In this document: piece after piece, positions 1-64,000 of the stretch
How positions within the stretch are numbered: the first letter of the stretch is position 1
Layout of the letters: each line of letters begins with the position of its first letter
Assembly: GCA_903941105.1 (NCBI GenBank)
Contig: CAJANL010000199.1
Location: forward strand, 1-64,000
DNA length: 64,000 nucleotides
Direction: 5' to 3'
Source: an uncultured Rhodospirillaceae bacterium
Lineage (GTDB): Bacteria; Pseudomonadota; Alphaproteobacteria; Rhodospirillales; Magnetospirillaceae
Translations under genes and position numbers: made by a program
Notes under the pieces: generated by a model
Told to the model about the DNA's origin: nothing
Seen by the model: only the letters and a program-made list of their open reading frames with translations
Databases searched by the model: none

Positions 1-54
1 CCGGCAATTCGCGATTACTCCAACGGGCCATCAAACCCTGGAAAACCGCCAGGG

Positions 55-483
55 TCAGCGTTCTTCACAGCCGACTTGGTAGTTGGGGCCGGTGAGCAAT
101 TCGACGGGCGTGACGAAGGTCAGGTGGACCACGCCAAAATACGGTCCACTGGTGCCCAGGTGGTGCCAGTGCGAGAAAAGGAGTTCCTCGGGCGAACCGT
201 GGTCGTAGCCGCGCTTGACGACATTGACGGCGCGGCGGCCGTCGGGAAACTCGATCGAAGTCGCCATTCCCTCGCTAATAGCGGTTTCGAAGAGATTGAT
301 GGGACTTGGTTGCTCGCCCTCGGGCGCCCGGAACATATCGAAATCGACCCAGACCGTGCCAGTGTCGTTGTCCGTGTCGTAGCAACCCCAGTGCCCTTCC
401 GGCTCGCGAATGCACTGCCACTGCTCGGGAATGCGGAAGCTGATGGCGTTCCAGAAGGTGACCGGTTTCAGCTTCGCCCCCAT
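55..483 (-). CDS. hypothetical protein (142 aa), candidate immunity/accessory protein
   Basis: ORF 11 nt downstream of another minus-strand ORF in an apparent operon with the toxin-like gene; lower-GC, non-repetitive protein. Confidence 0.6.
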   Translation of the reverse strand: MGAKLKPVTFWNAISFRIPEQWQCIREPEGHWGCYDTDNDTGTVWVDFDMFRAPEGEQPSPINLFETAISEGMATSIEFPDGRRAVNVVKRGYDHGSPEELLFSHWHHLGTSGPYFGVVHLTFVTPVELLTGPNYQVGCEER

Positions 484-494
484 TGCCCTGTCCT

Positions 495-1289
495 TCAGTC
501 GCTCGGATCGATACGCAGATTGCTTAGCTTACTGCGGGCGCTCGAGGTCCGGACCTTCGGGGTTTCCTTCGGCTGGGATGCGCGCCAGGCATTGTACTCG
601 GCGGGGGTGGTGCGGTGGACCGGTTCCTTAGAACCACGAATGACCAAGGGGCGTATGGTCGAAGGGTCGTCGTCCCACAGCTCATCACGGTAGTAAGGGC
701 TGTTGTGCGGGAATTTCCACTTCTCTTCTGGACGGTACCACCCTTCGATGGATCCGCGAGGACCACGGGCGAGTGCGTCGCGGATGGCATCGTGTCCCCA
801 TACTTTCCCGCTGGCCCGCGCTCGGCCACGGCCGGCCTTACCGAGGCACCGGTATCCATCGCCCAGAAAAGTATCTATTGCATCGCGCAACGGGTCAAAG
901 TGGGGAACGTAGCCCTCCACTCGCTGTCCGATAAGATATGGCGGGTCGAATGAGTATTTGGAATTTGGCAGCCCGTCTACCCAATAGCAGCGGGTGTAGC
1001 GAAAATGGAAAGGTGACCATCGCCGACTATAACCCAGCAATCTGTCAAATACAAAAATCGGCCGAACGGTGGGTTCCCAATCTCCGGCTGCTACGCAGAT
1101 ATACATGTCGTCCACTGGAAGCGCGCCGATGAGATGCGTCATCGGCACGTCTTCGCAGGGATAAGGCGAGAATGGGATGCAATATAACTTACCGAACCGC
1201 TCCGTGAGGGCGCGGCTGAAGGCCAGCTCATCCCTCACGGTCAACGCGACATGGCATAGCCTAAAGTACCCGTCTCGGCGGTAGCTCAT
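495..1289 (-). CDS. hypothetical protein (264 aa)
   Basis: ORF 31 nt downstream of the 691-aa ORF, same strand; globular, aromatic-rich composition. Confidence 0.65.
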   Translation of the reverse strand: MSYRRDGYFRLCHVALTVRDELAFSRALTERFGKLYCIPFSPYPCEDVPMTHLIGALPVDDMYICVAAGDWEPTVRPIFVFDRLLGYSRRWSPFHFRYTRCYWVDGLPNSKYSFDPPYLIGQRVEGYVPHFDPLRDAIDTFLGDGYRCLGKAGRGRARASGKVWGHDAIRDALARGPRGSIEGWYRPEEKWKFPHNSPYYRDELWDDDPSTIRPLVIRGSKEPVHRTTPAEYNAWRASQPKETPKVRTSSARSKLSNLRIDPSD

Positions 1290-1320
1290 TCCCCATGGTT
1301 GGCAGTTTGTTCCGACTGCG

Positions 1321-3396
1321 TCAAGGGGATTTTAGCTGCCAGCGCTTAGGTACTAGTACGACATCATGATGGACTTTGTTGTCGTCCTTATCGAAGTCAT
1401 GATCCAATAATCTACGGATGCGTTCGGCATTCTCAAGCTCTCGGCTGGTCGGCTTTCCCGTCCGCGGATCGACATCCACCGTCTGAACGTGGACGAACCG
1501 GCCATCCGGTGTCTGGAATGTCATATCTGTGTATCCGCCGCCCGGGTGCGGGTTATTCCAGACAACACCACGCCCTGGGATATGGTACTCCTTCAATTCC
1601 TTGCCGGTTTCTTGCTCCCTGCCGCCCAGCACATGCGTCCATCCAGGATTCGCTCGCAGAAGCTCGTCCCGCCAGCGATCCATGTCGGCCTTGGTGGCCG
1701 CATTGCCGCGGCGCTCGATGATGTTGGCGTCGGGGTCTTCCGGTTCCGCCGGGAAGATGAGAATGTTCGGGCGTTCGGGATCGATGATCGGTGTTCCATA
1801 GCCCTCGATCTTGACTTGCGGCGGGGTCAGGTCGGTGCCTGAGCGTCCCGGTTTCGAGGGGTCAAGGCCAGGGTTCGGCGGCAACGATGGTGCGGGCTGG
1901 CTTGGCGGCGGCGCCGAAATGTCCGGCATGTCGGGCAGGGTCAGTTCCATATCCGGAAGCAAGGGCGGATTGCCCGGCAGCTCGGGCAATTCGACGGCGG
2001 ATTTTCCCAGCGCCTCGAGCAGCTTCCCCATTTCAATGGTGCCTGCCGCAGCCGCTCCGCCGAATCCCCCTTCGAGGATGAGGTCTCTCTTTTCCCAGGG
2101 GTTCCTCATGTAGGCCAATTGCTCGCCTTCCGGCGTATCCTCGCCATCGGCGAACGGCACCCTCCCGCCGCCGGCATGGTCGATGGCATCCTGCAGGTGA
2201 GCGGCGGAAGCCGGATCGCGCTGGTGCAACCGGCTCAGCAGGTCGGCGACGTCGCCGCGACCCTGGTCGCCGTTGTTCTGGATCACCTGCCCCAATTGCC
2301 CCGGGACGTCGCCGAAGTCGGTGGTGCCGGCCCAGGCCTCGGCCATGCGGTCGTGGGCCTGGATGCCCTCCTCGTCGATACTGTGGCCCCGATCGGCAAA
2401 GGGGTTGTCGCCGCCGGGCACGGTCAGCGCCTCGGGCACCTTTGGCGCCGGTTCGGAGCCATCGAAGCCCTCGCCGAACGGGGCCAGGCGGAAGGGCAGG
2501 TGCTCACCGGTGGCTTCGGCCAGCTGGCCCTGCAGGTCGGCCGCTTTGGCGGGATCAAGCTCGCCCAGGCGCCCCAGCACATCGGCGACGTCGCCGCGGC
2601 CCTGGTCGCCGTAGTCGGCGACGGCACGGGCGAAGGTCGGCACCGCCACCCGGAAGTCGCCGGTCCGCGCCAGCCCGCCGGCCCAGCCCTGGTGCTCGTC
2701 GGCGCCGATCGGGGTGATGGTGTGGCCGGGGAAGGGATCGCGCGGCTCCGCCACCTTGGCGGTGAGCGCCCCGGCGAAGGGTTTCAGTTTGGCGCCGGGT
2801 GGCAGGCCCTCGGCGGCGGCCTTCAGCAGCATGTTGGCCGCGGGCGGCACCCCCAGCTTCTCCAGCAGGCTGGTCTGGCGCTTTGGCGGAGTGTGGGCGA
2901 ACAGGCTGCTGGCCTGCTTTTCATTGGGCGGGCCGAACAGCCCAGTGATCACGCTTTGTTCTTCCTGCTTCAGTTTCGGCGCCGGATTGTCCTCCTTCGG
3001 CAGTGCCTCTGGCCTGGCGCCCGCCACGCCGTAGGGATGGTAGCCGCGCGCCTCGGCCTTAAGCGGCGGGTCAGGTTCGACGGTCTGCTGCGGCAGGCTC
3101 TCCGGCATGTCCAGCAGGCCGCCGGCCTGACTGCCCGGCTCTGCGTTCATGCCGCTGTCGGGCATGCCGATGTTGCCGAACAGGCCGTCCTCCGGCATGG
3201 TCCAGCGGATTAAGTCGGCGGCGGCGGAGACGTTGGGCTCGAAGGCCGGGTCGTAGCCGCCCGTAGGGACATCGGATCCGGAGAAGTCGCCCTCCGGCAT
3301 CTGCTGGATTTCCGTCGCGTCGTCCGTTCCGGCGCCGATGGTGGCCGGCATGGCCTCGGCGACATCCGGCATTTCGCTAGAGGCGAAGCCACCCAT
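1321..3396 (-). CDS. large proline/glycine-rich protein with two internal ~70-aa repeats and a C-terminal nuclease-like domain (polymorphic-toxin-like)
   Basis: ORF continues to 3465, but an ATG at 3396 has an upstream AAGGAGA; repeat 'GDQGRGDVAD(V/L)L.RL...DPA.AA.LQ'; C-terminus 'GGGYTDMTFQTPDGRFVHVQTVDVDPRTGKPTSRELENAERIRRLL'. Confidence 0.7.
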   Translation of the reverse strand: MGGFASSEMPDVAEAMPATIGAGTDDATEIQQMPEGDFSGSDVPTGGYDPAFEPNVSAAADLIRWTMPEDGLFGNIGMPDSGMNAEPGSQAGGLLDMPESLPQQTVEPDPPLKAEARGYHPYGVAGARPEALPKEDNPAPKLKQEEQSVITGLFGPPNEKQASSLFAHTPPKRQTSLLEKLGVPPAANMLLKAAAEGLPPGAKLKPFAGALTAKVAEPRDPFPGHTITPIGADEHQGWAGGLARTGDFRVAVPTFARAVADYGDQGRGDVADVLGRLGELDPAKAADLQGQLAEATGEHLPFRLAPFGEGFDGSEPAPKVPEALTVPGGDNPFADRGHSIDEEGIQAHDRMAEAWAGTTDFGDVPGQLGQVIQNNGDQGRGDVADLLSRLHQRDPASAAHLQDAIDHAGGGRVPFADGEDTPEGEQLAYMRNPWEKRDLILEGGFGGAAAAGTIEMGKLLEALGKSAVELPELPGNPPLLPDMELTLPDMPDISAPPPSQPAPSLPPNPGLDPSKPGRSGTDLTPPQVKIEGYGTPIIDPERPNILIFPAEPEDPDANIIERRGNAATKADMDRWRDELLRANPGWTHVLGGREQETGKELKEYHIPGRGVVWNNPHPGGGYTDMTFQTPDGRFVHVQTVDVDPRTGKPTSRELENAERIRRLLDHDFDKDDNKVHHDVVLVPKRWQLKSP
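2150..2700 (-). repeat. two diverged ~70-codon tandem-domain repeats inside the 691-aa ORF
   Basis: Both copies read WAG..(T)GDF...(N/D)YGDQGRGDVADxLxRLxxxDPAxAAxLQ....xxPF. Confidence 0.6.
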
Positions 3397-3563
3397 GGGA
3401 AGGTCTCCTTGACTGCTCGCGCCGGGACTGCCCCGGGGCGTCCATGGGACCATATGCAAGGCCACAGGTATTTGTCAAGGAATATGTTCTTGCCTCGCTC
3501 ACGTGAATGGTCTATATCGGGAACATTCGCCCGCTCGGGCGCCATGTCAAAAGGAGGCCCGCC

Positions 3564-4109
3564 ATGGGCGGTTTCGGCAATGAAGCGTTGAGCCCGACGG
3601 CCCTGGCCGGGCCGCTCGGCTCCCCCTTGTCGCTGCAGAAGGGTGCCCAGTCGGCCGCCATGGGTCTGCCGCTGGAAGCGTCACTGCGCAACAAGCAGCT
3701 GCGGCAGGACCTGGGCCAGCACCTGACCACCTTCCAGACCATGGAGGCGATCCAAGCCCGCCGCGAGGGCCGGCAGCCCGGCGTGGCGGCGACGGTGGCG
3801 CCAATGGTGGGGGCGGCGGTCGCCTCGTACTTCGTGCCGCCGATGGCGCCGACCTTCATGAAAATGGGCATGGCCGCCTCCGCCGCCAGCCGTGCGCCCC
3901 TGCCAGCGCATTCGGCGGCGCAGGGACTGCAGTTGCAGCTGACCCATCGGGCCCCGGCGCAGAGCGTCAACCTGCTTGAAAGCGCCCAGGCGACCCAGCG
4001 GGCCAAGCTGTCGGCGATCGGCATCGGCTCGGGCGGCGGCTCTTCGGTGGCGCTGCAGGAAGGCCTGACCCGGAAGGCGGCCAAGAACGGCTACGACATC
4101 GGGGCATGA
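3564..4109 (+). CDS. hypothetical protein starting MGGFGNEAL, central hydrophobic segment
   Basis: ATG 3564 preceded by AAGGAGG; ORF to 4109; divergent from the 691-aa MGGF protein. Confidence 0.6.
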   Translation: MGGFGNEALSPTALAGPLGSPLSLQKGAQSAAMGLPLEASLRNKQLRQDLGQHLTTFQTMEAIQARREGRQPGVAATVAPMVGAAVASYFVPPMAPTFMKMGMAASAASRAPLPAHSAAQGLQLQLTHRAPAQSVNLLESAQATQRAKLSAIGIGSGGGSSVALQEGLTRKAAKNGYDIGA

Positions 4110-4184
4110 CACGAGGCTTGGCCGGGCGATATCTTTCAAGCTGCATCGACCACAGGCTTCGCCCGTTCCTTGATCAGTAGCGTC

Positions 4185-4214
4185 AAATTCCCTGTTCCCC
4201 GTCGCAGGGAATTT
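4185..4214. repeat. perfect 10-bp inverted repeat AAATTCCCTG-N10-CAGGGAATTT
   Basis: Read directly. Confidence 0.8.
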
Positions 4215-4546
4215 CCCGCCCGCACGAGGGAAAGTGCCGGTTCCGCCCAAGCCGCGATCCGCCCTATGCCCACTCGGCTTCGGATTTCCCTGTATTTTCC
4301 CAGGAAATCAGGGAGCCGGCGCTGGAGACCGGTTCGCCCCAGACTGCCCCCTCCGCCATCTAGTCTTGATGACCTGCGATTTTCCGAGACCCTGCGCCGA
4401 AAGGCGCGGGGTTCCGGCGCTATTCGCATGTGTCTCCGGAACGGAGAGAGCCTCCGACCAGGCCTCGGGCCTCTCCAATTCTCCCATTTTCTCCGTTGCC
4501 CATATCGGCGGTCCACCGCCCAGCGACGCGTTCGCGGCACGGTGTC

Positions 4547-4795
4547 TGGGTCGCCTTCCCACCCAAGGGGCTTGGTGAAGCCGGCCGCATTCTTATGGCC
4601 TCCCCCGCCGTATCGACTAGCGATGGTCGACACATCGAAGTTGCCCAAAGATCTCAGGCTGAAGGTCCGCACTCCCGGTCGGTCATAGTAGATGCCGGCG
4701 AATGGCGGGGTCGTGCCTCTGGCGTCACCCCCGCATAGGGCATGACCGGCATCCGATGCCATGGTGTAGGGAAGTTTGGCGATGGGGACGCGATT
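4547..4795 (-). pseudogene. C-terminal remnant of a DHH/DHHA1-family phosphoesterase
   Basis: Minus translation NRVPIAKLPYTMASDAGHALCGGDARGTTPPFAGIYYDRPGVRTFSLRSLGNFDVSTIASRYGGGGHKNAAGFTKPLGWEGDP carries the DHHA1 GGGHKNAAGF motif; stop just upstream, no DHH domain. Confidence 0.7.
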
Positions 4796-4858
4796 GCCAC
4801 GGTGTCCCTGTTGCCAACGGCCAAGACCTCAACCCCCACATCTTCTGACACAGTGGAG

Positions 4859-5962
4859 CTAAACCACCTGGCGCAGCAGGGCGGCGGTCTGTTGTGCGGT
4901 CTTCTCCCACGAGAACTGCTGCGCCCGTTCGAGGGCACGGGCCGTCATGTCGCGGCGCAATTCGGCGTCGACCAGCAGTGACTCCACCTTGATCGCGATG
5001 TCCTCGGGATCATCGGGATTGAACAGCAGTGCCGCATCGGCCACCAGTTCCGGCATGGCCGCGGCATCCGAGCACGCGATGGCGCAGCCCGATGCCATGG
5101 CCTCGACCACCGGGTTGCCGAAGGTCTCAACGGTGGAGGGGAATACGAAGACGGTGCATTTGCGGTAAAGCTCGGCCAGCTTGTCGGGCGAGCAGCGGCC
5201 CAGGAACTGCACGTTCTTCTCCAGACCCCAGATTTCGATCTGTTCCTGCAAGCCGGCCATGTGCCCGGTATCCAGCGGCGCCCCGGCGATGAACAGTTTG
5301 ATGGCGGGAAAGCTGTGGCGCAGGAACTGCAGCGCCTCGATGAGGGCGGGATAGTTCTTCTGGATGTAGATGTCGCCCACCGCCAGCAGGGTCAGCGGCT
5401 CGCGCTGCTCAATGGATGCCGGCGGACTGAAATGAGGGCCGACGCCGTGGTGGATGATGGAGATGCGGTCATCGTCTTTCCTCTGGAAGCTCTCCAGGAA
5501 CATCTGCTTGGCGTAGCCCGAAACGGTGATCGCGCGCTTGCAGACGGCAAAGGATGCCTGGCTGAGCCAGAACACCGCCTGCCAATAAAGCTTCTTGCTG
5601 AAGTCACTCTCCAGCGCCGCGACGCCGAAGGCGTTGCGCAGCAGGATTACCGAGTGGCGCGACAGCAGCGGGCCGAAATTGGCCGGCGAATAGATGACGT
5701 CGGCGCCGATCTTCATCGCCAGCCAGGGCACCACCACTTGCTCCTGCACCGTCACCGTCGACATGCGCGACCAAGTCGGCAGCACGTGCAGCGCCGTGTT
5801 GGGGCAGAGGCTCTCGACCAGATATTTCTGGTCCTCCTGGATGACGACGTGAATATCCAGGTCTTCGATGCGGCAGAGATGCGGCAAGATATTGGTGATG
5901 TAGGTCACCCCGCCGCCGCTTTTGGCATGAATGGAATTGATCAGGACCCGCGTGCGCTTCAT
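4859..5962 (-). CDS. glycosyltransferase family 4 (GT-B) protein
   Basis: 'HAKSGGGVTYITN', 'FVFPSTVETFGNPVVEAMASGCAIACSDAAAMPELVADAALLFNPDD'. Confidence 0.9.
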   Translation of the reverse strand: MKRTRVLINSIHAKSGGGVTYITNILPHLCRIEDLDIHVVIQEDQKYLVESLCPNTALHVLPTWSRMSTVTVQEQVVVPWLAMKIGADVIYSPANFGPLLSRHSVILLRNAFGVAALESDFSKKLYWQAVFWLSQASFAVCKRAITVSGYAKQMFLESFQRKDDDRISIIHHGVGPHFSPPASIEQREPLTLLAVGDIYIQKNYPALIEALQFLRHSFPAIKLFIAGAPLDTGHMAGLQEQIEIWGLEKNVQFLGRCSPDKLAELYRKCTVFVFPSTVETFGNPVVEAMASGCAIACSDAAAMPELVADAALLFNPDDPEDIAIKVESLLVDAELRRDMTARALERAQQFSWEKTAQQTAALLRQVV

Positions 5963-6015
5963 CGGCTCAACCTAAGAGAACGGCGGGGCGGTTGCAAAAC
6001 GAAAATACGGCGCCG

Positions 6016-7053
6016 TCAGGCCAATCCGGCAATGCGCTCGAACTCCACTGCGGCGTGGGTCCACCGCCAGTGGCGCTGGTGGTCGAGGCAGTTGCGGTGC
6101 TGGACCTGCCACAAGGCGTCGTCGGCCAACAAGCGAATTGCTGATTCGGCGAAGGCATCCTCGCCCTTGACCACGAAGCCGGTCTCCCCGTGGCGGATAC
6201 GTTCCTTCATGCAGGCGATGTCCTCGATGACGCCGGGCACGCCCATGGCCTGGGCCTCGGCCACCGCCGAGCAGAAGGTCTCGCCGATGTCGCCGCGGTA
6301 GAGCTGAACGCGGGCCTGGGCCAGTTCCTCCACCAACTGCGACTTGGGCACCGGACCGCGCAGCACCACCCCCAGCGGCGCCATGGCGGCGGCGCGCTCC
6401 AGCACCGGCCCCATTCGCGCCGCCTTGGCGTCGCCCGCCGTGCCGTAGGTGGCGCTGCCGGCGAAGATGTGCAACTCGGCGGCGGGCACCACGGGGCGGA
6501 TGCGGCTTTCCCAGCGGTCGAGCAGCCAGTCCAGTGAGCGCATGGGGTTGGAGGTGAACACGGCGCGGGGCGGCGGCACCGGCCGCTCCGCGGCGTGGCA
6601 GAAAATGTCGGTCAGGCCATAGGGCACCACCGCGCGGCCACCGGCGAAGGCCCAGCCGGGATAGGTCGAGGCGTGGCTGGCCCCCGAAAACACGATCACC
6701 GGCCGCCGCCAGGCCAGCTTCCACTGGTAGCGCCATTTCAGCAGGTAGCCGGCGGGATTGTGAATCCAGAAGATGACGCGGCCGGCCCCCCGACACAGTT
6801 TCAGCAGCTTGTCGCCGCGATTGGGGATGTAGAGGTCGGCGGAGTCGGGCACCCCTTGCGCCAGCGGCCGCCAGGTGACGCCCCGGTGCACCACCTCGGC
6901 GTCGCACTTGTTGCACACCAGCACCTCGTGGCCGCGCGCCGCCAGGGCGTTGGCCATCTCGATGAACGAGGTCTCGGCGCCGCCCAGCGGCCGCTCTTCG
7001 AGGGTGCGGCCGTCGAAGCGGATGCCGTCGTCGGCCATGACGATACGGGCCAT
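6016..7053 (-). CDS. glycosyltransferase (GT4-like)
   Basis: MARIVMADDGIRFDGRTLEERPLGGAETSFIEMANALAARGHEV...; terminal 'AEAQAMGVPGVIEDIACMKERIRHGETGFVV'. Confidence 0.85.
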   Translation of the reverse strand: MARIVMADDGIRFDGRTLEERPLGGAETSFIEMANALAARGHEVLVCNKCDAEVVHRGVTWRPLAQGVPDSADLYIPNRGDKLLKLCRGAGRVIFWIHNPAGYLLKWRYQWKLAWRRPVIVFSGASHASTYPGWAFAGGRAVVPYGLTDIFCHAAERPVPPPRAVFTSNPMRSLDWLLDRWESRIRPVVPAAELHIFAGSATYGTAGDAKAARMGPVLERAAAMAPLGVVLRGPVPKSQLVEELAQARVQLYRGDIGETFCSAVAEAQAMGVPGVIEDIACMKERIRHGETGFVVKGEDAFAESAIRLLADDALWQVQHRNCLDHQRHWRWTHAAVEFERIAGLA

Positions 7054-7058
7054 GCCGG

Positions 7059-7814
7059 TCACTCCTTCTCGTATTTGGCCTTGAGGTGCGACAGCATGGG
7101 GTAGAGGGCGGCGCACACCGCGATGATGAAGCCGTAGCCGCCTTCCTTCCACCCCTTCCGCGCCACGTAGCACTTGAAGAAGCGGCTGACCATGCGGCGG
7201 ACATTGCTGGCGGTCGAGCCCCAGGTCTCGCCGCGCTCGCGCAGGTCGCGGGCACGGGCCGAGGAATAGCTGTCCAGCCGCCGGATCATGTCCGAGATGT
7301 TCTTGTCGACGTAGTGGTTGATGCGGCAGGTCAGCATCGGTCCCTTCCGCCCCGTCCATTCCAGCCGGGGATGGACGCGGTCGCGGCCCCAGGTCTTGGC
7401 GCCCTTGCGGAACAGGCCGGGATAGGCCGGCTTGCCGTAGGAGGCGCCCCAGCCGTGGCGCACCAGCCGTTCGCCGACATAGTTATCCACCAGGATCTCG
7501 TGCCAGTCGAAGGCGGTGGTGGCGATGACGCGGCGGATTTCGGCGGCCAGGTCGGGCGGAACATGCTCGTCGGCATCCACCTCCAGCACCCAGTCGGAGG
7601 TGCAGGCGGCGATGCCGGCGTTGCGCCGGTCGCCCTCCACGTCCCAGGCGCCCTCGATGATGCGGGCGCCGTGCGCCAGCGCGATATCCTTGGTGCCATC
7701 GGTGCACTTGTCCAGCACCACCACGATCTCGTCGGCGAAGGCCAGCCGCTCCAGGCAGGGGCCGAGCCGCTTCTCCTCGTTGCGGGCGGTCACCAGGGCC
7801 GAGAGCGAGGTCAT
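7059..7814 (-). CDS. glycosyltransferase family 2 (WaaE/KdtX-like)
   Basis: MTSLSALVTARNEEKRLGPCLERLAFADEIVVVLDKCTDGTKDIA. Confidence 0.9.
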   Translation of the reverse strand: MTSLSALVTARNEEKRLGPCLERLAFADEIVVVLDKCTDGTKDIALAHGARIIEGAWDVEGDRRNAGIAACTSDWVLEVDADEHVPPDLAAEIRRVIATTAFDWHEILVDNYVGERLVRHGWGASYGKPAYPGLFRKGAKTWGRDRVHPRLEWTGRKGPMLTCRINHYVDKNISDMIRRLDSYSSARARDLRERGETWGSTASNVRRMVSRFFKCYVARKGWKEGGYGFIIAVCAALYPMLSHLKAKYEKE

Positions 7815-8950
7815 GGGTGGCGCTTCAGGTAGGGCGGAAAGGCGCGGGCCTTGGCGCGGTCCATGGCAGTGCGATAAATGGCCAGGGTCTCCTCCATGCG
7901 GTGGTCGAAGCGCATCGCCTTTTCCGCCATGCGCCGCGCGCCGGCGGCGACCCGGGCGCAGGTGGCGGGATCGGTCAGCAGCCGCTCCAGGGCCGCCGCC
8001 AGGCGTTCGGGGTCGGCCGGCGGCACCAGCCAGCCGGTCTCGCCGTCGATGACGATCTCGGGCACGCCGCCGACGCAGCTCGCCACCACCGGCTTGCCGG
8101 TGGCGAAGGCCTGGACGGCGACGCGCGGCTGCGCCTCGGTCAGCGACGGGATCACCACCGCGTCGCCCATCTGCATCAGCTCCGAGACGTCGTCGCGGTA
8201 GCCGGTGAACAGCACCCGCCGGCCGGCCGCCATCCGCCTGAGCCTGGCCTCGTAGTCGGCGCACTCCGAGGTGGCCGAGCCGACGACCACCAGATGCGGC
8301 TGATGACCACGTTCGGCCAGCAGCGCCAGCGCGTCGAGCAGATGGTCCTGGCCCTTGTCGGGGCGGATCATGCCGACGCAGACCAGCACGAAAGCGTCGT
8401 CGGGCAGGCCCAGTTCGGCGCGCAGGCGGGCCCGGGTGGCGACCGGGTCGGGCAACTCGAAGAAGCGCTCGTCGGCCCAGCCGCCGATGGAGGTGGAGCG
8501 GCGCTCGTCGATCAGGCCGATGTGAACGAGGTCGCGCCGAGTGCATTCGGCCACGGTGATGATGTGGTCGGCGCCCAGGCGCCATTGCAGCCGGCGGATG
8601 ATGGACGGCTTCAGCGGCTGGTTGACGTGGCGCGAGCGCACCACGGCGCACAGGTCGAGGCAGGTCAGCGCCGTCTTGGCGTCGCGGGTGACATGGGCGT
8701 CGATGACTTCCACCTGATTGTCGCGGACGAACTTGCGCAGCATCCTCACGGTGGAGACCCGCCACGGCCGGTCGAAGTCCATGGCCACCACCGGCAGACC
8801 GGCGGCGGCGGCGCGGCGATAGGATTCGCCGTCCCCGGGCGTGCCCAGCCACACTGCCTGTCCGTGGCCCACCAGCCAGCGCAACTGTTCCAGCACGCGA
8901 TGCTCCATGCCGCCCCAATTGCGGCCGGGAATGGTGTGAAGGATTCGCAT
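7811..8950 (-). CDS. glycosyltransferase family 4 protein
   Basis: MRILHTIPGRNWGGMEHRVLEQL..., 'PSLTEAQPRVAVQAFATGKPVVASCVGGVPEIVIDGETGWLV'; 4-nt overlap with the GT2 gene. Confidence 0.9.
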   Translation of the reverse strand: MRILHTIPGRNWGGMEHRVLEQLRWLVGHGQAVWLGTPGDGESYRRAAAAGLPVVAMDFDRPWRVSTVRMLRKFVRDNQVEVIDAHVTRDAKTALTCLDLCAVVRSRHVNQPLKPSIIRRLQWRLGADHIITVAECTRRDLVHIGLIDERRSTSIGGWADERFFELPDPVATRARLRAELGLPDDAFVLVCVGMIRPDKGQDHLLDALALLAERGHQPHLVVVGSATSECADYEARLRRMAAGRRVLFTGYRDDVSELMQMGDAVVIPSLTEAQPRVAVQAFATGKPVVASCVGGVPEIVIDGETGWLVPPADPERLAAALERLLTDPATCARVAAGARRMAEKAMRFDHRMEETLAIYRTAMDRAKARAFPPYLKRHP

Positions 8951-8964
8951 CGCCCTTGTCCCCC

Positions 8965-9696
8965 TCAGGTCAGCGCGAACCGCCGCCACCAGTCGGTGGG
9001 GGCGGCGGCGGGCAGGACGACGGAGGCCAGGCCGGCGCGGCCGAGACCTTCCAGCAGTAGCCGCATCAAGGTGATGGTGACGGCGGGCTTGAATTGACCA
9101 CCGGGTCGCTCGTTGATGGGCTGGTCGTGCATCAGGATGACTCCGCCGGGCAGGCGCGGGTCGGCCAGCAGGCGCTCGACCTCGCGGCGGCACTCGGGCT
9201 CGACGTCCTCGGGACGGGTGCAGCGGGGGGAGATCATGTGGTCCTCGGTGGACGGCCCCCAGTGCACCATCTGGCAGCCGGGACGCCAACCGGCCAGGGT
9301 GCGGTGAATCCTGTCATTGCGCCAGCCGCCGTTATAGGGCAGCCGCACCAGATAGGGATCGGGGGTCGGGCGGTGCTTGGCCAGCAGCGCCTCGCAGCGC
9401 TCCATGTCGGCGATCAGGCGTTGCGGCCCCTCGCGGTCGAGCCTGACATGGTCCCAGCCATGGGCGTAGACGGCATGGCCGCGCCGTACCGTCTCGGCCA
9501 CCAGTTCGGGAACGGCGACGGCACGGCAGCCGCTCATGAAGAAGGTCGCCTTGGCGGAATGCCGGTCGAGCAGGTCGAGCATGGCCGGCATGGTGTCGGG
9601 CATGGGGGCGTCGTCGACGGTGATGGCCACCGTGCCGGCATCCGGCAATTGCCGCATCACCGGGCGCCAACCACCCAAGGACCATGAAATGCGCAT
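8965..9696 (-). CDS. polysaccharide deacetylase (NodB homology) family protein
   Basis: '[37 protein letters not shown]' and 'VILMHDQP'. Confidence 0.85.
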
Positions 9697-9700
9697 TGGC

Positions 9701-10918
9701 CTACGGCGCCCGCCGCAGCGTCACCGGGCGGCAGTGGCGCTTGAGATCCTTGGCGCCGCCGCCTTCCGCCACACAGCGGGCGAGGCCGTCGGCGTCCTCG
9801 GCCACCAGCCCCGACGAGGCCTCGATGCCGTAGGTGAACAGGCGGTCGGTCAGCGGCGCCCCCGGCCCGACCAGCGCCACCCGCGACGAGCGGGCCAGCG
9901 ACAGCAGGCGCGGCAGCGAGTGGTTGGCCAGCGCCGAAGCGGTGATGATGGCGGCATCGGCCCGCGGCAGCAGCCACTCGGCGGCTTCTTCGGGGTATTG
10001 GCCGGGACCGGGGCGACGGTCGATCACCGCCGCGTCCGGCAGGCGCTCGGCCAGGGCGGGGAAGGCGCCCACCACCACCATGCGGCCGTCCAGCCGGCCG
10101 AAGGCGTCCAGCCCGTTGAGCCGTTCGCCCTCAAGGTCGAAGCGGTTGTAATGGGCATTGCACGCCGCCAGCCCGAGGGCGGCCTCGAACGGGTTCCACG
10201 AACCGACCAGCGCCGCCAATTGCCGCAGCGTCCGCCCGCCCGGCGGCACCAGCCCCTTGCAGCCGGGGGCGCCGCGTTCCGGTGTCTGCGCCAGACCGAT
10301 GCCGTTCGGCCCCTGCACCATGGTCCAGTTGAGCCCGACCACGGTCCGGATCACCGCATCGTCGGGCACTCCCAACGCCAGGTCGTCGTAGAGACGCCGC
10401 GCGCCCCACCATTGCCACAAGGCCTCGGGGGTGGGGGCCAGCAGGTCGGCGCGGCCGCCGGTGAACTCGGTCCAGTCCTCGATCAGCACCCCCGGCACCG
10501 CCAGGATCAGCGGGATGCCGTCGGACATGGCGGCCAGCATTTCGGCGGCAAGGCCCTGCCCGCCCCGCTCCGCCTTGGAGAACTTGTTGACGAAGACCAC
10601 GTCGACGCGGCCCTCGACGGCCCGCCGCAGCGCCGCCGAGGTCTCGGCCAGGGCGCCGCTGTCGAGCATGCAGGCCTGGGAGTCGCGCCCCAGGCTCTGG
10701 GCGATGGAGAGGCTGCGGCCGGTGTCGAGCTCGGTCAGCACCATATCGTCCTTGCGGCCGTCGGGACCGAACGTCGTATGCTGCAACAACCCACCCACCC
10801 GGAAGCCGCGGGCCTTCAATGCCTCGGCGAAGCCGGCAAGCAGGGACTCGGGCGGACGGTTGGGTGGATAGACGACGGCGCCGACGGCGGGCGCGGCAAG
10901 GGAATGGTCGATGGACAT
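9701..10918 (-). CDS. DUF2478-like / DUF364-like fusion protein
   Basis: N-term '[35 protein letters not shown]...[11 protein letters not shown]...[13 protein letters not shown]'; C-term '[61 protein letters not shown]'. Confidence 0.7.
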
Positions 10919-11003
10919 GGCGGCCACACTACGCCAGACGAAGGCATTGATCAAAGCCAAGACTCTTCGGCGGAGAACTCCTATATAACCATTATCCCAG
11001 GAT

Positions 11004-11021
11004 CCCACCCCGACAGGTGGG
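11004..11021 (+). promoter_or_regulatory. perfect 6-bp hairpin (CCCACC-ccgaca-GGTGGG) in the presumed moaA 5' UTR
   Basis: Read directly; ends 17 nt before the ATG at 11039. Confidence 0.4.
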
Positions 11022-11038
11022 AAGCGACGAGAAGCACC

Positions 11039-12022
11039 ATGATCGACCCGTTCGGACGTAGCGTCAGTTACCTGCGTGTCTCGGTCACCGACCGTTGCGA
11101 CCTGAGATGCGTCTATTGCATGTCCGAGGACATGACCTTCCTGCCCAAGGTCGACGTTCTGACGCTGGAGGAACTCGACCGCCTGTGCGGCGCCTTCGTC
11201 GCCAAGGGCGTGCGCAAGATCCGCCTGACCGGCGGCGAGCCGCTGGTCCGCCGCAACATCATGACCCTGGTGGAAAGCCTGGGGCGCCACGTCGCCGCCG
11301 GCCGCATGGACGAGCTGACGCTGACCACCAACGCCACCCAGCTGACTAAATATGCCGAGGGGCTGAAGGCCGCCGGGGTGCGCCGCCTCAACGTCTCGCT
11401 CGACACCCTCGACGCCGCCAAATTCACCGCCATCACCCGCTGGGGCAAGATCGAGCAGGTGATGGACGGCCTGATGGCCGCCAAGGCCGCCGGCCTTGCC
11501 ATCAAGATCAATACGGTGGCCCTGAAGGGCGTCAACGAGGACGAGCACGACGATCTGGTGGCGTGGTGCGGCGAGCACGGCTTCGACCTCTGCTTCATCG
11601 AAACCATGCCCATGGGCGAGGTGCAGCACCGCGCCGGCCAATACCTGCCGCTGTCGGCGGTACGCGCCCGACTGGAGCGGCGCTGGCGGCTGACCGACAG
11701 CGATCATCGCACAGGTGGCCCCGCCCGCTACGTCAGCGTGGGCGAGACCGGCGGCCGCATCGGCTTCATCACCCCCTTCACCCACAACTTCTGCGAATCC
11801 TGCAACCGGGTGCGGGTGACCTGTACCGGCACGCTCTACATGTGTCTGGGCCAGCAGGACGCCGCCGACCTGCGCACACCCTTGCGGGCCAGCGAGTCCG
11901 ACGGTCCGCTGAATGAGGCCATCGACGCCGCAATCGGACGCAAGCCCAAGGGCCACGACTTCATCGCCGAGCGCGCCGGCACCGCGGCGGTGCCGCGTCA
12001 CATGAGCGTTACCGGGGGTTGA
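11039..12022 (+). CDS. moaA: GTP 3',8-cyclase MoaA
   Basis: Radical SAM CxxxCxxC 'CDLRCVYC', '[12 protein letters not shown]', C-terminal cluster '[22 protein letters not shown]'. Confidence 0.95.
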
Positions 12023-12193
12023 GACAACGCCTTGGTGCCGCACCCGGTCCGGCACACCCGGTCCGCCCCCCCGGGCCGTTAACCTGGACTCGTGCGGCAA
12101 GACCGAATCTACAAGGATTGCCATAAGCGCGCCGTGCACTTAACATCCCCTCTTTAGGAGACGCTTGCGGGCGCCACCTGGAAAGGGGAATGG

Positions 12194-14710
12194 GTGATTT
12201 CATCAGATTCGACCATCGCCGCCGCCAACCGAGACGACGTGGCCGCCCGCCTGTTGCGTGAGGCGGAGGCGCGTCTCGACGGCATAGCGGCCTGCGTACC
12301 CGGCCTGGTGTTCCAGCGGGTGATGTCGGCCGACGGCAGCATCGGCTATCCTTACTTCTCCGAGATGGTGCGCGAGGTCCTGGGCTTCCTCCCCTCCGAC
12401 ATGGGGGTCAACTCCAAGGGTTGCCTGCACGTCATCCACTGGGCCGACCGCGACGGCCACATCGACACCATCCGCCGCTCCGCCGAAACGCTGGCGCCCT
12501 GCGACGAGGAATTCCGCGCCATCACCGCCGACGGTTCGGTGCGCTGGCTGCGTGGCGCCTCGCGACCGCGGCGCACGGATGGCGGCGACATCATCTGGGA
12601 CGGCGTGCTGGTCGACATCACCGCCGCCAAGCGCGCCGAGCTGCGGCTTGAAATGCTGATGGACCATGCGGGCGAATCCATCGTCGTGATGGACGCAGAG
12701 GGGCGCATCGACGCCGCCAACGCCGCGGCACAGCAGCTGTTCGGCTGGACCGCCGACGAGCTGGCGGGCAAGCCGTTCGATGAACTGCTCCCCGATACGC
12801 TGCGCTGCCCCACCCTGCTGGAGTCCGAGTCCGAGTGCGAGTCCTGCATCGTCGGCCGCGGCCCGCGTGAGCTGCAAGGCTTGCGCAAGGACGGTTCGGT
12901 GTTCCCGCTGGAGCTGTCCACCAGCGAGGTTCGCCTCGAAGGCCACCGCCTGTTCGTCGGCATCGGCCGCGACATCACCCAGCGCAAGAACACCGAAACG
13001 GCGCTGCGCGAGACCGAGCACCGCCTGCGCGCCATCGCCGCCAACATGCCGGGCATGGTATTCCAGCGCCTGCTGCGCGCCGACGGCAGCATCGAATACA
13101 CCTATGTCAGTGACGGCTGCCGCGCCGTGCTGGGGGTGGAGCCGAACCAGCTGATGGCCGATCCCGACATCCTGCTGGAGGCCATCCCGGCATCGGAGCG
13201 ACAGAATTTCCTGGCGGCGCTGGGCAAATCAGCCCGCACCATGGAACCGTTCGAGGAGGATCTTGGCGTGTTCGGCCCCGATGGCCGGCGGCGCTGGCTG
13301 CGCGGCCAGTCGCGCCCGACCAAGCGCGAGGGCGGCGACATCATCTGGGATGGTGTGATGCTCGACGTCACCGACCGCAAGCTGGCCGAGCAGCGCCTGT
13401 CCTTCCTGGCCTATTACGACCCGCTGACCCGCCTGCCCAATCGGGCCGCCTTCGTCGACCGCTTCACCGAGGCCCGCGAACAGGCCAAGCTGCGCCACGG
13501 ACTGATCGCCGTGGTCAGCGTCGGCATCGACCGCTTCGGCATCATCAACGCCACCATGGGCCACGCCATCGGCGACCAGGTGCTGATGGCGGTGGCCGAC
13601 CTGATGCAGGCGGCGCTGGGACGCTACGACGTCATGGCGCGCGCCTCGGGCGACCGCTTCCTGCTGCTGGTCACCGGCTACGCCTCGAAACGCGAGCTTC
13701 AGGATGCGGTGGAGAAATTGCACGCCGCCGCCCAGGCCACGGTCACCGTCGCCGGCCAGGACTTCGACATCTCGGCCAGCATGGGCAGCGCCGCGTTCCC
13801 GCGTGACGGCGAGGACAGCGAGACACTGATCAAGAACGCCGACGCCGCCCTGCAGTTGGCCAAGGCGCAAGGCGCCGCAACGCTTCGCTTCTTCACCAAG
13901 GAGATGAACGACCGCGCCACCAAGACCCTCAGCATGCAGACCCGCCTGCGCCGCGCCGTCGAGCATGGTGAACTGTTCCCGTTCTACCAACCGCAGGTCG
14001 ACCTGATCAGTGGCCAGGTGGTGGGGATGGAAGCACTGGTGCGCTGGAACAGCGCCGATCTCGGCATGGTCTCGCCGGTGGAATTCATCCCCGTCGCCGA
14101 GGAATCCGGCCTGATCGATGCGGTGTGCGAGGCCATGCTGACCGAGTGCGCCCGCCAGAACAAGGAATGGCAGGACCAAGGCTTGTCGGCGATCCCGGTG
14201 GCGGTCAACGTCTCGGGACGACAGTTCCAGTACGCGCGGCGGCTGCTGTCGGCCTGCGAGAGGGTGCTGTCCACCAGTGGCCTCGACCCGCGCTATCTCG
14301 AAGTGGAACTGACCGAGAGCTCGGCCATGCGTGACGCCGACAACGCCATCGCCGTGGTGCAGCAGCTCAACGATATGGGCATCAACTGCGCCATCGACGA
14401 CTTCGGCACCGGCTATTCGTCGCTGTCGGTGCTGAAGCGTTTTCCCATCCGCAAGCTGAAGATCGACCGCTCGTTCGTCATGGACATCACCACCGACCCC
14501 AACGACGCCGCCATCGTCGCCGCCATCATCGCCATGGCCAAGGCGCTGAAGCTCAAGGTGGTGGCCGAGGGCGTCGAATACGCCGCCCATCTCGACTTCC
14601 TGAAGAGTCTGGGCTGCGATCAGATGCAGGGCTATTTCTTCAGCCGCCCGCTGCCCGCCAAGGAAATGGGCGAGTTGCTCGCCAAGGGCCGCCGGCTGGA
14701 AGTGGCGTAG
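12194..14710 (+). CDS. PAS-PAS-PAS-GGDEF(degenerate)-EAL protein
   Basis: Duplicated PAS segments; GGDEF position reads ASGDRF; EAL motifs GMEALVRW, DDFGTGYSS, LKIDRSFV, VVAEGVE. Confidence 0.9.
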   Translation: MISSDSTIAAANRDDVAARLLREAEARLDGIAACVPGLVFQRVMSADGSIGYPYFSEMVREVLGFLPSDMGVNSKGCLHVIHWADRDGHIDTIRRSAETLAPCDEEFRAITADGSVRWLRGASRPRRTDGGDIIWDGVLVDITAAKRAELRLEMLMDHAGESIVVMDAEGRIDAANAAAQQLFGWTADELAGKPFDELLPDTLRCPTLLESESECESCIVGRGPRELQGLRKDGSVFPLELSTSEVRLEGHRLFVGIGRDITQRKNTETALRETEHRLRAIAANMPGMVFQRLLRADGSIEYTYVSDGCRAVLGVEPNQLMADPDILLEAIPASERQNFLAALGKSARTMEPFEEDLGVFGPDGRRRWLRGQSRPTKREGGDIIWDGVMLDVTDRKLAEQRLSFLAYYDPLTRLPNRAAFVDRFTEAREQAKLRHGLIAVVSVGIDRFGIINATMGHAIGDQVLMAVADLMQAALGRYDVMARASGDRFLLLVTGYASKRELQDAVEKLHAAAQATVTVAGQDFDISASMGSAAFPRDGEDSETLIKNADAALQLAKAQGAATLRFFTKEMNDRATKTLSMQTRLRRAVEHGELFPFYQPQVDLISGQVVGMEALVRWNSADLGMVSPVEFIPVAEESGLIDAVCEAMLTECARQNKEWQDQGLSAIPVAVNVSGRQFQYARRLLSACERVLSTSGLDPRYLEVELTESSAMRDADNAIAVVQQLNDMGINCAIDDFGTGYSSLSVLKRFPIRKLKIDRSFVMDITTDPNDAAIVAAIIAMAKALKLKVVAEGVEYAAHLDFLKSLGCDQMQGYFFSRPLPAKEMGELLAKGRRLEVA

Positions 14711-14715
14711 ACTCT

Positions 14716-14892
14716 AACAGGGTGCGGAAAACTCAACTTTCCTTTCGTCATTCCCGCGAAGGCGGGAATCCATGCGTCCAGCAGCACAGCATATGGGGGC
14801 AAATGCCAGTCATTGCCCCAACATGGACCCCCTAGCCTTCGCGGGGGTGACGAGATGAAGGATGGTGGGAAGAGTTTTTCCGCACCCTGCTA
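14716..14892. mobile_element. MITE-like element with ~18-bp terminal inverted repeats and flanking TA
   Basis: CAGGGTGCGGAAAACTC (14718-14734) vs GAGTTTTTCCGCACCCTG (14872-14889); internal GTCATTCCCGCGAAGGCGGGAATCCATG and its imperfect inverted copy. Confidence 0.6.
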
Positions 14893-14944
14893 AGCCTTTT
14901 GCCGCTGACGTGACGCGCCTTTTTGCCGGGCGGGGCCGCCGGTT

Positions 14945-16168
14945 TCACATGCTGGGCTGAATCACCTTGCAGGCCTTCCTGGCACGCTCCAGGCGAGTGC
15001 AGGCGGCGCGGGCCTGATCCTCGGTGAAGCCGCCGACGCGGGCGCGGAACAGGGTTTGCTTGCCCTGGCGGGCGCGATCCACGTCGATGGTCGCCTTGGT
15101 CACCAGGCCGCCCAGCTTCTTGGCGGCGTCGGTGGCGGCACGGTGGGCCACCTTGTAATCGCTGAAGGCCCCCACCTGGATGGTCCACGGGCTGGGCTCG
15201 GTATCGCCCACGGCATCGTCACGGGCCGGCGGCGCAAGGGCCTTGCCCTTGGCGGGGGTGCGGGCGGCCACCGCCACCGCCTTCAGTTCGTCCATGTCGG
15301 GCAGCGGCGGCTCGTCGAGCTTGGCGATGCGGGTGACCCCGCCGCCCTTCAGGCGCGAGAAGCCCTTGTCCAGCAGCGACACCATGTGGGTGTCGCGCCA
15401 CGAGGCCGAGTCGCCGCCGAACACCACGCCGATCACCCGGCGGCCATCGCGCTTGGCCGAGGCGATGAGGTTGAAGCCCGAGGCGTGGATGTAGCCGGTC
15501 TTCATCCCGTCGGCACCGGAATAGCGCAGCATCAGGCGGTTATGGGTGGGGATGATCTGGCCGCGCCAGTTGAAGGTGCGCGTATTGAAGTAGTGATAGT
15601 ACTTGGCGTGGGTGCGCACCATGGCGCGGGCGAGCGCTGCCTGATCGCGCACGGTGGAAACCTGGCCCAGGTCGGGCAGGCCGGAAGCATTGCGGTAGGT
15701 GGTCTGCAGCATGCCCAGCGCCCGCGCCTTCCGGGTCATCATCTGGGCGAAGCCGGACTCGGAGCCACCCACCCCTTCCGCCAGCACCACGGCGACGTCG
15801 TTGGCCGACTTGGTGACCAGGGCCTGCACCGCGTCCTCGACGCTGATGCGCTCGCCCGGTTCGAGGGCCAGCTTCGAGGGCGACTGGGCGGCTGCATGGG
15901 CCGACACCGGCAACTGGCTGCCCAGCTTCAACCGCCCCTGCTCCAGGGCGTCGAACACCAGGAACAGCGTCATCACCTTGGTCAGGGAGGCGGGATAGCT
16001 GCGCTTGTCCGGATTGGCCGAATGCAGGATGGCGCCACTGTCGGAGTCGATGACGATCGAGGCATAGCGGGAAGGAGCAGCCGTAGCGGGCTCGGGCGCC
16101 ATGCAAAGGGCGGCGACGGCTACGACGAGGCAAGAGGCAAATCTGGTCACGACCCGGGTCAATGTCAA
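14945..16168 (-). CDS. D-alanyl-D-alanine carboxypeptidase (peptidase S11) with C-terminal SPOR-like domain
   Basis: 'YPASLTKVMTLFLVFDAL' (SxxK), 'TKSANDVAVVLAEG' (SxN), 'DGMKTGYIHASG' (KTG); C-term 'PWTIQVGAFSDYKVAHRAA'. Confidence 0.9.
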   Translation of the reverse strand: MTLTRVVTRFASCLVVAVAALCMAPEPATAAPSRYASIVIDSDSGAILHSANPDKRSYPASLTKVMTLFLVFDALEQGRLKLGSQLPVSAHAAAQSPSKLALEPGERISVEDAVQALVTKSANDVAVVLAEGVGGSESGFAQMMTRKARALGMLQTTYRNASGLPDLGQVSTVRDQAALARAMVRTHAKYYHYFNTRTFNWRGQIIPTHNRLMLRYSGADGMKTGYIHASGFNLIASAKRDGRRVIGVVFGGDSASWRDTHMVSLLDKGFSRLKGGGVTRIAKLDEPPLPDMDELKAVAVAARTPAKGKALAPPARDDAVGDTEPSPWTIQVGAFSDYKVAHRAATDAAKKLGGLVTKATIDVDRARQGKQTLFRARVGGFTEDQARAACTRLERARKACKVIQPSM

Positions 16169-16388
16169 TTTCCCGACCTTCCGCTCGGCAGCGATTTTCG
16201 GCTAGCTTAGGGCGCGAAAGATAAAGATTTTGCGAATCCCTGTCCAGCGGCCCGCGGAGGTGTCGCCGGCACATTCCGGTGCCCCCCGTTGCGGTAGCTT
16301 GAGGCATAGGGCGGCGACCGGCACCCGATGGTATGGTGCACGCGGCCAGACCTCCCTGTCCCACGGCAGCAAACAAAGGCAGACGACC

Positions 16389-17066
16389 ATGAAGAAAGTC
16401 TTTCCGGCCACGACCTTGGCCCTATGCGCCACCATTTTCGTGGCGGGGTGCGCCTATCGCGGCGGCGACATCGGCGATCCGGCGGTGCGCAAGTTCAGCT
16501 GGTTCTCCTTCGTCGGCGGCAACGACATCCGGGCCCAGTGCGAGCCCGGCCTGCCCGACCGCGTGCGGCTGGTCTACAACGCCATCTACGACGAGCAGGT
16601 GCGGATCTACGAATGGGACGGGCTGCGCAAGCTGGTGTCCATCAAGGTCATCGGCTCGGGCAACGCCCTGGCCTTGACCAGCGACGACCTGCTGGGTCCC
16701 TGGCGCGCCACCGCCGAGAAGGTGCAGCTCGACGACAAGACCTATGACCTGCTGGCCTCGGCGCTGCAGGCCGACGGCGCCTTCGGCCCGCCGGCGGTGG
16801 GGCTGGAACTGCCGTCGCGCGGCTATTACTGGAGCGCCGCCACCTGCCGCGGTGGCCGCTTCACCATGACCGGCTGGCGTCACCCGTCCGAGGCCTTCGA
16901 TCGGCTGCAGGCGCCGGGCGTGCTGTTCGCCCTCGACCCCACCGGCATCGCGGTGAGGCCGGCGGCGCCGGTGCCCTACGATGTCATCTGGGAGGACAAG
17001 CGCAAGCGCGGCCAGGCGGTCGACTTCACCCTCAAGATCGGCAGTAACGGACTGGTCGGCCAGTAG
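16389..17066 (+). CDS. putative lipoprotein, function unknown
   Basis: MKKVFPATTLALCATIFVAGCAYRGG lipobox; ORF to 17066. Confidence 0.8.
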   Translation: MKKVFPATTLALCATIFVAGCAYRGGDIGDPAVRKFSWFSFVGGNDIRAQCEPGLPDRVRLVYNAIYDEQVRIYEWDGLRKLVSIKVIGSGNALALTSDDLLGPWRATAEKVQLDDKTYDLLASALQADGAFGPPAVGLELPSRGYYWSAATCRGGRFTMTGWRHPSEAFDRLQAPGVLFALDPTGIAVRPAAPVPYDVIWEDKRKRGQAVDFTLKIGSNGLVGQ

Positions 17067-17075
17067 CGGCGGAAA

Positions 17076-17150
17076 ATGCTGCACTGCAAAACGAGCTTGA
17101 CTCCTGGACAGGGGGTACGGCATACACAGCGATATGTTGCGGTGCAGCAT
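17076..17150. promoter_or_regulatory. inverted pair of TGC-rich sites upstream of the phasin gene (candidate PhaR-like operator)
   Basis: ATGCTGCACTGCAA (17076-17089) and TTGCGGTGCAGCAT (17137-17150), 13/14 inverted match. Confidence 0.5.
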
Positions 17151-17212
17151 ACACCCTTGGTGATGCCCCGCGCCCCATTGACCCGCACGCAGTTGCCAAG
17201 GAGTTGATTATC

Positions 17213-17824
17213 ATGGCCACCCCGAAAGCCAAGCCCGCCGCTGCCGCCCCCGTCGCCACCGTGGTGGCTCCCGTTGCACCCGATGTCGTCGCTCCCGTGG
17301 TCGAGGTCGCCGCCGAGGCCGCCAAGGCCATCGAAGAGGTTGTCGCCGTCGGCAAGGAGACCATCGAGACGGTGGTCAAGGCCTCCACCGACGCCGCCAG
17401 CAAGGGCTACGACCAGGCCGTGGCCCTGACCAAGGATCAGGTGGCCGCCGCCCATAAGGCGCAGAACGTCGCCTTCAAGTCCTATGAGGACGTGGTCCAG
17501 GTGACCAAGGACAACATCGACGCCGTCGTCAAGGCCGGGTCGATCCTGACCAAGGGCCTGCAGGACATCTCCAAGCAGGTGTTCGGCCTGACCCAGGAGA
17601 GCATCGAGGAGGGCGTGTCGGCCTCCAAGGCCATGTTCGCCGCCAAGACGCTGCGCGAGGTGTTCGACCTGCAGTCCAGCCTGGCCCAGGCCAGCCTCGA
17701 CAAGATGTTCGCCCAGGGCACCCTGCTTTCGGATCGGTCGGCCAAGCTGTTCGAGCAGGCCTTCGCCCCCATCAACAGCCGGGTGACCGCCACCGTCGAC
17801 AAGATTGTCAAGCAGGCGGCATAA
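17213..17824 (+). CDS. phasin family protein
   Basis: MATPKAKPAAAAPVA...; 'GKETIETVVKASTDAASKGYDQAVALTKDQVAAAHKA...FGLTQESIEEGVSASKAMFAAKTLREVFDLQSSLAQASLDKM'. Confidence 0.85.
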   Translation: MATPKAKPAAAAPVATVVAPVAPDVVAPVVEVAAEAAKAIEEVVAVGKETIETVVKASTDAASKGYDQAVALTKDQVAAAHKAQNVAFKSYEDVVQVTKDNIDAVVKAGSILTKGLQDISKQVFGLTQESIEEGVSASKAMFAAKTLREVFDLQSSLAQASLDKMFAQGTLLSDRSAKLFEQAFAPINSRVTATVDKIVKQAA

Positions 17825-17855
17825 GCCGCTCGGGGTTGCCGGCAAGCCCCCCCAG

Positions 17856-17885
17856 ACGGCCCGGTGGGACCCCCCGCCGGGCCGT
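17856..17885 (+). terminator. hairpin downstream of the phasin gene
   Basis: ACGGCCCGG...CCGGGCCGT followed by TGCCGTTT. Confidence 0.5.
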
Positions 17886-18013
17886 TGCCGTTTCGTCCGA
17901 ATGGGCACTCCCTCTCGCCATCGACACACCAATCCACGTGGGGCCTTTTCGGCGGCCCCCAAGACCCAATATGATAGGTGTGTAACGAGGGCGACCACCG
18001 AGCATGCGAAGCG

Positions 18014-18346
18014 ATGAGCGACGACCGAGACGATAGGAAGAACGACGACGGCGGACAGACCGGGGTGGTCATCAAGACCAAACCGAAAACCAAGAAGCCG
18101 GCTATGTACAAGGTTCTGATGTTGAATGACGACTACACTCCCATGGAGTTTGTCGTGCATGTGCTCGAACGCTTTTTCAGCAAATCCCGCGAGGATGCCA
18201 CGCGCATTATGCTGCACGTGCACACACGGGGGGTCGGTGTCTGCGGCGTGTACACATACGAAGTAGCGGAGACCAAGGTCACCCAGGTCATGGACCTGGC
18301 ACGCCAGAACCAGCATCCGCTTCAGTGTACGATCGAGAAGGATTAG
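18014..18346 (+). CDS. clpS: ATP-dependent Clp protease adaptor ClpS
   Basis: '[24 protein letters not shown]...[28 protein letters not shown]'; directly upstream of clpA. Confidence 0.95.
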
Positions 18347-18364
18347 CCCTGGAAGGAACCTGAC

Positions 18365-20659
<2,295 letters not shown>

Positions 20660-20667
20660 AGGCAGCC

Positions 20668-20696
20668 GGGGGGGCATTCCATGCGGAATCCCCCCC
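20668..20696 (+). terminator. clpA-downstream hairpin
   Basis: GGGGGGGCATTCC-atg-CGGAATCCCCCCC. Confidence 0.5.
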
Positions 20697-20711
20697 TCGC
20701 CATTCAGCAAC

Positions 20712-20741
20712 TTGACTCTCGGCGAAAATAAGCGGCATAAT
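20712..20741 (+). promoter_or_regulatory. sigma70-like promoter TTGACT-N18-CATAAT
   Basis: Read directly, intergenic, no CDS downstream on this strand. Confidence 0.45.
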
Positions 20742-20747
20742 TAGTCA

Positions 20748-21021
20748 TAACAAAGGAGGTGCGGGGCTACATCTCAACAATCCACAACATAATATCCGTA
20801 CAGTCAGCGACACTCCAAGTGGGGGTCGCGGTCGCGGGTAGGAGGGTGTGAACCGGCATGACGCCACCCGGTAGAGTGTGAGGTGCCACTGAAGTCGGCA
20901 TCGGTAATTATCAAAGAACTGGCGATACTCACCGGCCGTTGAGCCGGATCAATCGGGCCCTGGCGCCCGGATAGACATCAAAGCCCCGCGATGTGCGCTA
21001 CGCCGCCCGCGGGGTTTCGAT
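20748..21021 (+). ncRNA. candidate small RNA transcription unit
   Basis: Promoter-like hexamers upstream, several local hairpins, intrinsic-terminator-like end; no convincing ORF. Confidence 0.35.
20979..21017 (+). terminator. Rho-independent-like terminator
   Basis: AAAGCCCCGCG-N17-CGCGGGGTTT then CGATTTTC. Confidence 0.6.
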
Positions 21022-21065
21022 TTTCACCGTCCCCATGCGGCTTCTGAAAAGCCGCCCCCGCAACC

Positions 21066-22352
21066 TCACCCCCGGAACGCCTCGCGGGCGCGCTGGGCCA
21101 GGCCGCTGGCCACCGAGATGAACTCACCGCCGGCGCTGATGCGGTCCTCGCCGAAGCGGCGGGCGAAGATGGCCCGCACGGCGGGCACCAGCGACGAGCC
21201 GCCGGTGAGGAAGACGCGATCGACCTTGGCGGTGGGCGTGGCGGTGACGGCCAGCAGGTCGTCGACGCAGGTCTCGATAGCCACCAGTTCGTTGCCGATC
21301 CAGCCCTCGAACTCGCCCCGGGTGATCCGCCGCGACACGGTGACGGGGTCATGGTCGAAGCTGAACACGGTCTCGCCCGCCCGCGACAGCTCCAGCTTGG
21401 CCTGTTCCACCGCGCGGTAGAGGTGGTAGCCGAGATTGTGCTCGATCAGCGCCAGCAACTGCTCGACCTGATGGGGATGCTCCACCTGACGCTGCAGGTC
21501 ACGCAGCAGCCTGAGCGTCTGCGGCGCATTGAGGAAGGCGATGTGGTGCCAGCGCTCCAGCTTGGCGTAGACCCAGGCCGGCATGGGCAGCACCTTGCCG
21601 TCGTTCTCGTAGGTGGTGTACTTGCCGAAATGCTCCGACAGGCCGTGCTCGACCATGCGGCGGTCGAAGGCGTCGCCGGCGATGCCGACACCGGCGGTCC
21701 CGATGATGGCGTCCTCGGGGCGGGCCAGCCGGGCGCGGCCGGGTCCCAGCCGGATCAGGCAGAAATCGCTGGTGCCGCCGCCGAAGTCGGCCACCAGCAC
21801 GGTCTGGTCGCGGTCGAGGGTGCTCTCGTAGTAATAGGCGGCGGCGATGGGCTCGAACTCGAACACCACCTCGCCGATGCCGGCCTTGGCGAAGGCCTCC
21901 ACCAGCCGGCCGGTGGCATAGGCGTCCTCGGTCTCGCCACCCTCGGCGACGAAGCGCACCGGCCGCCCCGCCACCACCCGCTCGATGCGGCCGCCACCGG
22001 CCTCGGCGGCGCGGCGCAGATGGCCGACGATCAGCGCCACCAGATCCTCAAGGCTGTAGGTCGCCCCCAGGATCGAGGTGCTGCTGAACGACCGGCTGGT
22101 CAGGTAGGACTTGAACGACTGCAGGAAGCGGCACTCGCCGTCGCCGTGCAGATAGGCCTCGATGGCGTCATGGCCGACCAGCGGCCGGATACGGCGGTCG
22201 GCGTCCCGATGCGCCTTGTCGAACGACAGCACCGAGCGCAACGTCGACGCCGGCCCGGTGGTGGTGGCGAAGCGGACCACCTCGGCCACTCCCGCATCAT
22301 TGGCCACCGCGACGGCGCTGTTGGTGGTGCCGAAGTCCATTCCGACGAACAT
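21066..22352 (-). CDS. Hsp70 family protein (YegD-like)
   Basis: MFVGMDFGTTNSAVAVAN..., 'VLVADFGGGTSDFCLIRL', 'VFLTGGSSLVPAVRAIFARRFG'. Confidence 0.9.
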   Translation of the reverse strand: MFVGMDFGTTNSAVAVANDAGVAEVVRFATTTGPASTLRSVLSFDKAHRDADRRIRPLVGHDAIEAYLHGDGECRFLQSFKSYLTSRSFSSTSILGATYSLEDLVALIVGHLRRAAEAGGGRIERVVAGRPVRFVAEGGETEDAYATGRLVEAFAKAGIGEVVFEFEPIAAAYYYESTLDRDQTVLVADFGGGTSDFCLIRLGPGRARLARPEDAIIGTAGVGIAGDAFDRRMVEHGLSEHFGKYTTYENDGKVLPMPAWVYAKLERWHHIAFLNAPQTLRLLRDLQRQVEHPHQVEQLLALIEHNLGYHLYRAVEQAKLELSRAGETVFSFDHDPVTVSRRITRGEFEGWIGNELVAIETCVDDLLAVTATPTAKVDRVFLTGGSSLVPAVRAIFARRFGEDRISAGGEFISVASGLAQRAREAFRG

Positions 22353-22372
22353 TCAATATCCTTGGCTTAAGT

Positions 22373-24163
22373 CTAGCGCCGCCCGAACAACTTCTCGATG
22401 TCGGACAGCTTGAGCGCCACATGGGTGGGGCGGCCGTGGTTGCACTGGCCGGACAGCGGCGTCGCCTCCATCTGGCGCAGCAGGGCGTTCATCTCGGCCA
22501 CCGACAGGCGGCGGCCGGCGCGGACGCTGCCGTGGCAGGCCATGGTGGCGGCGACGGCGTTGAGCCGCTCGGCCAACGCCAGGGTGTGGCCCCATTCCGC
22601 CAGCTCGTCGGCGAGGTCACGCACCAGCCGCTGCACGTCACCGTCGCCCAATGCGGCGGGAACCTCGCGCACCACCACCGCGCCGGGGCCGAACGCCTCC
22701 AACCCCAGCCCCAGTTCAGCCAGTTCGCCGGCATGCCCGGCGAGGCGGGCGGCGGCGGCCTCGCCCAGCTCGACCACCTCGGGCAGCAGCAGGCCCTGGC
22801 ACGGCACGCTGCCCTCGGCCATGCCCCGGCGCAGGCGTTCCAGCACCAGGCGCTCGTGGGCGGCGTGCTGGTCGACGATCACCAGCCCGTCGGCGGTCTC
22901 GGCGACGATGTAGGTGTCGTGCAATTGGGCCCGCGCCGCCCCCAGCGGATAGTCGCGGTCGACGGTGGTTTCCGGTGCCTCGCTTGGTGCCTGCGGCGGC
23001 AGGCTGAGTCCCGGCAGCGCCTCGGCCAATCCCCAAGGAGCCTGGGCGGCCACCGCCGCCTCGACCAGCGACGGCGACGGTCGGCGGGTTCCCCAGTGCT
23101 GCGATGATGACGAGGCCCCCAGGGCGCCCAGCGCCTGGGTCGCCATGGTGGAGCTGGCGCGGTGGCCGGCGGCGGCCAGGGCGTGGCGGATGGCGCCGAC
23201 GATCAGGCCGCGCACCAGTCCGGCGTCGCGGAAGCGCACCTCGGCCTTGGCGGGATGGACGTTGACGTCGACGACGTCGGGCGGCACATCGAGGAACAAC
23301 GCCACCACCGGATGGCGGTCATGCGCCAGCACGTCCTGATAGGCACCGCGCACCGCGCCCACCACCAGCCGGTCCCTGACCGGGCGGCCGTTGACGAAAA
23401 GATACTGCGCCGTCGCCGTGCCCCGGTTGAAGGTGGGCAGCCCAGCCCAGCCGGTGAGGCGCACCCCGTCGCGCTCGGCATCCAACGCCAGGGCGTTGTC
23501 GGCGAAGTCGCGCCCGACCACCGCCGCCACCCGCGCCAGCCGTGCCGCCGCCGCTTCACCGTGGCTCGCCGCCAGTTTCAGCACCGACCGGCCGCCATCG
23601 GCGAGGGAGAAGGCCACCGTGGGATGCGCCATGCCCAGCCGTTCGAGGACATCGACGGCGTGCGCCAGTTCGATGCGCGGCGCCTTGAGGAACTTGAGCC
23701 GGGCCGGTGTGGCGTAGAACAGGTCGCGCACCTCGACACGGGTGCCGGAGGGATGGGCGGCGGGGTGGGGCCGGCCCTTGGCACCGCCCTCGACGGCGAG
23801 GCTCCACGCCGCCTCGGCACCCTTGGGCCGCGAGGTGATGGTCAGGCGCGACACCGAGGCGATGGAGGGCAGCGCCTCGCCGCGAAATCCCAGGAAACGG
23901 ATGCGCACCAGATCGTCGTCGGGCAGTTTCGAGGTGGCATGACGCTCCACCGCCAGGGCCAGCCCGTCGGCGTCCATGCCGCAGCCGTCGTCGGTCACCG
24001 AGATCAGCGCCTGGCCACCCTCGACCAGCACCACCTCGATGCGCGTGGCACCGGCGTCGAGCGCGTTCTCCACCAGCTCCTTGACGGCGGAGGCCGGCCG
24101 CTCGACCACCTCGCCGGCGGCGATGCGGTTGACCAGGGTGGGGGGGAGGAGGCGGATCAGCAT
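22373..24163 (-). CDS. mutL: DNA mismatch repair protein MutL
   Basis: '[37 protein letters not shown]', '[14 protein letters not shown]', C-term '[23 protein letters not shown]'. Confidence 0.97.
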
Positions 24164-24172
24164 GGCGGGAGT

Positions 24173-24493
24173 TTATTCCGCGTCGTCCAGGTTGGCCATG
24201 ACTGCGGCAAGGCGAGCGATCAGGCCGGGAGGGAAGACCGTGGCGGTGTCATAGACAATGCGCAGGTCGGCTCCATCGTAATGTTGCGCCAGCCCGTTAC
24301 GCTTACCTATGATCCGGCGCCAGGGGATGTCCGCGTAGCACTGCGGGACGTCCTCGAAAATACGGCGGGCCGTCGCGAAGCAGGTCTTGGTATCGGTCTG
24401 AAACGCGGCCCAGTCCATCTCACCGACGAAGGCCTGCGCCTGCCTGGCGTCGGCCAGCATGTCATCAAGAAAATCACGATAGTCGCGGGTCAC
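24173..24493 (-). CDS. HepT-like (DUF86) protein
   Basis: 'RRIIGKRNGLAQHYDGADLRIVYD' aligns with the HepT RX4HXY region (degenerate); 4-nt overlap with upstream MNT-domain gene. Confidence 0.8.
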   Translation of the reverse strand: MTRDYRDFLDDMLADARQAQAFVGEMDWAAFQTDTKTCFATARRIFEDVPQCYADIPWRRIIGKRNGLAQHYDGADLRIVYDTATVFPPGLIARLAAVMANLDDAE

Positions 24494-24747
24494 AGGGGCC
24501 GAACCTCGGCCTTGTTGGCCATGTCGACGGTGAGTCCCAACGCATCCGACAATTCAAGCTGAAGGCCGACATAGTCGATCAGGGTGATGCCGTCGCCGAG
24601 TTCCACCAGCAGGTCGAGGTCGCTGTCTTCCCGCTGTTCGCCCCGGGCATAGGACTCGAACACCCCCATCTCACGGATCGGATAGCGGCGTTTCAGGTCG
24701 GGCTGCATTGCCCGAAGCTGGCTCATGATGTCGTCGAGAGTGCGCAT
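24490..24747 (-). CDS. MNT-domain nucleotidyltransferase (MntA-like)
   Basis: 'MGVFESYARGEQREDSDLDLLVELGDGITLIDYVGLQLELSDALG'; DSDLD motif. Confidence 0.85.
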   Translation of the reverse strand: MRTLDDIMSQLRAMQPDLKRRYPIREMGVFESYARGEQREDSDLDLLVELGDGITLIDYVGLQLELSDALGLTVDMANKAEVRPL

Positions 24748-24821
24748 ATGGACCTGTCGTTCCTGTCCCCCCGAGACTATATGGGGTTGACGCGACAGAT
24801 GCCAGCGGCCGGAACCGCCGT

Positions 24822-25679
24822 TCAGTCCTCGCTCTCCAGCGATGCCACATAGCGCAACCCGTCGAGGGCGGTGTGGAACCACTCCTCGCGGGCGTCGTCC
24901 TGGGCGTAGACCAGCGAGGCAGGGCGGCGGAATTCGGGGGCGCCGGCAACCTCGAACAGGCGTCCCGAGGCGAGGTAGCCGCGCACCACCCGCATGGCGA
25001 AATAGCCGGTGCCGCCATAGGCCAGGATGTGTTGCAGCCCCAGGGCGCCGAGTCCCACCGAGACCGCCGGGGTCTTCATGTCGGTAAAGGCCTGGCCGTG
25101 GGCGGCGCGGAATTCGGGACCCCAGTCCACCAGCACGTAGTCATCGTCCCAGTCGTCCACCGTGCGGCGCTTGGTGGAGACCATCACCAGGCGCTCCTCC
25201 AGCAGTTTCTCGATGTGCAGGCCGGGTCGGCTTTGCGGCGAATACATGACGCAGAGATCGATCAGTCCCTCGGACAGGCCGCGCATCAGCCCCTCGGACA
25301 GCCCCACCTCGGCCCGTAGCGCCACGTCGGGCATGGCGGTGCGCATCCAGGGGATCCACTGTACCAGCAGGCGGTCCCACAGCGAGAACTGGCCGCCCAC
25401 CGTCAGCACCGTGCGGAAGCCCTTGGGCAGCGCCAGCTCCTGGCGCGCCTGCTCCCACACCCGCACCAGCGAGGTGGCGTAGCGGCGGAACTGCGTCCCG
25501 GCGGCGGTCAGCTCGGTGCCGGATTTCGAGCGCAGGAACAGGGGCCGGCCAAGCTCGTCCTCCAGGGCCTTGATGCGCATGCTGACCGTCGACTGGGTGA
25601 CGTGCAGGCGCTCGGCGGCCTTGTTGAAGTTGCCGGTCTCGACGATTTCGAGGAAGGTACGGGCGAGGTCGATGTTCAT
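24822..25679 (-). CDS. LysR family transcriptional regulator
   Basis: N-terminal HTH 'LARTFLEIVETGNFNKAAERLHVTQSTVSMRIKALEDELGRPLFLR'. Confidence 0.93.
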   Translation of the reverse strand: MNIDLARTFLEIVETGNFNKAAERLHVTQSTVSMRIKALEDELGRPLFLRSKSGTELTAAGTQFRRYATSLVRVWEQARQELALPKGFRTVLTVGGQFSLWDRLLVQWIPWMRTAMPDVALRAEVGLSEGLMRGLSEGLIDLCVMYSPQSRPGLHIEKLLEERLVMVSTKRRTVDDWDDDYVLVDWGPEFRAAHGQAFTDMKTPAVSVGLGALGLQHILAYGGTGYFAMRVVRGYLASGRLFEVAGAPEFRRPASLVYAQDDAREEWFHTALDGLRYVASLESED

Positions 25680-25828
25680 GTCGGTTCCGGGCGCGGTGCA
25701 TTATGCTGCAACCGCGAACACGGCAGCCTTCTAACGCAACCGGACGACAACATCAATCGCTCAAGCGGGGCCGATCAATTTTTTTGATCGGCCCGGCCGA
25801 AACAATCAGCGCGCCACGTGCGCCGAGA

Positions 25829-26191
25829 TCAACGCGCCACGTGCGCCTTGACGTCGCCACGCTGGCGGGCGGCGAATTCCTTGAGTTGACGCTCCATGGC
25901 GCCGAAGGCATCGCGCAGCGCCACGTAGACATCCTCATGGACATGGCTGTCCTTGGGATCGCGCTTCACCACCAGTTCGGTGCCGGGCACCGTCAGGTCG
26001 ATACGGATGTGGAACGGCTCGCCCTTGTGATGCAGGTTCGAGGTGTTCTTGTGGTGCGACTCGATCACGACCCGGCAACTGGTCACCCGGTCGTAGAGCT
26101 GCTCCAGTTTAGCCACCTTTTCCCGAATGCGGGTCTCGACGGCGTCCGAATGATCGATGCCGTGAAAGGTGACCTGGAGGGGAATCTGCAT
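25829..26191 (-). CDS. hpf: ribosome hibernation promoting factor / HPF-RaiA family (short form)
   Basis: MQIPLQVTFHGIDHSDAVETRIREKVAKLEQLYDRVTSCRVVIESHH; start chosen at MQIPLQ, 24 nt inside the longest ORF. Confidence 0.88.
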   Translation of the reverse strand: MQIPLQVTFHGIDHSDAVETRIREKVAKLEQLYDRVTSCRVVIESHHKNTSNLHHKGEPFHIRIDLTVPGTELVVKRDPKDSHVHEDVYVALRDAFGAMERQLKEFAARQRGDVKAHVAR

Positions 26192-26319
26192 CAACGTCTC
26201 CATGACTATCTTCACCCGATCCGCGTTCTTCCGGCGGCGGGGAGGCTATACATACAGATTTGCATCCGGGCAGGCAACGCCCATGCGCCTCATCCACATT
26301 CTTCCGGAGAACGGAGGCA

Positions 26320-26348
26320 CTTGCAACCTTGCTTCGCCTGCCTCATAT
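26320..26348 (+). promoter_or_regulatory. candidate RpoH (sigma32)-type promoter of htpG
   Basis: CTTGCAA-N15-CTCATAT ~45 nt upstream of the htpG ATG. Confidence 0.4.
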
Positions 26349-26390
26349 CAAGGCGCCCTTGATTTACTACCCTAGGGGAGGAGTGCCGGC

Positions 26391-28247
26391 ATGGCCGAAG
26401 AGAAGCGTGAATTCCAGGCCGAAGTGGCCAAGCTGCTGGATATCGTCGTCCACTCGCTTTATTCCAACAAGGAAATTTTCCTGCGGGAATTGATTTCCAA
26501 TGCCTCGGATGCGTGCGACCGCCTGCGCTATGCCGCGGTGACTCAGCCCGAGCTGCTGGCCGGCGACCCCGATTTCCGCATCCGGCTGCTGCCCGACCGC
26601 GAGGCCGGCACCCTGACCATCGCCGACAACGGCATCGGCATGAACCACGACGATCTGGTGGAGAACCTGGGCACCATCGCGCGCTCGGGCACCGCCGAGT
26701 TCATGCGGCAGCTGTCGGGCGACGCCAAGAAGGACGTCAGCCTGATCGGCCAGTTCGGCGTCGGCTTCTATTCCGCCTTCATGGTGGCCGAACAGGTCAC
26801 CGTGGTGACCGCCAAGGCCGGCGACGCCCATGGCTGGCGCTGGGACTCCGACGGCAAGGGCAGCTTCACCGTCACCCCCGAGCCCAACGCCACCCGCGGC
26901 GCCACCATCACCATGAAACTGCGGCCCGACGAGGGCGAGTTCTTCGAGGCCTCACGGCTGAAGTCCATCGTCAAGCGCTACTCGGACCACATCGCCATCC
27001 CGGTCACCCTCACCGACGGCGACAAGGAGGAGACGGTCAACTCGGCCAGCGCCCTGTGGACCCGCGCCAAGTCGGAGATCACCGTCGAGCAGTACAAGGA
27101 ATTCTATCACCACGTGGCGCATGCCTTCGACGAGCCGTGGCTGACGCTGCACTACAAGGCCGAAGGCGCCATCGAGTATACCGGGCTGCTGTTCATCCCC
27201 GGCTCGAAGCCGTTCGACATCTTCCACCCCGACCGCAAGCAGCACGTCAAGCTGTACGTCAAGCGGGTGTTCATCACCGACGACTGCGACGAGTTGCTGC
27301 CGTCCTACCTGCGCTTCGTCAAGGGCGTGGTGGACAGCCAGGACCTGCCGCTCAACATCAGCCGCGAGATGCTGCAGCACAACCCGGTGCTGGCCAAGAT
27401 CAAGGCCGGGCTGGTCAAGCGCGTGCTGTCCGAGCTGAAGAAGAAGGCCGAGGACGCCCCCGCCGACTACGCCACCTTCTGGGAAACCTTCGGCGCCGTG
27501 CTGAAGGAAGGCATCTACGAGGACTTCGAGCGCCGCGACGAGGTGCTGGCCCTGTCGCGCTTCCGCTCGACGGCCGGCGACGAGCTGGTGACGCTCGACG
27601 CCTATGTGGCACGGATGAAGGAAGGCCAGGAGGCCATCTACACCATCACCGGCGACGACCTCGCCGCGCTGAAGCGCAGCCCGCAACTGGAGGGCTTCCT
27701 CGCCAAGGGGATCGAGGTGCTGCTGCTCACCGACCCCATCGACGAATTCTGGCTGCCCGCCGTCGGCCGCTGGAAGGACAAGGAGTTCCGCTCGGTGGCC
27801 AGCGCCGCCGCCGATCTCGGCACGGTCAAGGACGACGGCGCCGCCGAAGCCAGGACGGACGAGGCCCCCGCCGACGAGATCTCCACCCTGATCGCCGGCC
27901 TCAAGCTGGCGCTGGGCGACCGGGTCAAGGATGTGCGGGTCTCGCAGCGCCTGACCGCATCGGCGGTCTGTCTGGTGGCCGAGTCGGGCGACATGAGCAT
28001 CCACCTGGAGAAGATGCTGCGGCAGCATCGCCAGATGGAGCAGGAAATGACGCGCATCCTCGAAATCAATCCCGGCCATGCCCTGATCAAGGGACTGGCG
28101 GCCAAGGCCAAGGCCAGCGGCACCGATGGGCTGGAGGACGCCGCCTTCCTGCTCTACGACCAGGCCCGCATCGTCGAGGGCGAACCCCCCAGCGACCCGG
28201 TGGCCTTCGCAAGACGGCTGGCGGCGATGATGGAGAAGGGGCTGTAG
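26391..28247 (+). CDS. htpG: molecular chaperone HtpG (Hsp90)
   Basis: 'EVAKLLDIVVHSLYSNKEIFLRELISNASDACDRLR', 'GQFGVGFYSAFMVA', 'NISREMLQ'. Confidence 0.97.
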   Translation: MAEEKREFQAEVAKLLDIVVHSLYSNKEIFLRELISNASDACDRLRYAAVTQPELLAGDPDFRIRLLPDREAGTLTIADNGIGMNHDDLVENLGTIARSGTAEFMRQLSGDAKKDVSLIGQFGVGFYSAFMVAEQVTVVTAKAGDAHGWRWDSDGKGSFTVTPEPNATRGATITMKLRPDEGEFFEASRLKSIVKRYSDHIAIPVTLTDGDKEETVNSASALWTRAKSEITVEQYKEFYHHVAHAFDEPWLTLHYKAEGAIEYTGLLFIPGSKPFDIFHPDRKQHVKLYVKRVFITDDCDELLPSYLRFVKGVVDSQDLPLNISREMLQHNPVLAKIKAGLVKRVLSELKKKAEDAPADYATFWETFGAVLKEGIYEDFERRDEVLALSRFRSTAGDELVTLDAYVARMKEGQEAIYTITGDDLAALKRSPQLEGFLAKGIEVLLLTDPIDEFWLPAVGRWKDKEFRSVASAAADLGTVKDDGAAEARTDEAPADEISTLIAGLKLALGDRVKDVRVSQRLTASAVCLVAESGDMSIHLEKMLRQHRQMEQEMTRILEINPGHALIKGLAAKAKASGTDGLEDAAFLLYDQARIVEGEPPSDPVAFARRLAAMMEKGL

Positions 28248-29500
28248 TGTTCAATTGCGGGAGCGCGGGCCTCCCGCCCGCGCTCCAGGTGAGGCTTCTC
28301 CCTCCCTCGGCCGGGCCGGCGGCGTGGCGGTTGTTGTGCGCGCGGGCGTTGCGCGCCTTCGCCGACGGTTTCGTTTCGGTGCTGTTGCCGGTCTACCTGC
28401 TGGCCCTGGGCCATGACGCCGTCGCGGTCGGCGTCCTGGCCACGGCGACTCTGCTGGGTTCGGCGGCGCTGACCCTGGCGGTGGGCTTCGGCGCCCATCG
28501 CCGCGACCGCCGCCTGCTGCTGCTCGCCGCCGCCGGGCTGATGATACTGACCGGGCTGGGCTTCGCGGCGCTGACCGAGTTCTGGCCGCTGCTGCTGGTG
28601 GGCTTCGTCGGCACGCTCAACCCCAGTTCCGGCGATGTCAGCGTCTTCCTGCCGCTGGAGCAGGCGGTGCTGGCCGGGCAGGTCGATGGCAAGGACCGCA
28701 CCGCCCTGTTCGCCCGCTACACCGTCGCCGCCCAGATCACCGGTGCCCTGGGAGCTCTGGCCGCCGCCCTGCCCGCCCTCGCCACCGACCATTTCGCCGT
28801 GCCCGAGCTGGAGGCGCAGCGGGCCATGTTCCTGCTCTATGCCGCCCTGGGCGCCGCCGCCGGGCTGCTCTATCGCGGGCTGCCGCCGCTGCGCCCCACC
28901 ACCCATGCGCCGGAGGCGGCGCTGGGGCCGTCCAGGGATACCGTCTATCGTCTGGCGGGCCTATTCAGCCTGGACTCGTTCGGCGGCGGCTTCGTGGTGC
29001 AGTCGCTGCTGGCGTTGTGGCTGTTCCAGCGCTTTCACATGGAGCTGCCGACGGCGGCGGCCCTGTTCTTCTGGTCCAACCTGCTGATGGCGGCGTCACA
29101 GATGCTGGCGGTACCGCTGTCCAAGCGCATCGGGCTGGTGAACACCATGGTGCTCACCCATCTGCCGGCCAATGTCTGCCTGATCGCGGCGGCCTTCGCC
29201 CCTTCGGTGGAGGTGGCGGTCGTCCTGCTGCTGGTGCGCGCCGCCCTGTCGCAGATGGACGTGCCGACCCGCACCTCCTACGTCATGGCGGTGGTGACGC
29301 CGGCCGAGCGCCCCGCCGCCGCCTCGATCACCGCGGTGCCGCGCAGCCTGGCCGCCGCGGTCGGCCCGGTGCTGGCCGGCGGGCTGCTGGCCGCCACCTC
29401 GTTCGGCTGGCCGCTGGTGATCGCCGGTGGGGCCAAGATCGTCTATGACCTGCTGCTGCTGCGGGGCTTCCGCCACCACAAGCCGCCCGAGGAGCATTGA
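28247..29500 (+). CDS. MFS transporter
   Basis: Multi-TM hydrophobic protein; GTG start overlaps htpG stop (TAGTG); exact start uncertain. Confidence 0.8.
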   Translation: MFNCGSAGLPPALQVRLLPPSAGPAAWRLLCARALRAFADGFVSVLLPVYLLALGHDAVAVGVLATATLLGSAALTLAVGFGAHRRDRRLLLLAAAGLMILTGLGFAALTEFWPLLLVGFVGTLNPSSGDVSVFLPLEQAVLAGQVDGKDRTALFARYTVAAQITGALGALAAALPALATDHFAVPELEAQRAMFLLYAALGAAAGLLYRGLPPLRPTTHAPEAALGPSRDTVYRLAGLFSLDSFGGGFVVQSLLALWLFQRFHMELPTAAALFFWSNLLMAASQMLAVPLSKRIGLVNTMVLTHLPANVCLIAAAFAPSVEVAVVLLLVRAALSQMDVPTRTSYVMAVVTPAERPAAASITAVPRSLAAAVGPVLAGGLLAATSFGWPLVIAGGAKIVYDLLLLRGFRHHKPPEEH

Positions 29501-29552
29501 GCCGGAGGCGGCCTTCTGTTCAAATGCGGCGACACTCCGCCCGAGGACCCTG

Positions 29553-30170
29553 ATGGACGACAAGAGCCGGCGCCTTTTTTCCTTCCTTGAGAGCCTGCAC
29601 GGCGACCTCTATCCCGAGACGCAGTCCGAGCTTCACAGCAACATCAGCCGCCAGGTGATCGAACGCTGCGTCGCCGACGGCACTCTGCGCCGGGGGGACC
29701 GGCTGCTGGACATGGGCTGCGGGCAGGGCGTGGCGCTGGCGCTGTTCCGCCGGCACGGCATCGACGCCATCGGCATCACCATGGGCGAGGACTATCGCGT
29801 CTGCCGCGACGCCGGATACGACGTGCGCGAGATGGATTTCTCGTTCCTCGACTTCGAGGACGCCACCTTCGACTTCGTGTGGTGCCGCCACGCCCTTGAA
29901 CACAGCGTGTTCCCCCTGTTCACCCTGCATGAGATTCGCCGGGTTCTGAGGCCGGGCGGGCGCGCCTATGTGGAGGTGCCGGCCCCCGATACGATCGTCC
30001 GCCATGAGAACAATCCCAACCACTACAGCGTCTTGGGGATGACCATGTGGTTGAGTCTGTTCGACAAGGCGGGATTCACCCTTGTCGGCAAGCAGGACAT
30101 CGTCTTCCGGCTCAAGGTCGGCCCCGACGCCTACCATTCTTTCCTGCTGCGCAACGGGAACGACCAATGA
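29553..30170 (+). CDS. class I SAM-dependent methyltransferase
   Basis: 'DRLLDMGCGQGVALALFRRHGIDAIGI', 'FDFVWCRHALEHSVFPLFTLHEIRRVLRPGGRAYVEVP'. Confidence 0.9.
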   Translation: MDDKSRRLFSFLESLHGDLYPETQSELHSNISRQVIERCVADGTLRRGDRLLDMGCGQGVALALFRRHGIDAIGITMGEDYRVCRDAGYDVREMDFSFLDFEDATFDFVWCRHALEHSVFPLFTLHEIRRVLRPGGRAYVEVPAPDTIVRHENNPNHYSVLGMTMWLSLFDKAGFTLVGKQDIVFRLKVGPDAYHSFLLRNGNDQ

Positions 30171-31036
30171 GCCTTGAAACCTTCACCCTGTCCTATGGCC
30201 GCGCCGGCAGGAAGGGCAAGACCTTCCGCTTTTCCATCGACACCGCCTATCCCGGCCAGTCGTTCCTGAAGCCGTTCCTCGCCAGGAACGAGGTCTGCGA
30301 CCCGCCGCTCACGGCGGCCATCGCCGGCTTTCTCGACGAGGGTGACGTGGTTTTCGACGTGGGCGCCAATGTCGGCTACTACACCATGCAAGCGCTGCAG
30401 AACGTCGGCAAGACCGGCGCGGTCTATGCCTTCGAGGCCAATCCCGAGATGTTCCGCATCCTGACCTTGAACGGGGTGCAGAACCGGGCCGCCAACCTGC
30501 ACGCCTTCAACGTCGCCGTCTCGGATCGCCCCGGCACTGCCACCTTCTATGTCAATCCCCAGGAGGAAGGCACCAGCTCGCTGCACGACCCCCGGCCCTA
30601 TGCGCCGCAGGGCAGCCTCTACGACACCATCGAGCCGATCAGCGTCGCCGCCATCACGCTGGACGAATACTTCCTCGACGCCGGCCTCAAGGCGGTGAAG
30701 CTGATCAAGATCGACGTCGAGGGCTTCGAACCGCAGGTTCTGGAGGGCGGCCGGCGGTTCATCCAGAAGTACAGGCCCGACCATATCGTCTTCGAGGTCA
30801 GCTCACTGATGCCGGGCATTCCTGCCGGCACCGACCTGCCCATCCGCCATGCCCTGGCGACGCTGGGCTACACCTGCCACCTGATCCGGCCCATGCAGGA
30901 CAATGATCAGGTCCGCGCCGTCTTCCGCGATAAGATGTTCCTGCACATCCCGGAAAGCGTGGCCATGCAGATCCGCTACGGCAACGTCATCGCCACCCGG
31001 CAACGCATCGACAGCATGACGGGGTATGGGCCGTAA
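30167..31036 (+). CDS. FkbM family methyltransferase
   Basis: 'DVVFDVGANVGYYTMQALQNVGKTGAVYAFEANPEMFRIL', 'LIKIDVEGFEPQVLEGG'. Confidence 0.9.
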   Translation: MSLETFTLSYGRAGRKGKTFRFSIDTAYPGQSFLKPFLARNEVCDPPLTAAIAGFLDEGDVVFDVGANVGYYTMQALQNVGKTGAVYAFEANPEMFRILTLNGVQNRAANLHAFNVAVSDRPGTATFYVNPQEEGTSSLHDPRPYAPQGSLYDTIEPISVAAITLDEYFLDAGLKAVKLIKIDVEGFEPQVLEGGRRFIQKYRPDHIVFEVSSLMPGIPAGTDLPIRHALATLGYTCHLIRPMQDNDQVRAVFRDKMFLHIPESVAMQIRYGNVIATRQRIDSMTGYGP

Positions 31037-31465
31037 CTGGGGCAAAGCCCCGAGTGGCGGAGGCAAAGACTCACATGTGGCTGAGTCTGCCAGCCATTCG
31101 TGAGTCGGTGAGGCCATCGGCAATGAACAAGGAGGAATGGCTGCGCGTTCTCGACCTCCGCGAGATCAGCGGCATTCCTGTGAATAGGGCGGCCTAGCCG
31201 GACTAGACATTCTCGATGAAGTTGATGATTGACATATGCAGATGGCGTTTCCGCTTGCTGCCTATGGCTTTGATCACGACGCTTGAAAACAACTTTATGA
31301 TATATACAGATATATTATTGACGAATGACGCTTGTCGACAAGGATCGGCACTGTCTGACGTTGTCACCGCCCTCGCTTCGCGTCCAGTCGCGCCCCCTCA
31401 CTTTTGCGCCGCAGAACCGGCGCGAACGCCTTGCAATCGGCGCTACGCCGCCTGATTCTGGTGCC

Positions 31466-33907
31466 ATGAACACGCATCGGGGCCGCACCGTCGCGGTGCT
31501 GGGGCCAACCAACACCGGCAAGACCCACTTTGCGCTCGAGCGTATGCTGGGGCATGCCTCGGGCATGATCGGGTTCCCGCTGCGGCTGCTGGCGCGCGAG
31601 AACTACGACCGCATCGTCCGCCTCAAGGGTGCCGCCCAGGTCGCGCTGGTCACCGGCGAGGAGAAGATCGTGCCGCCGCGCCCGCGCTGGTGGGTGTGCA
31701 CGGTGGAATCCATGCCGCTGGACCGCCGCGTCGCCTTCCTGGCGGTGGACGAGATCCAGCTCTGCGCCGACCCCGATCGCGGCCACGTCTTTACCGACCG
31801 CCTGCTGCACGCCCGCGGCGAGGCCGAGACCCTGTTCCTAGGCGCCGAGACCATCAAGCCGCTGCTGCGGCGGCTGGTGCCGGGGATCGAGTTCCTCAGC
31901 CGGCCACGGTTCTCCGAACTCAGCTACACCGGCGCCCGCAAGCTCAACCGGCTGCCGCCGCGCACCGCCGTGGTGGCGTTCTCGGCCGCCGAGGTCTATG
32001 CCATGGCCGAATTCGTCCGCCGCCAGCGTGGCGGCGCCGCGGTGGTGCTGGGGGCGCTCAGCCCGCGCACCCGCAACGCCCAGGTCGGCATGTACCAGGC
32101 CGGCGAGGTCGACTACATCGTCGCCACCGATGCCATCGGCATGGGGCTCAACATGGATGTGGACCACGTCGCCTTCGCCGCCCTACGCAAGTTCGACGGC
32201 CGCACGCCACGCGACCTGGAGCCCGCCGAGATCGCCCAGATCGCCGGCCGCGCCGGGCGCCACATGAACGACGGCACCTTCGGCACCACCGCCGATGTCG
32301 GCGGCATCCCGCCCCTGGCGGTGGAGGCGGTGGAGAACCATCAGTTCGCGCCGCTGAAGGCGCTGTCGTGGCGTAATGCCGAATTGCGCTTCGCCACCGT
32401 GCCGGCCTTGCTGGCCAGCCTCGACAAGGCACCCGATGCCGCCGGGCTGATCCGTGCCCGCGAGGCCGACGACCATCTGGCGCTGGGCATCCTGGCCAAG
32501 GAGCCCGAGATCGCCGCCAAGGCCAACCATCCCGAGCGGGTGCGGTTGCTGTGGGATGTCTGCCAAATTCCCGACTTCCGCAAGGTGATGGCCGATGCCC
32601 ATACCCGCCTGTTGGGTCAGGTGTTCCGTCATCTCACCGGGCCGGGCCGACGCCTGCCCGCCGACTGGCTGGATAATCACGTGACACGGCTCGACCGCAG
32701 CGACGGCGAGATCGACACCATCGTCGGCCGCATCGCCAATGTGCGCACCTGGACCTATGTGGCACACCGCGCCGACTGGGTGGCCGACCCGGCGCACTGG
32801 CAGGAGCGCACCCGCGCCATCGAGGACCGCCTGTCCGATGCGTTGCACGAGCGCCTGACCCAACGCTTCGTCGATCGCCGCACTTCGGTGCTGGTGCGCG
32901 GCCTGCGCGGCGAGGGCGAGTTGCTGTCGGCGGTGACCGGCGGTGGCGAGGTGGTGGTGGAAGGCCACTTCGTCGGCAGCCTGTCCGGCTTCCGCTTCGT
33001 CCCCGACCCGTCGGAGACCGCCGGTGCCGCCCGCGCTGTGCTGGCGGCGGCGACGCGGGCCTTGAAGGGCGAGATCGGCGGCCGCATCGAGCGGCTGGCC
33101 GGCGATGGTGACGATGCCTTCCGGCTGTCCGAGGACGGTTATGTGCTGTGGCGCGACGAGCCGGTGGCCCGCCTGCTGCCCGGCACCGAGCCGTTGCGGC
33201 CGCTGGTCGAGCCGCTGGCCTCCGATCTGCTCGACCCGGTGGGCCGCGATCGCATCCGCCGCCGTCTCGCCGACTGGCTGCGGGGGGAGGTGGAGAGCGC
33301 CTTCAGGCCTCTTGCGGTGGCGCGGGTGGCCCCCCTGTCGGGCGCGGCGCGCGGCCTGATGCACCAACTGGCCGAGGGGCTCGGTTCGGTGGCGCGCGGC
33401 ACCGTCGCCGCCCAGGTCGCCGCCCTGTCCGAGGAGGATCGCCGGTCACTGGCGCGGCTGGGCATCCGGCTGGGGATGGACGGTGTCTACCTGCCGGCAC
33501 TGCTGAAGCCGGGGCTGCAGCGGCTGCGCGCCCTGCTATGGTCGGTGCATGGCGGCCATCCTTATGTGGACCCGCCCGGCGGCCGGGTGTCGCTGGCGGC
33601 GACGGCGCCGGCCGAGGCCTACGAGGCGATGGGCTACCGGGTGGTGGGCGGACGCGCCATCCGTCTCGACATGCTGGAACGCTTCGCCGCCGAGGTCCGC
33701 CGTCTGGGCCGCGCCGGGGCCTTCGAGCCGCCTCCGCAACTGGCGTCGCAGTTGGGGATGACCGTGACCGAGGCCGCCGGAGTGCTGGCGGCCATGGGCT
33801 TCCGCCGCCGGGAGGACGGCTTCTTCCTGTCGCCGCGCAAGGCACCGCCCAAGCGAGCCACCGGGCACCGGGAGGACTCGCCCTTCGCGGTGTTGCGCAA
33901 GCTGTAG
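31466..33907 (+). CDS. Suv3-like DEAD/helicase-C family RNA helicase
   Basis: 'VAVLGPTNTGKTHFALERML', 'AVDEIQLCAD', 'VDYIVATDAIGMGLNMDVDHVAFAALRKFDG', 'QIAGRAGRH'. Confidence 0.9.
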   Translation: MNTHRGRTVAVLGPTNTGKTHFALERMLGHASGMIGFPLRLLARENYDRIVRLKGAAQVALVTGEEKIVPPRPRWWVCTVESMPLDRRVAFLAVDEIQLCADPDRGHVFTDRLLHARGEAETLFLGAETIKPLLRRLVPGIEFLSRPRFSELSYTGARKLNRLPPRTAVVAFSAAEVYAMAEFVRRQRGGAAVVLGALSPRTRNAQVGMYQAGEVDYIVATDAIGMGLNMDVDHVAFAALRKFDGRTPRDLEPAEIAQIAGRAGRHMNDGTFGTTADVGGIPPLAVEAVENHQFAPLKALSWRNAELRFATVPALLASLDKAPDAAGLIRAREADDHLALGILAKEPEIAAKANHPERVRLLWDVCQIPDFRKVMADAHTRLLGQVFRHLTGPGRRLPADWLDNHVTRLDRSDGEIDTIVGRIANVRTWTYVAHRADWVADPAHWQERTRAIEDRLSDALHERLTQRFVDRRTSVLVRGLRGEGELLSAVTGGGEVVVEGHFVGSLSGFRFVPDPSETAGAARAVLAAATRALKGEIGGRIERLAGDGDDAFRLSEDGYVLWRDEPVARLLPGTEPLRPLVEPLASDLLDPVGRDRIRRRLADWLRGEVESAFRPLAVARVAPLSGAARGLMHQLAEGLGSVARGTVAAQVAALSEEDRRSLARLGIRLGMDGVYLPALLKPGLQRLRALLWSVHGGHPYVDPPGGRVSLAATAPAEAYEAMGYRVVGGRAIRLDMLERFAAEVRRLGRAGAFEPPPQLASQLGMTVTEAAGVLAAMGFRRREDGFFLSPRKAPPKRATGHREDSPFAVLRKL

Positions 33908-33913
33908 CGGCCC

Positions 33914-36706
33914 CTAAGCCCCCACCTTTTCGCCCCATTGCGCCAGTTTGGCCAGCAGGTTGTCGGGGCGGAAGGGCTTGCCGATGTAGTCGTCCATGCC
34001 GGCCTCGCGGCAGCGTTCCTCGTCGCCGGCCAGCACGTTGGCGGTCATGGCGATGACGGGGATGCGGGCGGCGGCGCCGGGCAGCGCGCGGATACGCCCC
34101 GTCGCCTCGAAGCCGTCCAGCTCCGGCATTTGCACGTCCATCAGGACGACGTCGAAGGTCTGGCTGCGCACCAAATCCACCGCCTGAATGCCGTTCTCCG
34201 CCCCCACCACCCTATGGCCGGCCCCTTCCAGCAGGACCCGGGCCAGCTTGGCGTTGACCGGATTGTCCTCCACCAGCAGCACCGTCAACGGGCGGCCGGG
34301 ACGAGACAACGGCTGCGCCGCGGGACGAATCGGTTCGGCGGTGGCGGTTGCGGTCATGGGCAGGGTGAACCAGAAGCGGCTGCCCTTGCCCAGTTCGCTG
34401 TCGACGCCGATTTCGCCGCCCATTACCTCCACCAGCCGCTTGCAGATGGCCAGCCCCAGCCCGGTGCCGCCGAAACGCCGCGAGATGGAGCTGTCGGCTT
34501 GGCTGAACGAGGTGAACAGGCGGCCGATGGCGTCTTCGGGAATGCCGACACCGCTGTCGGTGATCTCGAACCGCAGTACCAGCGCATCGCCACGCCGCGA
34601 TACCAGCCACGCCGACACGGTAACGGCACCCCTTTCGGTGAACTTGACGGCATTGCCCACCAGGTTGAGCAGCACCTGGCGCAGCCGCGCCACATCCCCC
34701 GACAGCAGCGGCGGAATATCGGGGGCCACGTCCACCGACAGCGCCACCTGCTTGTCGCGGGCGCGCGGACTGATCAGGGCCGCCACCCGCCGCAGGGTGT
34801 CGTGCAGTTCGAAGGTCACCGCCTCGACGGTGACCCGGCCGGATTCGAGACGCGAGAAGTCGAGGATGTCGTTGAGGATGGTGAGCAGCGCCTCGCCCGA
34901 CTCCATGATGGTCTCGACATAATCACGCTGGTCGCCGTCCAGTGGCGTGCCGCGCAGCACATGGGTCATTCCCAGGATGCCGTTCATGGGGGTACGTATT
35001 TCGTGGCTGATCACCGCCAGAAATTCCGACTTGGCGCGACTGGCAGCCTCGGCGGCCTCCTTGGCGGCAAGCAATTCGTCCTCGGCGGCGATGCGCTCGG
35101 TGATGTCGACCATGGCCCCCACCACGCCGCCGATCTGCCGGTCGGCGGTGGCCAGCGGCGCCTTGAACAGCAGCACGGCGCGCCGGCTGCCGTCCGGCCG
35201 CTTGATATAGCTCTGGTAGACCTTGGACGTCTCGCCGGCCAGCAGCTCACGGTCGCTGTCCTCGGCCTGGAGTGCCACGTCCAGTGGCGCCAGCTGCCGG
35301 GCGGTGCGGCCGAGAATGTCGGCGCGCGACAATCCCAGCAATTGGTCGAAGGCCTTGTTGCAGCCCAGCACGCGGCCCGACATGTCCTTGTAGTAGATAC
35401 CGTTGGGAATGGTATCGATGACCGTCTGGTGCAGGCTGAGCTGGTCGCGCAAGGCTTGCTCGGCGAGCTTGCGGGCGGTGATGTCGTTGGCCGCCACCAG
35501 CAGCGCCGGCTGGTCGCCGTGGTCGAGCGGGATCATGGACACCAGTGCCCAGAACGGCACTCCGGTGGTGGTGCGCAGCCGCGCCTCGAAATCCGCCACC
35601 TGCCCCTGGCGGGCGAGCAGCCGCAGGATGCGGGCCAGGTCGCGGCGATGGATGCACTGCGGCGGCAGCGGCCGCCCCACCAGCATGCGCGAATCCGACG
35701 CCAGTTGCGCCGCCGCCCGGTGGTTGGCGTAGAGCACGGTGCCGTCGTTCCTGCGGATCAGCACCAGTGGCAGCGGCGCCGCCGCCAGGATGGTGGACAG
35801 CCGCTCCTCGCTGAGCGACACCTGTTGGCGGCCCTGCCGCTGGGCGTCGAGATAGCGGACCGAGAACCACCCCAGCGCCCCGGCCAGGGCGGCCAGCGCC
35901 GCGCCCAGCGAGCGCAGCAGGGTCATGGTCGCCGGCGGCCGTGCGTCCCAACCGCCGGAGGGCGTGGCGGCAATCTGCCACGAGCCGCCGGGTAGGGTGA
36001 TGTCCAGGATCACCGGGTTGTCTCCGAACACCGACGGCTCGCCGTGGAACACCCCGCCCTGTGCCCCCAGGCCATCGGTGCCGCGGATCGCCACCTTCAG
36101 CGACGCGCGCGACTCGGATACCCCGGCGGCGTCCAGCAGGGTGTCGAAGTTGATGGGAATGGCCACCAGTCCCCAGGGCGGTCCGCTGCCCGGCGGGCCG
36201 TCGGGCAGGGAGTCGAAGATGGGGGTGCGGCCGATGACGGCATTGCCGCCCTGAAGCAATCGAACCGGGCCGGCCAGCACCGGCTGGCGGGTTTCGAACA
36301 TGCGCTGGATGGCCGGCCACTGGTCGGGCAGGTCGCGGTAGTCGCGCCCCACCGCGGAGGCATTGCCCTCATGGGGGTAGACGTAGGTGATGGTGGTGCC
36401 GCGGGCCAGCGTGACGTTGCGGATGTGGCGGCGCTGCGCCATCACCTCGCGGGCGATGGTCTCGAATTCGCCACGGGTCAGGTCGCGGTGCAGGGCGACG
36501 GTGGCCACCAGGGCGCGGGCCAGCGCCAGGGTGCCGGTCAACTCGCCTTCCAGCCGGGCTCGCATGGTCGACAGGCGGTTCAGCGTGTCGAGGCGCAGCT
36601 CGTGGCCGTGGCGCTGCCATTCCAGCCGCTCGACGATCAGCAGCCCGCCGGCCACGATCGCGGTGGACAGGATGGCGACGAGCCAGGGCCGGGTCTTTGC
36701 GCGCAT
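33914..36706 (-). CDS. CHASE-PAS-histidine kinase-receiver hybrid
   Basis: N-terminal TM and CHASE-like sensor, PAS domains, '[23 protein letters not shown]', '[18 protein letters not shown]', C-terminal REC '[21 protein letters not shown]'. Confidence 0.93.
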
Positions 36707-36787
36707 GAGTCACATTCCCGCCGGTCGGAGTTCCGACAACAGCTTACTCCGCCATTGCCATCAGCGCAGTCGGGTCGAATCCCTATT

Positions 36788-37798
36788 TCACGGGTTTGCC
36801 GGCACCCCCGACGTGGTGGAATACTCGAAGTGCAGCGCCTCGCCGGGATGCACCACGTCATAGGCAGAGTGGGCGGCGCGGGCCGCTTCGGCGAAACCGG
36901 ACAGGATCAACTTCAGCTTGCCGGGATAGCTGCAGATGTCGCCGGCCGCGAACACGCCCGGCGCCGAACTGGCACCGGTGGCCGGGTCGACGGCGATCAG
37001 GCTGCGATCCATGCCCAGGCCCCAGTCCGCGATGGGCCCTAATTCCATGGCGAGGCCGAAGAACGGCAACAGCACGTCGGCGTCGAGGCGCCGGGTCTCG
37101 CCCTCCAGGGTCGCCACAATCACGGCGGAGAGGCGTCCGCCCTCGCCCTCCAGCCCATGCAGCTGATAGGGCACCACCAGCTCGACGGCACCCGAGGCGG
37201 CCATCTGCTTGAGGCGGGCTTCCGATTCGGGCGCGGCGCGGAACTTGGGGCGGCGGTGCACCACCATCACCTTGGCCGCAACCTCGGCCAGCGACACTGC
37301 CCAGTCCACCGCCGAATCGCCGCCGCCGGCGATCACCACCCGCTTGCCGCGGAAATCTTCGCGCTTGCGCACCATGTAGAACACGCTGGTGCCCTCATAG
37401 CCGGTCAGGCCCTCCAGCGGCGGCCGGTTGGGGCCGAAGGCGCCGCAGCCGGCAGCGATGATCACCACTGGCGCCAGGATGGCCTCGCCGTTGGACAGGC
37501 CACAGCGCCAGCGCTGGCCGTCGCGCTGCAGCGAGATCACCTGCACCCCGAAATGATAGGTGGGCGAGAAGGGCGCCGCCTGCTCCGCCAGCTTGTCGAT
37601 CAGCTCGGCGGCCAGGATGCGGGGATGGCCCGGGATGTCGAAGATGGGCTTCTCCGGATAGAGCGCTTGGCACTGGCCGCCGATCCCTTCCAGCGCGTCG
37701 ACCACATGGCACTTCAGCTTGACCATGCCGCATTCGAACACCGCGAACAGCCCCACCGGGCCTGCTCCGATGATGACGGCGTCGGTTTCATGCCGCAT
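36788..37798 (-). CDS. ferredoxin--NADP(+) reductase (thioredoxin reductase-like)
   Basis: MRHETDAVIIGAGPVGLFAVFECGMVKLKCHVVDALEGIGGQCQALYPEKPIFDIPG; start set by AAGGAGG. Confidence 0.9.
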   Translation of the reverse strand: MRHETDAVIIGAGPVGLFAVFECGMVKLKCHVVDALEGIGGQCQALYPEKPIFDIPGHPRILAAELIDKLAEQAAPFSPTYHFGVQVISLQRDGQRWRCGLSNGEAILAPVVIIAAGCGAFGPNRPPLEGLTGYEGTSVFYMVRKREDFRGKRVVIAGGGDSAVDWAVSLAEVAAKVMVVHRRPKFRAAPESEARLKQMAASGAVELVVPYQLHGLEGEGGRLSAVIVATLEGETRRLDADVLLPFFGLAMELGPIADWGLGMDRSLIAVDPATGASSAPGVFAAGDICSYPGKLKLILSGFAEAARAAHSAYDVVHPGEALHFEYSTTSGVPANP

Positions 37799-37827
37799 GA
37801 CTTCCTCCTTGGAATTCATAGTTCCTT

Positions 37828-38688
37828 CTACCACGCGAACGTCGCCATGGCCGCCGTCGGCGTCTCACCGTGGTCGGCGATCACCTGCTCCAGCCGCGCC
37901 GGGTCGGGCGTCTCGCCCCAGGCAATGCCCAACTCCTCGGCGTGGATGCCGCCGGTGACCAGCACCGAATCGATGCCGGCGGCATTGGCGCCCTTGACGT
38001 CGGTGTGCAGCGCGTCGCCGATGGCGCAGACCCGGGCGCAACCCAGCATGGCGAGCGCCACGGCGTAGATGGCCGGATCGGGCTTGCCACGCTGGCTGAC
38101 CACGCCGCCCATGGCGGCATAGCGGGCGGCGATGGCCCCGGCGCAGGTGATGCGGGCGCCCTGGCGGATCACCACGTGGTCGGGATTGGCGCAGATCATC
38201 GGCAGGCGCCGCGCCAGGGCCTGCTCCAGCACCGGCAGGTAGTCCTCGACGGTCTCGGTCAGCTCCCACGGCCCGGTGTTGAGCACGAAATCGGCCGCGT
38301 CCAGGGCCACCGAGGCGTAATCCAGCCCCTCGAAGACGTTGCGGTCGCGCTCCGGCCCGAGATGGTAGAGCCGGCGGCCGAGGGCGGCATAGAACGGATC
38401 GCCGCGGCGAGCCAGTTCCAGGTGCACCGCCTCGCCCGAGGACAGCACCTCGTCATAAAGCTCGCGCGGCAGCCCCATGCGGGTCATCTGCGCTTCGAGG
38501 GCGGCGGCGCGGCGCGGCGCGTTGGACAGCAGGATGCTGCGCTTGCCGGCCCGGCGCAGGGCGGCCAGGGTGTCGCCGACGCCGGGATAGGCCTCGACGC
38601 CGTCGTGGATCACACCCCACAGGTCGAGCACGAAGCCGTCGTAGCGGTCGGCCACCGCCGACAGCCCGGCGATCCAGGGCGTGGTCAT
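37828..38688 (-). CDS. HAD-superfamily hydrolase (TIGR01459/NagD-like)
   Basis: 'DGFVLDLWGVIHDGVEAYPGVGDTLAALRRAGKRSILLSNAPRRA', 'IGDALHTDVKGANAAGIDSVLVTGG'. Confidence 0.9.
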   Translation of the reverse strand: MTTPWIAGLSAVADRYDGFVLDLWGVIHDGVEAYPGVGDTLAALRRAGKRSILLSNAPRRAAALEAQMTRMGLPRELYDEVLSSGEAVHLELARRGDPFYAALGRRLYHLGPERDRNVFEGLDYASVALDAADFVLNTGPWELTETVEDYLPVLEQALARRLPMICANPDHVVIRQGARITCAGAIAARYAAMGGVVSQRGKPDPAIYAVALAMLGCARVCAIGDALHTDVKGANAAGIDSVLVTGGIHAEELGIAWGETPDPARLEQVIADHGETPTAAMATFAW

Positions 38689-39761
38689 GCCGCCTCGTGG
38701 CGATGATCGGCGCCCACCGCCTGGGCGATGGCGGTGAAGCCGTCGCGCTTCAGCAGGCCGCACAGCTCGCGGTTGATGCGGCCCACCAGCCCCGGCCCCT
38801 CGTAGACCATGGCCGAGTAGAACTGCACCAGCGAGGCCCCGGCGCGGATCTTGGCATAGGCCTCGGAGCCCGAGCCGATGCCGCCGGCTCCCACCAGGGG
38901 CAACTTGCCGTCGGTCAGCTCGTACATGCGGCGCAGCATGGCGGTGGAGGGCTCGAACAAGGGCGCCCCCGACAGGCCGCCGGTTTCCCGCGCATGGGGG
39001 GAGCGCAACCATTTCGGCCGGGCGATGGTGGTGTTGGAGACGATCAGGCCGTCCAGCATTCCCGCCAACGCCACCGCGGCGATATCGTCCAGGTCTTCCC
39101 AGGCGAGATCGGGGGCGATCTTCAGCAGCAGCGGCGGACGGGTGCCCTGGGGCACCGCGCCATCCAGCGCGGCGCGGGTGCGCGTCACCAGCGCCGCCAA
39201 CTGGTCGCGGCCCTGAAGCGCCCGCAGGCCGGGGGTATTGGGCGAGGAGACGTTGATCACCAGATAATCCGACAGCGGCGCCAGCCGGGCGGCGCCCGTC
39301 TCATAATCGGCGGCGGCGTCCTCGGTGTCCTTGTTCTTGCCCAGGTTGGCGCCGACGATGCCGCGCCGCGGCCGCGCCTGCAGGCGGGTGGCGACCGCGT
39401 CCAGCCCCTCGTTGTTGAAGCCCATGCGGTTAACCAGGGCGCGGTCCTCCACCAGGCGGAACATGCGCGGCCTGGCATTGCCCGGTTGCGACCGGGGGGT
39501 CACGGTGCCGATCTCGGTGAAGCCGAAGCCCTGCGCCAGCATGGCGTCGGGGATCTCGGCATTCTTGTCGAAGCCGGCCGCCAGGCCCACCGGGTTGGGG
39601 AACTCGCGGCCCCACACGGTGGTGCGCAGCGCGGCATCGTCGAAGCGGCAGGACGGCGGCACCACACCGCTTTTCAGGGCTCGGACGGCCAGGGTGTGGG
39701 CCGTTTCGGGGTCGAGCAGGCGGACCACCGGCCAGGCGAAATTTCGGTAATAATCGAACAC
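38685..39761 (-). CDS. pyrD: quinone-dependent dihydroorotate dehydrogenase PyrD
   Basis: 'FDYYRNFAWPVVRLLDPETAHTLAVRALK', 'NPVGLAAGFDKNAE', 'VINVSSPNTPGLRALQ'. Confidence 0.95.
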   Translation of the reverse strand: MFDYYRNFAWPVVRLLDPETAHTLAVRALKSGVVPPSCRFDDAALRTTVWGREFPNPVGLAAGFDKNAEIPDAMLAQGFGFTEIGTVTPRSQPGNARPRMFRLVEDRALVNRMGFNNEGLDAVATRLQARPRRGIVGANLGKNKDTEDAAADYETGAARLAPLSDYLVINVSSPNTPGLRALQGRDQLAALVTRTRAALDGAVPQGTRPPLLLKIAPDLAWEDLDDIAAVALAGMLDGLIVSNTTIARPKWLRSPHARETGGLSGAPLFEPSTAMLRRMYELTDGKLPLVGAGGIGSGSEAYAKIRAGASLVQFYSAMVYEGPGLVGRINRELCGLLKRDGFTAIAQAVGADHRHEAA

Positions 39762-39766
39762 GGTGC

Positions 39767-40111
39767 TTAGTCCTCAAGCGGCGGAAAGAGATGGCGTTCG
39801 GTCACGGCGTCGAGCGGCAGCGGCTGGCTCCAGGTTACCGCACTCAGCGGCAGCGGGCCGTAGAGATGGGGAAACAGGGCGCCGCCGCGCGACAGCTCCC
39901 ACTTCAGGGCATCGCCCAGCCGGGCCGGGTCGACGGCCACCAGCACCAACCCGTCCTGGCCGGCGCGGTGCTTGGCGGCGCTCGCCACGATCTGGGCGGC
40001 GGTGGAGAAGTGGATGAATCCGTCGGCCTGGTCCTGCGAGGACCCGGGATGGCTGCCCGTCGCCTCGGCGGCCCGCCATTCGTCGGCGCGACAAATATGG
40101 TATATGATCAT
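39767..40111 (-). CDS. DUF952 family protein
   Basis: MIIYHICRADEWRAAEATG...GFIHFSTAAQI...LFPHLYGPLPL. Confidence 0.85.
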   Translation of the reverse strand: MIIYHICRADEWRAAEATGSHPGSSQDQADGFIHFSTAAQIVASAAKHRAGQDGLVLVAVDPARLGDALKWELSRGGALFPHLYGPLPLSAVTWSQPLPLDAVTERHLFPPLED

Positions 40112-40161
40112 GGCGGCGGACCTTAAACGAAGGTGCGGCCGAAGACCAGAGAGGCTCTCAC

Positions 40162-40767
40162 ATGAAACTGCGCACTTCCCCCACCTCGCCCTATGCGCGC
40201 AAGTGCGCCGTCGTCGCCATGGAATGCGGCCTGTCCGATCGCGTCGAGCCGGTGCCCACCAACGCCTTCGCCGCCGACACCGACCTGGGAAAGGACAATC
40301 CCCTCGGCAAGGTTCCCTGCCTGATCACCGACGGCGGCGAGGCCTTGTTCGATTCGCCGGTGATCTGCGAGTACCTGGATTCATTGCATGACGGCGTCAA
40401 GCTGTTCCCGGCCTCGGGCGGCACCCGCTGGGCGCAACTTCGATTGCAGGCGCTGGGCGACGGCATCCTGGACGCCGCCGTGGCCAAGCGGGTCGAGACC
40501 GTCATGCGCCCCGAGGACAAGCGCTGGCCCGGCTGGATCGAACGCCAGGACGCCGCCATCCGCCGCGCCCTCGACCTGCTGGAGCAGGAGTGCGGCGGCT
40601 GGGGCAGCGACTTCCTGATCGGCCAGATCACGGTGGCCTGCGCCCTGGGCTATCTCGACCTGCGCTTCAAGGACGACGACTGGCGCCGCACCCGCCCCGC
40701 CCTGGCCGGCTGGTACGCCACCGCCGAGGTGCGGCCCTCGGTGGCAGCGTCGGCGCCAAAGGACTGA
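40162..40767 (+). CDS. glutathione S-transferase family protein
   Basis: MKLRTSPTSPYARKCAVVAMECGL...NPLGKVPCLITDGGEALFDSPVICEYLD. Confidence 0.92.
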   Translation: MKLRTSPTSPYARKCAVVAMECGLSDRVEPVPTNAFAADTDLGKDNPLGKVPCLITDGGEALFDSPVICEYLDSLHDGVKLFPASGGTRWAQLRLQALGDGILDAAVAKRVETVMRPEDKRWPGWIERQDAAIRRALDLLEQECGGWGSDFLIGQITVACALGYLDLRFKDDDWRRTRPALAGWYATAEVRPSVAASAPKD

Positions 40768-41061
40768 GTGGGGCCACGACAGCGGCCTGTTGCAGCGATC
40801 CGCGAGGGACCTCGCCCGGGGTTTTGCCGTTGCGCTCGATCGGGCCGATGCTGGCAAGGCCGGTTGTGCGACCACGACCATGGCCGCCCGCTATCTCGTG
40901 GCGACGGTCGATGAATCTCATTTTCAGCAAATCCGGAATCCCGTTCAGATTTGAATAGTTCTAGCGAAAGCCTTGCGAAGGAACCACCTTGCACTCTGGT
41001 CCCTGATCGAATACCCCTACCCTCCGGCCGCTTCGTCGGCGTCGTAACGGTATGGAACGCC

Positions 41062-42054
41062 ATGCGCCTCATTCGACATTGTGGGGAGTTGGACCAAGGG
41101 CACCGCGGGTGCGTGGTGGCGCTCGGCAACTTCGACGGCGTCCATCTCGGCCATCAGGCGGTAATCGGTGCCGCGCGGTTCATCGCCGCCGAATTGGGCG
41201 CCCCCAGCGCCGCCATGACCTTCGAGCCGCATCCGCGCACCCTGTTCAACCCGGCGCAGATGCCGTTCCGCCTGACCCCCTTCCGCGTCAAGGCCCACCT
41301 GATCGAGGCCCTGGGCGTCGACCTGCTGATGCAACAGCATTTCGACGCCGAATTCGCCACCATGACCGCGCACGACTTCGTCACCCAGGTGCTGGTGGAG
41401 TGCCTGGCGGTGCGCCACGTGGTGGTGGGATACGATTACGTCTTCGGCAAGGCGCGCCAGGGCACCGGGGCACTGTTGCAGCGCATGGGCGACGAGGCCG
41501 GCTTCGGCGTCACCGTGGTGCCGCCGGCGGTGGCCCCCACCGGCGAGGTCTATTCCTCGACCATGGTGCGGGAATATCTGGTGGGCGGTCGCCCCGCCGA
41601 CGCGGCCCAGCTGCTCGGCCATTACTGGGAAGTGGAGGGCCGCGTCGAGCACGGCGACGCCCGCGGCCGCTCCATCGGCTTCCCCACCGCCAACCTGCAT
41701 CTCGGCGAGTACCAGCGCCCGGCCACCGGGGTCTACGCGGTGCGGGCCGGCGTCGATCTGGGCGGCGCCACGGTATGGCACGACGGCGTCGCCAATTTCG
41801 GCCGCCGCCCCACCTTCGACAAGACCGACGAGACCTTCGAGGTCCACCTGCTCGATTTCAACGCCGACCTCTACGGCCGACATCTGAGGGTGGCGCTGGT
41901 GGACCATATCCGCCCCGAGCGCCGCTTCTCGGGCATCGACGAACTGAAGGCGCAGATCGCCGCCGATGTGATCGAGGGCCGCCGCCTGCTTGCCTGCCAC
42001 CATTTCCCCCCGTCTCCCGGCCCCATGGTGCGGGTCGACCCTTCTGCCCGATGA
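41062..42054 (+). CDS. ribF: bifunctional riboflavin kinase/FAD synthetase
   Basis: 'VVALGNFDGVHLGHQAVIGAA', 'SSTMVREYLVGGRPADAAQLLGHYW', 'GFPTANL'. Confidence 0.95.
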   Translation: MRLIRHCGELDQGHRGCVVALGNFDGVHLGHQAVIGAARFIAAELGAPSAAMTFEPHPRTLFNPAQMPFRLTPFRVKAHLIEALGVDLLMQQHFDAEFATMTAHDFVTQVLVECLAVRHVVVGYDYVFGKARQGTGALLQRMGDEAGFGVTVVPPAVAPTGEVYSSTMVREYLVGGRPADAAQLLGHYWEVEGRVEHGDARGRSIGFPTANLHLGEYQRPATGVYAVRAGVDLGGATVWHDGVANFGRRPTFDKTDETFEVHLLDFNADLYGRHLRVALVDHIRPERRFSGIDELKAQIAADVIEGRRLLACHHFPPSPGPMVRVDPSAR

Positions 42055-42062
42055 GCCCAATC

Positions 42063-44885
42063 ATGAGCGTGGACTACAAGACCACCGTCTTCCTGCCCAA
42101 GACCGATTTCCCCATGAAGGCCGGCTTGCCGGCCCTGGAGCCCAAGCTGCTGGAGCGCTGGAAAAGCCTCGGCCTCTATGGCCGCCTGCGCGAGGCCGGC
42201 CGGGGGCGCGACAAGTTCGTCCTGCATGACGGCCCGCCCTACGCCAACGGCCATCTCCACATCGGCCACGCGCTGAACAAGATCCTCAAGGACGTCATCA
42301 CCCGCAGCCAGCAGATGCTGGGCAAGGACGCCGACTACGTCCCGGGCTGGGACTGCCACGGCCTGCCCATCGAGTGGAAGATCGAGGAGAAGTACCGCGA
42401 GGCCGGCCGCGACAAGGACGAGGTCGACGTCGTCCAGTTCCGCGAGGAATGCCGCCAGTTCGCCGCCGGCTGGATCGACATCCAGCGCGAGGAGTTCAAG
42501 CGCCTGGGGGTCGAGGGCGATTGGGCCAGGCCCTACACCACCATGACCCATGCCGCCGAGGCCGCCATCGTCGCCGAGCTGGGCAAGTTCCTGATGGACG
42601 GTTCGCTGTACAAGGGCGCCAAGCCGGTGATGTGGTCGGTGGTGGAGAAGACCGCCCTGGCCGAGGCCGAGGTCGAGTATCACGACCACACCAGCATCAC
42701 CATCTGGGTCAAGTTCCCGGTGGTCAGGCCCAGCGTCCCCGAACTGGACGGCGCCAAGGTGGTCATCTGGACCACCACGCCGTGGACCATGCCGGGTAAC
42801 CGCGCCGTCGCCTTCGGCCCCGCTTTCGACTACGCCGTGGTCGAGGTCGAGGGCAGCGGCGAGCGGCTGGTGGTGCTGAAGGACCTCGTCGAGCAGGTCG
42901 CCGCCGACGCCAAGGTAACCTTCCGCGAGTTGGCCGTGGTCAAGGGCGAGACCCTGGCCGGCACCGTCTGCCACCACCCGCTCAAATTCCACCCCGAGGC
43001 CAAGGGCGGCTACGACTTCGAGGTGCCGCTGCTGGCGGGCGATTTCGTCACCACCGACACCGGTACCGGCTTCGTCCATATCGCCCCCGGCCATGGCGAG
43101 GACGACTGGCATCTCGGCAAGGCGCACGGCATCGCCATTCCCGACACGGTGCAGCCCGACGGCCGCTACCACCCGCACGTCGCCCTGTTCGCCGGCCAGG
43201 AGGTGCTGGCCCAGGGCAAGAACGGCAAATACTACAGCCCGGTGGCCAAACCGGTGATCGCCGCCATGACCGAGTGCGGCAATCTGCTGGCCCACGGCAA
43301 GGTCGAGCACTCGTATCCCCATTCCTGGCGCTCCAAGGCGCCGCTGATCTTCCGCAACACGCCGCAGTGGTTCATCTCCATGGAGACCACCGGGTTGCGG
43401 GCCAAGGCGTTGGCCGCCATCGACGAGACACGCTGGGTACCGGCCCAGGGCAGGAACCGCATCGGCGCCATGATCGAGAGTCGCCCCGACTGGTGCGTGT
43501 CGCGCCAGCGTGCCTGGGGCGTGCCCATCGCGGTGTTCGTCGACCGGAAGACCGGCCTGCCGCTGCAGGATCAGGCGGTGATGGACCGCGTCGTCGCGGC
43601 CTTCAAGGCCGAGGGGGCGGATGCCTGGTTCACCTCGAAGCCCGAGCGCTTCCTGGGCGAGGCATACGATCCCGCCGATTACGAGCAGGTGCGCGACATC
43701 CTCGACGTGTGGTTCGACTCCGGCTGCACCCATGCCTTCGTGCTGGAGAGCGGCGTGTGGCCCAACCTCACCTGGCCGGCATCGCTGTACCTGGAGGGCT
43801 CGGACCAGCATCGCGGCTGGTTCCATTCCTCGCTGCTGGAATCCTGCGGCACCCGGGGACGCGCCCCCTATGACGCGGTGCTGACCCACGGCTTCGTGCT
43901 CGACGAGGCCGGGCGCAAGATGAGCAAGTCGCTGGGCAACGTGGTCAGCCCGCAGGAGGTGGTCGACAGCATGGGCGCCGACATCCTGCGCCTGTGGGTC
44001 GCGGGCTCCGACAGTTCCGACGACCTGCGCATCGGCCCCGAGATCCTCAAGACCCAGGTCGACATCTATCGCCGCCTGCGCAATACGCTGCGCTACCTGC
44101 TGGGCGCGCTGGACGGCTTCACCGCGGCGGAAAAGCTGCCGGTGGCCGAGATGCCCGAGCTGGAGCGCTGGGTGCTGCACCGGCTCAGCCAAATGGACGG
44201 CGCCGTCCGCCGCGCCTGCGGCGATTTCCAGTTCCACGGCCTGTTCACCGAGTTGCACACCTTCTGCGCCGTCGACCTCTCGGCGTTCTATTTCGACATC
44301 CGCAAGGATGCGCTGTACTGCGACGCGCCCGACTCCGTGCGCCGCCGTGCCGCCCGCACCGTGTTCGACATCCTGCTCGACACCCTGTGCACCTGGCTGG
44401 CGCCGTTCCTGTGCTTCACCGCCGAGGAAGCCTGGCTGGCGCGTCATCCCTCCGAGGATGGCAGCATCCACCTGGAGGCCTTCCCCGCCATTCCCGCCGA
44501 ATGGCAGGATGACGCACTGGCCGCCAAGTGGGAGACGGTGCGCGGCGTCCGTCGCGTCGTCACCGGCGCCCTGGAGCTGGAGCGCGCCGCCAAGCGCATC
44601 GGCGCCAGCCTGCAGGCCGATCCCGTGCTGTATGTGGCGGCTGGACTGCTACCCGCGCTGGCCGGACTCGACCTGGCCGAGATCTGCATCACCTCCGGGC
44701 TGCGGCTGGTGGAGGGCGAGGCGCCCGCGGGCGCCTTCCGCCTGGCCGAGGTGGCCGGCGTCGGCGTCGTTCCCGATCCCGCCGCCGGAGACAAATGTCC
44801 GCGCTGCTGGCGGGTGCTGCCCGAGGTGACCACCGACGGCGTGTGCGGCCGCTGCGCCGAGGCCGTGAGCGGGATGGGGGGCTGA
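42063..44885 (+). CDS. ileS: isoleucyl-tRNA synthetase
   Basis: 'HDGPPYANGHLHIGHALNKILKD', 'GRKMSKSLGNVV', C-terminal zinc site 'CPRCWRVLPEVTTDGVCGRC'. Confidence 0.97.
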   Translation: MSVDYKTTVFLPKTDFPMKAGLPALEPKLLERWKSLGLYGRLREAGRGRDKFVLHDGPPYANGHLHIGHALNKILKDVITRSQQMLGKDADYVPGWDCHGLPIEWKIEEKYREAGRDKDEVDVVQFREECRQFAAGWIDIQREEFKRLGVEGDWARPYTTMTHAAEAAIVAELGKFLMDGSLYKGAKPVMWSVVEKTALAEAEVEYHDHTSITIWVKFPVVRPSVPELDGAKVVIWTTTPWTMPGNRAVAFGPAFDYAVVEVEGSGERLVVLKDLVEQVAADAKVTFRELAVVKGETLAGTVCHHPLKFHPEAKGGYDFEVPLLAGDFVTTDTGTGFVHIAPGHGEDDWHLGKAHGIAIPDTVQPDGRYHPHVALFAGQEVLAQGKNGKYYSPVAKPVIAAMTECGNLLAHGKVEHSYPHSWRSKAPLIFRNTPQWFISMETTGLRAKALAAIDETRWVPAQGRNRIGAMIESRPDWCVSRQRAWGVPIAVFVDRKTGLPLQDQAVMDRVVAAFKAEGADAWFTSKPERFLGEAYDPADYEQVRDILDVWFDSGCTHAFVLESGVWPNLTWPASLYLEGSDQHRGWFHSSLLESCGTRGRAPYDAVLTHGFVLDEAGRKMSKSLGNVVSPQEVVDSMGADILRLWVAGSDSSDDLRIGPEILKTQVDIYRRLRNTLRYLLGALDGFTAAEKLPVAEMPELERWVLHRLSQMDGAVRRACGDFQFHGLFTELHTFCAVDLSAFYFDIRKDALYCDAPDSVRRRAARTVFDILLDTLCTWLAPFLCFTAEEAWLARHPSEDGSIHLEAFPAIPAEWQDDALAAKWETVRGVRRVVTGALELERAAKRIGASLQADPVLYVAAGLLPALAGLDLAEICITSGLRLVEGEAPAGAFRLAEVAGVGVVPDPAAGDKCPRCWRVLPEVTTDGVCGRCAEAVSGMGG

Positions 44886-44889
44886 CGCC

Positions 44890-45390
44890 ATGCGCCTCGG
44901 CCTGCTCGTCGCCCTGGTGGTGATGCTGCTCGACCAGCTGACCAAGTGGCTGGTGGTCGAAAAGGTGCTGCGGCCCGAGGGGGTGTGGGAGACGCCGTTC
45001 TACACCCACACCCGCATCGAGATCGGCCCCTATCTCGAAATCGTCATGGCGTGGAACCGCGGCGTCAGCTTCGGCATCTTCAGCAATGACGGCATGCTCA
45101 ACGTGATCCTGCTGTCGGGCATGTCGCTGCTGATCACCGTCCTGCTGGTGATCTGGATGCACCGCAATCCCGCCCTTCTGGTGCGGCTGGCGCTGGGGCT
45201 GATCGTCGGTGGCGCGCTCGGCAACGTGGTGGATCGGCTGCGCTTCGGGGCGGTGGCCGATTTCCTCTATTTCCACTGGGGCAGCCACTACTGGCCTGCC
45301 TTCAATTTGGCGGATTCGGCCATTACGGTCGGCGCCTGCGTGCTGGTACTGGATTCCTTGTTTGCCGGCCGTCAATCGTCTAAGAATTAA
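44890..45390 (+). CDS. lspA: lipoprotein signal peptidase LspA
   Basis: 'LLDQLTKWLV', 'AWNRGVSFGIF', 'GGALGNVVDRLRFGAVADF', 'FNLADSAITVG'; follows ileS. Confidence 0.95.
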   Translation: MRLGLLVALVVMLLDQLTKWLVVEKVLRPEGVWETPFYTHTRIEIGPYLEIVMAWNRGVSFGIFSNDGMLNVILLSGMSLLITVLLVIWMHRNPALLVRLALGLIVGGALGNVVDRLRFGAVADFLYFHWGSHYWPAFNLADSAITVGACVLVLDSLFAGRQSSKN

Positions 45391-45394
45391 GGCC

Positions 45395-45976
45395 ATGATC
45401 AAGACCAACTCCATAGGCCATCCGGTCCTTCGCACCGCCGCCCTCGGCCTGCTGCTGACGCTGTCGCTTTCGGGCTGCGGCGAAACCAAGCGCGCCCTGG
45501 GATTCGAGAAGACGCCGCCGGACGAATTTCAGGTGGTGCAGCGCGCCCCCCTGACCCTGCCGCCCGACTTCGCGTTGCGGCCGCCCGCGCCGGGTGCCAG
45601 TCGCCCGCAGGAGAGCAGCACGCGGGAGCAGGCCCGCCAGGTGCTCACCGGCACCCGCCAGGTCAATCCCATCAGCAGCCAGGGCCGCACCAACGGCGAC
45701 ATGGCGCTGTTGAAGCGGGCCGGCGCCGAAAACATCCAGCCCGACATCCGCTCCCTGGTGAACAAGGAATCCCAGGCGCTGGCGGATGCCGACAAGACCC
45801 TCGGCGACAAGATCGTCTTCTGGCGCAAGCCCGAACCGACCGGCGAAATCCTCAACCCGTCGGCCGAGTCACAGCGTCTGCGGCAAAATCAGGCTTTGGG
45901 CAAGTCGCTGTCGGACGGCGAGACCCCGCTCATCGTCCGCCGCAAGAAGGGCTGGCTTGAGGGCGTGTTCGACTGA
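45395..45976 (+). CDS. DUF3035 family lipoprotein
   Basis: Lipobox 'LTLSLSGCG', 'KTPPDEFQVVQRAPLTLPPDFALRPP'; follows lspA. Confidence 0.88.
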   Translation: MIKTNSIGHPVLRTAALGLLLTLSLSGCGETKRALGFEKTPPDEFQVVQRAPLTLPPDFALRPPAPGASRPQESSTREQARQVLTGTRQVNPISSQGRTNGDMALLKRAGAENIQPDIRSLVNKESQALADADKTLGDKIVFWRKPEPTGEILNPSAESQRLRQNQALGKSLSDGETPLIVRRKKGWLEGVFD

Positions 45977-46249
45977 ACCGAATGCTGTCGATGGGCCGGA
46001 TCAATGACCGCTCCGGTCCACCGCCATCCGCGGGAACGACCGCAGCCGCCATGGTCTGTTTTTTCATGGGGTTGCGGATCCCCCCCCCCCCGAGCTCCAG
46101 GGGTGGGGTGGGCATTTTCAACATCGACCGGGACATCCCCGACGGCGCTGCCAATTGGGGATTGCGGGACGGCAAAGTCCTGTGATAGAAGATCCGCCTC
46201 CCACGGGGTGCCAACCCGTGGATGGACCCCCCATCGGGTCCTCCCCTGC

Positions 46250-46323
46250 TGGGGGATCGTCTAACGGTAGGACAGCAGACTCTGACTCTGCTTATCGGGG
46301 TTCGAATCCCTGTCCCCCAGCCA
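46250..46323 (+). tRNA. tRNA-Gln (anticodon CTG), CCA encoded
   Basis: Cloverleaf reads TGGGGGA-TC-GTCTAACGGTAGGAC-A-GCAGA CTCTGAC TCTGC-TTATC-GGGGT TCGAATC CCTGT-CCCCCA-GCCA. Confidence 0.93.
46299..46323 (+). repeat. attL core
   Basis: Exact match to 52685-52709. Confidence 0.88.
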
Positions 46324-46385
46324 CTTTCTTCCGCACCCCCTCGGAATCCCTCGGTCTAGGCCATCGCCACCGCCGCCGGGCGCCC

Positions 46386-46411
46386 GCCTGTAGCACATTG
46401 GTGTCGCACAT
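46386..46411 (+). repeat. candidate integrase arm-type site, left
   Basis: GCCTGTAGCACATTGGTGTCGCACAT; 21/26 match to 52597-52622. Confidence 0.5.
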
Positions 46412-46439
46412 CCGGCCGCGGCCACCCGAGGCCGACACC

Positions 46440-48368
46440 ATGCCGACCCTTGCACACCTCTCGATTCGCGGGCACACCTATACGTGGCGGCGGCGCCTGC
46501 CGGTGGCCGTTGCCGCCATCGCCGGTCGCAGCCATGTCGCCCGGTCGCTGCGGACCACCGACCGACGCCGGGCCCGGCTGGCGGCGCTGAAATTGGACTT
46601 AGCCTACGAGGAAGCGATGACCAAGCTGCTGATGACCTGGGGCGCTACCCCTCCGACCAAGCTGGAGATCGACGCCATCCTCGCCGACCTCTGCCGGGTC
46701 CTCATGGATGAGGTCGAAACCTGGGCGGCCACCCGGACACCCTTCGCCAATGCCCAGACCTTCGCCGATGAAGACGACTTTTTTGCCAACGGTGGCGACA
46801 TCATCGAGGAGCAGTTTTATTCCCCCATCGGGCAGCAAGACCATTGGGAGGCGTTGCTAGAAATCGCCGACTACGACGAGGCCAAGACACGGCTCAAACC
46901 GATCCTGATGGCGCGCGGCTATTCGGTCAATGAGGGTGACGTCGCCTTCAAGAAGTTGGCCTTGCAAGCCATGAAGACGGGCATCGCCGTATTCCGGCGG
47001 GCGTCGAAGGATGTCCTCGCTGCCCCCACCGACGATGATGTGGCGGAGCTATTAGGAGAGGCCACCCCGCCGGCCAGCTTGCCGGCGGTGGTTCCGCCGT
47101 CACCATTGCCCGTTGCTGTCCAGCCCGCCGCACCGACGGCGCCCGCCGTGAACCCCGATCCCACCCTGGCGGAGGCGTTCGACAATTTCATCGCCGACAA
47201 GATCGTCGCGGATTGGAGCCCCAAGGCCAAGCGAGAGGCGCAGACTACCAAGCGCTTGGCTCTCGACTACTTCGGAGCCGATTGCCGCGTCGGCGCCATC
47301 ACCAAGAAATGGGCTAAATCCTTTCGATCCGACTTGGCCGGCATCCCCAAGCTCCAAGGCAAAGGCCGTTTCGCCGGGCTGACAATGGCAGAGGTCATTG
47401 CGGCGGCGGAAGCCCTCAACGCCGCCTACGATGAGTTCGGGGTGCCCGAGGAGGACCTGGAGTGGCCGGGTCTCACGGGTGATGGGCGGGTAGCGAGGTT
47501 GGCGCTCAAGACCGTCAACAAGCACCTGAGCTACCTCTATGGCCTGTTTGAGGCCCTGGTCGCCGAGGAGGAAACGGTCAAGCAGAACCCGTTTGCCCGC
47601 CTTCGCTACAGCAAGGCGTCGATCGCCAAAAAGGTCAATGAGCAGCGGCAGGCCTGGAGCGACGTGGACATTCAGGCGCTGCTCGCCACCCCGATTTGGC
47701 AGGGTTGCGCAACCGAAGCTCGCCCGTCCTGGTCGGGCGATAAAGTTTACAAGAACGCTGGCTACTGGACGCCGCTACTCGGCATGCTGGCCGGGCTGAG
47801 GCTAGAGGAGGCTTGCCAGCTTGCCCCCGCCGACATCGAAGACATCCATGGCATCCCCTGCATCCACATCCGGCCCGGCGAAGGAAAGACGCTCAAGACC
47901 GCCGCCGCCATTCGGCAAATCCCAATCCATCCGCTGTTGATCAAAGCCGGCCTGCTGGATCACGCCGCCGCGATGCGGAAGGCGGGGCATCGCCAGCTCT
48001 TCCCCGAGCTCGAACGGGGTGGCCAGTTCCAGCTCCTAGGCTACCGTGTCTCGCGGCGGTTCACCGATTACCGACGTCAGTGCGGCCTCTACGAACCCGG
48101 CAAGGACTTCCATAGCCTGCGACACAGCTTTAACACTCACCTTTTCCACCGGAAGATCCCAGCCGAGATGATCAGCGTCTTGATGGGGCACAAACTCGAC
48201 GGTGAGACGGCTGGCCGCTACTTCAAAGGCTACGAGGGCGAGCACTTGGCTGAGGCCATCAGCAGGATCGACTACGGAATTGACGATCGCATTCTCAAGC
48301 CGATGGGCTACGTCAAAACCGACAATTGCTCAGCAAACGCAGAGCAAATGCACCCCGATGCCCTTTGA
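46440..48368 (+). CDS. tyrosine recombinase/integrase
   Basis: 'LAGLRLEEACQL', 'HSLRHSFNTHLFHRKIPAEMISVLMGHKLDGETAGRYFKGY' (R..HxxR..H..Y); adjacent to tRNA-Gln. Confidence 0.93.
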   Translation: MPTLAHLSIRGHTYTWRRRLPVAVAAIAGRSHVARSLRTTDRRRARLAALKLDLAYEEAMTKLLMTWGATPPTKLEIDAILADLCRVLMDEVETWAATRTPFANAQTFADEDDFFANGGDIIEEQFYSPIGQQDHWEALLEIADYDEAKTRLKPILMARGYSVNEGDVAFKKLALQAMKTGIAVFRRASKDVLAAPTDDDVAELLGEATPPASLPAVVPPSPLPVAVQPAAPTAPAVNPDPTLAEAFDNFIADKIVADWSPKAKREAQTTKRLALDYFGADCRVGAITKKWAKSFRSDLAGIPKLQGKGRFAGLTMAEVIAAAEALNAAYDEFGVPEEDLEWPGLTGDGRVARLALKTVNKHLSYLYGLFEALVAEEETVKQNPFARLRYSKASIAKKVNEQRQAWSDVDIQALLATPIWQGCATEARPSWSGDKVYKNAGYWTPLLGMLAGLRLEEACQLAPADIEDIHGIPCIHIRPGEGKTLKTAAAIRQIPIHPLLIKAGLLDHAAAMRKAGHRQLFPELERGGQFQLLGYRVSRRFTDYRRQCGLYEPGKDFHSLRHSFNTHLFHRKIPAEMISVLMGHKLDGETAGRYFKGYEGEHLAEAISRIDYGIDDRILKPMGYVKTDNCSANAEQMHPDAL

Positions 48369-48835
48369 AATTTAACGAAAATCCGACTCGGTGTCGTGGT
48401 TTAACGGCGCAGGCCAATGCGGCGGTGGATGGCGCCAACGGTTCGGAATTGGTGTTTCTTGGGGGGCAGGCAGGCCATCGCCTGCCCAAGCCCACCTGTT
48501 CGATAATTCTCGTTTGGCGTGTCCTTGCTTGAGGAATATCGCGTAAAGGCGGATAATTTCGATTAATAATTGCCGGTTCATTGACTTGGCGCGTTATGGT
48601 TGATTTCGGATAGGGCTGTTTTTTCGCCCGTGAGGGCGGTTGCGCGCCCCCCTTGGCACCTATGTTCCACGGGCCTTTTGGGCCGCTCTCTGTGATGCGG
48701 GTTGTTCCTCGCCGACGGGGATCACCCGATACTCACAGTTCTTCACATTATCATCCCGCCACCGACAGGAATACAGCCGCCACCATTTCCACGACACCAA
48801 TATCCGTAACTAGTAACGCAGCTAGGAACGGATCA

Positions 48836-49276
48836 ATGCTCGAAAACATTCACAATGACCCCGACGAATCCGATGATGACGCCGCTCACAACGACGCTAT
48901 CTCTGACGACGATCTCCGTGCCCGTGGGCTGACCAAAGTAATGGCATGGGTCGAGGACAAGTCCGGCATCGAGACCAAGTCCAAGGCTGCCGGCCGGACG
49001 AGCCGACATCGTCAAAAATTGGCCGCGCTCGGTATCGTGCAATTTAATCTTGACGCCCCCGCCGCTGATGACGCCCGCGCCGCCCTTAAGGCCGCTGCCG
49101 CCGCGCTCATTAACGGTCAACTCGACTCCGGAACTCTCCACACCGTCGCCCTCGGCGCGGTGCCCGACCAAGGGGCGGCCGAAGGGCTGTCGGCCGATCT
49201 CGCGGCTTGCCAGCGGGCGTTAGAAGCCGGTGGGTGGCGGGGCTGGGCGGTGCGCCGCCTCGTCGGGATTGCTTAA
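48836..49276 (+). CDS. hypothetical acidic/HTH-like small protein of the island
   Basis: MLENIHNDPDESDDD...; 'GRTSRHRQKLAALGIVQFNLDAPA' resembles small basic regulators on mobilizable elements. Confidence 0.6.
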   Translation: MLENIHNDPDESDDDAAHNDAISDDDLRARGLTKVMAWVEDKSGIETKSKAAGRTSRHRQKLAALGIVQFNLDAPAADDARAALKAAAAALINGQLDSGTLHTVALGAVPDQGAAEGLSADLAACQRALEAGGWRGWAVRRLVGIA

Positions 49277-49956
49277 TCGCCCGCGCATCGGGCGACCACA
49301 TTGCGGACGGTCGTCGGGTACCAGCGCCGGCCCCGGGCGGTGCGGATGCCGCGCGCGTTCAGGGCCTCGGCCACACCGGCAAACGTGGCGATGCCGGCCG
49401 CCTCAATCTGCTGGATGACGGGTCTTAGGGCGAGGGCAAACGAATCGGCGCGGTCACGTCCAGCGGCGGCTCCCCTGGCCGATGCCCGGCGCTGTTCTTC
49501 GTGGCGGCCGGGAATCGACCATCCGAGCCGCTGGCCGCGCGCCTTGGCCGCACCAAGGGCGGCCGATGTCCGGGCGCTAATCGCCTCGGCCTCGTGTTCC
49601 GCGACAGCCGCCATGATGTGGATCGTCAGCCTGTTCGCCTCTGGATAATCGCAAGCCAGGAATTCAACCCCGGCCACCATCAAACCTGAGATGAAGTGGA
49701 CGTTACGGGCTAGACGGTCGAGCTTGGCGATGACCAAGATGGCGCCATCCTGCCGGCAGCGGTCGAGGGCACGGGCGAGCGCCGGGCGGTCCACACGGCG
49801 TCCGGTTTCGATCTCAGTCTCCTCGCCGTTGACCACACCACCGACGCCCCGAACGTAGGCAGTGACCGCCGCCTGCTGGGCTTCAAGGCCTAGGCCGGAT
49901 TGCCCCTGGCGGTCGGTGCTGACGCGGTAATATGCGATGAACCTCTTGGCCTCCAT
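49273..49956 (-). CDS. serine recombinase (resolvase/invertase family)
   Basis: 'RFIAYYRVSTDRQGQSGLGLEAQQAAV', 'LVIAKLDRLARNVHFISGLM', 'AAVAEHEAEAISARTSAAL'. Confidence 0.93.
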   Translation of the reverse strand: MEAKRFIAYYRVSTDRQGQSGLGLEAQQAAVTAYVRGVGGVVNGEETEIETGRRVDRPALARALDRCRQDGAILVIAKLDRLARNVHFISGLMVAGVEFLACDYPEANRLTIHIMAAVAEHEAEAISARTSAALGAAKARGQRLGWSIPGRHEEQRRASARGAAAGRDRADSFALALRPVIQQIEAAGIATFAGVAEALNARGIRTARGRRWYPTTVRNVVARCAGD

Positions 49957-50001
49957 GGCCGTTCTCCGTTCAGTTAGAAACACGCTACGTTCGTTGGGGA
50001 T

Positions 50002-51273
50002 TTACAACTCGGGGCCGGCCCGCTGATGCGCCCGCATAGGGGTCGCCGGCGGCGGCGCCTTCGGCCCCCATGACGCGGTTGATCGGCTCGGGGTGATGCG
50101 GCGCCAATCCACCCGGCCGAACACGGCGGCCATCGCCGAGCCGGCGGCGGCAACCGACTGCCCAACCCGCCGTCCGACTGCTTCGGCCTGGGCGATCAGT
50201 GCCACCAGCGCAGAAGGACGGTAGCGGCCAGGGCGATCCCGGCGCCGGTCGTCAGCCACAGCAGGGGCGTCCCCACCCTCGGCGACACCGGCGGCCGGGC
50301 CGCAAGGCGGCTCAACTGCGCGGTCAACTCGGAAAGCTGCTGAGTCACCGCCTGAAGCGACCTGACCGGCTCCTTGAAGCCGGCCAGCGTCGCCTGCGTC
50401 TGCTGTGCCAATCGGTCGATACCCTGGGCGGCCGTGGCGATCCGGGCCTGGGCTGCCCTTGTGTCCGCAAGGTTGTGAACGAAGAATTCCGTCGGGTCCT
50501 GATCCATGATCGTCGTGCTCCTGCTGCTGAGCGTGGGCGGCGTTGAGGCGCCGCACCAGCGCGTTGGTTTCGGCGCGGGTGCTGCCCTCGTCGATCTCGG
50601 CCCAGGCACGATTGCCGGGGCCGGAAGTGGTCTTGCTGGTGGCGGCCTGGCCCTTGTCGGCGATGGCGCGGGCGCGCGGCCCCTCGTGGATCGTGGGCAG
50701 GCGGTCGATGCCGCGATCTCGGTACGATCGATGGTCGATCATGCTCTCGGGGCCGTAGCCCCAGGCCGTCATCATCCCGTTATGGATTTCTGTCCAGGCG
50801 GCCCGAAGGGCCTCCAGCGCCCCCTTGCGGGACATGCCGATGATCTTCGAAGGCCGTCCGCCCTTGCCCCCCGGCGGGCGCGGCCATGGCTCGTCGTAGG
50901 CGGCGATGTGGGCGTGCGGGTTGGCGGCCGCCCTGCCCTGGGCGTGGAGGACGGCAACGTAGGGAGCGGCGCCCTGGGTAATGTGCTCGGCCAGGGCGGT
51001 CATCAGCGCCACTTGTTGCGCCCTCGTCGCCTCCAGCGGCAACGCGACGATGATTTTTTCGACGATGCGGCCGTTCTTCCCCGCAGCGGCCGCCCGCGCG
51101 GCACAATATTCCCGCAATGCGGGTCTGCTGTGGTCGGCGAGGCCGGTGCGTTGATCGACCACCTCGACCGTCGTCCGCGAGTGAACGATGTAGATCAGGT
51201 GCCCGGCCGTCCGGCCCTTGGCCCCCAGCTCATGGATGGCGATGTGGTCGTGGTCGAGGCTGTAGAGGGCCAT
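50002..51273 (-). CDS. MobA/MobL-like relaxase (ORF may be extended by read-through over other genes)
   Basis: 'IVEKIIVALPLEATRAQQVALMTALAEHITQGAAPYVAVLHAQGRAAANPHAHIAAYDEP' with HxH motif. Confidence 0.65.
   Translation of the reverse strand: MALYSLDHDHIAIHELGAKGRTAGHLIYIVHSRTTVEVVDQRTGLADHSRPALREYCAARAAAAGKNGRIVEKIIVALPLEATRAQQVALMTALAEHITQGAAPYVAVLHAQGRAAANPHAHIAAYDEPWPRPPGGKGGRPSKIIGMSRKGALEALRAAWTEIHNGMMTAWGYGPESMIDHRSYRDRGIDRLPTIHEGPRARAIADKGQAATSKTTSGPGNRAWAEIDEGSTRAETNALVRRLNAAHAQQQEHDDHGSGPDGILRSQPCGHKGSPGPDRHGRPGYRPIGTADAGDAGRLQGAGQVASGGDSAAFRVDRAVEPPCGPAAGVAEGGDAPAVADDRRRDRPGRYRPSALVALIAQAEAVGRRVGQSVAAAGSAMAAVFGRVDWRRITPSRSTASWGPKAPPPATPMRAHQRAGPEL
50196..50507 (-). CDS. small protein with C-terminal transmembrane helix, nested in the relaxase ORF
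   Basis: MDQDPTEFFVHNLADTRAAQARIATAAQGIDRLAQQTQ...GTPLLWLTTGAGIALAATVLLRWWH; coiled-coil plus TM, more protein-like than the overlapping frame. Confidence 0.6.
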   Translation of the reverse strand: MDQDPTEFFVHNLADTRAAQARIATAAQGIDRLAQQTQATLAGFKEPVRSLQAVTQQLSELTAQLSRLAARPPVSPRVGTPLLWLTTGAGIALAATVLLRWWH

Positions 51274-51665
51274 CAGCGGGTAACCCCGAATGGGGTTACC
51301 CTGAGGTGCGCCCTCCTCCCTCCTTCTTGTCCTGCCTTCCTCCCGGTCCCTTCCCAGCCAGGGCGCCGGAACCGCCCGGCCAACCGGGCGGCAATGTGGA
51401 GGTCATGGGCGAAGACGTCGGCAGCGACCCCCCAGGCGCGAACGGCGAGCCAGACGGCAACGGCGTTGTCGTTGTCGAAGTTGGCGTCCAGGGCGACAGC
51501 GAGGTCCGCGAGGTCGCGGTTATCCGGCTGTCCTGTTTCGACGATCCGGCGAACGAGGCCGACGAAGGCGGTGGCGTGTTGGTGCTGCACGGGGTATCTC
51601 GATTGGTGGCTCCAATCGGGATATGGGCGCAGCGCGAAGGCGCCGAAGGGTGTTTTTGCGGCCAC
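51273..51665 (-). CDS. hypothetical protein upstream of the relaxase (mob operon)
   Basis: 130-aa ORF; stop TGA overlaps the relaxase ATG (TGATG). Confidence 0.55.
   Translation of the reverse strand: MAAKTPFGAFALRPYPDWSHQSRYPVQHQHATAFVGLVRRIVETGQPDNRDLADLAVALDANFDNDNAVAVWLAVRAWGVAADVFAHDLHIAARLAGRFRRPGWEGTGRKAGQEGGRRAHLRVTPFGVTR
51278..51301. repeat. perfect 10-bp inverted repeat GGGTAACCCC-GAAT-GGGGTTACCC just upstream of the relaxase start
   Basis: Read directly. Confidence 0.75.
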
Positions 51666-51801
51666 CCCGGCTACGAGCCGGAAGCCAGGGCCATAGCGTC
51701 CGCCGTCAGGCGGAGGCTTAAATCCCCTTGCCCTGGGTCCAAGGCGGCAGCATTATCAACCTCGCTCAACACGCAGTCGCATAATTTTTCGGGAGTTGAA
51801 C

Positions 51802-52401
51802 ATGGGCAGATTCATTAAGATCATTGGCGCGGCGGTCGCCGTCGTTCTGGCCTCCGGGGCCGCCGAAGCTCATACTTTCGGTTTGCATGGGGCCGGTTTC
51901 GAACACGGTTTCGGCCACCCCTTCGGTGGCCTTGATCACCTTCTGGCGATGGTGACCGTTGGCTTATGGGCTGCCCAGCGCGGCGGCAGGGCCGTCTGGT
52001 TGGTCCCGGCCACCTTCATGGCTGCGATGGTCTTTGGCGGCCTGCTCGGACTGGAAGGTATCGCGCTGCCGATGGTCGAACTCGGCATTGCGGCGTCGCT
52101 GATGGTCCTCGGCTCCGTCGTGGCCTTTTCGTTCCAACCGCCGCTGTGGGTTGGCATGAGCATGGTGGCGGCGTTCGCCATCTTCCATGGGCACGCACAT
52201 GGCGCCGAAATGCCCGAGGCTGCATCGCCGGTCCTCTATGCGGTGGGTTTCCTGCTCGCAACGGGCCTACTTCATTCCATCGGCGTCTCCGCCTGCCTGT
52301 TGGCTCGCCGCAAGGAAGTGTTTGCCACCTTCGCGGATCGGGCGATTCGCTCGGCCGGCGCCGTTGTCGCCGCCAGCGGGGTGCTGTTCGCGTTTCTATG
52401 A
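51802..52401 (+). CDS. HupE/UreJ family (nickel/cobalt permease-like) protein
   Basis: Signal peptide ending AEAHTFG, 'HGFGHPFGGLDHLLAMVTVGLWAAQRGG', 'FAIFHGHAHGAEMP', 'GFLLATGLLHSIG'. Confidence 0.9.
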   Translation: MGRFIKIIGAAVAVVLASGAAEAHTFGLHGAGFEHGFGHPFGGLDHLLAMVTVGLWAAQRGGRAVWLVPATFMAAMVFGGLLGLEGIALPMVELGIAASLMVLGSVVAFSFQPPLWVGMSMVAAFAIFHGHAHGAEMPEAASPVLYAVGFLLATGLLHSIGVSACLLARRKEVFATFADRAIRSAGAVVAASGVLFAFL

Positions 52402-52596
52402 CATGATTGGGGTGGGGTAGCGCGCTGGTTGCCTGCCTCACCTCCTCAGTCAAGGGGGGCAGGGCACCGCCCTGCGGCGAGCATCATCGCCATATCCGCC
52501 CCCACCTGGTCGGCCCGCGCGGTTGGCCTCGCCGCCCCACCGCCGTCCTCGCGTCCTGCCGAGCAATCCGGCGTAACCGCCGGCACAGCCGCCGTT

Positions 52597-52622
52597 GCCT
52601 GTGGCACACCGTTGTGGCACAT
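52597..52622 (+). repeat. candidate integrase arm-type site, right
   Basis: GCCTGTGGCACACCGTTGTGGCACAT; 21/26 match to 46386-46411. Confidence 0.5.
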
Positions 52623-52684
52623 TTCACCCCATCCCTGTTGGCCTTCACCCTGGAGGCCGAGGAAATGTGCGACGCTGCGGGACC

Positions 52685-52709
52685 GGTTCGAATCCCTGTC
52701 CCCCAGCCA
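52685..52709 (+). repeat. attR core
   Basis: Exact copy of the tRNA-Gln 3' end. Confidence 0.88.
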
Positions 52710-52751
52710 ACTTTTGCTGAAATCAAGCGGCTCCCGCGCCGCGAGGCCGCT

Positions 52752-53780
52752 TCATCGAGGTGCGGTCTCAGGCGCCACCTTCGGGAAGAGCACGGTGAAG
52801 GTCGTCCCGTGGCCCACCGTGCTGTCGCAGGATAATGTACCGGCCAGCGGGCCGGTGGCCAGGTTGTAGGCGATGTGCAGGCCGAGGCCGGCGCCGCCGC
52901 TGCCGCGTCGGGTGGTGAAAAAGGGGTCGAAGATGCGCTTCAGGTTGGTCTCGGGGATACCCTTGCCGTCGTCGGAATAGACCAACCGTACCAGTTCGCC
53001 CTCCAGCCGCACCACCAGCGACAACCGCCCGCGCCGGCCGGGCTCGTAGGCATGCACCACTGAATTCATCACCAGATTGGTCAGAATCTGCGACAGGGCG
53101 CCGGGAAATCCGTCGACGCTGACCCCCGGCTGGCAGTCCAATTCCACCGTGTGGCCACCCAGGCGAAGGCCTGGGCTGAGGCTGGACATGGTCTCGCGGA
53201 CACTGGCGGCGACGTCGAAGGGGCGACGCTCGGCGCTGGTCCGGTCCACCGCCACCTGCTTGAAGCTGCGGATCAACGCCGCCGCCCGCTCGCAGTTGGC
53301 CAGCACCAGCCGCGAGGTATCACCGGCGGTGGCCATGAAGCGCTCGAACTCGTCGATGGCGATGTCGTCGGCCTCGAACAGGCGGCGCATCTCGCGCACG
53401 GCGTCGTCGAGGTGCGACGCGCAGGACAGGGCGATTCCCACCGGCGTATTGATCTCGTGCGCCACCCCGGCCACCAGGGCTCCCAGCGAAGCCAGCTTTT
53501 CCGACTGCACCAGGTTCGCCTGGGTCTCTTCCAGACGGGCCAGGGCGTCTTCGGCTTCGGTGCGGCGGCGCTCCAGTTCGTGATTGAGGTTGGCCAACTG
53601 ACCCTGCAGGCGGTCGGACACCTTTACCAGCCGACGCTGCTCGCGCACGCTGCGGCGGAAAGCCTCCATCAGGGCGACGACACCGTCCCGCACCTCCTCG
53701 GGCTGGTCCGCCACGCGGAGCCGCAGCGCCTCGGCCTCTTCAAGGATGCGGTCCTCGGCGGCGAAAAGGTTGAAGGCCAT
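52752..53780 (-). CDS. sensor histidine kinase
   Basis: 'LGALVAGVAHEINTPVGIALSCASHL', 'QILTNLVMNSVVHAY', 'GSGGAGLGLHIAYNLATGPLAGTL'. Confidence 0.9.
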   Translation of the reverse strand: MAFNLFAAEDRILEEAEALRLRVADQPEEVRDGVVALMEAFRRSVREQRRLVKVSDRLQGQLANLNHELERRRTEAEDALARLEETQANLVQSEKLASLGALVAGVAHEINTPVGIALSCASHLDDAVREMRRLFEADDIAIDEFERFMATAGDTSRLVLANCERAAALIRSFKQVAVDRTSAERRPFDVAASVRETMSSLSPGLRLGGHTVELDCQPGVSVDGFPGALSQILTNLVMNSVVHAYEPGRRGRLSLVVRLEGELVRLVYSDDGKGIPETNLKRIFDPFFTTRRGSGGAGLGLHIAYNLATGPLAGTLSCDSTVGHGTTFTVLFPKVAPETAPR

Positions 53781-54172
53781 CAGCCGCCTCCCTTGATCTC
53801 CACCAGACGGAAGGAGACATGGGCGAGATCCTCGGAGAAATCCTCGCCGAACTCCTTCATGGTCTCGTCATCCGCAGCATAGCGCCAGTCAACCGTGACC
53901 GAGGTGCCGCCGCCGGCGGCGCGATCGAGCAATTGGAAAATATTCATCAACGCCTTGGCGCTGGAACTGTTGAAATAGACCAACTCGAATTCGACAGCCA
54001 CCGGCTCGCGGCCGCCGTCGGCGAAGAATTGGTTGAGCCAGGCGAAGATCGGCCCGAATACCGCCGAAGCGTCCTCCGGGTAGGATTCACCGCGAATAGC
54101 GAGCGTCCGGGCGACGGCGTCGAACCGCACTTCGGGGGAGCGCTCGAAAGCATCGATAATCAGGCTGTCCAT
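53780..54172 (-). CDS. SiaC-like regulatory phosphoprotein (DUF1987)
   Basis: 'RSPEVRFDAVARTLAIRGESYPEDASAVFGPIFAWLNQFF...VAVEFELVYFNSSSAKALMNIFQLLD'. Confidence 0.88.
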   Translation of the reverse strand: MDSLIIDAFERSPEVRFDAVARTLAIRGESYPEDASAVFGPIFAWLNQFFADGGREPVAVEFELVYFNSSSAKALMNIFQLLDRAAGGGTSVTVDWRYAADDETMKEFGEDFSEDLAHVSFRLVEIKGGG

Positions 54173-54174
54173 GG

Positions 54175-54735
54175 TCAAATCAGCACCTTGAGGCAGAAGA
54201 AGGTGGTGTCGGCGTCAATGGGCTCGAAGTCGAACTGGATGGGTTCGCTGGCGCGGCGGGCGATTTCGATCAGGCCGATGGTCGCCCCCTTGCTATCCTC
54301 GTCTGGCGCCTCGCGCAGTTGCTCCTTGTAGTAGGCCTTGATCGCCTCGGGAGCCATGGCCTGGAGTTGCCCGAGGCGGCCCTTGAGCTTGGGAACGTCG
54401 CCACAGCGCATGGTATTGGCGCAGACGATGAAGAACCGCCCCCGTTCGCTGCCGATGGCGATCATGCCCGATGACAATTCGACGGGGCGGCCACCCGGCG
54501 CGGTGTCAGCGTGCAGCTTGTCGGCCGAGTAACGGATGATGTTCTGGGCCTGCTCGACGAACACCGAGAACACCTTCTTGACGGTGGTGACGTCGGCATC
54601 CTCGATGACCATCTTCTGGCGCAACGCCTCACCTAGGGAATACAGAATTCCCTCGGAGAGATAGCCGCTGAAGGAGAAGATGATTCCCCTCTCATCCAGC
54701 TCTTTCTTGAATGTTCTGTACACCTGGGCAAGCAT
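54175..54735 (-). CDS. SiaB-like protein kinase (DUF6272)
   Basis: 'GIIFSFSGYLSEGILYSLGEALRQKM...VEQAQNIIRYSADK...IGSERGRFFIVCANTM...GLIEIARRASEPIQFDF'. Confidence 0.85.
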   Translation of the reverse strand: MLAQVYRTFKKELDERGIIFSFSGYLSEGILYSLGEALRQKMVIEDADVTTVKKVFSVFVEQAQNIIRYSADKLHADTAPGGRPVELSSGMIAIGSERGRFFIVCANTMRCGDVPKLKGRLGQLQAMAPEAIKAYYKEQLREAPDEDSKGATIGLIEIARRASEPIQFDFEPIDADTTFFCLKVLI

Positions 54736-54779
54736 CGGAGAACCCCTGGTCAAAACGGAGGCTAATCAACGTCGCGACA

Positions 54780-56090
54780 TCACCGCCTCTTCCTTGCGGA
54801 CGTGCGTGGCAGGCACAGGCTGAACACCGAGCCATGGCCGACCTCGCTGTCCACGGAAACGGTACCGTTGTGCAGGTCGACAATCTGGCGAACCATATGC
54901 AGGCCGATGCCCGACCCCGGCAGGCCACGCGCATTGGTGGCGCGGTGAAATCGCTTGAACAGCTGCGGAATATCCTCGGCCGGAATACCGATGCCGTGAT
55001 CGGCCACCGTCACCGCCACGCCGCCGTCGCGCTTGCCCACCGCCACCACGACCGGCTGGCCTTCCGGGGAATACTTGACGGCGTTACCGATCAGGTTGCC
55101 CACCGCCAGCTCCAGCATTTGCGGATCACCCCAGGCCGGGACAGGCGACGGGGCCGCGAGATGAATCTCGCGCGACGGATTGGCGGCACGCTGGCTGGCC
55201 ACCACGCCGCCCAGCATCTCGGCCAGATCGAAGACCTGTTCCTTGAGGGTGAGGGTCTCGCTCTCCAACTGCTCGTCGGCCAGGCAATTGTCGATCAGAC
55301 CGATCAGGCGCAAGACGCTGCCGCGAATGGTGTCAAGCCGGCGCTGCGTGCTTTCGTCGGCGCCGCGCATGCCGAGAATCTGCGCCGCCGAATCGATAAT
55401 GGCCAAGGGGGTGCGGAACTCGTGCGACACCATGGAGAGAAACTGGCGCTGCCGATGCTTGGCCTCGGTCTCGCGGGCCAGCGCCAGCTCCGTGCACTCC
55501 TTGGCATGCGCCAAGGCCTCGCGGCTGGCCATCAGTTCGGCGGTGCGGCACTCGACGCGGGTCTCCAGGGTGGAATTGGCCTCCACCAGCTGGCGATTGA
55601 GCCGCTCGATGGTGACGATGTCCCGCCACGCCCGCAACGCCCCCACCAGGGCGGTGAACAGCTTCTGGGCGGTCAGCTCACCCTTGCTCTTGTAGTCGTT
55701 CACGTCGTAACCGACCACCACATCGCGTTCGGGGGCGTCGCCCGGCTGTCCGGTGCGCAGGATGATCCGGACGGTGCGATTCTTGAGGTCGTCACGAATA
55801 TGGCGCACCAGCCCGAGGCCGGCGTCGGGGGTCTCCATCACCACGTCAAGCAGCACCACCGGGATTTCGGGGCGCTGGGCCAGAATGGGTGCCGCCTCGG
55901 CCGCCGAGGCGGCGCTGATCATATCGAAGCTGCGGCCTTCGAAGCGGAAGTCGCGCAGCAGAACCTGAGTCATCTCGTGCACCTGGGGATCGTCGTCGAC
56001 CACCAGCACCGGCCACGACTCGACAACAACCTGCTGTGCCGTATCGCGCCGGCGCAAACGAAGCTTTGGCAAGGGTGCCGCCTCAGTCAT
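54780..56090 (-). CDS. receiver-histidine kinase (REC-HisKA-HATPase)
   Basis: 'PVLVVDDDPQVHEMTQVLLRDF', 'FLSMVSHEFRTPLAIIDSAAQIL', 'GSGIGLHMVRQIVDLHNGTVSVDSEVGHGS'. Confidence 0.92.
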   Translation of the reverse strand: MTEAAPLPKLRLRRRDTAQQVVVESWPVLVVDDDPQVHEMTQVLLRDFRFEGRSFDMISAASAAEAAPILAQRPEIPVVLLDVVMETPDAGLGLVRHIRDDLKNRTVRIILRTGQPGDAPERDVVVGYDVNDYKSKGELTAQKLFTALVGALRAWRDIVTIERLNRQLVEANSTLETRVECRTAELMASREALAHAKECTELALARETEAKHRQRQFLSMVSHEFRTPLAIIDSAAQILGMRGADESTQRRLDTIRGSVLRLIGLIDNCLADEQLESETLTLKEQVFDLAEMLGGVVASQRAANPSREIHLAAPSPVPAWGDPQMLELAVGNLIGNAVKYSPEGQPVVVAVGKRDGGVAVTVADHGIGIPAEDIPQLFKRFHRATNARGLPGSGIGLHMVRQIVDLHNGTVSVDSEVGHGSVFSLCLPRTSARKRR

Positions 56091-56799
56091 GGCGGCACAG
56101 ATTGACCACCGGGGCTGCGAAGGCGTAGCCGACGCCGTGCACCGCCTCGATGGGCAGCGGTCGCCCCAGCGTCTGTTCGCTCTTGGCACGCAGACGGCGC
56201 ACCAGCGAGTCCACCGAGCGGTCGTCCGGGCTCCAGGTCCGCTTGCCCAGGGCGGCGAACAGGTCATTGCGCGACACTGCCTCACCCGGCTTGGACACCA
56301 ACAGCGAAACGAAGACGCGTTCGTTGCCGGTGAGTTTCAGCGAGACTCCGTCGGGGGCGATCAACAGCCAGCCAAGCTGGTCAAAGGTCCACTCGGCACC
56401 GGACGGCTTGGCCGTGGCGGTCGCCCCGCTGGCGCCCAGCTTCATGCGCCGGGACAAGGTGCGCACCTGGGCCTCGATTTCGCGCAGATCCACCGGCTTC
56501 ACCAGATAGACGTCTGCACCCAGTTCCAGTCCGACCACCCGGTCGATGCCGAGACTGCGCGCCGTCAGCATGATGATGCCGATTTCGGACTTGTCGCGCA
56601 GCCGGGCGGCGATGGAAAAGCCATCCTCTCCCGGCAGATTGACATCAAGAATGAGAATGTCGACCGTGTGTCCGGCTAAGGTGGCATCCAAAGCCGCACC
56701 ACCGTCGCACCCCACCACCTGATGCCCGCATCCCGACAGATACTCGACCAGATCCCCACGCAGGGCGGCTTCGTCTTCGACGACGGCGATTGTCGCCAT
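56083..56799 (-). CDS. OmpR-family response regulator
   Basis: 'IAVVEDEAALRGDLVEYLSGCGH', 'DILILDVNLPGEDGF', C-terminal wHTH 'SVDSLVRRLRAKSEQTLGRPLPIEAVHGVGYAF'. Confidence 0.92.
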   Translation of the reverse strand: MATIAVVEDEAALRGDLVEYLSGCGHQVVGCDGGAALDATLAGHTVDILILDVNLPGEDGFSIAARLRDKSEIGIIMLTARSLGIDRVVGLELGADVYLVKPVDLREIEAQVRTLSRRMKLGASGATATAKPSGAEWTFDQLGWLLIAPDGVSLKLTGNERVFVSLLVSKPGEAVSRNDLFAALGKRTWSPDDRSVDSLVRRLRAKSEQTLGRPLPIEAVHGVGYAFAAPVVNLCRHD

Positions 56800-57048
56800 G
56801 GATATTCCTCTGCTTGATGCGGCAGCAGCCAAAAAAAATGAATATCGGCACCGCACTTGCTTCGATATGCGTTCGCCCAGTCCGCGCCCGAATGACGAGA
56901 ACCATGATCCCATCGTTGTGCAACAAGGTCCAGGATGCCAGCCACCTTTGGAACCGAATTGTGACGAAAGGTCACGTAACATTGCCTTAAGGGCGATACG
57001 CTATCATATGCGGAGGGAAAGGGCGGTTTTGCTTCACGGGAGAATCCG

Positions 57049-57504
57049 ATGATCGGCCGTCAGACGATGTCAACGCCGCACCCGCCGCGGCATGGGGCTC
57101 CGCCCCGCCGCCCGATGCCGCGCCATCGCGGCAGGACAGCACTGGTGACAGGCCTCGCGGCCATGGCGGCAGCCGCCGCGCTGGCCGGATACCTGATCAA
57201 CCGCGACACCAGCGGGCCGGGCGCATCCCCCGATGCCCTGGCGACGCAGATGGAGGCCGCGCTGCATGGCGCAGCGCCGTCGCTCAACGTCTATGGCGGC
57301 CCCCTGATGGTCGATCAGGGAAGCGTCACCGCCGCCGGCATCCCCCCCGGCGCCTGCGTCTCCGTCGGCTGGCAACTGGTGCGCAAAGGCCTGCTCAGCG
57401 TCAATGGCGTGATGCCGTCAAGGGTTTCGGCGGCAAAGCTATCGGAGCTGTGCAACCTCTACGACATCGCCACTATTTCGTGGACGCCCAAGCAGGCTGA
57501 TTAG
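57049..57504 (+). CDS. hypothetical membrane-anchored protein
   Basis: N-terminal TM 'ALVTGLAAMAAAAALAGYLI'; soluble tail 'SLNVYGGPLMVDQGSVTAAGIPPGACVSVGWQLVRKGLLSVNGV'. Confidence 0.65.
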   Translation: MIGRQTMSTPHPPRHGAPPRRPMPRHRGRTALVTGLAAMAAAAALAGYLINRDTSGPGASPDALATQMEAALHGAAPSLNVYGGPLMVDQGSVTAAGIPPGACVSVGWQLVRKGLLSVNGVMPSRVSAAKLSELCNLYDIATISWTPKQAD

Positions 57505-57590
57505 GCTCCCCATACTTCCTTCCAGATACAAAGCAATTGACGAAAGGCAAATCCAGGCCGAATGATCATGTCGGCCAAAAAGGAATCAAT

Positions 57591-58292
57591 ATGAAAGCAT
57601 TCCAAGCTTCGTCTCTGGATTGTGTGTTGGTCGGTTCGGAGTGCTCGCACGTTGCAATGGGGGCGCATCCGGGCTGTCTGTTTCCGCAGCGCGGCAAGCT
57701 GAGGAAATCCGGCGCGCGCGAGGTGGTGTTCCACCAGGACAGCGGCTGCCGCGGGCTCTACCGCCTGCGCGAGGGCCTGTTGGCGCTGCGCCGCTACCAT
57801 CCCGACGGCGAGCGATCCATCGTTCGGGTGGTGCGGCCGGGCGAGATCGTCGGATGGTCCGACGCCTTCATCACCGGGGTGCACCGCTGGGAGGGCTGGA
57901 TGCTGACCGCCGGGTCCATGTGGTACATGCCGGCCACCGAATGGTCGGCGCTGCATCCCGGCGACGCCCATGCCCACATCCTCAGCCTTGCCTACGCCGA
58001 GAGCCAGCGACTGGAGAGTGCGCTGCTGGGACTGTCCAAGCTGAAGGCGGAAGATCGCTTGCTGTTCTTCCTGTTTTCACTGGCCGAACACCCCGAGACC
58101 TTCCCGGCGGTGGTTCACATTTCGGTGCGACGTGGCGACATGGCCGAGGTGGCGGCGATCACCCCGGAATCGTGCTCGCGGGTATTGCAGCGGCTAGAGA
58201 AACGCGGCTGGGTGACGTGGACCAACCCCAGCACCATGGTGCTCAACGAGGCCGCCGCCGCCCGCATCGCCGAGGTTGTCGATTGGTACTGA
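57591..58292 (+). CDS. Crp/Fnr family transcriptional regulator
   Basis: cNMP-binding-like N-term 'LRKSGAREVVFHQDSGCRGLYRLREGLLALRRYHPDG' and HTH 'RRGDMAEVAAITPESCSRVLQRLEKRGWV'. Confidence 0.88.
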   Translation: MKAFQASSLDCVLVGSECSHVAMGAHPGCLFPQRGKLRKSGAREVVFHQDSGCRGLYRLREGLLALRRYHPDGERSIVRVVRPGEIVGWSDAFITGVHRWEGWMLTAGSMWYMPATEWSALHPGDAHAHILSLAYAESQRLESALLGLSKLKAEDRLLFFLFSLAEHPETFPAVVHISVRRGDMAEVAAITPESCSRVLQRLEKRGWVTWTNPSTMVLNEAAAARIAEVVDWY

Positions 58293-58323
58293 AGCATGAT
58301 CCGATCACCTCGATCATGCTTCA
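58288..58323. terminator. 12-bp perfect hairpin after the Crp-family gene
   Basis: TGAAGCATGATC-cgatcacctc-GATCATGCTTCA. Confidence 0.5.
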
Positions 58324-58333
58324 GCCCGCGGCC

Positions 58334-58522
58334 TCAGGCAGCCGCCTTCAGCGGTGCGAAACGATCGATGATGCGGCCCATGGTGCCGGCAATCTCGGGG
58401 TATATTTGCGACAGCCTGGCGGCAACCCGGCAGGCCTCATCGGCATCGACTGCAACGCCCAGCGCTTCGGCCTCGAGCAGAACCGACAACTGCTCGATTT
58501 CTTCCCAGGTAAACGATGCCAT
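58334..58522 (-). CDS. 62-aa small protein, unknown function
   Basis: MASFTWEEIEQLSVLLEAEALGVAVDADEACRVAARLSQIYPEIAGTMGRIIDRFAPLKAAA; amphipathic helical composition. Confidence 0.55.
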   Translation of the reverse strand: MASFTWEEIEQLSVLLEAEALGVAVDADEACRVAARLSQIYPEIAGTMGRIIDRFAPLKAAA

Positions 58523-58571
58523 GGTCAAATCCCCATACAGGTAGCCATGGGTGTAGATATTGGGCGGCGTC

Positions 58572-58585
58572 ATGCTGCAGTGCAA
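58572..58585. promoter_or_regulatory. TGC-rich motif matching the phasin-promoter sites
   Basis: ATGCTGCAGTGCAA, 13/14 match to 17076-17089, 49 nt upstream of the 62-aa ORF. Confidence 0.4.
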
Positions 58586-58632
58586 TACGGTGAAGACCCT
58601 GGAAACCGGTGACTTTTTTTTGACGGCTCCTG

Positions 58633-61600
58633 CTATCGGCGGTCCGAGGCGATCAAGGTATAGATGGCGGGCAGCACGAACAGGGTGAACAGCGTGCCGA
58701 TGCCCATGCCGGCGACGATCACCACCGCGATGGAAAAGCGGCTGGCGGCACCGGCGCCGCTGGCGAACAGCAGCGGCACCAGCCCGGCCACCATGGCGGC
58801 GGTGGTCATCAGGATGGGCCGGAACCGCAGTCCGGCCGCCGCCTTCACCGCCTCCAGCCGCGACAGCCCGGCGATCTGGCGTTCGCGCGCCACTTCGCAG
58901 ATCAGAATGCCGTGCTTGGTGATCAGGCCGATCAAGGTGACCAGCCCCACCTCGGAGTAGATGTTCATGCTGACCACCCCCAGCGCCAGGGGGATCAGGG
59001 CGCCGCACATGGACAGCGGCACCGTCACCAGGATCACCAGCGGATCACGGAAACTCTCGAACTGGGCCGCCAGCACCAGGAAGATGATCACCAGGGCGAA
59101 CACGAAGGTCAGCAGCAGCGCGTTGCCCTCCTGCATGAACTGGCGCGACTGCCCGGCGTAATCGACGGCGTAGCCCTGCGGCAACACCTCGTCGGCGGCG
59201 CGGCGCATCAGGTCGAGCGCCTGTCCCAGCGTCACCCCCGGCATGGGGAAGCCCTGGATGGTGACGGAATTCAACTGGTTGAACTGGTTGAGCGACACCG
59301 GCTGGACCACATGCCCCAGCGTCACCAGCGACGACAGCGGAATGGCCGAGCCATCGGTGCTGCGCACATGGAAGCGACCGAGTTGGCGGGGATCGAGGCG
59401 CCAGTTGCGCGGCACCTGCGGGATGACCTGATAGGAGCGGCCTTGCAGGTTGACCAGATTGACGAAATTGCCGCCGGTCATGGTCGCCAGGGCGTCGCCG
59501 ATCTGCTGCATGGAGATGCCGTAGGCGGCGGCCTTGTCGCGGTCGATCACCACCTTGGTCTGCGGGCTTTCGTATTTCAGGTCGGCATCGACAAAGGCGA
59601 ACATGCCCGAGGCCTGGGCGCGCCGCACCATCTCGGCCTGCAACTCCTGCAACTGCCGATAATCGGCGATGCCGCTGATGACGAACTGCATCGGCAGGCC
59701 ATCCACCCCGGGCAGCGGCGACGGCGGGAACACCGAGGCCTTGACGCCCGATACCGTGTTCATGGCGAGCTGGAACTCGGCGGTAAGCTGCTTGGCGGCC
59801 CTCTGCCGCTCGTCCCAGCCCTTCAGCACCGCGCCGCCGAACCCCTGGCTGGGCGAGCCCATGCCGTTGATCAAAAAGACGTCGCGGGTCTCGGGAAAGG
59901 CGCGCAGCTTGGTATCGATCTGGCCGGAAAATACCTCCATGAAGTCGGTATTGGCCGAGGCCGGGCCATTATAGGCGGTGAACACCACCCCCTGGTCTTC
60001 CTCGGGAGCCAGCTCGGTAGCCGCCGCCAGGAACAGGAACGGCAGGCTGGCCAGCACGATGGCGGCGAAGGCCAGGGTGGTCGGCCGGTCGGCCAGGGCC
60101 GCGGCCAGCGCCCGCTCGTAGCGGCTCCGCACCCGGTCGAAGGTGCGGTCGACAAGGGCCGGCAGCCCCTTGCGGACGGGTTCATGCTTGAGGATTTTCG
60201 ACGTCATCATCGGCGACAGGGTCAGCGCCACCACTCCCGAGATGATCACCGCCCCGGCCAGGGTCAGGGCGAACTCCTTGAACAGCGAGCCGGTCAGGCC
60301 GCCCATGAAGGCGATGGGGGCATAGACGGCGGCCAGGGTGATGGTCATGGAGATGACCGGCCCGGCGATCTCGCGCGTTCCCATGATGGCGGCATCGAAC
60401 GGCGAGGCGCCGTCCTCGATGTGGCGATGGACGTTCTCCACCACCACGATGGCGTCGTCCACCACCAGCCCGATGGCCAGCACCATGGCGAGCATGGTCA
60501 ACAGGTTGATGGAAAAGCCCAGGGCCAGCAGGAACAGCGCCACCCCCACCAGCGACAGCGGCACCGTCACCACCGGAATGGCCACCGAGCGCAGCGACCC
60601 CATGAAGAAGAAGATCACCACCATGACGATAATCGTGGCCTCGGCGATGGTGATGCCGACCTCACGGATGGCGGCGTCGATGAAGATGGTGGAATCGTAG
60701 GCGATCTTGGCGGTCAGGCCGGGGGGCAGCTGGGCCTGGATGGCCGGCAGCGTCTCCTCCCGCACCTGGCGGATCACCGACAGCGGATTGGCCTCGGGGG
60801 TGGTGAAGACACCGACGAAGATGGCGCGCTCGCCACTGGCGAACACCGACATGTCGTCGTTCTCCGGCCCCATCTGCACCTCGGCCACGTCGCCCAGCCG
60901 GACCAGCCGGGGGCCGTCATGCTTGATCACCAGCTGGCGGAACTCGTCCACCGAGCGCAGATCGGTATCGGCCTGGGTGTTGACCACGTCATAGGCGCCC
61001 TTGGTCGAGCCGGCGGCCGAGGTGTAGTTGTTGCGGGTCAGCGCCGCCTTGAGGTCTTCGGCGCCCAGCCTGTACTGGGCCAGCTTCTCGGGGTCCATCC
61101 AGACCCGGATAGAGAACTTCTGGCCGCCGAACAGCTCGGGATTGGCGACGCCCGGCACCGCCGCCAGCTTGGGCTGCACCACCCGGGTGACATAGTCGGT
61201 GATCTGCTGCTGGCTGAGGCGATCCGACGAGAATGCCAGATAGGCCGAAGCGAAGGACTGCCCGGTCTCCTTCTTGATCACCGGATCGTTGATGCCCTTG
61301 GGCAGCAGGGCGCGCACCTCGTTGGCCTTGCTCATGACCTCGGTCATGGCGCTGTCGGGGTCCTCGTTGAGGCGGACATAAGCCTTGACCTCGGACATGC
61401 CTTGCAGCGAGCGCGAGGTCAGGTAGTCCAGCCCCGAGGCGGTGGCCACCGCCTTCTGGATCGGCTGAGTGACGAAGCCCTGTACCAGATCGGCGTCGGC
61501 GCCGGGAAAGGTGGTGGTGATGGTGATCACCGTATTCTTCATCTCGGGATACTGCCGCACCGGCAGCATCATCAGGGCACGCAGCCCGATGAACAGGATC

Positions 61601-61653
61601 AGCAGGCTGACCACCGAAGCCAGCACCGGGCGCTTGATGAAAATATCGAACAT
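58633..61653 (-). CDS. RND efflux transporter permease (AcrB/MexB-like)
   Basis: 'FDIFIKRPVLASVVSLLILFIGLRAL', 'GLVVDDAIVVVENVHRHIEDG', 'FPGADADLVQGFVTQPIQ'. Confidence 0.95.
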   Translation of the reverse strand: MFDIFIKRPVLASVVSLLILFIGLRALMMLPVRQYPEMKNTVITITTTFPGADADLVQGFVTQPIQKAVATASGLDYLTSRSLQGMSEVKAYVRLNEDPDSAMTEVMSKANEVRALLPKGINDPVIKKETGQSFASAYLAFSSDRLSQQQITDYVTRVVQPKLAAVPGVANPELFGGQKFSIRVWMDPEKLAQYRLGAEDLKAALTRNNYTSAAGSTKGAYDVVNTQADTDLRSVDEFRQLVIKHDGPRLVRLGDVAEVQMGPENDDMSVFASGERAIFVGVFTTPEANPLSVIRQVREETLPAIQAQLPPGLTAKIAYDSTIFIDAAIREVGITIAEATIIVMVVIFFFMGSLRSVAIPVVTVPLSLVGVALFLLALGFSINLLTMLAMVLAIGLVVDDAIVVVENVHRHIEDGASPFDAAIMGTREIAGPVISMTITLAAVYAPIAFMGGLTGSLFKEFALTLAGAVIISGVVALTLSPMMTSKILKHEPVRKGLPALVDRTFDRVRSRYERALAAALADRPTTLAFAAIVLASLPFLFLAAATELAPEEDQGVVFTAYNGPASANTDFMEVFSGQIDTKLRAFPETRDVFLINGMGSPSQGFGGAVLKGWDERQRAAKQLTAEFQLAMNTVSGVKASVFPPSPLPGVDGLPMQFVISGIADYRQLQELQAEMVRRAQASGMFAFVDADLKYESPQTKVVIDRDKAAAYGISMQQIGDALATMTGGNFVNLVNLQGRSYQVIPQVPRNWRLDPRQLGRFHVRSTDGSAIPLSSLVTLGHVVQPVSLNQFNQLNSVTIQGFPMPGVTLGQALDLMRRAADEVLPQGYAVDYAGQSRQFMQEGNALLLTFVFALVIIFLVLAAQFESFRDPLVILVTVPLSMCGALIPLALGVVSMNIYSEVGLVTLIGLITKHGILICEVARERQIAGLSRLEAVKAAAGLRFRPILMTTAAMVAGLVPLLFASGAGAASRFSIAVVIVAGMGIGTLFTLFVLPAIYTLIASDRR

Positions 61654-61665
61654 GGACGGCAATCC

Positions 61666-62790
61666 CTAACGCAGCGACGCCTCGGCCGCGCCACCCAACG
61701 GAGTTTCGCTGGAGACCTCGACGTGGCTGCCGTTCTCCAGCTTGATCTGCCCCGACGTCACCACCAGCTCGCCGGCGGCGAGGCCGCGGCGCACCACCAC
61801 CAAGCCGTCGCGGCGGTCACCCAACTCGACCACGGCCCGCTCGACCAACTGGACCGGTTTGCCGTCGGGGGCGGCGGTGGTTCGGACCACGAACACCGCG
61901 TCACCGTGCAGGTTGTAGGACACCGCCGAGGCCGGCACCGTCACCACCCGCTGGCCGGTGGGGCGGATGATCTCGATGCGGGCGAACATGCCGGGGCGCA
62001 GGACGCGGTCGGGATTGGGGAAGCGGGCCTGCACCGCCACCATGCCGGTCCTGGCATCGACCAACGGCTCGATGGCGGCGACGACGCCCTCGAACAGCCG
62101 GCCGGGCCAGGCGTCGGTGGTCAGGCGCACCGGCTCGCCGACGCCCAGCGCCGCCAGCTCCTTCTGCGACACCGAAAAGTCGCACAGCATCAGCGTCAGG
62201 TCCTGGAGGTTGACGATGGCCTGCCCCGGCTGGAGGTACTGGCCGAGATCGACCTTGCGCACCCCGAGCACCCCGTCGAACGGCGCCGACACCGTCTTCC
62301 TGCCGATCATCGCCTGCAACCCGGCGACACGGGCCGTCTTGACGCTGAGTTCGGCCTCGGCCTTCTCCAGCGCCGACTGGCTGACGGTGTTGGAGCGGAT
62401 CAGGGTCTGGGTCCGGTTGAACCCCGTCCGGGCCAGTTCAAGCTCGGCCTGGGCACTGCGCAGGTCGCCCATCTCCACGTCGGTGTCGAGCCGCACCAGC
62501 GGCTGGCCGCGGCGTACCTCCTGGCCCGACTGGAACGAAATATCCCTGATCAAGCCGGCGGCCGAGCCGGCCACGTCGACACCGTTGACCGCCTGCAGGG
62601 TGCCGACCGCCGGCACCACCTCGCGCCACTCGCTCTCGCGCGCCGCCGTGGCGGTCACCGCCACCACCGGCTTGGGCATGTTGGCGAAGAACTGCTTCAT
62701 CATGTGCTGGCGGAAGACGATAAAACCGAACACGCCGCCGAACACCACGCCGCAGACCGCCAGCATGATGACCATGCGCCTGATCCTCAT
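61666..62790 (-). CDS. RND efflux periplasmic adaptor (HlyD/MFP family)
   Basis: 'VPAVGTLQAVNGVDVAGSAAGLIRDISFQSGQEVRRGQPLVRLDT', 'APFDGVLGVRKVDLGQYLQPGQAIVNLQDL'. Confidence 0.94.
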   Translation of the reverse strand: MRIRRMVIMLAVCGVVFGGVFGFIVFRQHMMKQFFANMPKPVVAVTATAARESEWREVVPAVGTLQAVNGVDVAGSAAGLIRDISFQSGQEVRRGQPLVRLDTDVEMGDLRSAQAELELARTGFNRTQTLIRSNTVSQSALEKAEAELSVKTARVAGLQAMIGRKTVSAPFDGVLGVRKVDLGQYLQPGQAIVNLQDLTLMLCDFSVSQKELAALGVGEPVRLTTDAWPGRLFEGVVAAIEPLVDARTGMVAVQARFPNPDRVLRPGMFARIEIIRPTGQRVVTVPASAVSYNLHGDAVFVVRTTAAPDGKPVQLVERAVVELGDRRDGLVVVRRGLAAGELVVTSGQIKLENGSHVEVSSETPLGGAAEASLR

Positions 62791-63329
62791 GAGTCCACTC
62801 CCTCGCCCAGAACATCCAGGGCGGCTTGCATCAGGCGCGCCTCGCCCGCCACATCGCCCAGCCTCAGCCCCAGCACCCGTTGCAGGAACAGCCCGTCCAT
62901 GGCGGTGCAGACCAGTGCGGCGCGCTCCATGTCCGGGCTGTCGCTGCGCAGCCGCTCCTGCCATTCGTCGTACTTGACCTTCAGCGGCGCCACCAGTTCC
63001 CGGTTGACCGCCACCGCCGCCAGCAGGGCGCCGCCCACCGGGTTGTTGGCCGGGCCGGCGGGGTCGAAGGCACTGCGCACCATGGTGCGGGCCCAACGAT
63101 AGGGCCCCTCCGGCTCGCGCTCGTAATAGGCGCGATGCAACGAATCGCACTGGTCGATCAGCCGACCCACCATGGCGCGGATCAGGTCGTCCTTGCCCTT
63201 GAAGTGATAGAGCACGCCGCCCTTGCTGACTTCGGCCACCCGGGCCGCCTCGTCAAGGGTGAGCCGCGCCACGCCGCTGTCGCGCACGATGGCCATGGCC
63301 GCGTCGATGATCTTGTCCCTGGCGCTCAT
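62787..63329 (-). CDS. TetR family transcriptional regulator
   Basis: 'RDKIIDAAMAIVRDSGVARLTLDEAARVAEVSKGGVLYHFKGKDDLIRAM'; first gene of the efflux operon. Confidence 0.93.
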   Translation of the reverse strand: MSARDKIIDAAMAIVRDSGVARLTLDEAARVAEVSKGGVLYHFKGKDDLIRAMVGRLIDQCDSLHRAYYEREPEGPYRWARTMVRSAFDPAGPANNPVGGALLAAVAVNRELVAPLKVKYDEWQERLRSDSPDMERAALVCTAMDGLFLQRVLGLRLGDVAGEARLMQAALDVLGEGVDS

Positions 63330-63338
63330 GACTCTCCA

Positions 63339-63373
63339 TACCGTCCGGACGGTGGTGTACCGACTGGACGGTA
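63339..63373. promoter_or_regulatory. tandem TetR-type operators
   Basis: TACCGTCCGGACGGTG (63339-63354) and TACCGACTGGACGGTA (63358-63373) just upstream of the tetR ATG. Confidence 0.65.
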
Positions 63374-63438
63374 TATAATGGGGAGCCGGCGGCGTACAAC
63401 CCTTCCGGCGCATGGCTCATCTGCATTTCCGCCGGGAC

Positions 63439-63579
63439 TTAGAGCGTCGTGCCCATAATATGAAACACGGCGCTCATGCGAGCATTGAGCGAGCGGCCAA
63501 GCGGCCGGAGGGCCGCGCCCGGCGAGGGCGAAATCATAAAGGTTAGAGCGTGATGCACATTTAGGGCATCACGCTCTAA
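63439..63579. repeat. MITE/REP-like element with inverted ends
   Basis: TTAGAGCGTCGTGC ... GCATCACGCTCTAA ends, plus internal perfect 14-bp hairpin at 63543-63579. Confidence 0.5.
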
Positions 63580-63941
63580 GGGCGGGCGGCATCCGCGACG
63601 ACGGCCACCAGCTCGGTGGCTTCGAACGGCTTCGACAGCATCCGGCCGTGGGCGTGGGAGGCCGGCAGGGTCTCGCGGCCATAGCCGGTCAGGAAGACGA
63701 AGGGAATACCGCGCGCCGCCAGCGCGTCGGCGACAGGAAAGACCGGATGGCCGCGCAGGTTGACATCCAGCAGGGCCACGTCGACCTCCTCGGTCGCCGC
63801 CGCGGCCATCGCCTCGTCGAGGCGCCCGATGGGCCCCACCACGTGGCAGCCGGCGTCGGTCAGGACCATTTCCAGGCCCATGGCGACCAGAAGCTCATCC
63901 TCGACCACAAGTACGCGTTTACCGGCGGCGGCATCGGTCAT
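63576..63941 (-). CDS. response regulator receiver protein
   Basis: 'KRVLVVEDELLVAMGLEMVLTDAGCHVVGP', 'VDVALLDVNLRGHPVFPVADALAARGIPFVFLTGYG'. Confidence 0.92.
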   Translation of the reverse strand: MTDAAAGKRVLVVEDELLVAMGLEMVLTDAGCHVVGPIGRLDEAMAAAATEEVDVALLDVNLRGHPVFPVADALAARGIPFVFLTGYGRETLPASHAHGRMLSKPFEATELVAVVADAARP

Positions 63942-64000
63942 TTCGGCGGTTCCTCATCCAAATGCATCGTGTTGTCGGTGGCGGGGATGCTGAGCGTCAC
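63938..64000 (-). CDS. C-terminal end of an upstream gene (probably a sensor kinase), truncated by the window
   Basis: Minus frame ...VTLSIPATDNTMHLDEEPPK* with TGA overlapping the RR ATG. Confidence 0.4.
   Translation of the reverse strand: MTLSIPATDNTMHLDEEPPK

What the first reader, a model, noticed from the sequence alone, without database searches (positions are those of the whole stretch)
55..3396. Polymorphic-toxin-like operon: repeat-bearing carrier with a C-terminal nuclease-like domain and two small downstream ORFs
Seen: a 691-aa minus-strand ORF with a low-complexity Pro/Gly/Met-rich N-terminus, two ~70-aa repeats, a proline-rich linker (DISAPPPSQPAPSLPPNPGLDPSKPG) and a compact ~120-aa C-terminus (GGGYTDMTFQTPDGRFVHVQTVDVDPRTGKPTSRELENAERIRR). 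ORFs of 264 and 142 aa follow at 31 and 11 nt. Established: polymorphic toxins place a variable nuclease domain at the C-terminus with immunity genes directly downstream. Inference: the C-terminus may be a PD-(D/E)XK-like nuclease toxin, and the 142- or 264-aa protein its immunity factor. No recognised trafficking domain (VgrG, PAAR, RHS, TPS, LXG) is visible, so the N-terminal part could be a new carrier.
Basis: partly seen in the sequence, partly recalled or inferred. Interest (0 to 1): 0.72.

Follow-up and report, generated by a model that had tools for sequence, protein, structure and literature searches.

The report
New bacterial antibacterial toxin–immunity operon
This Magnetospirillum-family bacterium carries a modular toxin whose delivery part is shared by relatives but whose tip is swapped from gene to gene; here the tip looks like a new DNA/RNA-cutting enzyme encoded next to its own antidote, and no known delivery machine explains how it is exported.

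Summary
The 691-aa protein has a constant middle part and a variable C-terminus. Its ~80-aa repeat module recurs in about 20 proteins from 10 other Magnetospirillaceae genomes. There it is joined to other C-termini: Tlde1/YkuD transpeptidase, DUF6973, BPSL0067 hydrolase, and unassigned ones, followed by different small genes. This is the signature of a polymorphic toxin carrier.

The window's C-terminal ~150 aa matches no Pfam or NCBIfam family. Homologues sit at the C-termini of unrelated carriers in five other genomes. An AlphaFold model (low confidence) has the αβββαβ order of PD-(D/E)XK nucleases, and the top Foldseek matches are mostly of that superfamily. The canonical ExK lysine is missing.

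The 264-aa gene is the likely immunity gene: homologues lie directly downstream of this toxin domain in four other genomes, once as a tandem array. The 142-aa family recurs downstream of the same toxin type in a further genome, so it is a possible second immunity gene.

T6SS, eCIS and VirB4-type T4SS markers are absent from this genome and most carrier genomes, so the delivery route is unknown. Toxicity and immunity are untested.

The parts
1321..3396 (-). 691-aa polymorphic-toxin carrier with C-terminal toxin domain
3449..3478 (-). sigma-70-like promoter TTGACA-18-TATGGT (10 of 12 matches)
   Evidence: consensus match only; 5 sites found against 0.7 expected in the 4.3-kb region
3405..3410 (-). 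AAGGAG ribosome-binding site of the carrier
   Evidence: sequence
2491..2724 (-). carrier module, repeat A (residues 225-302), HTIxxxGAxEHxxWA...YGDQGRGDVADxLGRL
   Evidence: the family module of Magnetospirillaceae carriers
2152..2385 (-). carrier module, repeat B (residues 338-415)
1846..1923 (-). proline-rich linker DISAPPPSQPAPSLPPNPGLDPSKPG
1321..1779 (-). C-terminal toxin domain (residues 540-691), predicted PD-(D/E)XK-like fold
   Evidence: homologues at other C-termini; model; Foldseek
1525..1527 (-). Asp624, invariant in 9 homologues, at the start of the second core strand (the 'PD' Asp)
1483..1485 (-). Gln638, position of the Glu of ExK (Q/N/D/S in homologues; the following Lys position is Val640)
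1438..1440 (-). Glu653, invariant in 9 homologues, in the helix after the third strand (possible migrated acidic residue)
1345..1347 (-). Lys684, basic (K/R) in the homologues aligned, end of the last strand
495..1289 (-). 264-aa probable cognate immunity protein, cytosolic (no signal peptide or TM segment)
55..483 (-). 142-aa protein, possible second immunity protein
   Evidence: homologue downstream of the same toxin type in G360

Best explanation
A polymorphic toxin-immunity operon of a Magnetospirillaceae bacterium. The N-terminal ~530 residues, with two copies of a module shared by carriers of that family, act as the carrier. The last ~150 residues are an interchangeable toxin, most likely a nuclease of the PD-(D/E)XK (restriction-endonuclease-like) fold that cuts nucleic acid in the cytoplasm of a competing cell. 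The 264-aa protein binds and neutralises it in the producer's cytoplasm; the 142-aa protein may be a second immunity or accessory protein. Shown: operon anatomy, constant module with variable C-termini, and linkage of toxin domain and 264-aa family on unrelated carriers. Inferred: fold, nucleic-acid target, immunity function. Unknown: the export route.
For: (1) The carrier module matches about 20 proteins in 10 of 54 other family genomes (E down to 4e-27), with several paralogues in some genomes. Named hosts include Magnetospirillum moscoviense, M. molischianum and M. aberrantis. (2) Those carriers end in other toxins: Tlde1/YkuD, DUF6973 (E 1e-24) and BPSL0067 (E 1e-20). (3) The window's toxin domain recurs at the C-terminus of different carriers in G132, G280, G433, G148 and G360, weakly in G256, and as stand-alone short ORFs in G433 and G256. 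(4) 264-aa homologues lie directly after it in G132, G280, G148 (tandem array) and G256. (5) GC3 is 0.84 in the carrier but 0.656 and 0.655 in toxin and 264-aa gene, as expected for an acquired cassette. (6) Compartment logic: peptidoglycan-type toxins are followed by genes with N-terminal signal or TM segments, whereas the 264-aa protein and its homologues have none, fitting a cytoplasmic target. (7) Model order of one helix, strands, a second helix and a last strand as in a PD-(D/E)XK core; the four best PDB matches are NucS/EndoMS, and Bax1, AdnAB, McrBC, XisH, Cas4-like, Card1 and RecE entries follow. The viral library also returns many PD-(D/E)XK proteins.
Against: The model comes from a single sequence (mean pLDDT 52.6, pTM 0.52), and no Foldseek match reaches E<0.001. 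The canonical ExK lysine is absent (Val640). No toxicity or immunity data exist. Toxin and immunity distances do not correlate over six pairs (Mantel r about 0), though identities of 16-39% are near saturation. No secretion apparatus is identified.
Confidence: 0.8

Rival explanations
1. Polymorphic toxin operon as above, but the C-terminal domain is not a nuclease: another enzyme or binding domain with a similar beta-rich alpha/beta order.
For: No ExK lysine; model confidence low; no sequence match to any nuclease family.
Against: Most of the best PDB Foldseek matches (at least eight of the first eleven, from NucS/EndoMS, AdnAB, Bax1 complex, McrBC and XisH entries) are PD-(D/E)XK proteins or complexes that contain one (superfamily membership partly from own knowledge); many PD-(D/E)XK proteins in the viral library; invariant Asp at the start of the second core strand and a polar residue 14 positions later.
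Confidence: 0.2
2. The 142-aa protein is the true immunity protein and the 264-aa protein is an adaptor or second effector.
For: The 142-aa family recurs downstream of the same toxin type in G360, where the 264-aa gene is at best a broken remnant.
Against: 264-aa homologues directly follow the toxin in four other genomes, once as a tandem array; in these no 142-aa homologue was found.
Confidence: 0.12
3. The carrier is an ordinary T6SS cargo effector.
For: Tlde1 and BPSL0067 domains are associated with T6SS contexts (own knowledge); one carrier genome (G022) has TssB.
Against: TssB is absent from the window's genome (99.75% complete) and from 9 of the 10 other carrier genomes.
Confidence: 0.07
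4. Not a toxin: a structural or cell-wall-associated repeat protein with a chance C-terminal resemblance.
For: No predicted secretion signal; low-complexity N-terminus.
Against: Swapped toxin C-termini in relatives and linked downstream genes.
Confidence: 0.04

Closest known systems
Polymorphic toxin systems (Zhang et al. 2012, PMC3482391)
   Same: Constant N-terminal part, variable C-terminal toxin, immunity gene directly downstream, stand-alone toxin cassettes (G433, G256) and tandem immunity genes (G148).
   Different: No trafficking domain is recognised, and none of the T6SS, eCIS/PVC or VirB4 markers tested is in this genome; the carrier family is undescribed in the libraries searched and, in our scans, restricted to Magnetospirillaceae and Rhodospirillales MAGs apart from one weak alphaproteobacterial relative (L081).
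Tox-REase-1 to -10 (restriction-endonuclease-fold toxins, PMC3482391)
   Same: Predicted alpha/beta core, Asp on the second core strand, Gln at the (E/Q)xK position.
   Different: No match to any Pfam model; Val replaces the Lys of (E/Q)xK; an invariant Glu in the following helix and a basic residue at the last strand may substitute.
Migrated-active-site PD-(D/E)XK enzymes such as NgoMIV or Cfr10I (own knowledge)
   Same: Acidic catalytic residue supplied by the helix after the third strand.
   Different: Those enzymes keep a lysine on the third strand; this family does not.
Peptidoglycan-binding carriers of other Magnetospirillaceae (this study)
   Same: Same module; proline-rich linker; C-terminal toxin plus downstream small gene.
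   Different: Most have an N-terminal PG_binding_1 domain and TPR-like region; the window's carrier lacks PG_binding_1 and has the module twice.

Membership tests
Polymorphic toxin system | Homologues alike over the N-terminal part but differing in the C-terminal domain | tested here: met
   shared module with Tlde1/YkuD, DUF6973, BPSL0067 and other C-termini
Polymorphic toxin system | Toxin domain recurs on unrelated carriers or alone | tested here: met
   (G132, G280, G433, G148, G360; stand-alone in G433 and G256)
Polymorphic toxin system | Linked immunity gene downstream | tested here: met
   linkage shown for the 264-aa family; neutralising activity not tested
Polymorphic toxin system | Recognisable trafficking domain or secretion route | tested here: inconclusive
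   no family match; T6SS, eCIS and VirB4 markers absent from own genome; type I export and others not tested
Polymorphic toxin system | C-terminal domain is toxic, neutralised by the immunity protein | not testable with these tools
   needs expression assay
PD-(D/E)XK / Tox-REase nuclease | alpha-beta-beta-beta-alpha-beta core | tested here: inconclusive
   predicted order fits, but pLDDT 52.6 and pTM 0.52; Foldseek enrichment without E<0.001
PD-(D/E)XK / Tox-REase nuclease | Asp on the second core strand | tested here: met
   Asp624 invariant in nine homologues
PD-(D/E)XK / Tox-REase nuclease | (D/E/Q)xK on the third strand | tested here: not met
   QTV in the window; Q/N/D/S at the first position and no Lys at the third in the homologues. 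So it is called PD-(D/E)XK-like, not a member of a Tox-REase clade
T6SS effector | T6SS apparatus in the same genome | tested here: not met
   PF05591 absent in own genome and 9 of 10 other carrier genomes
eCIS cargo | Pvc16-type eCIS locus in the genome | tested here: not met
   PF14065 only in G019 among the 11 carrier genomes
T4SS killing effector | VirB4-type ATPase in the genome | tested here: not met
   PF03135 only in G022 and G041 among the 11 carrier genomes

The most novel reading that the evidence does not exclude
The module-bearing carriers of Magnetospirillaceae, and the PG_binding_1 carriers of this toxin in other Alphaproteobacteria, use an export or delivery route that is not T6SS, eCIS or VirB4-type T4SS and has not been recognised. 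The toxin itself is a restriction-endonuclease-fold nuclease whose active site has moved off the (E/Q)xK motif.
Probability: 0.3. Interest if true: 0.75.

Novelty: new variant of a known kind. Interest (0 to 1): 0.6.

Why it matters
It defines, by co-occurrence, a new toxin family, a new linked (probable immunity) family and a new carrier family in Magnetospirillum relatives, none covered by the databases searched. The general concept (polymorphic toxins) is known. The open question it makes testable is how alphaproteobacteria without a type VI system or contractile injector would deliver such toxins, and whether a PD-(D/E)XK fold can work without the canonical lysine.

Tried and rejected
Pfam, NCBIfam, PHROGs, PADLOC and PDB sequence searches of the three proteins gave nothing useful. 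Plasmid and phage tblastn found nothing. Searching genome contigs with the whole protein found nothing; searching with the module alignment worked. A profile search of the toxin over 399 genomes of the phylum found only the window itself. The viral contigs service gave no answer. The model of the 142-aa protein is too poor to interpret. Toxin and immunity distances do not correlate over six pairs. T6SS, eCIS and VirB4-type T4SS delivery were considered and are not supported. The divergent gene at 3564-4109 was considered as part of the system and rejected: its relatives occur about once per genome in 20 of 55 family genomes, most of them without the carrier. Literature searches for the carrier or DUF6973 toxins found nothing.

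Full report
Observation. The three minus-strand ORFs are as described: a 691-aa protein (1321-3396), a 264-aa protein 31 nt downstream (495-1289) and a 142-aa protein 11 nt further (55-483). The two internal repeats are far above chance (Smith-Waterman 143; best of 2000 shuffles 58). A sigma-70-like promoter (3478-3449) and an AAGGAG site precede the start. The window begins at base 1 of its contig, so the operon could continue off the contig.

Carrier. None of the three proteins matches Pfam, NCBIfam, PADLOC or the PDB by sequence, and PHROGs gives only one insignificant match. Searching the family's whole genomes was decisive. The module around residues 219-409 matches proteins in 10 of 54 other genomes, in some of them several. 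A collection scan names Magnetospirillum moscoviense, M. molischianum, M. aberrantis, Magnetospirillum sp. UT-4 and several MAGs. Most of these proteins begin with a PG_binding_1 domain, then the module, a TPR-like stretch and a proline-rich linker, and end in different domains. The endings include Tlde1/YkuD, DUF6973 and BPSL0067. Others are unassigned by profile; by eye one is CHAP-like and one ParB-like. The window's protein lacks PG_binding_1 but has the module twice.

Toxin domain. The last 138 residues have homologues in unrelated proteins of G132, G280 and G433. Profile searches of held loci add G148, G360 and, weakly, G256. The stand-alone copies in G433 (L044:8318-8686) and G256 (L061:7722-8123) resemble toxin cassettes; the G256 one overlaps the end of a carrier-like ORF and could be a frameshifted carrier. 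Nine sequences share an invariant Asp624 and Glu653. They have a polar residue at Gln638 and a basic residue at or next to Lys684. AlphaFold on the single sequence gives helix 30-43, strands 48-52, 63-67, 71-75, 85-89 and 95-101, helix 112-132 and strand 138-144. This is the order of a PD-(D/E)XK core with extra strand(s) before the catalytic pair. Confidence is low (pLDDT 52.6, pTM 0.52). Even so, the best four PDB matches are NucS/EndoMS nucleases. Bax1, AdnAB, McrBC, XisH, Cas4-like, Card1 and RecE entries follow; most of these are known to me as PD-(D/E)XK proteins or to contain such a domain. The viral library returns many proteins annotated as PD-(D/E)XK, Cas4, VRR-NUC or Holliday junction resolvase. 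No single match is significant; the case rests on their agreement. The classical (E/Q)xK is not kept (QTV here). Zhang et al. (PMC3482391) state that their ten Tox-REase clades closely conform to D-[EQ]xK, so this would be a divergent clade.

Immunity. Homologues of the 264-aa protein lie directly after the toxin domain in G132, G280, G148 and G256, with spacing from a short overlap to 34 nt. G148 has a tandem array, and in G256 other copies have no detectable toxin next to them. In G030 only a fragment remains, beside a transposase-like ORF. In G360 the gene after the toxin is a homologue of the 142-aa protein, separated by about 385 bp that may hold a broken relic of the 264-aa family (relic match weak). 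So both downstream families are linked to this toxin type, the 264-aa one more often. More distant relatives of the 142-aa protein also occur away from toxins, for example beside a DnaK-like gene in G237. GC3 is 0.84 in the carrier, 0.656 in the toxin, 0.655 in the 264-aa gene and 0.78 in the 142-aa gene; toxin and 264-aa gene look like one acquired cassette. The genes that follow the amidase-like and DUF6973 toxins have N-terminal hydrophobic or signal-like segments, while the 264-aa protein and its homologues have none. That fits peptidoglycan targets for the amidase-like ones and a cytoplasmic target here. One amidase-associated gene shows a sub-threshold match to STY0301. A co-divergence test of toxin and immunity over six pairs showed nothing.

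Delivery. No transmembrane segment and no hydrophobic N-terminus was found in the carrier. TssB is absent from the window's genome and 9 of 10 other carrier genomes. Pvc16 is present in only one of the 11 carrier genomes, VirB4 in two. Type I export and others were not tested. The export route is therefore unknown.

Verdict. A polymorphic toxin-immunity operon by every comparative test that could be run, with new toxin, immunity and carrier families. The nuclease fold is likely but not proven. Function is untested.

Noticed in passing
window 3564-4109 (+): Divergent 181-aa gene with a strong ribosome-binding site (AAAGGAGG), also starting MGGF like the carrier; its relatives are spread over the family (about one per genome), so it is probably a flanking chromosomal gene.
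   Followed up: partly
L041 (G030:C330) 2080-2928: Fragment of the 264-aa immunity family (66% identity over 47 aa) beside a transposase-like ORF.
   Followed up: no
L095 2618-3004: Possible frameshifted relic of the 264-aa family between a toxin homologue and a homologue of the 142-aa protein.
   Followed up: partly
L060 6172-6933 and L062 6424-7296: 264-aa-family genes in G256 without a detectable toxin next to them (orphan immunity candidates).
   Followed up: no
L081 1-2229: A related repeat module in an alphaproteobacterial MAG (WMHbin7), one copy in a protein with an alpha/beta-hydrolase domain: a possible further branch of the carrier family.
   Followed up: partly
L026 4872-7076 and L074 5423-6337: RTX-like GGSGxDTLTGN repeats within or next to carriers, a possible hint of type I export.
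   Followed up: no
L096 7275-8435; L097 6658-11082: Relatives of the 142-aa protein as ~380-aa proteins, beside a DnaK-like gene or in tandem, with no toxin recognised nearby.
   Followed up: no
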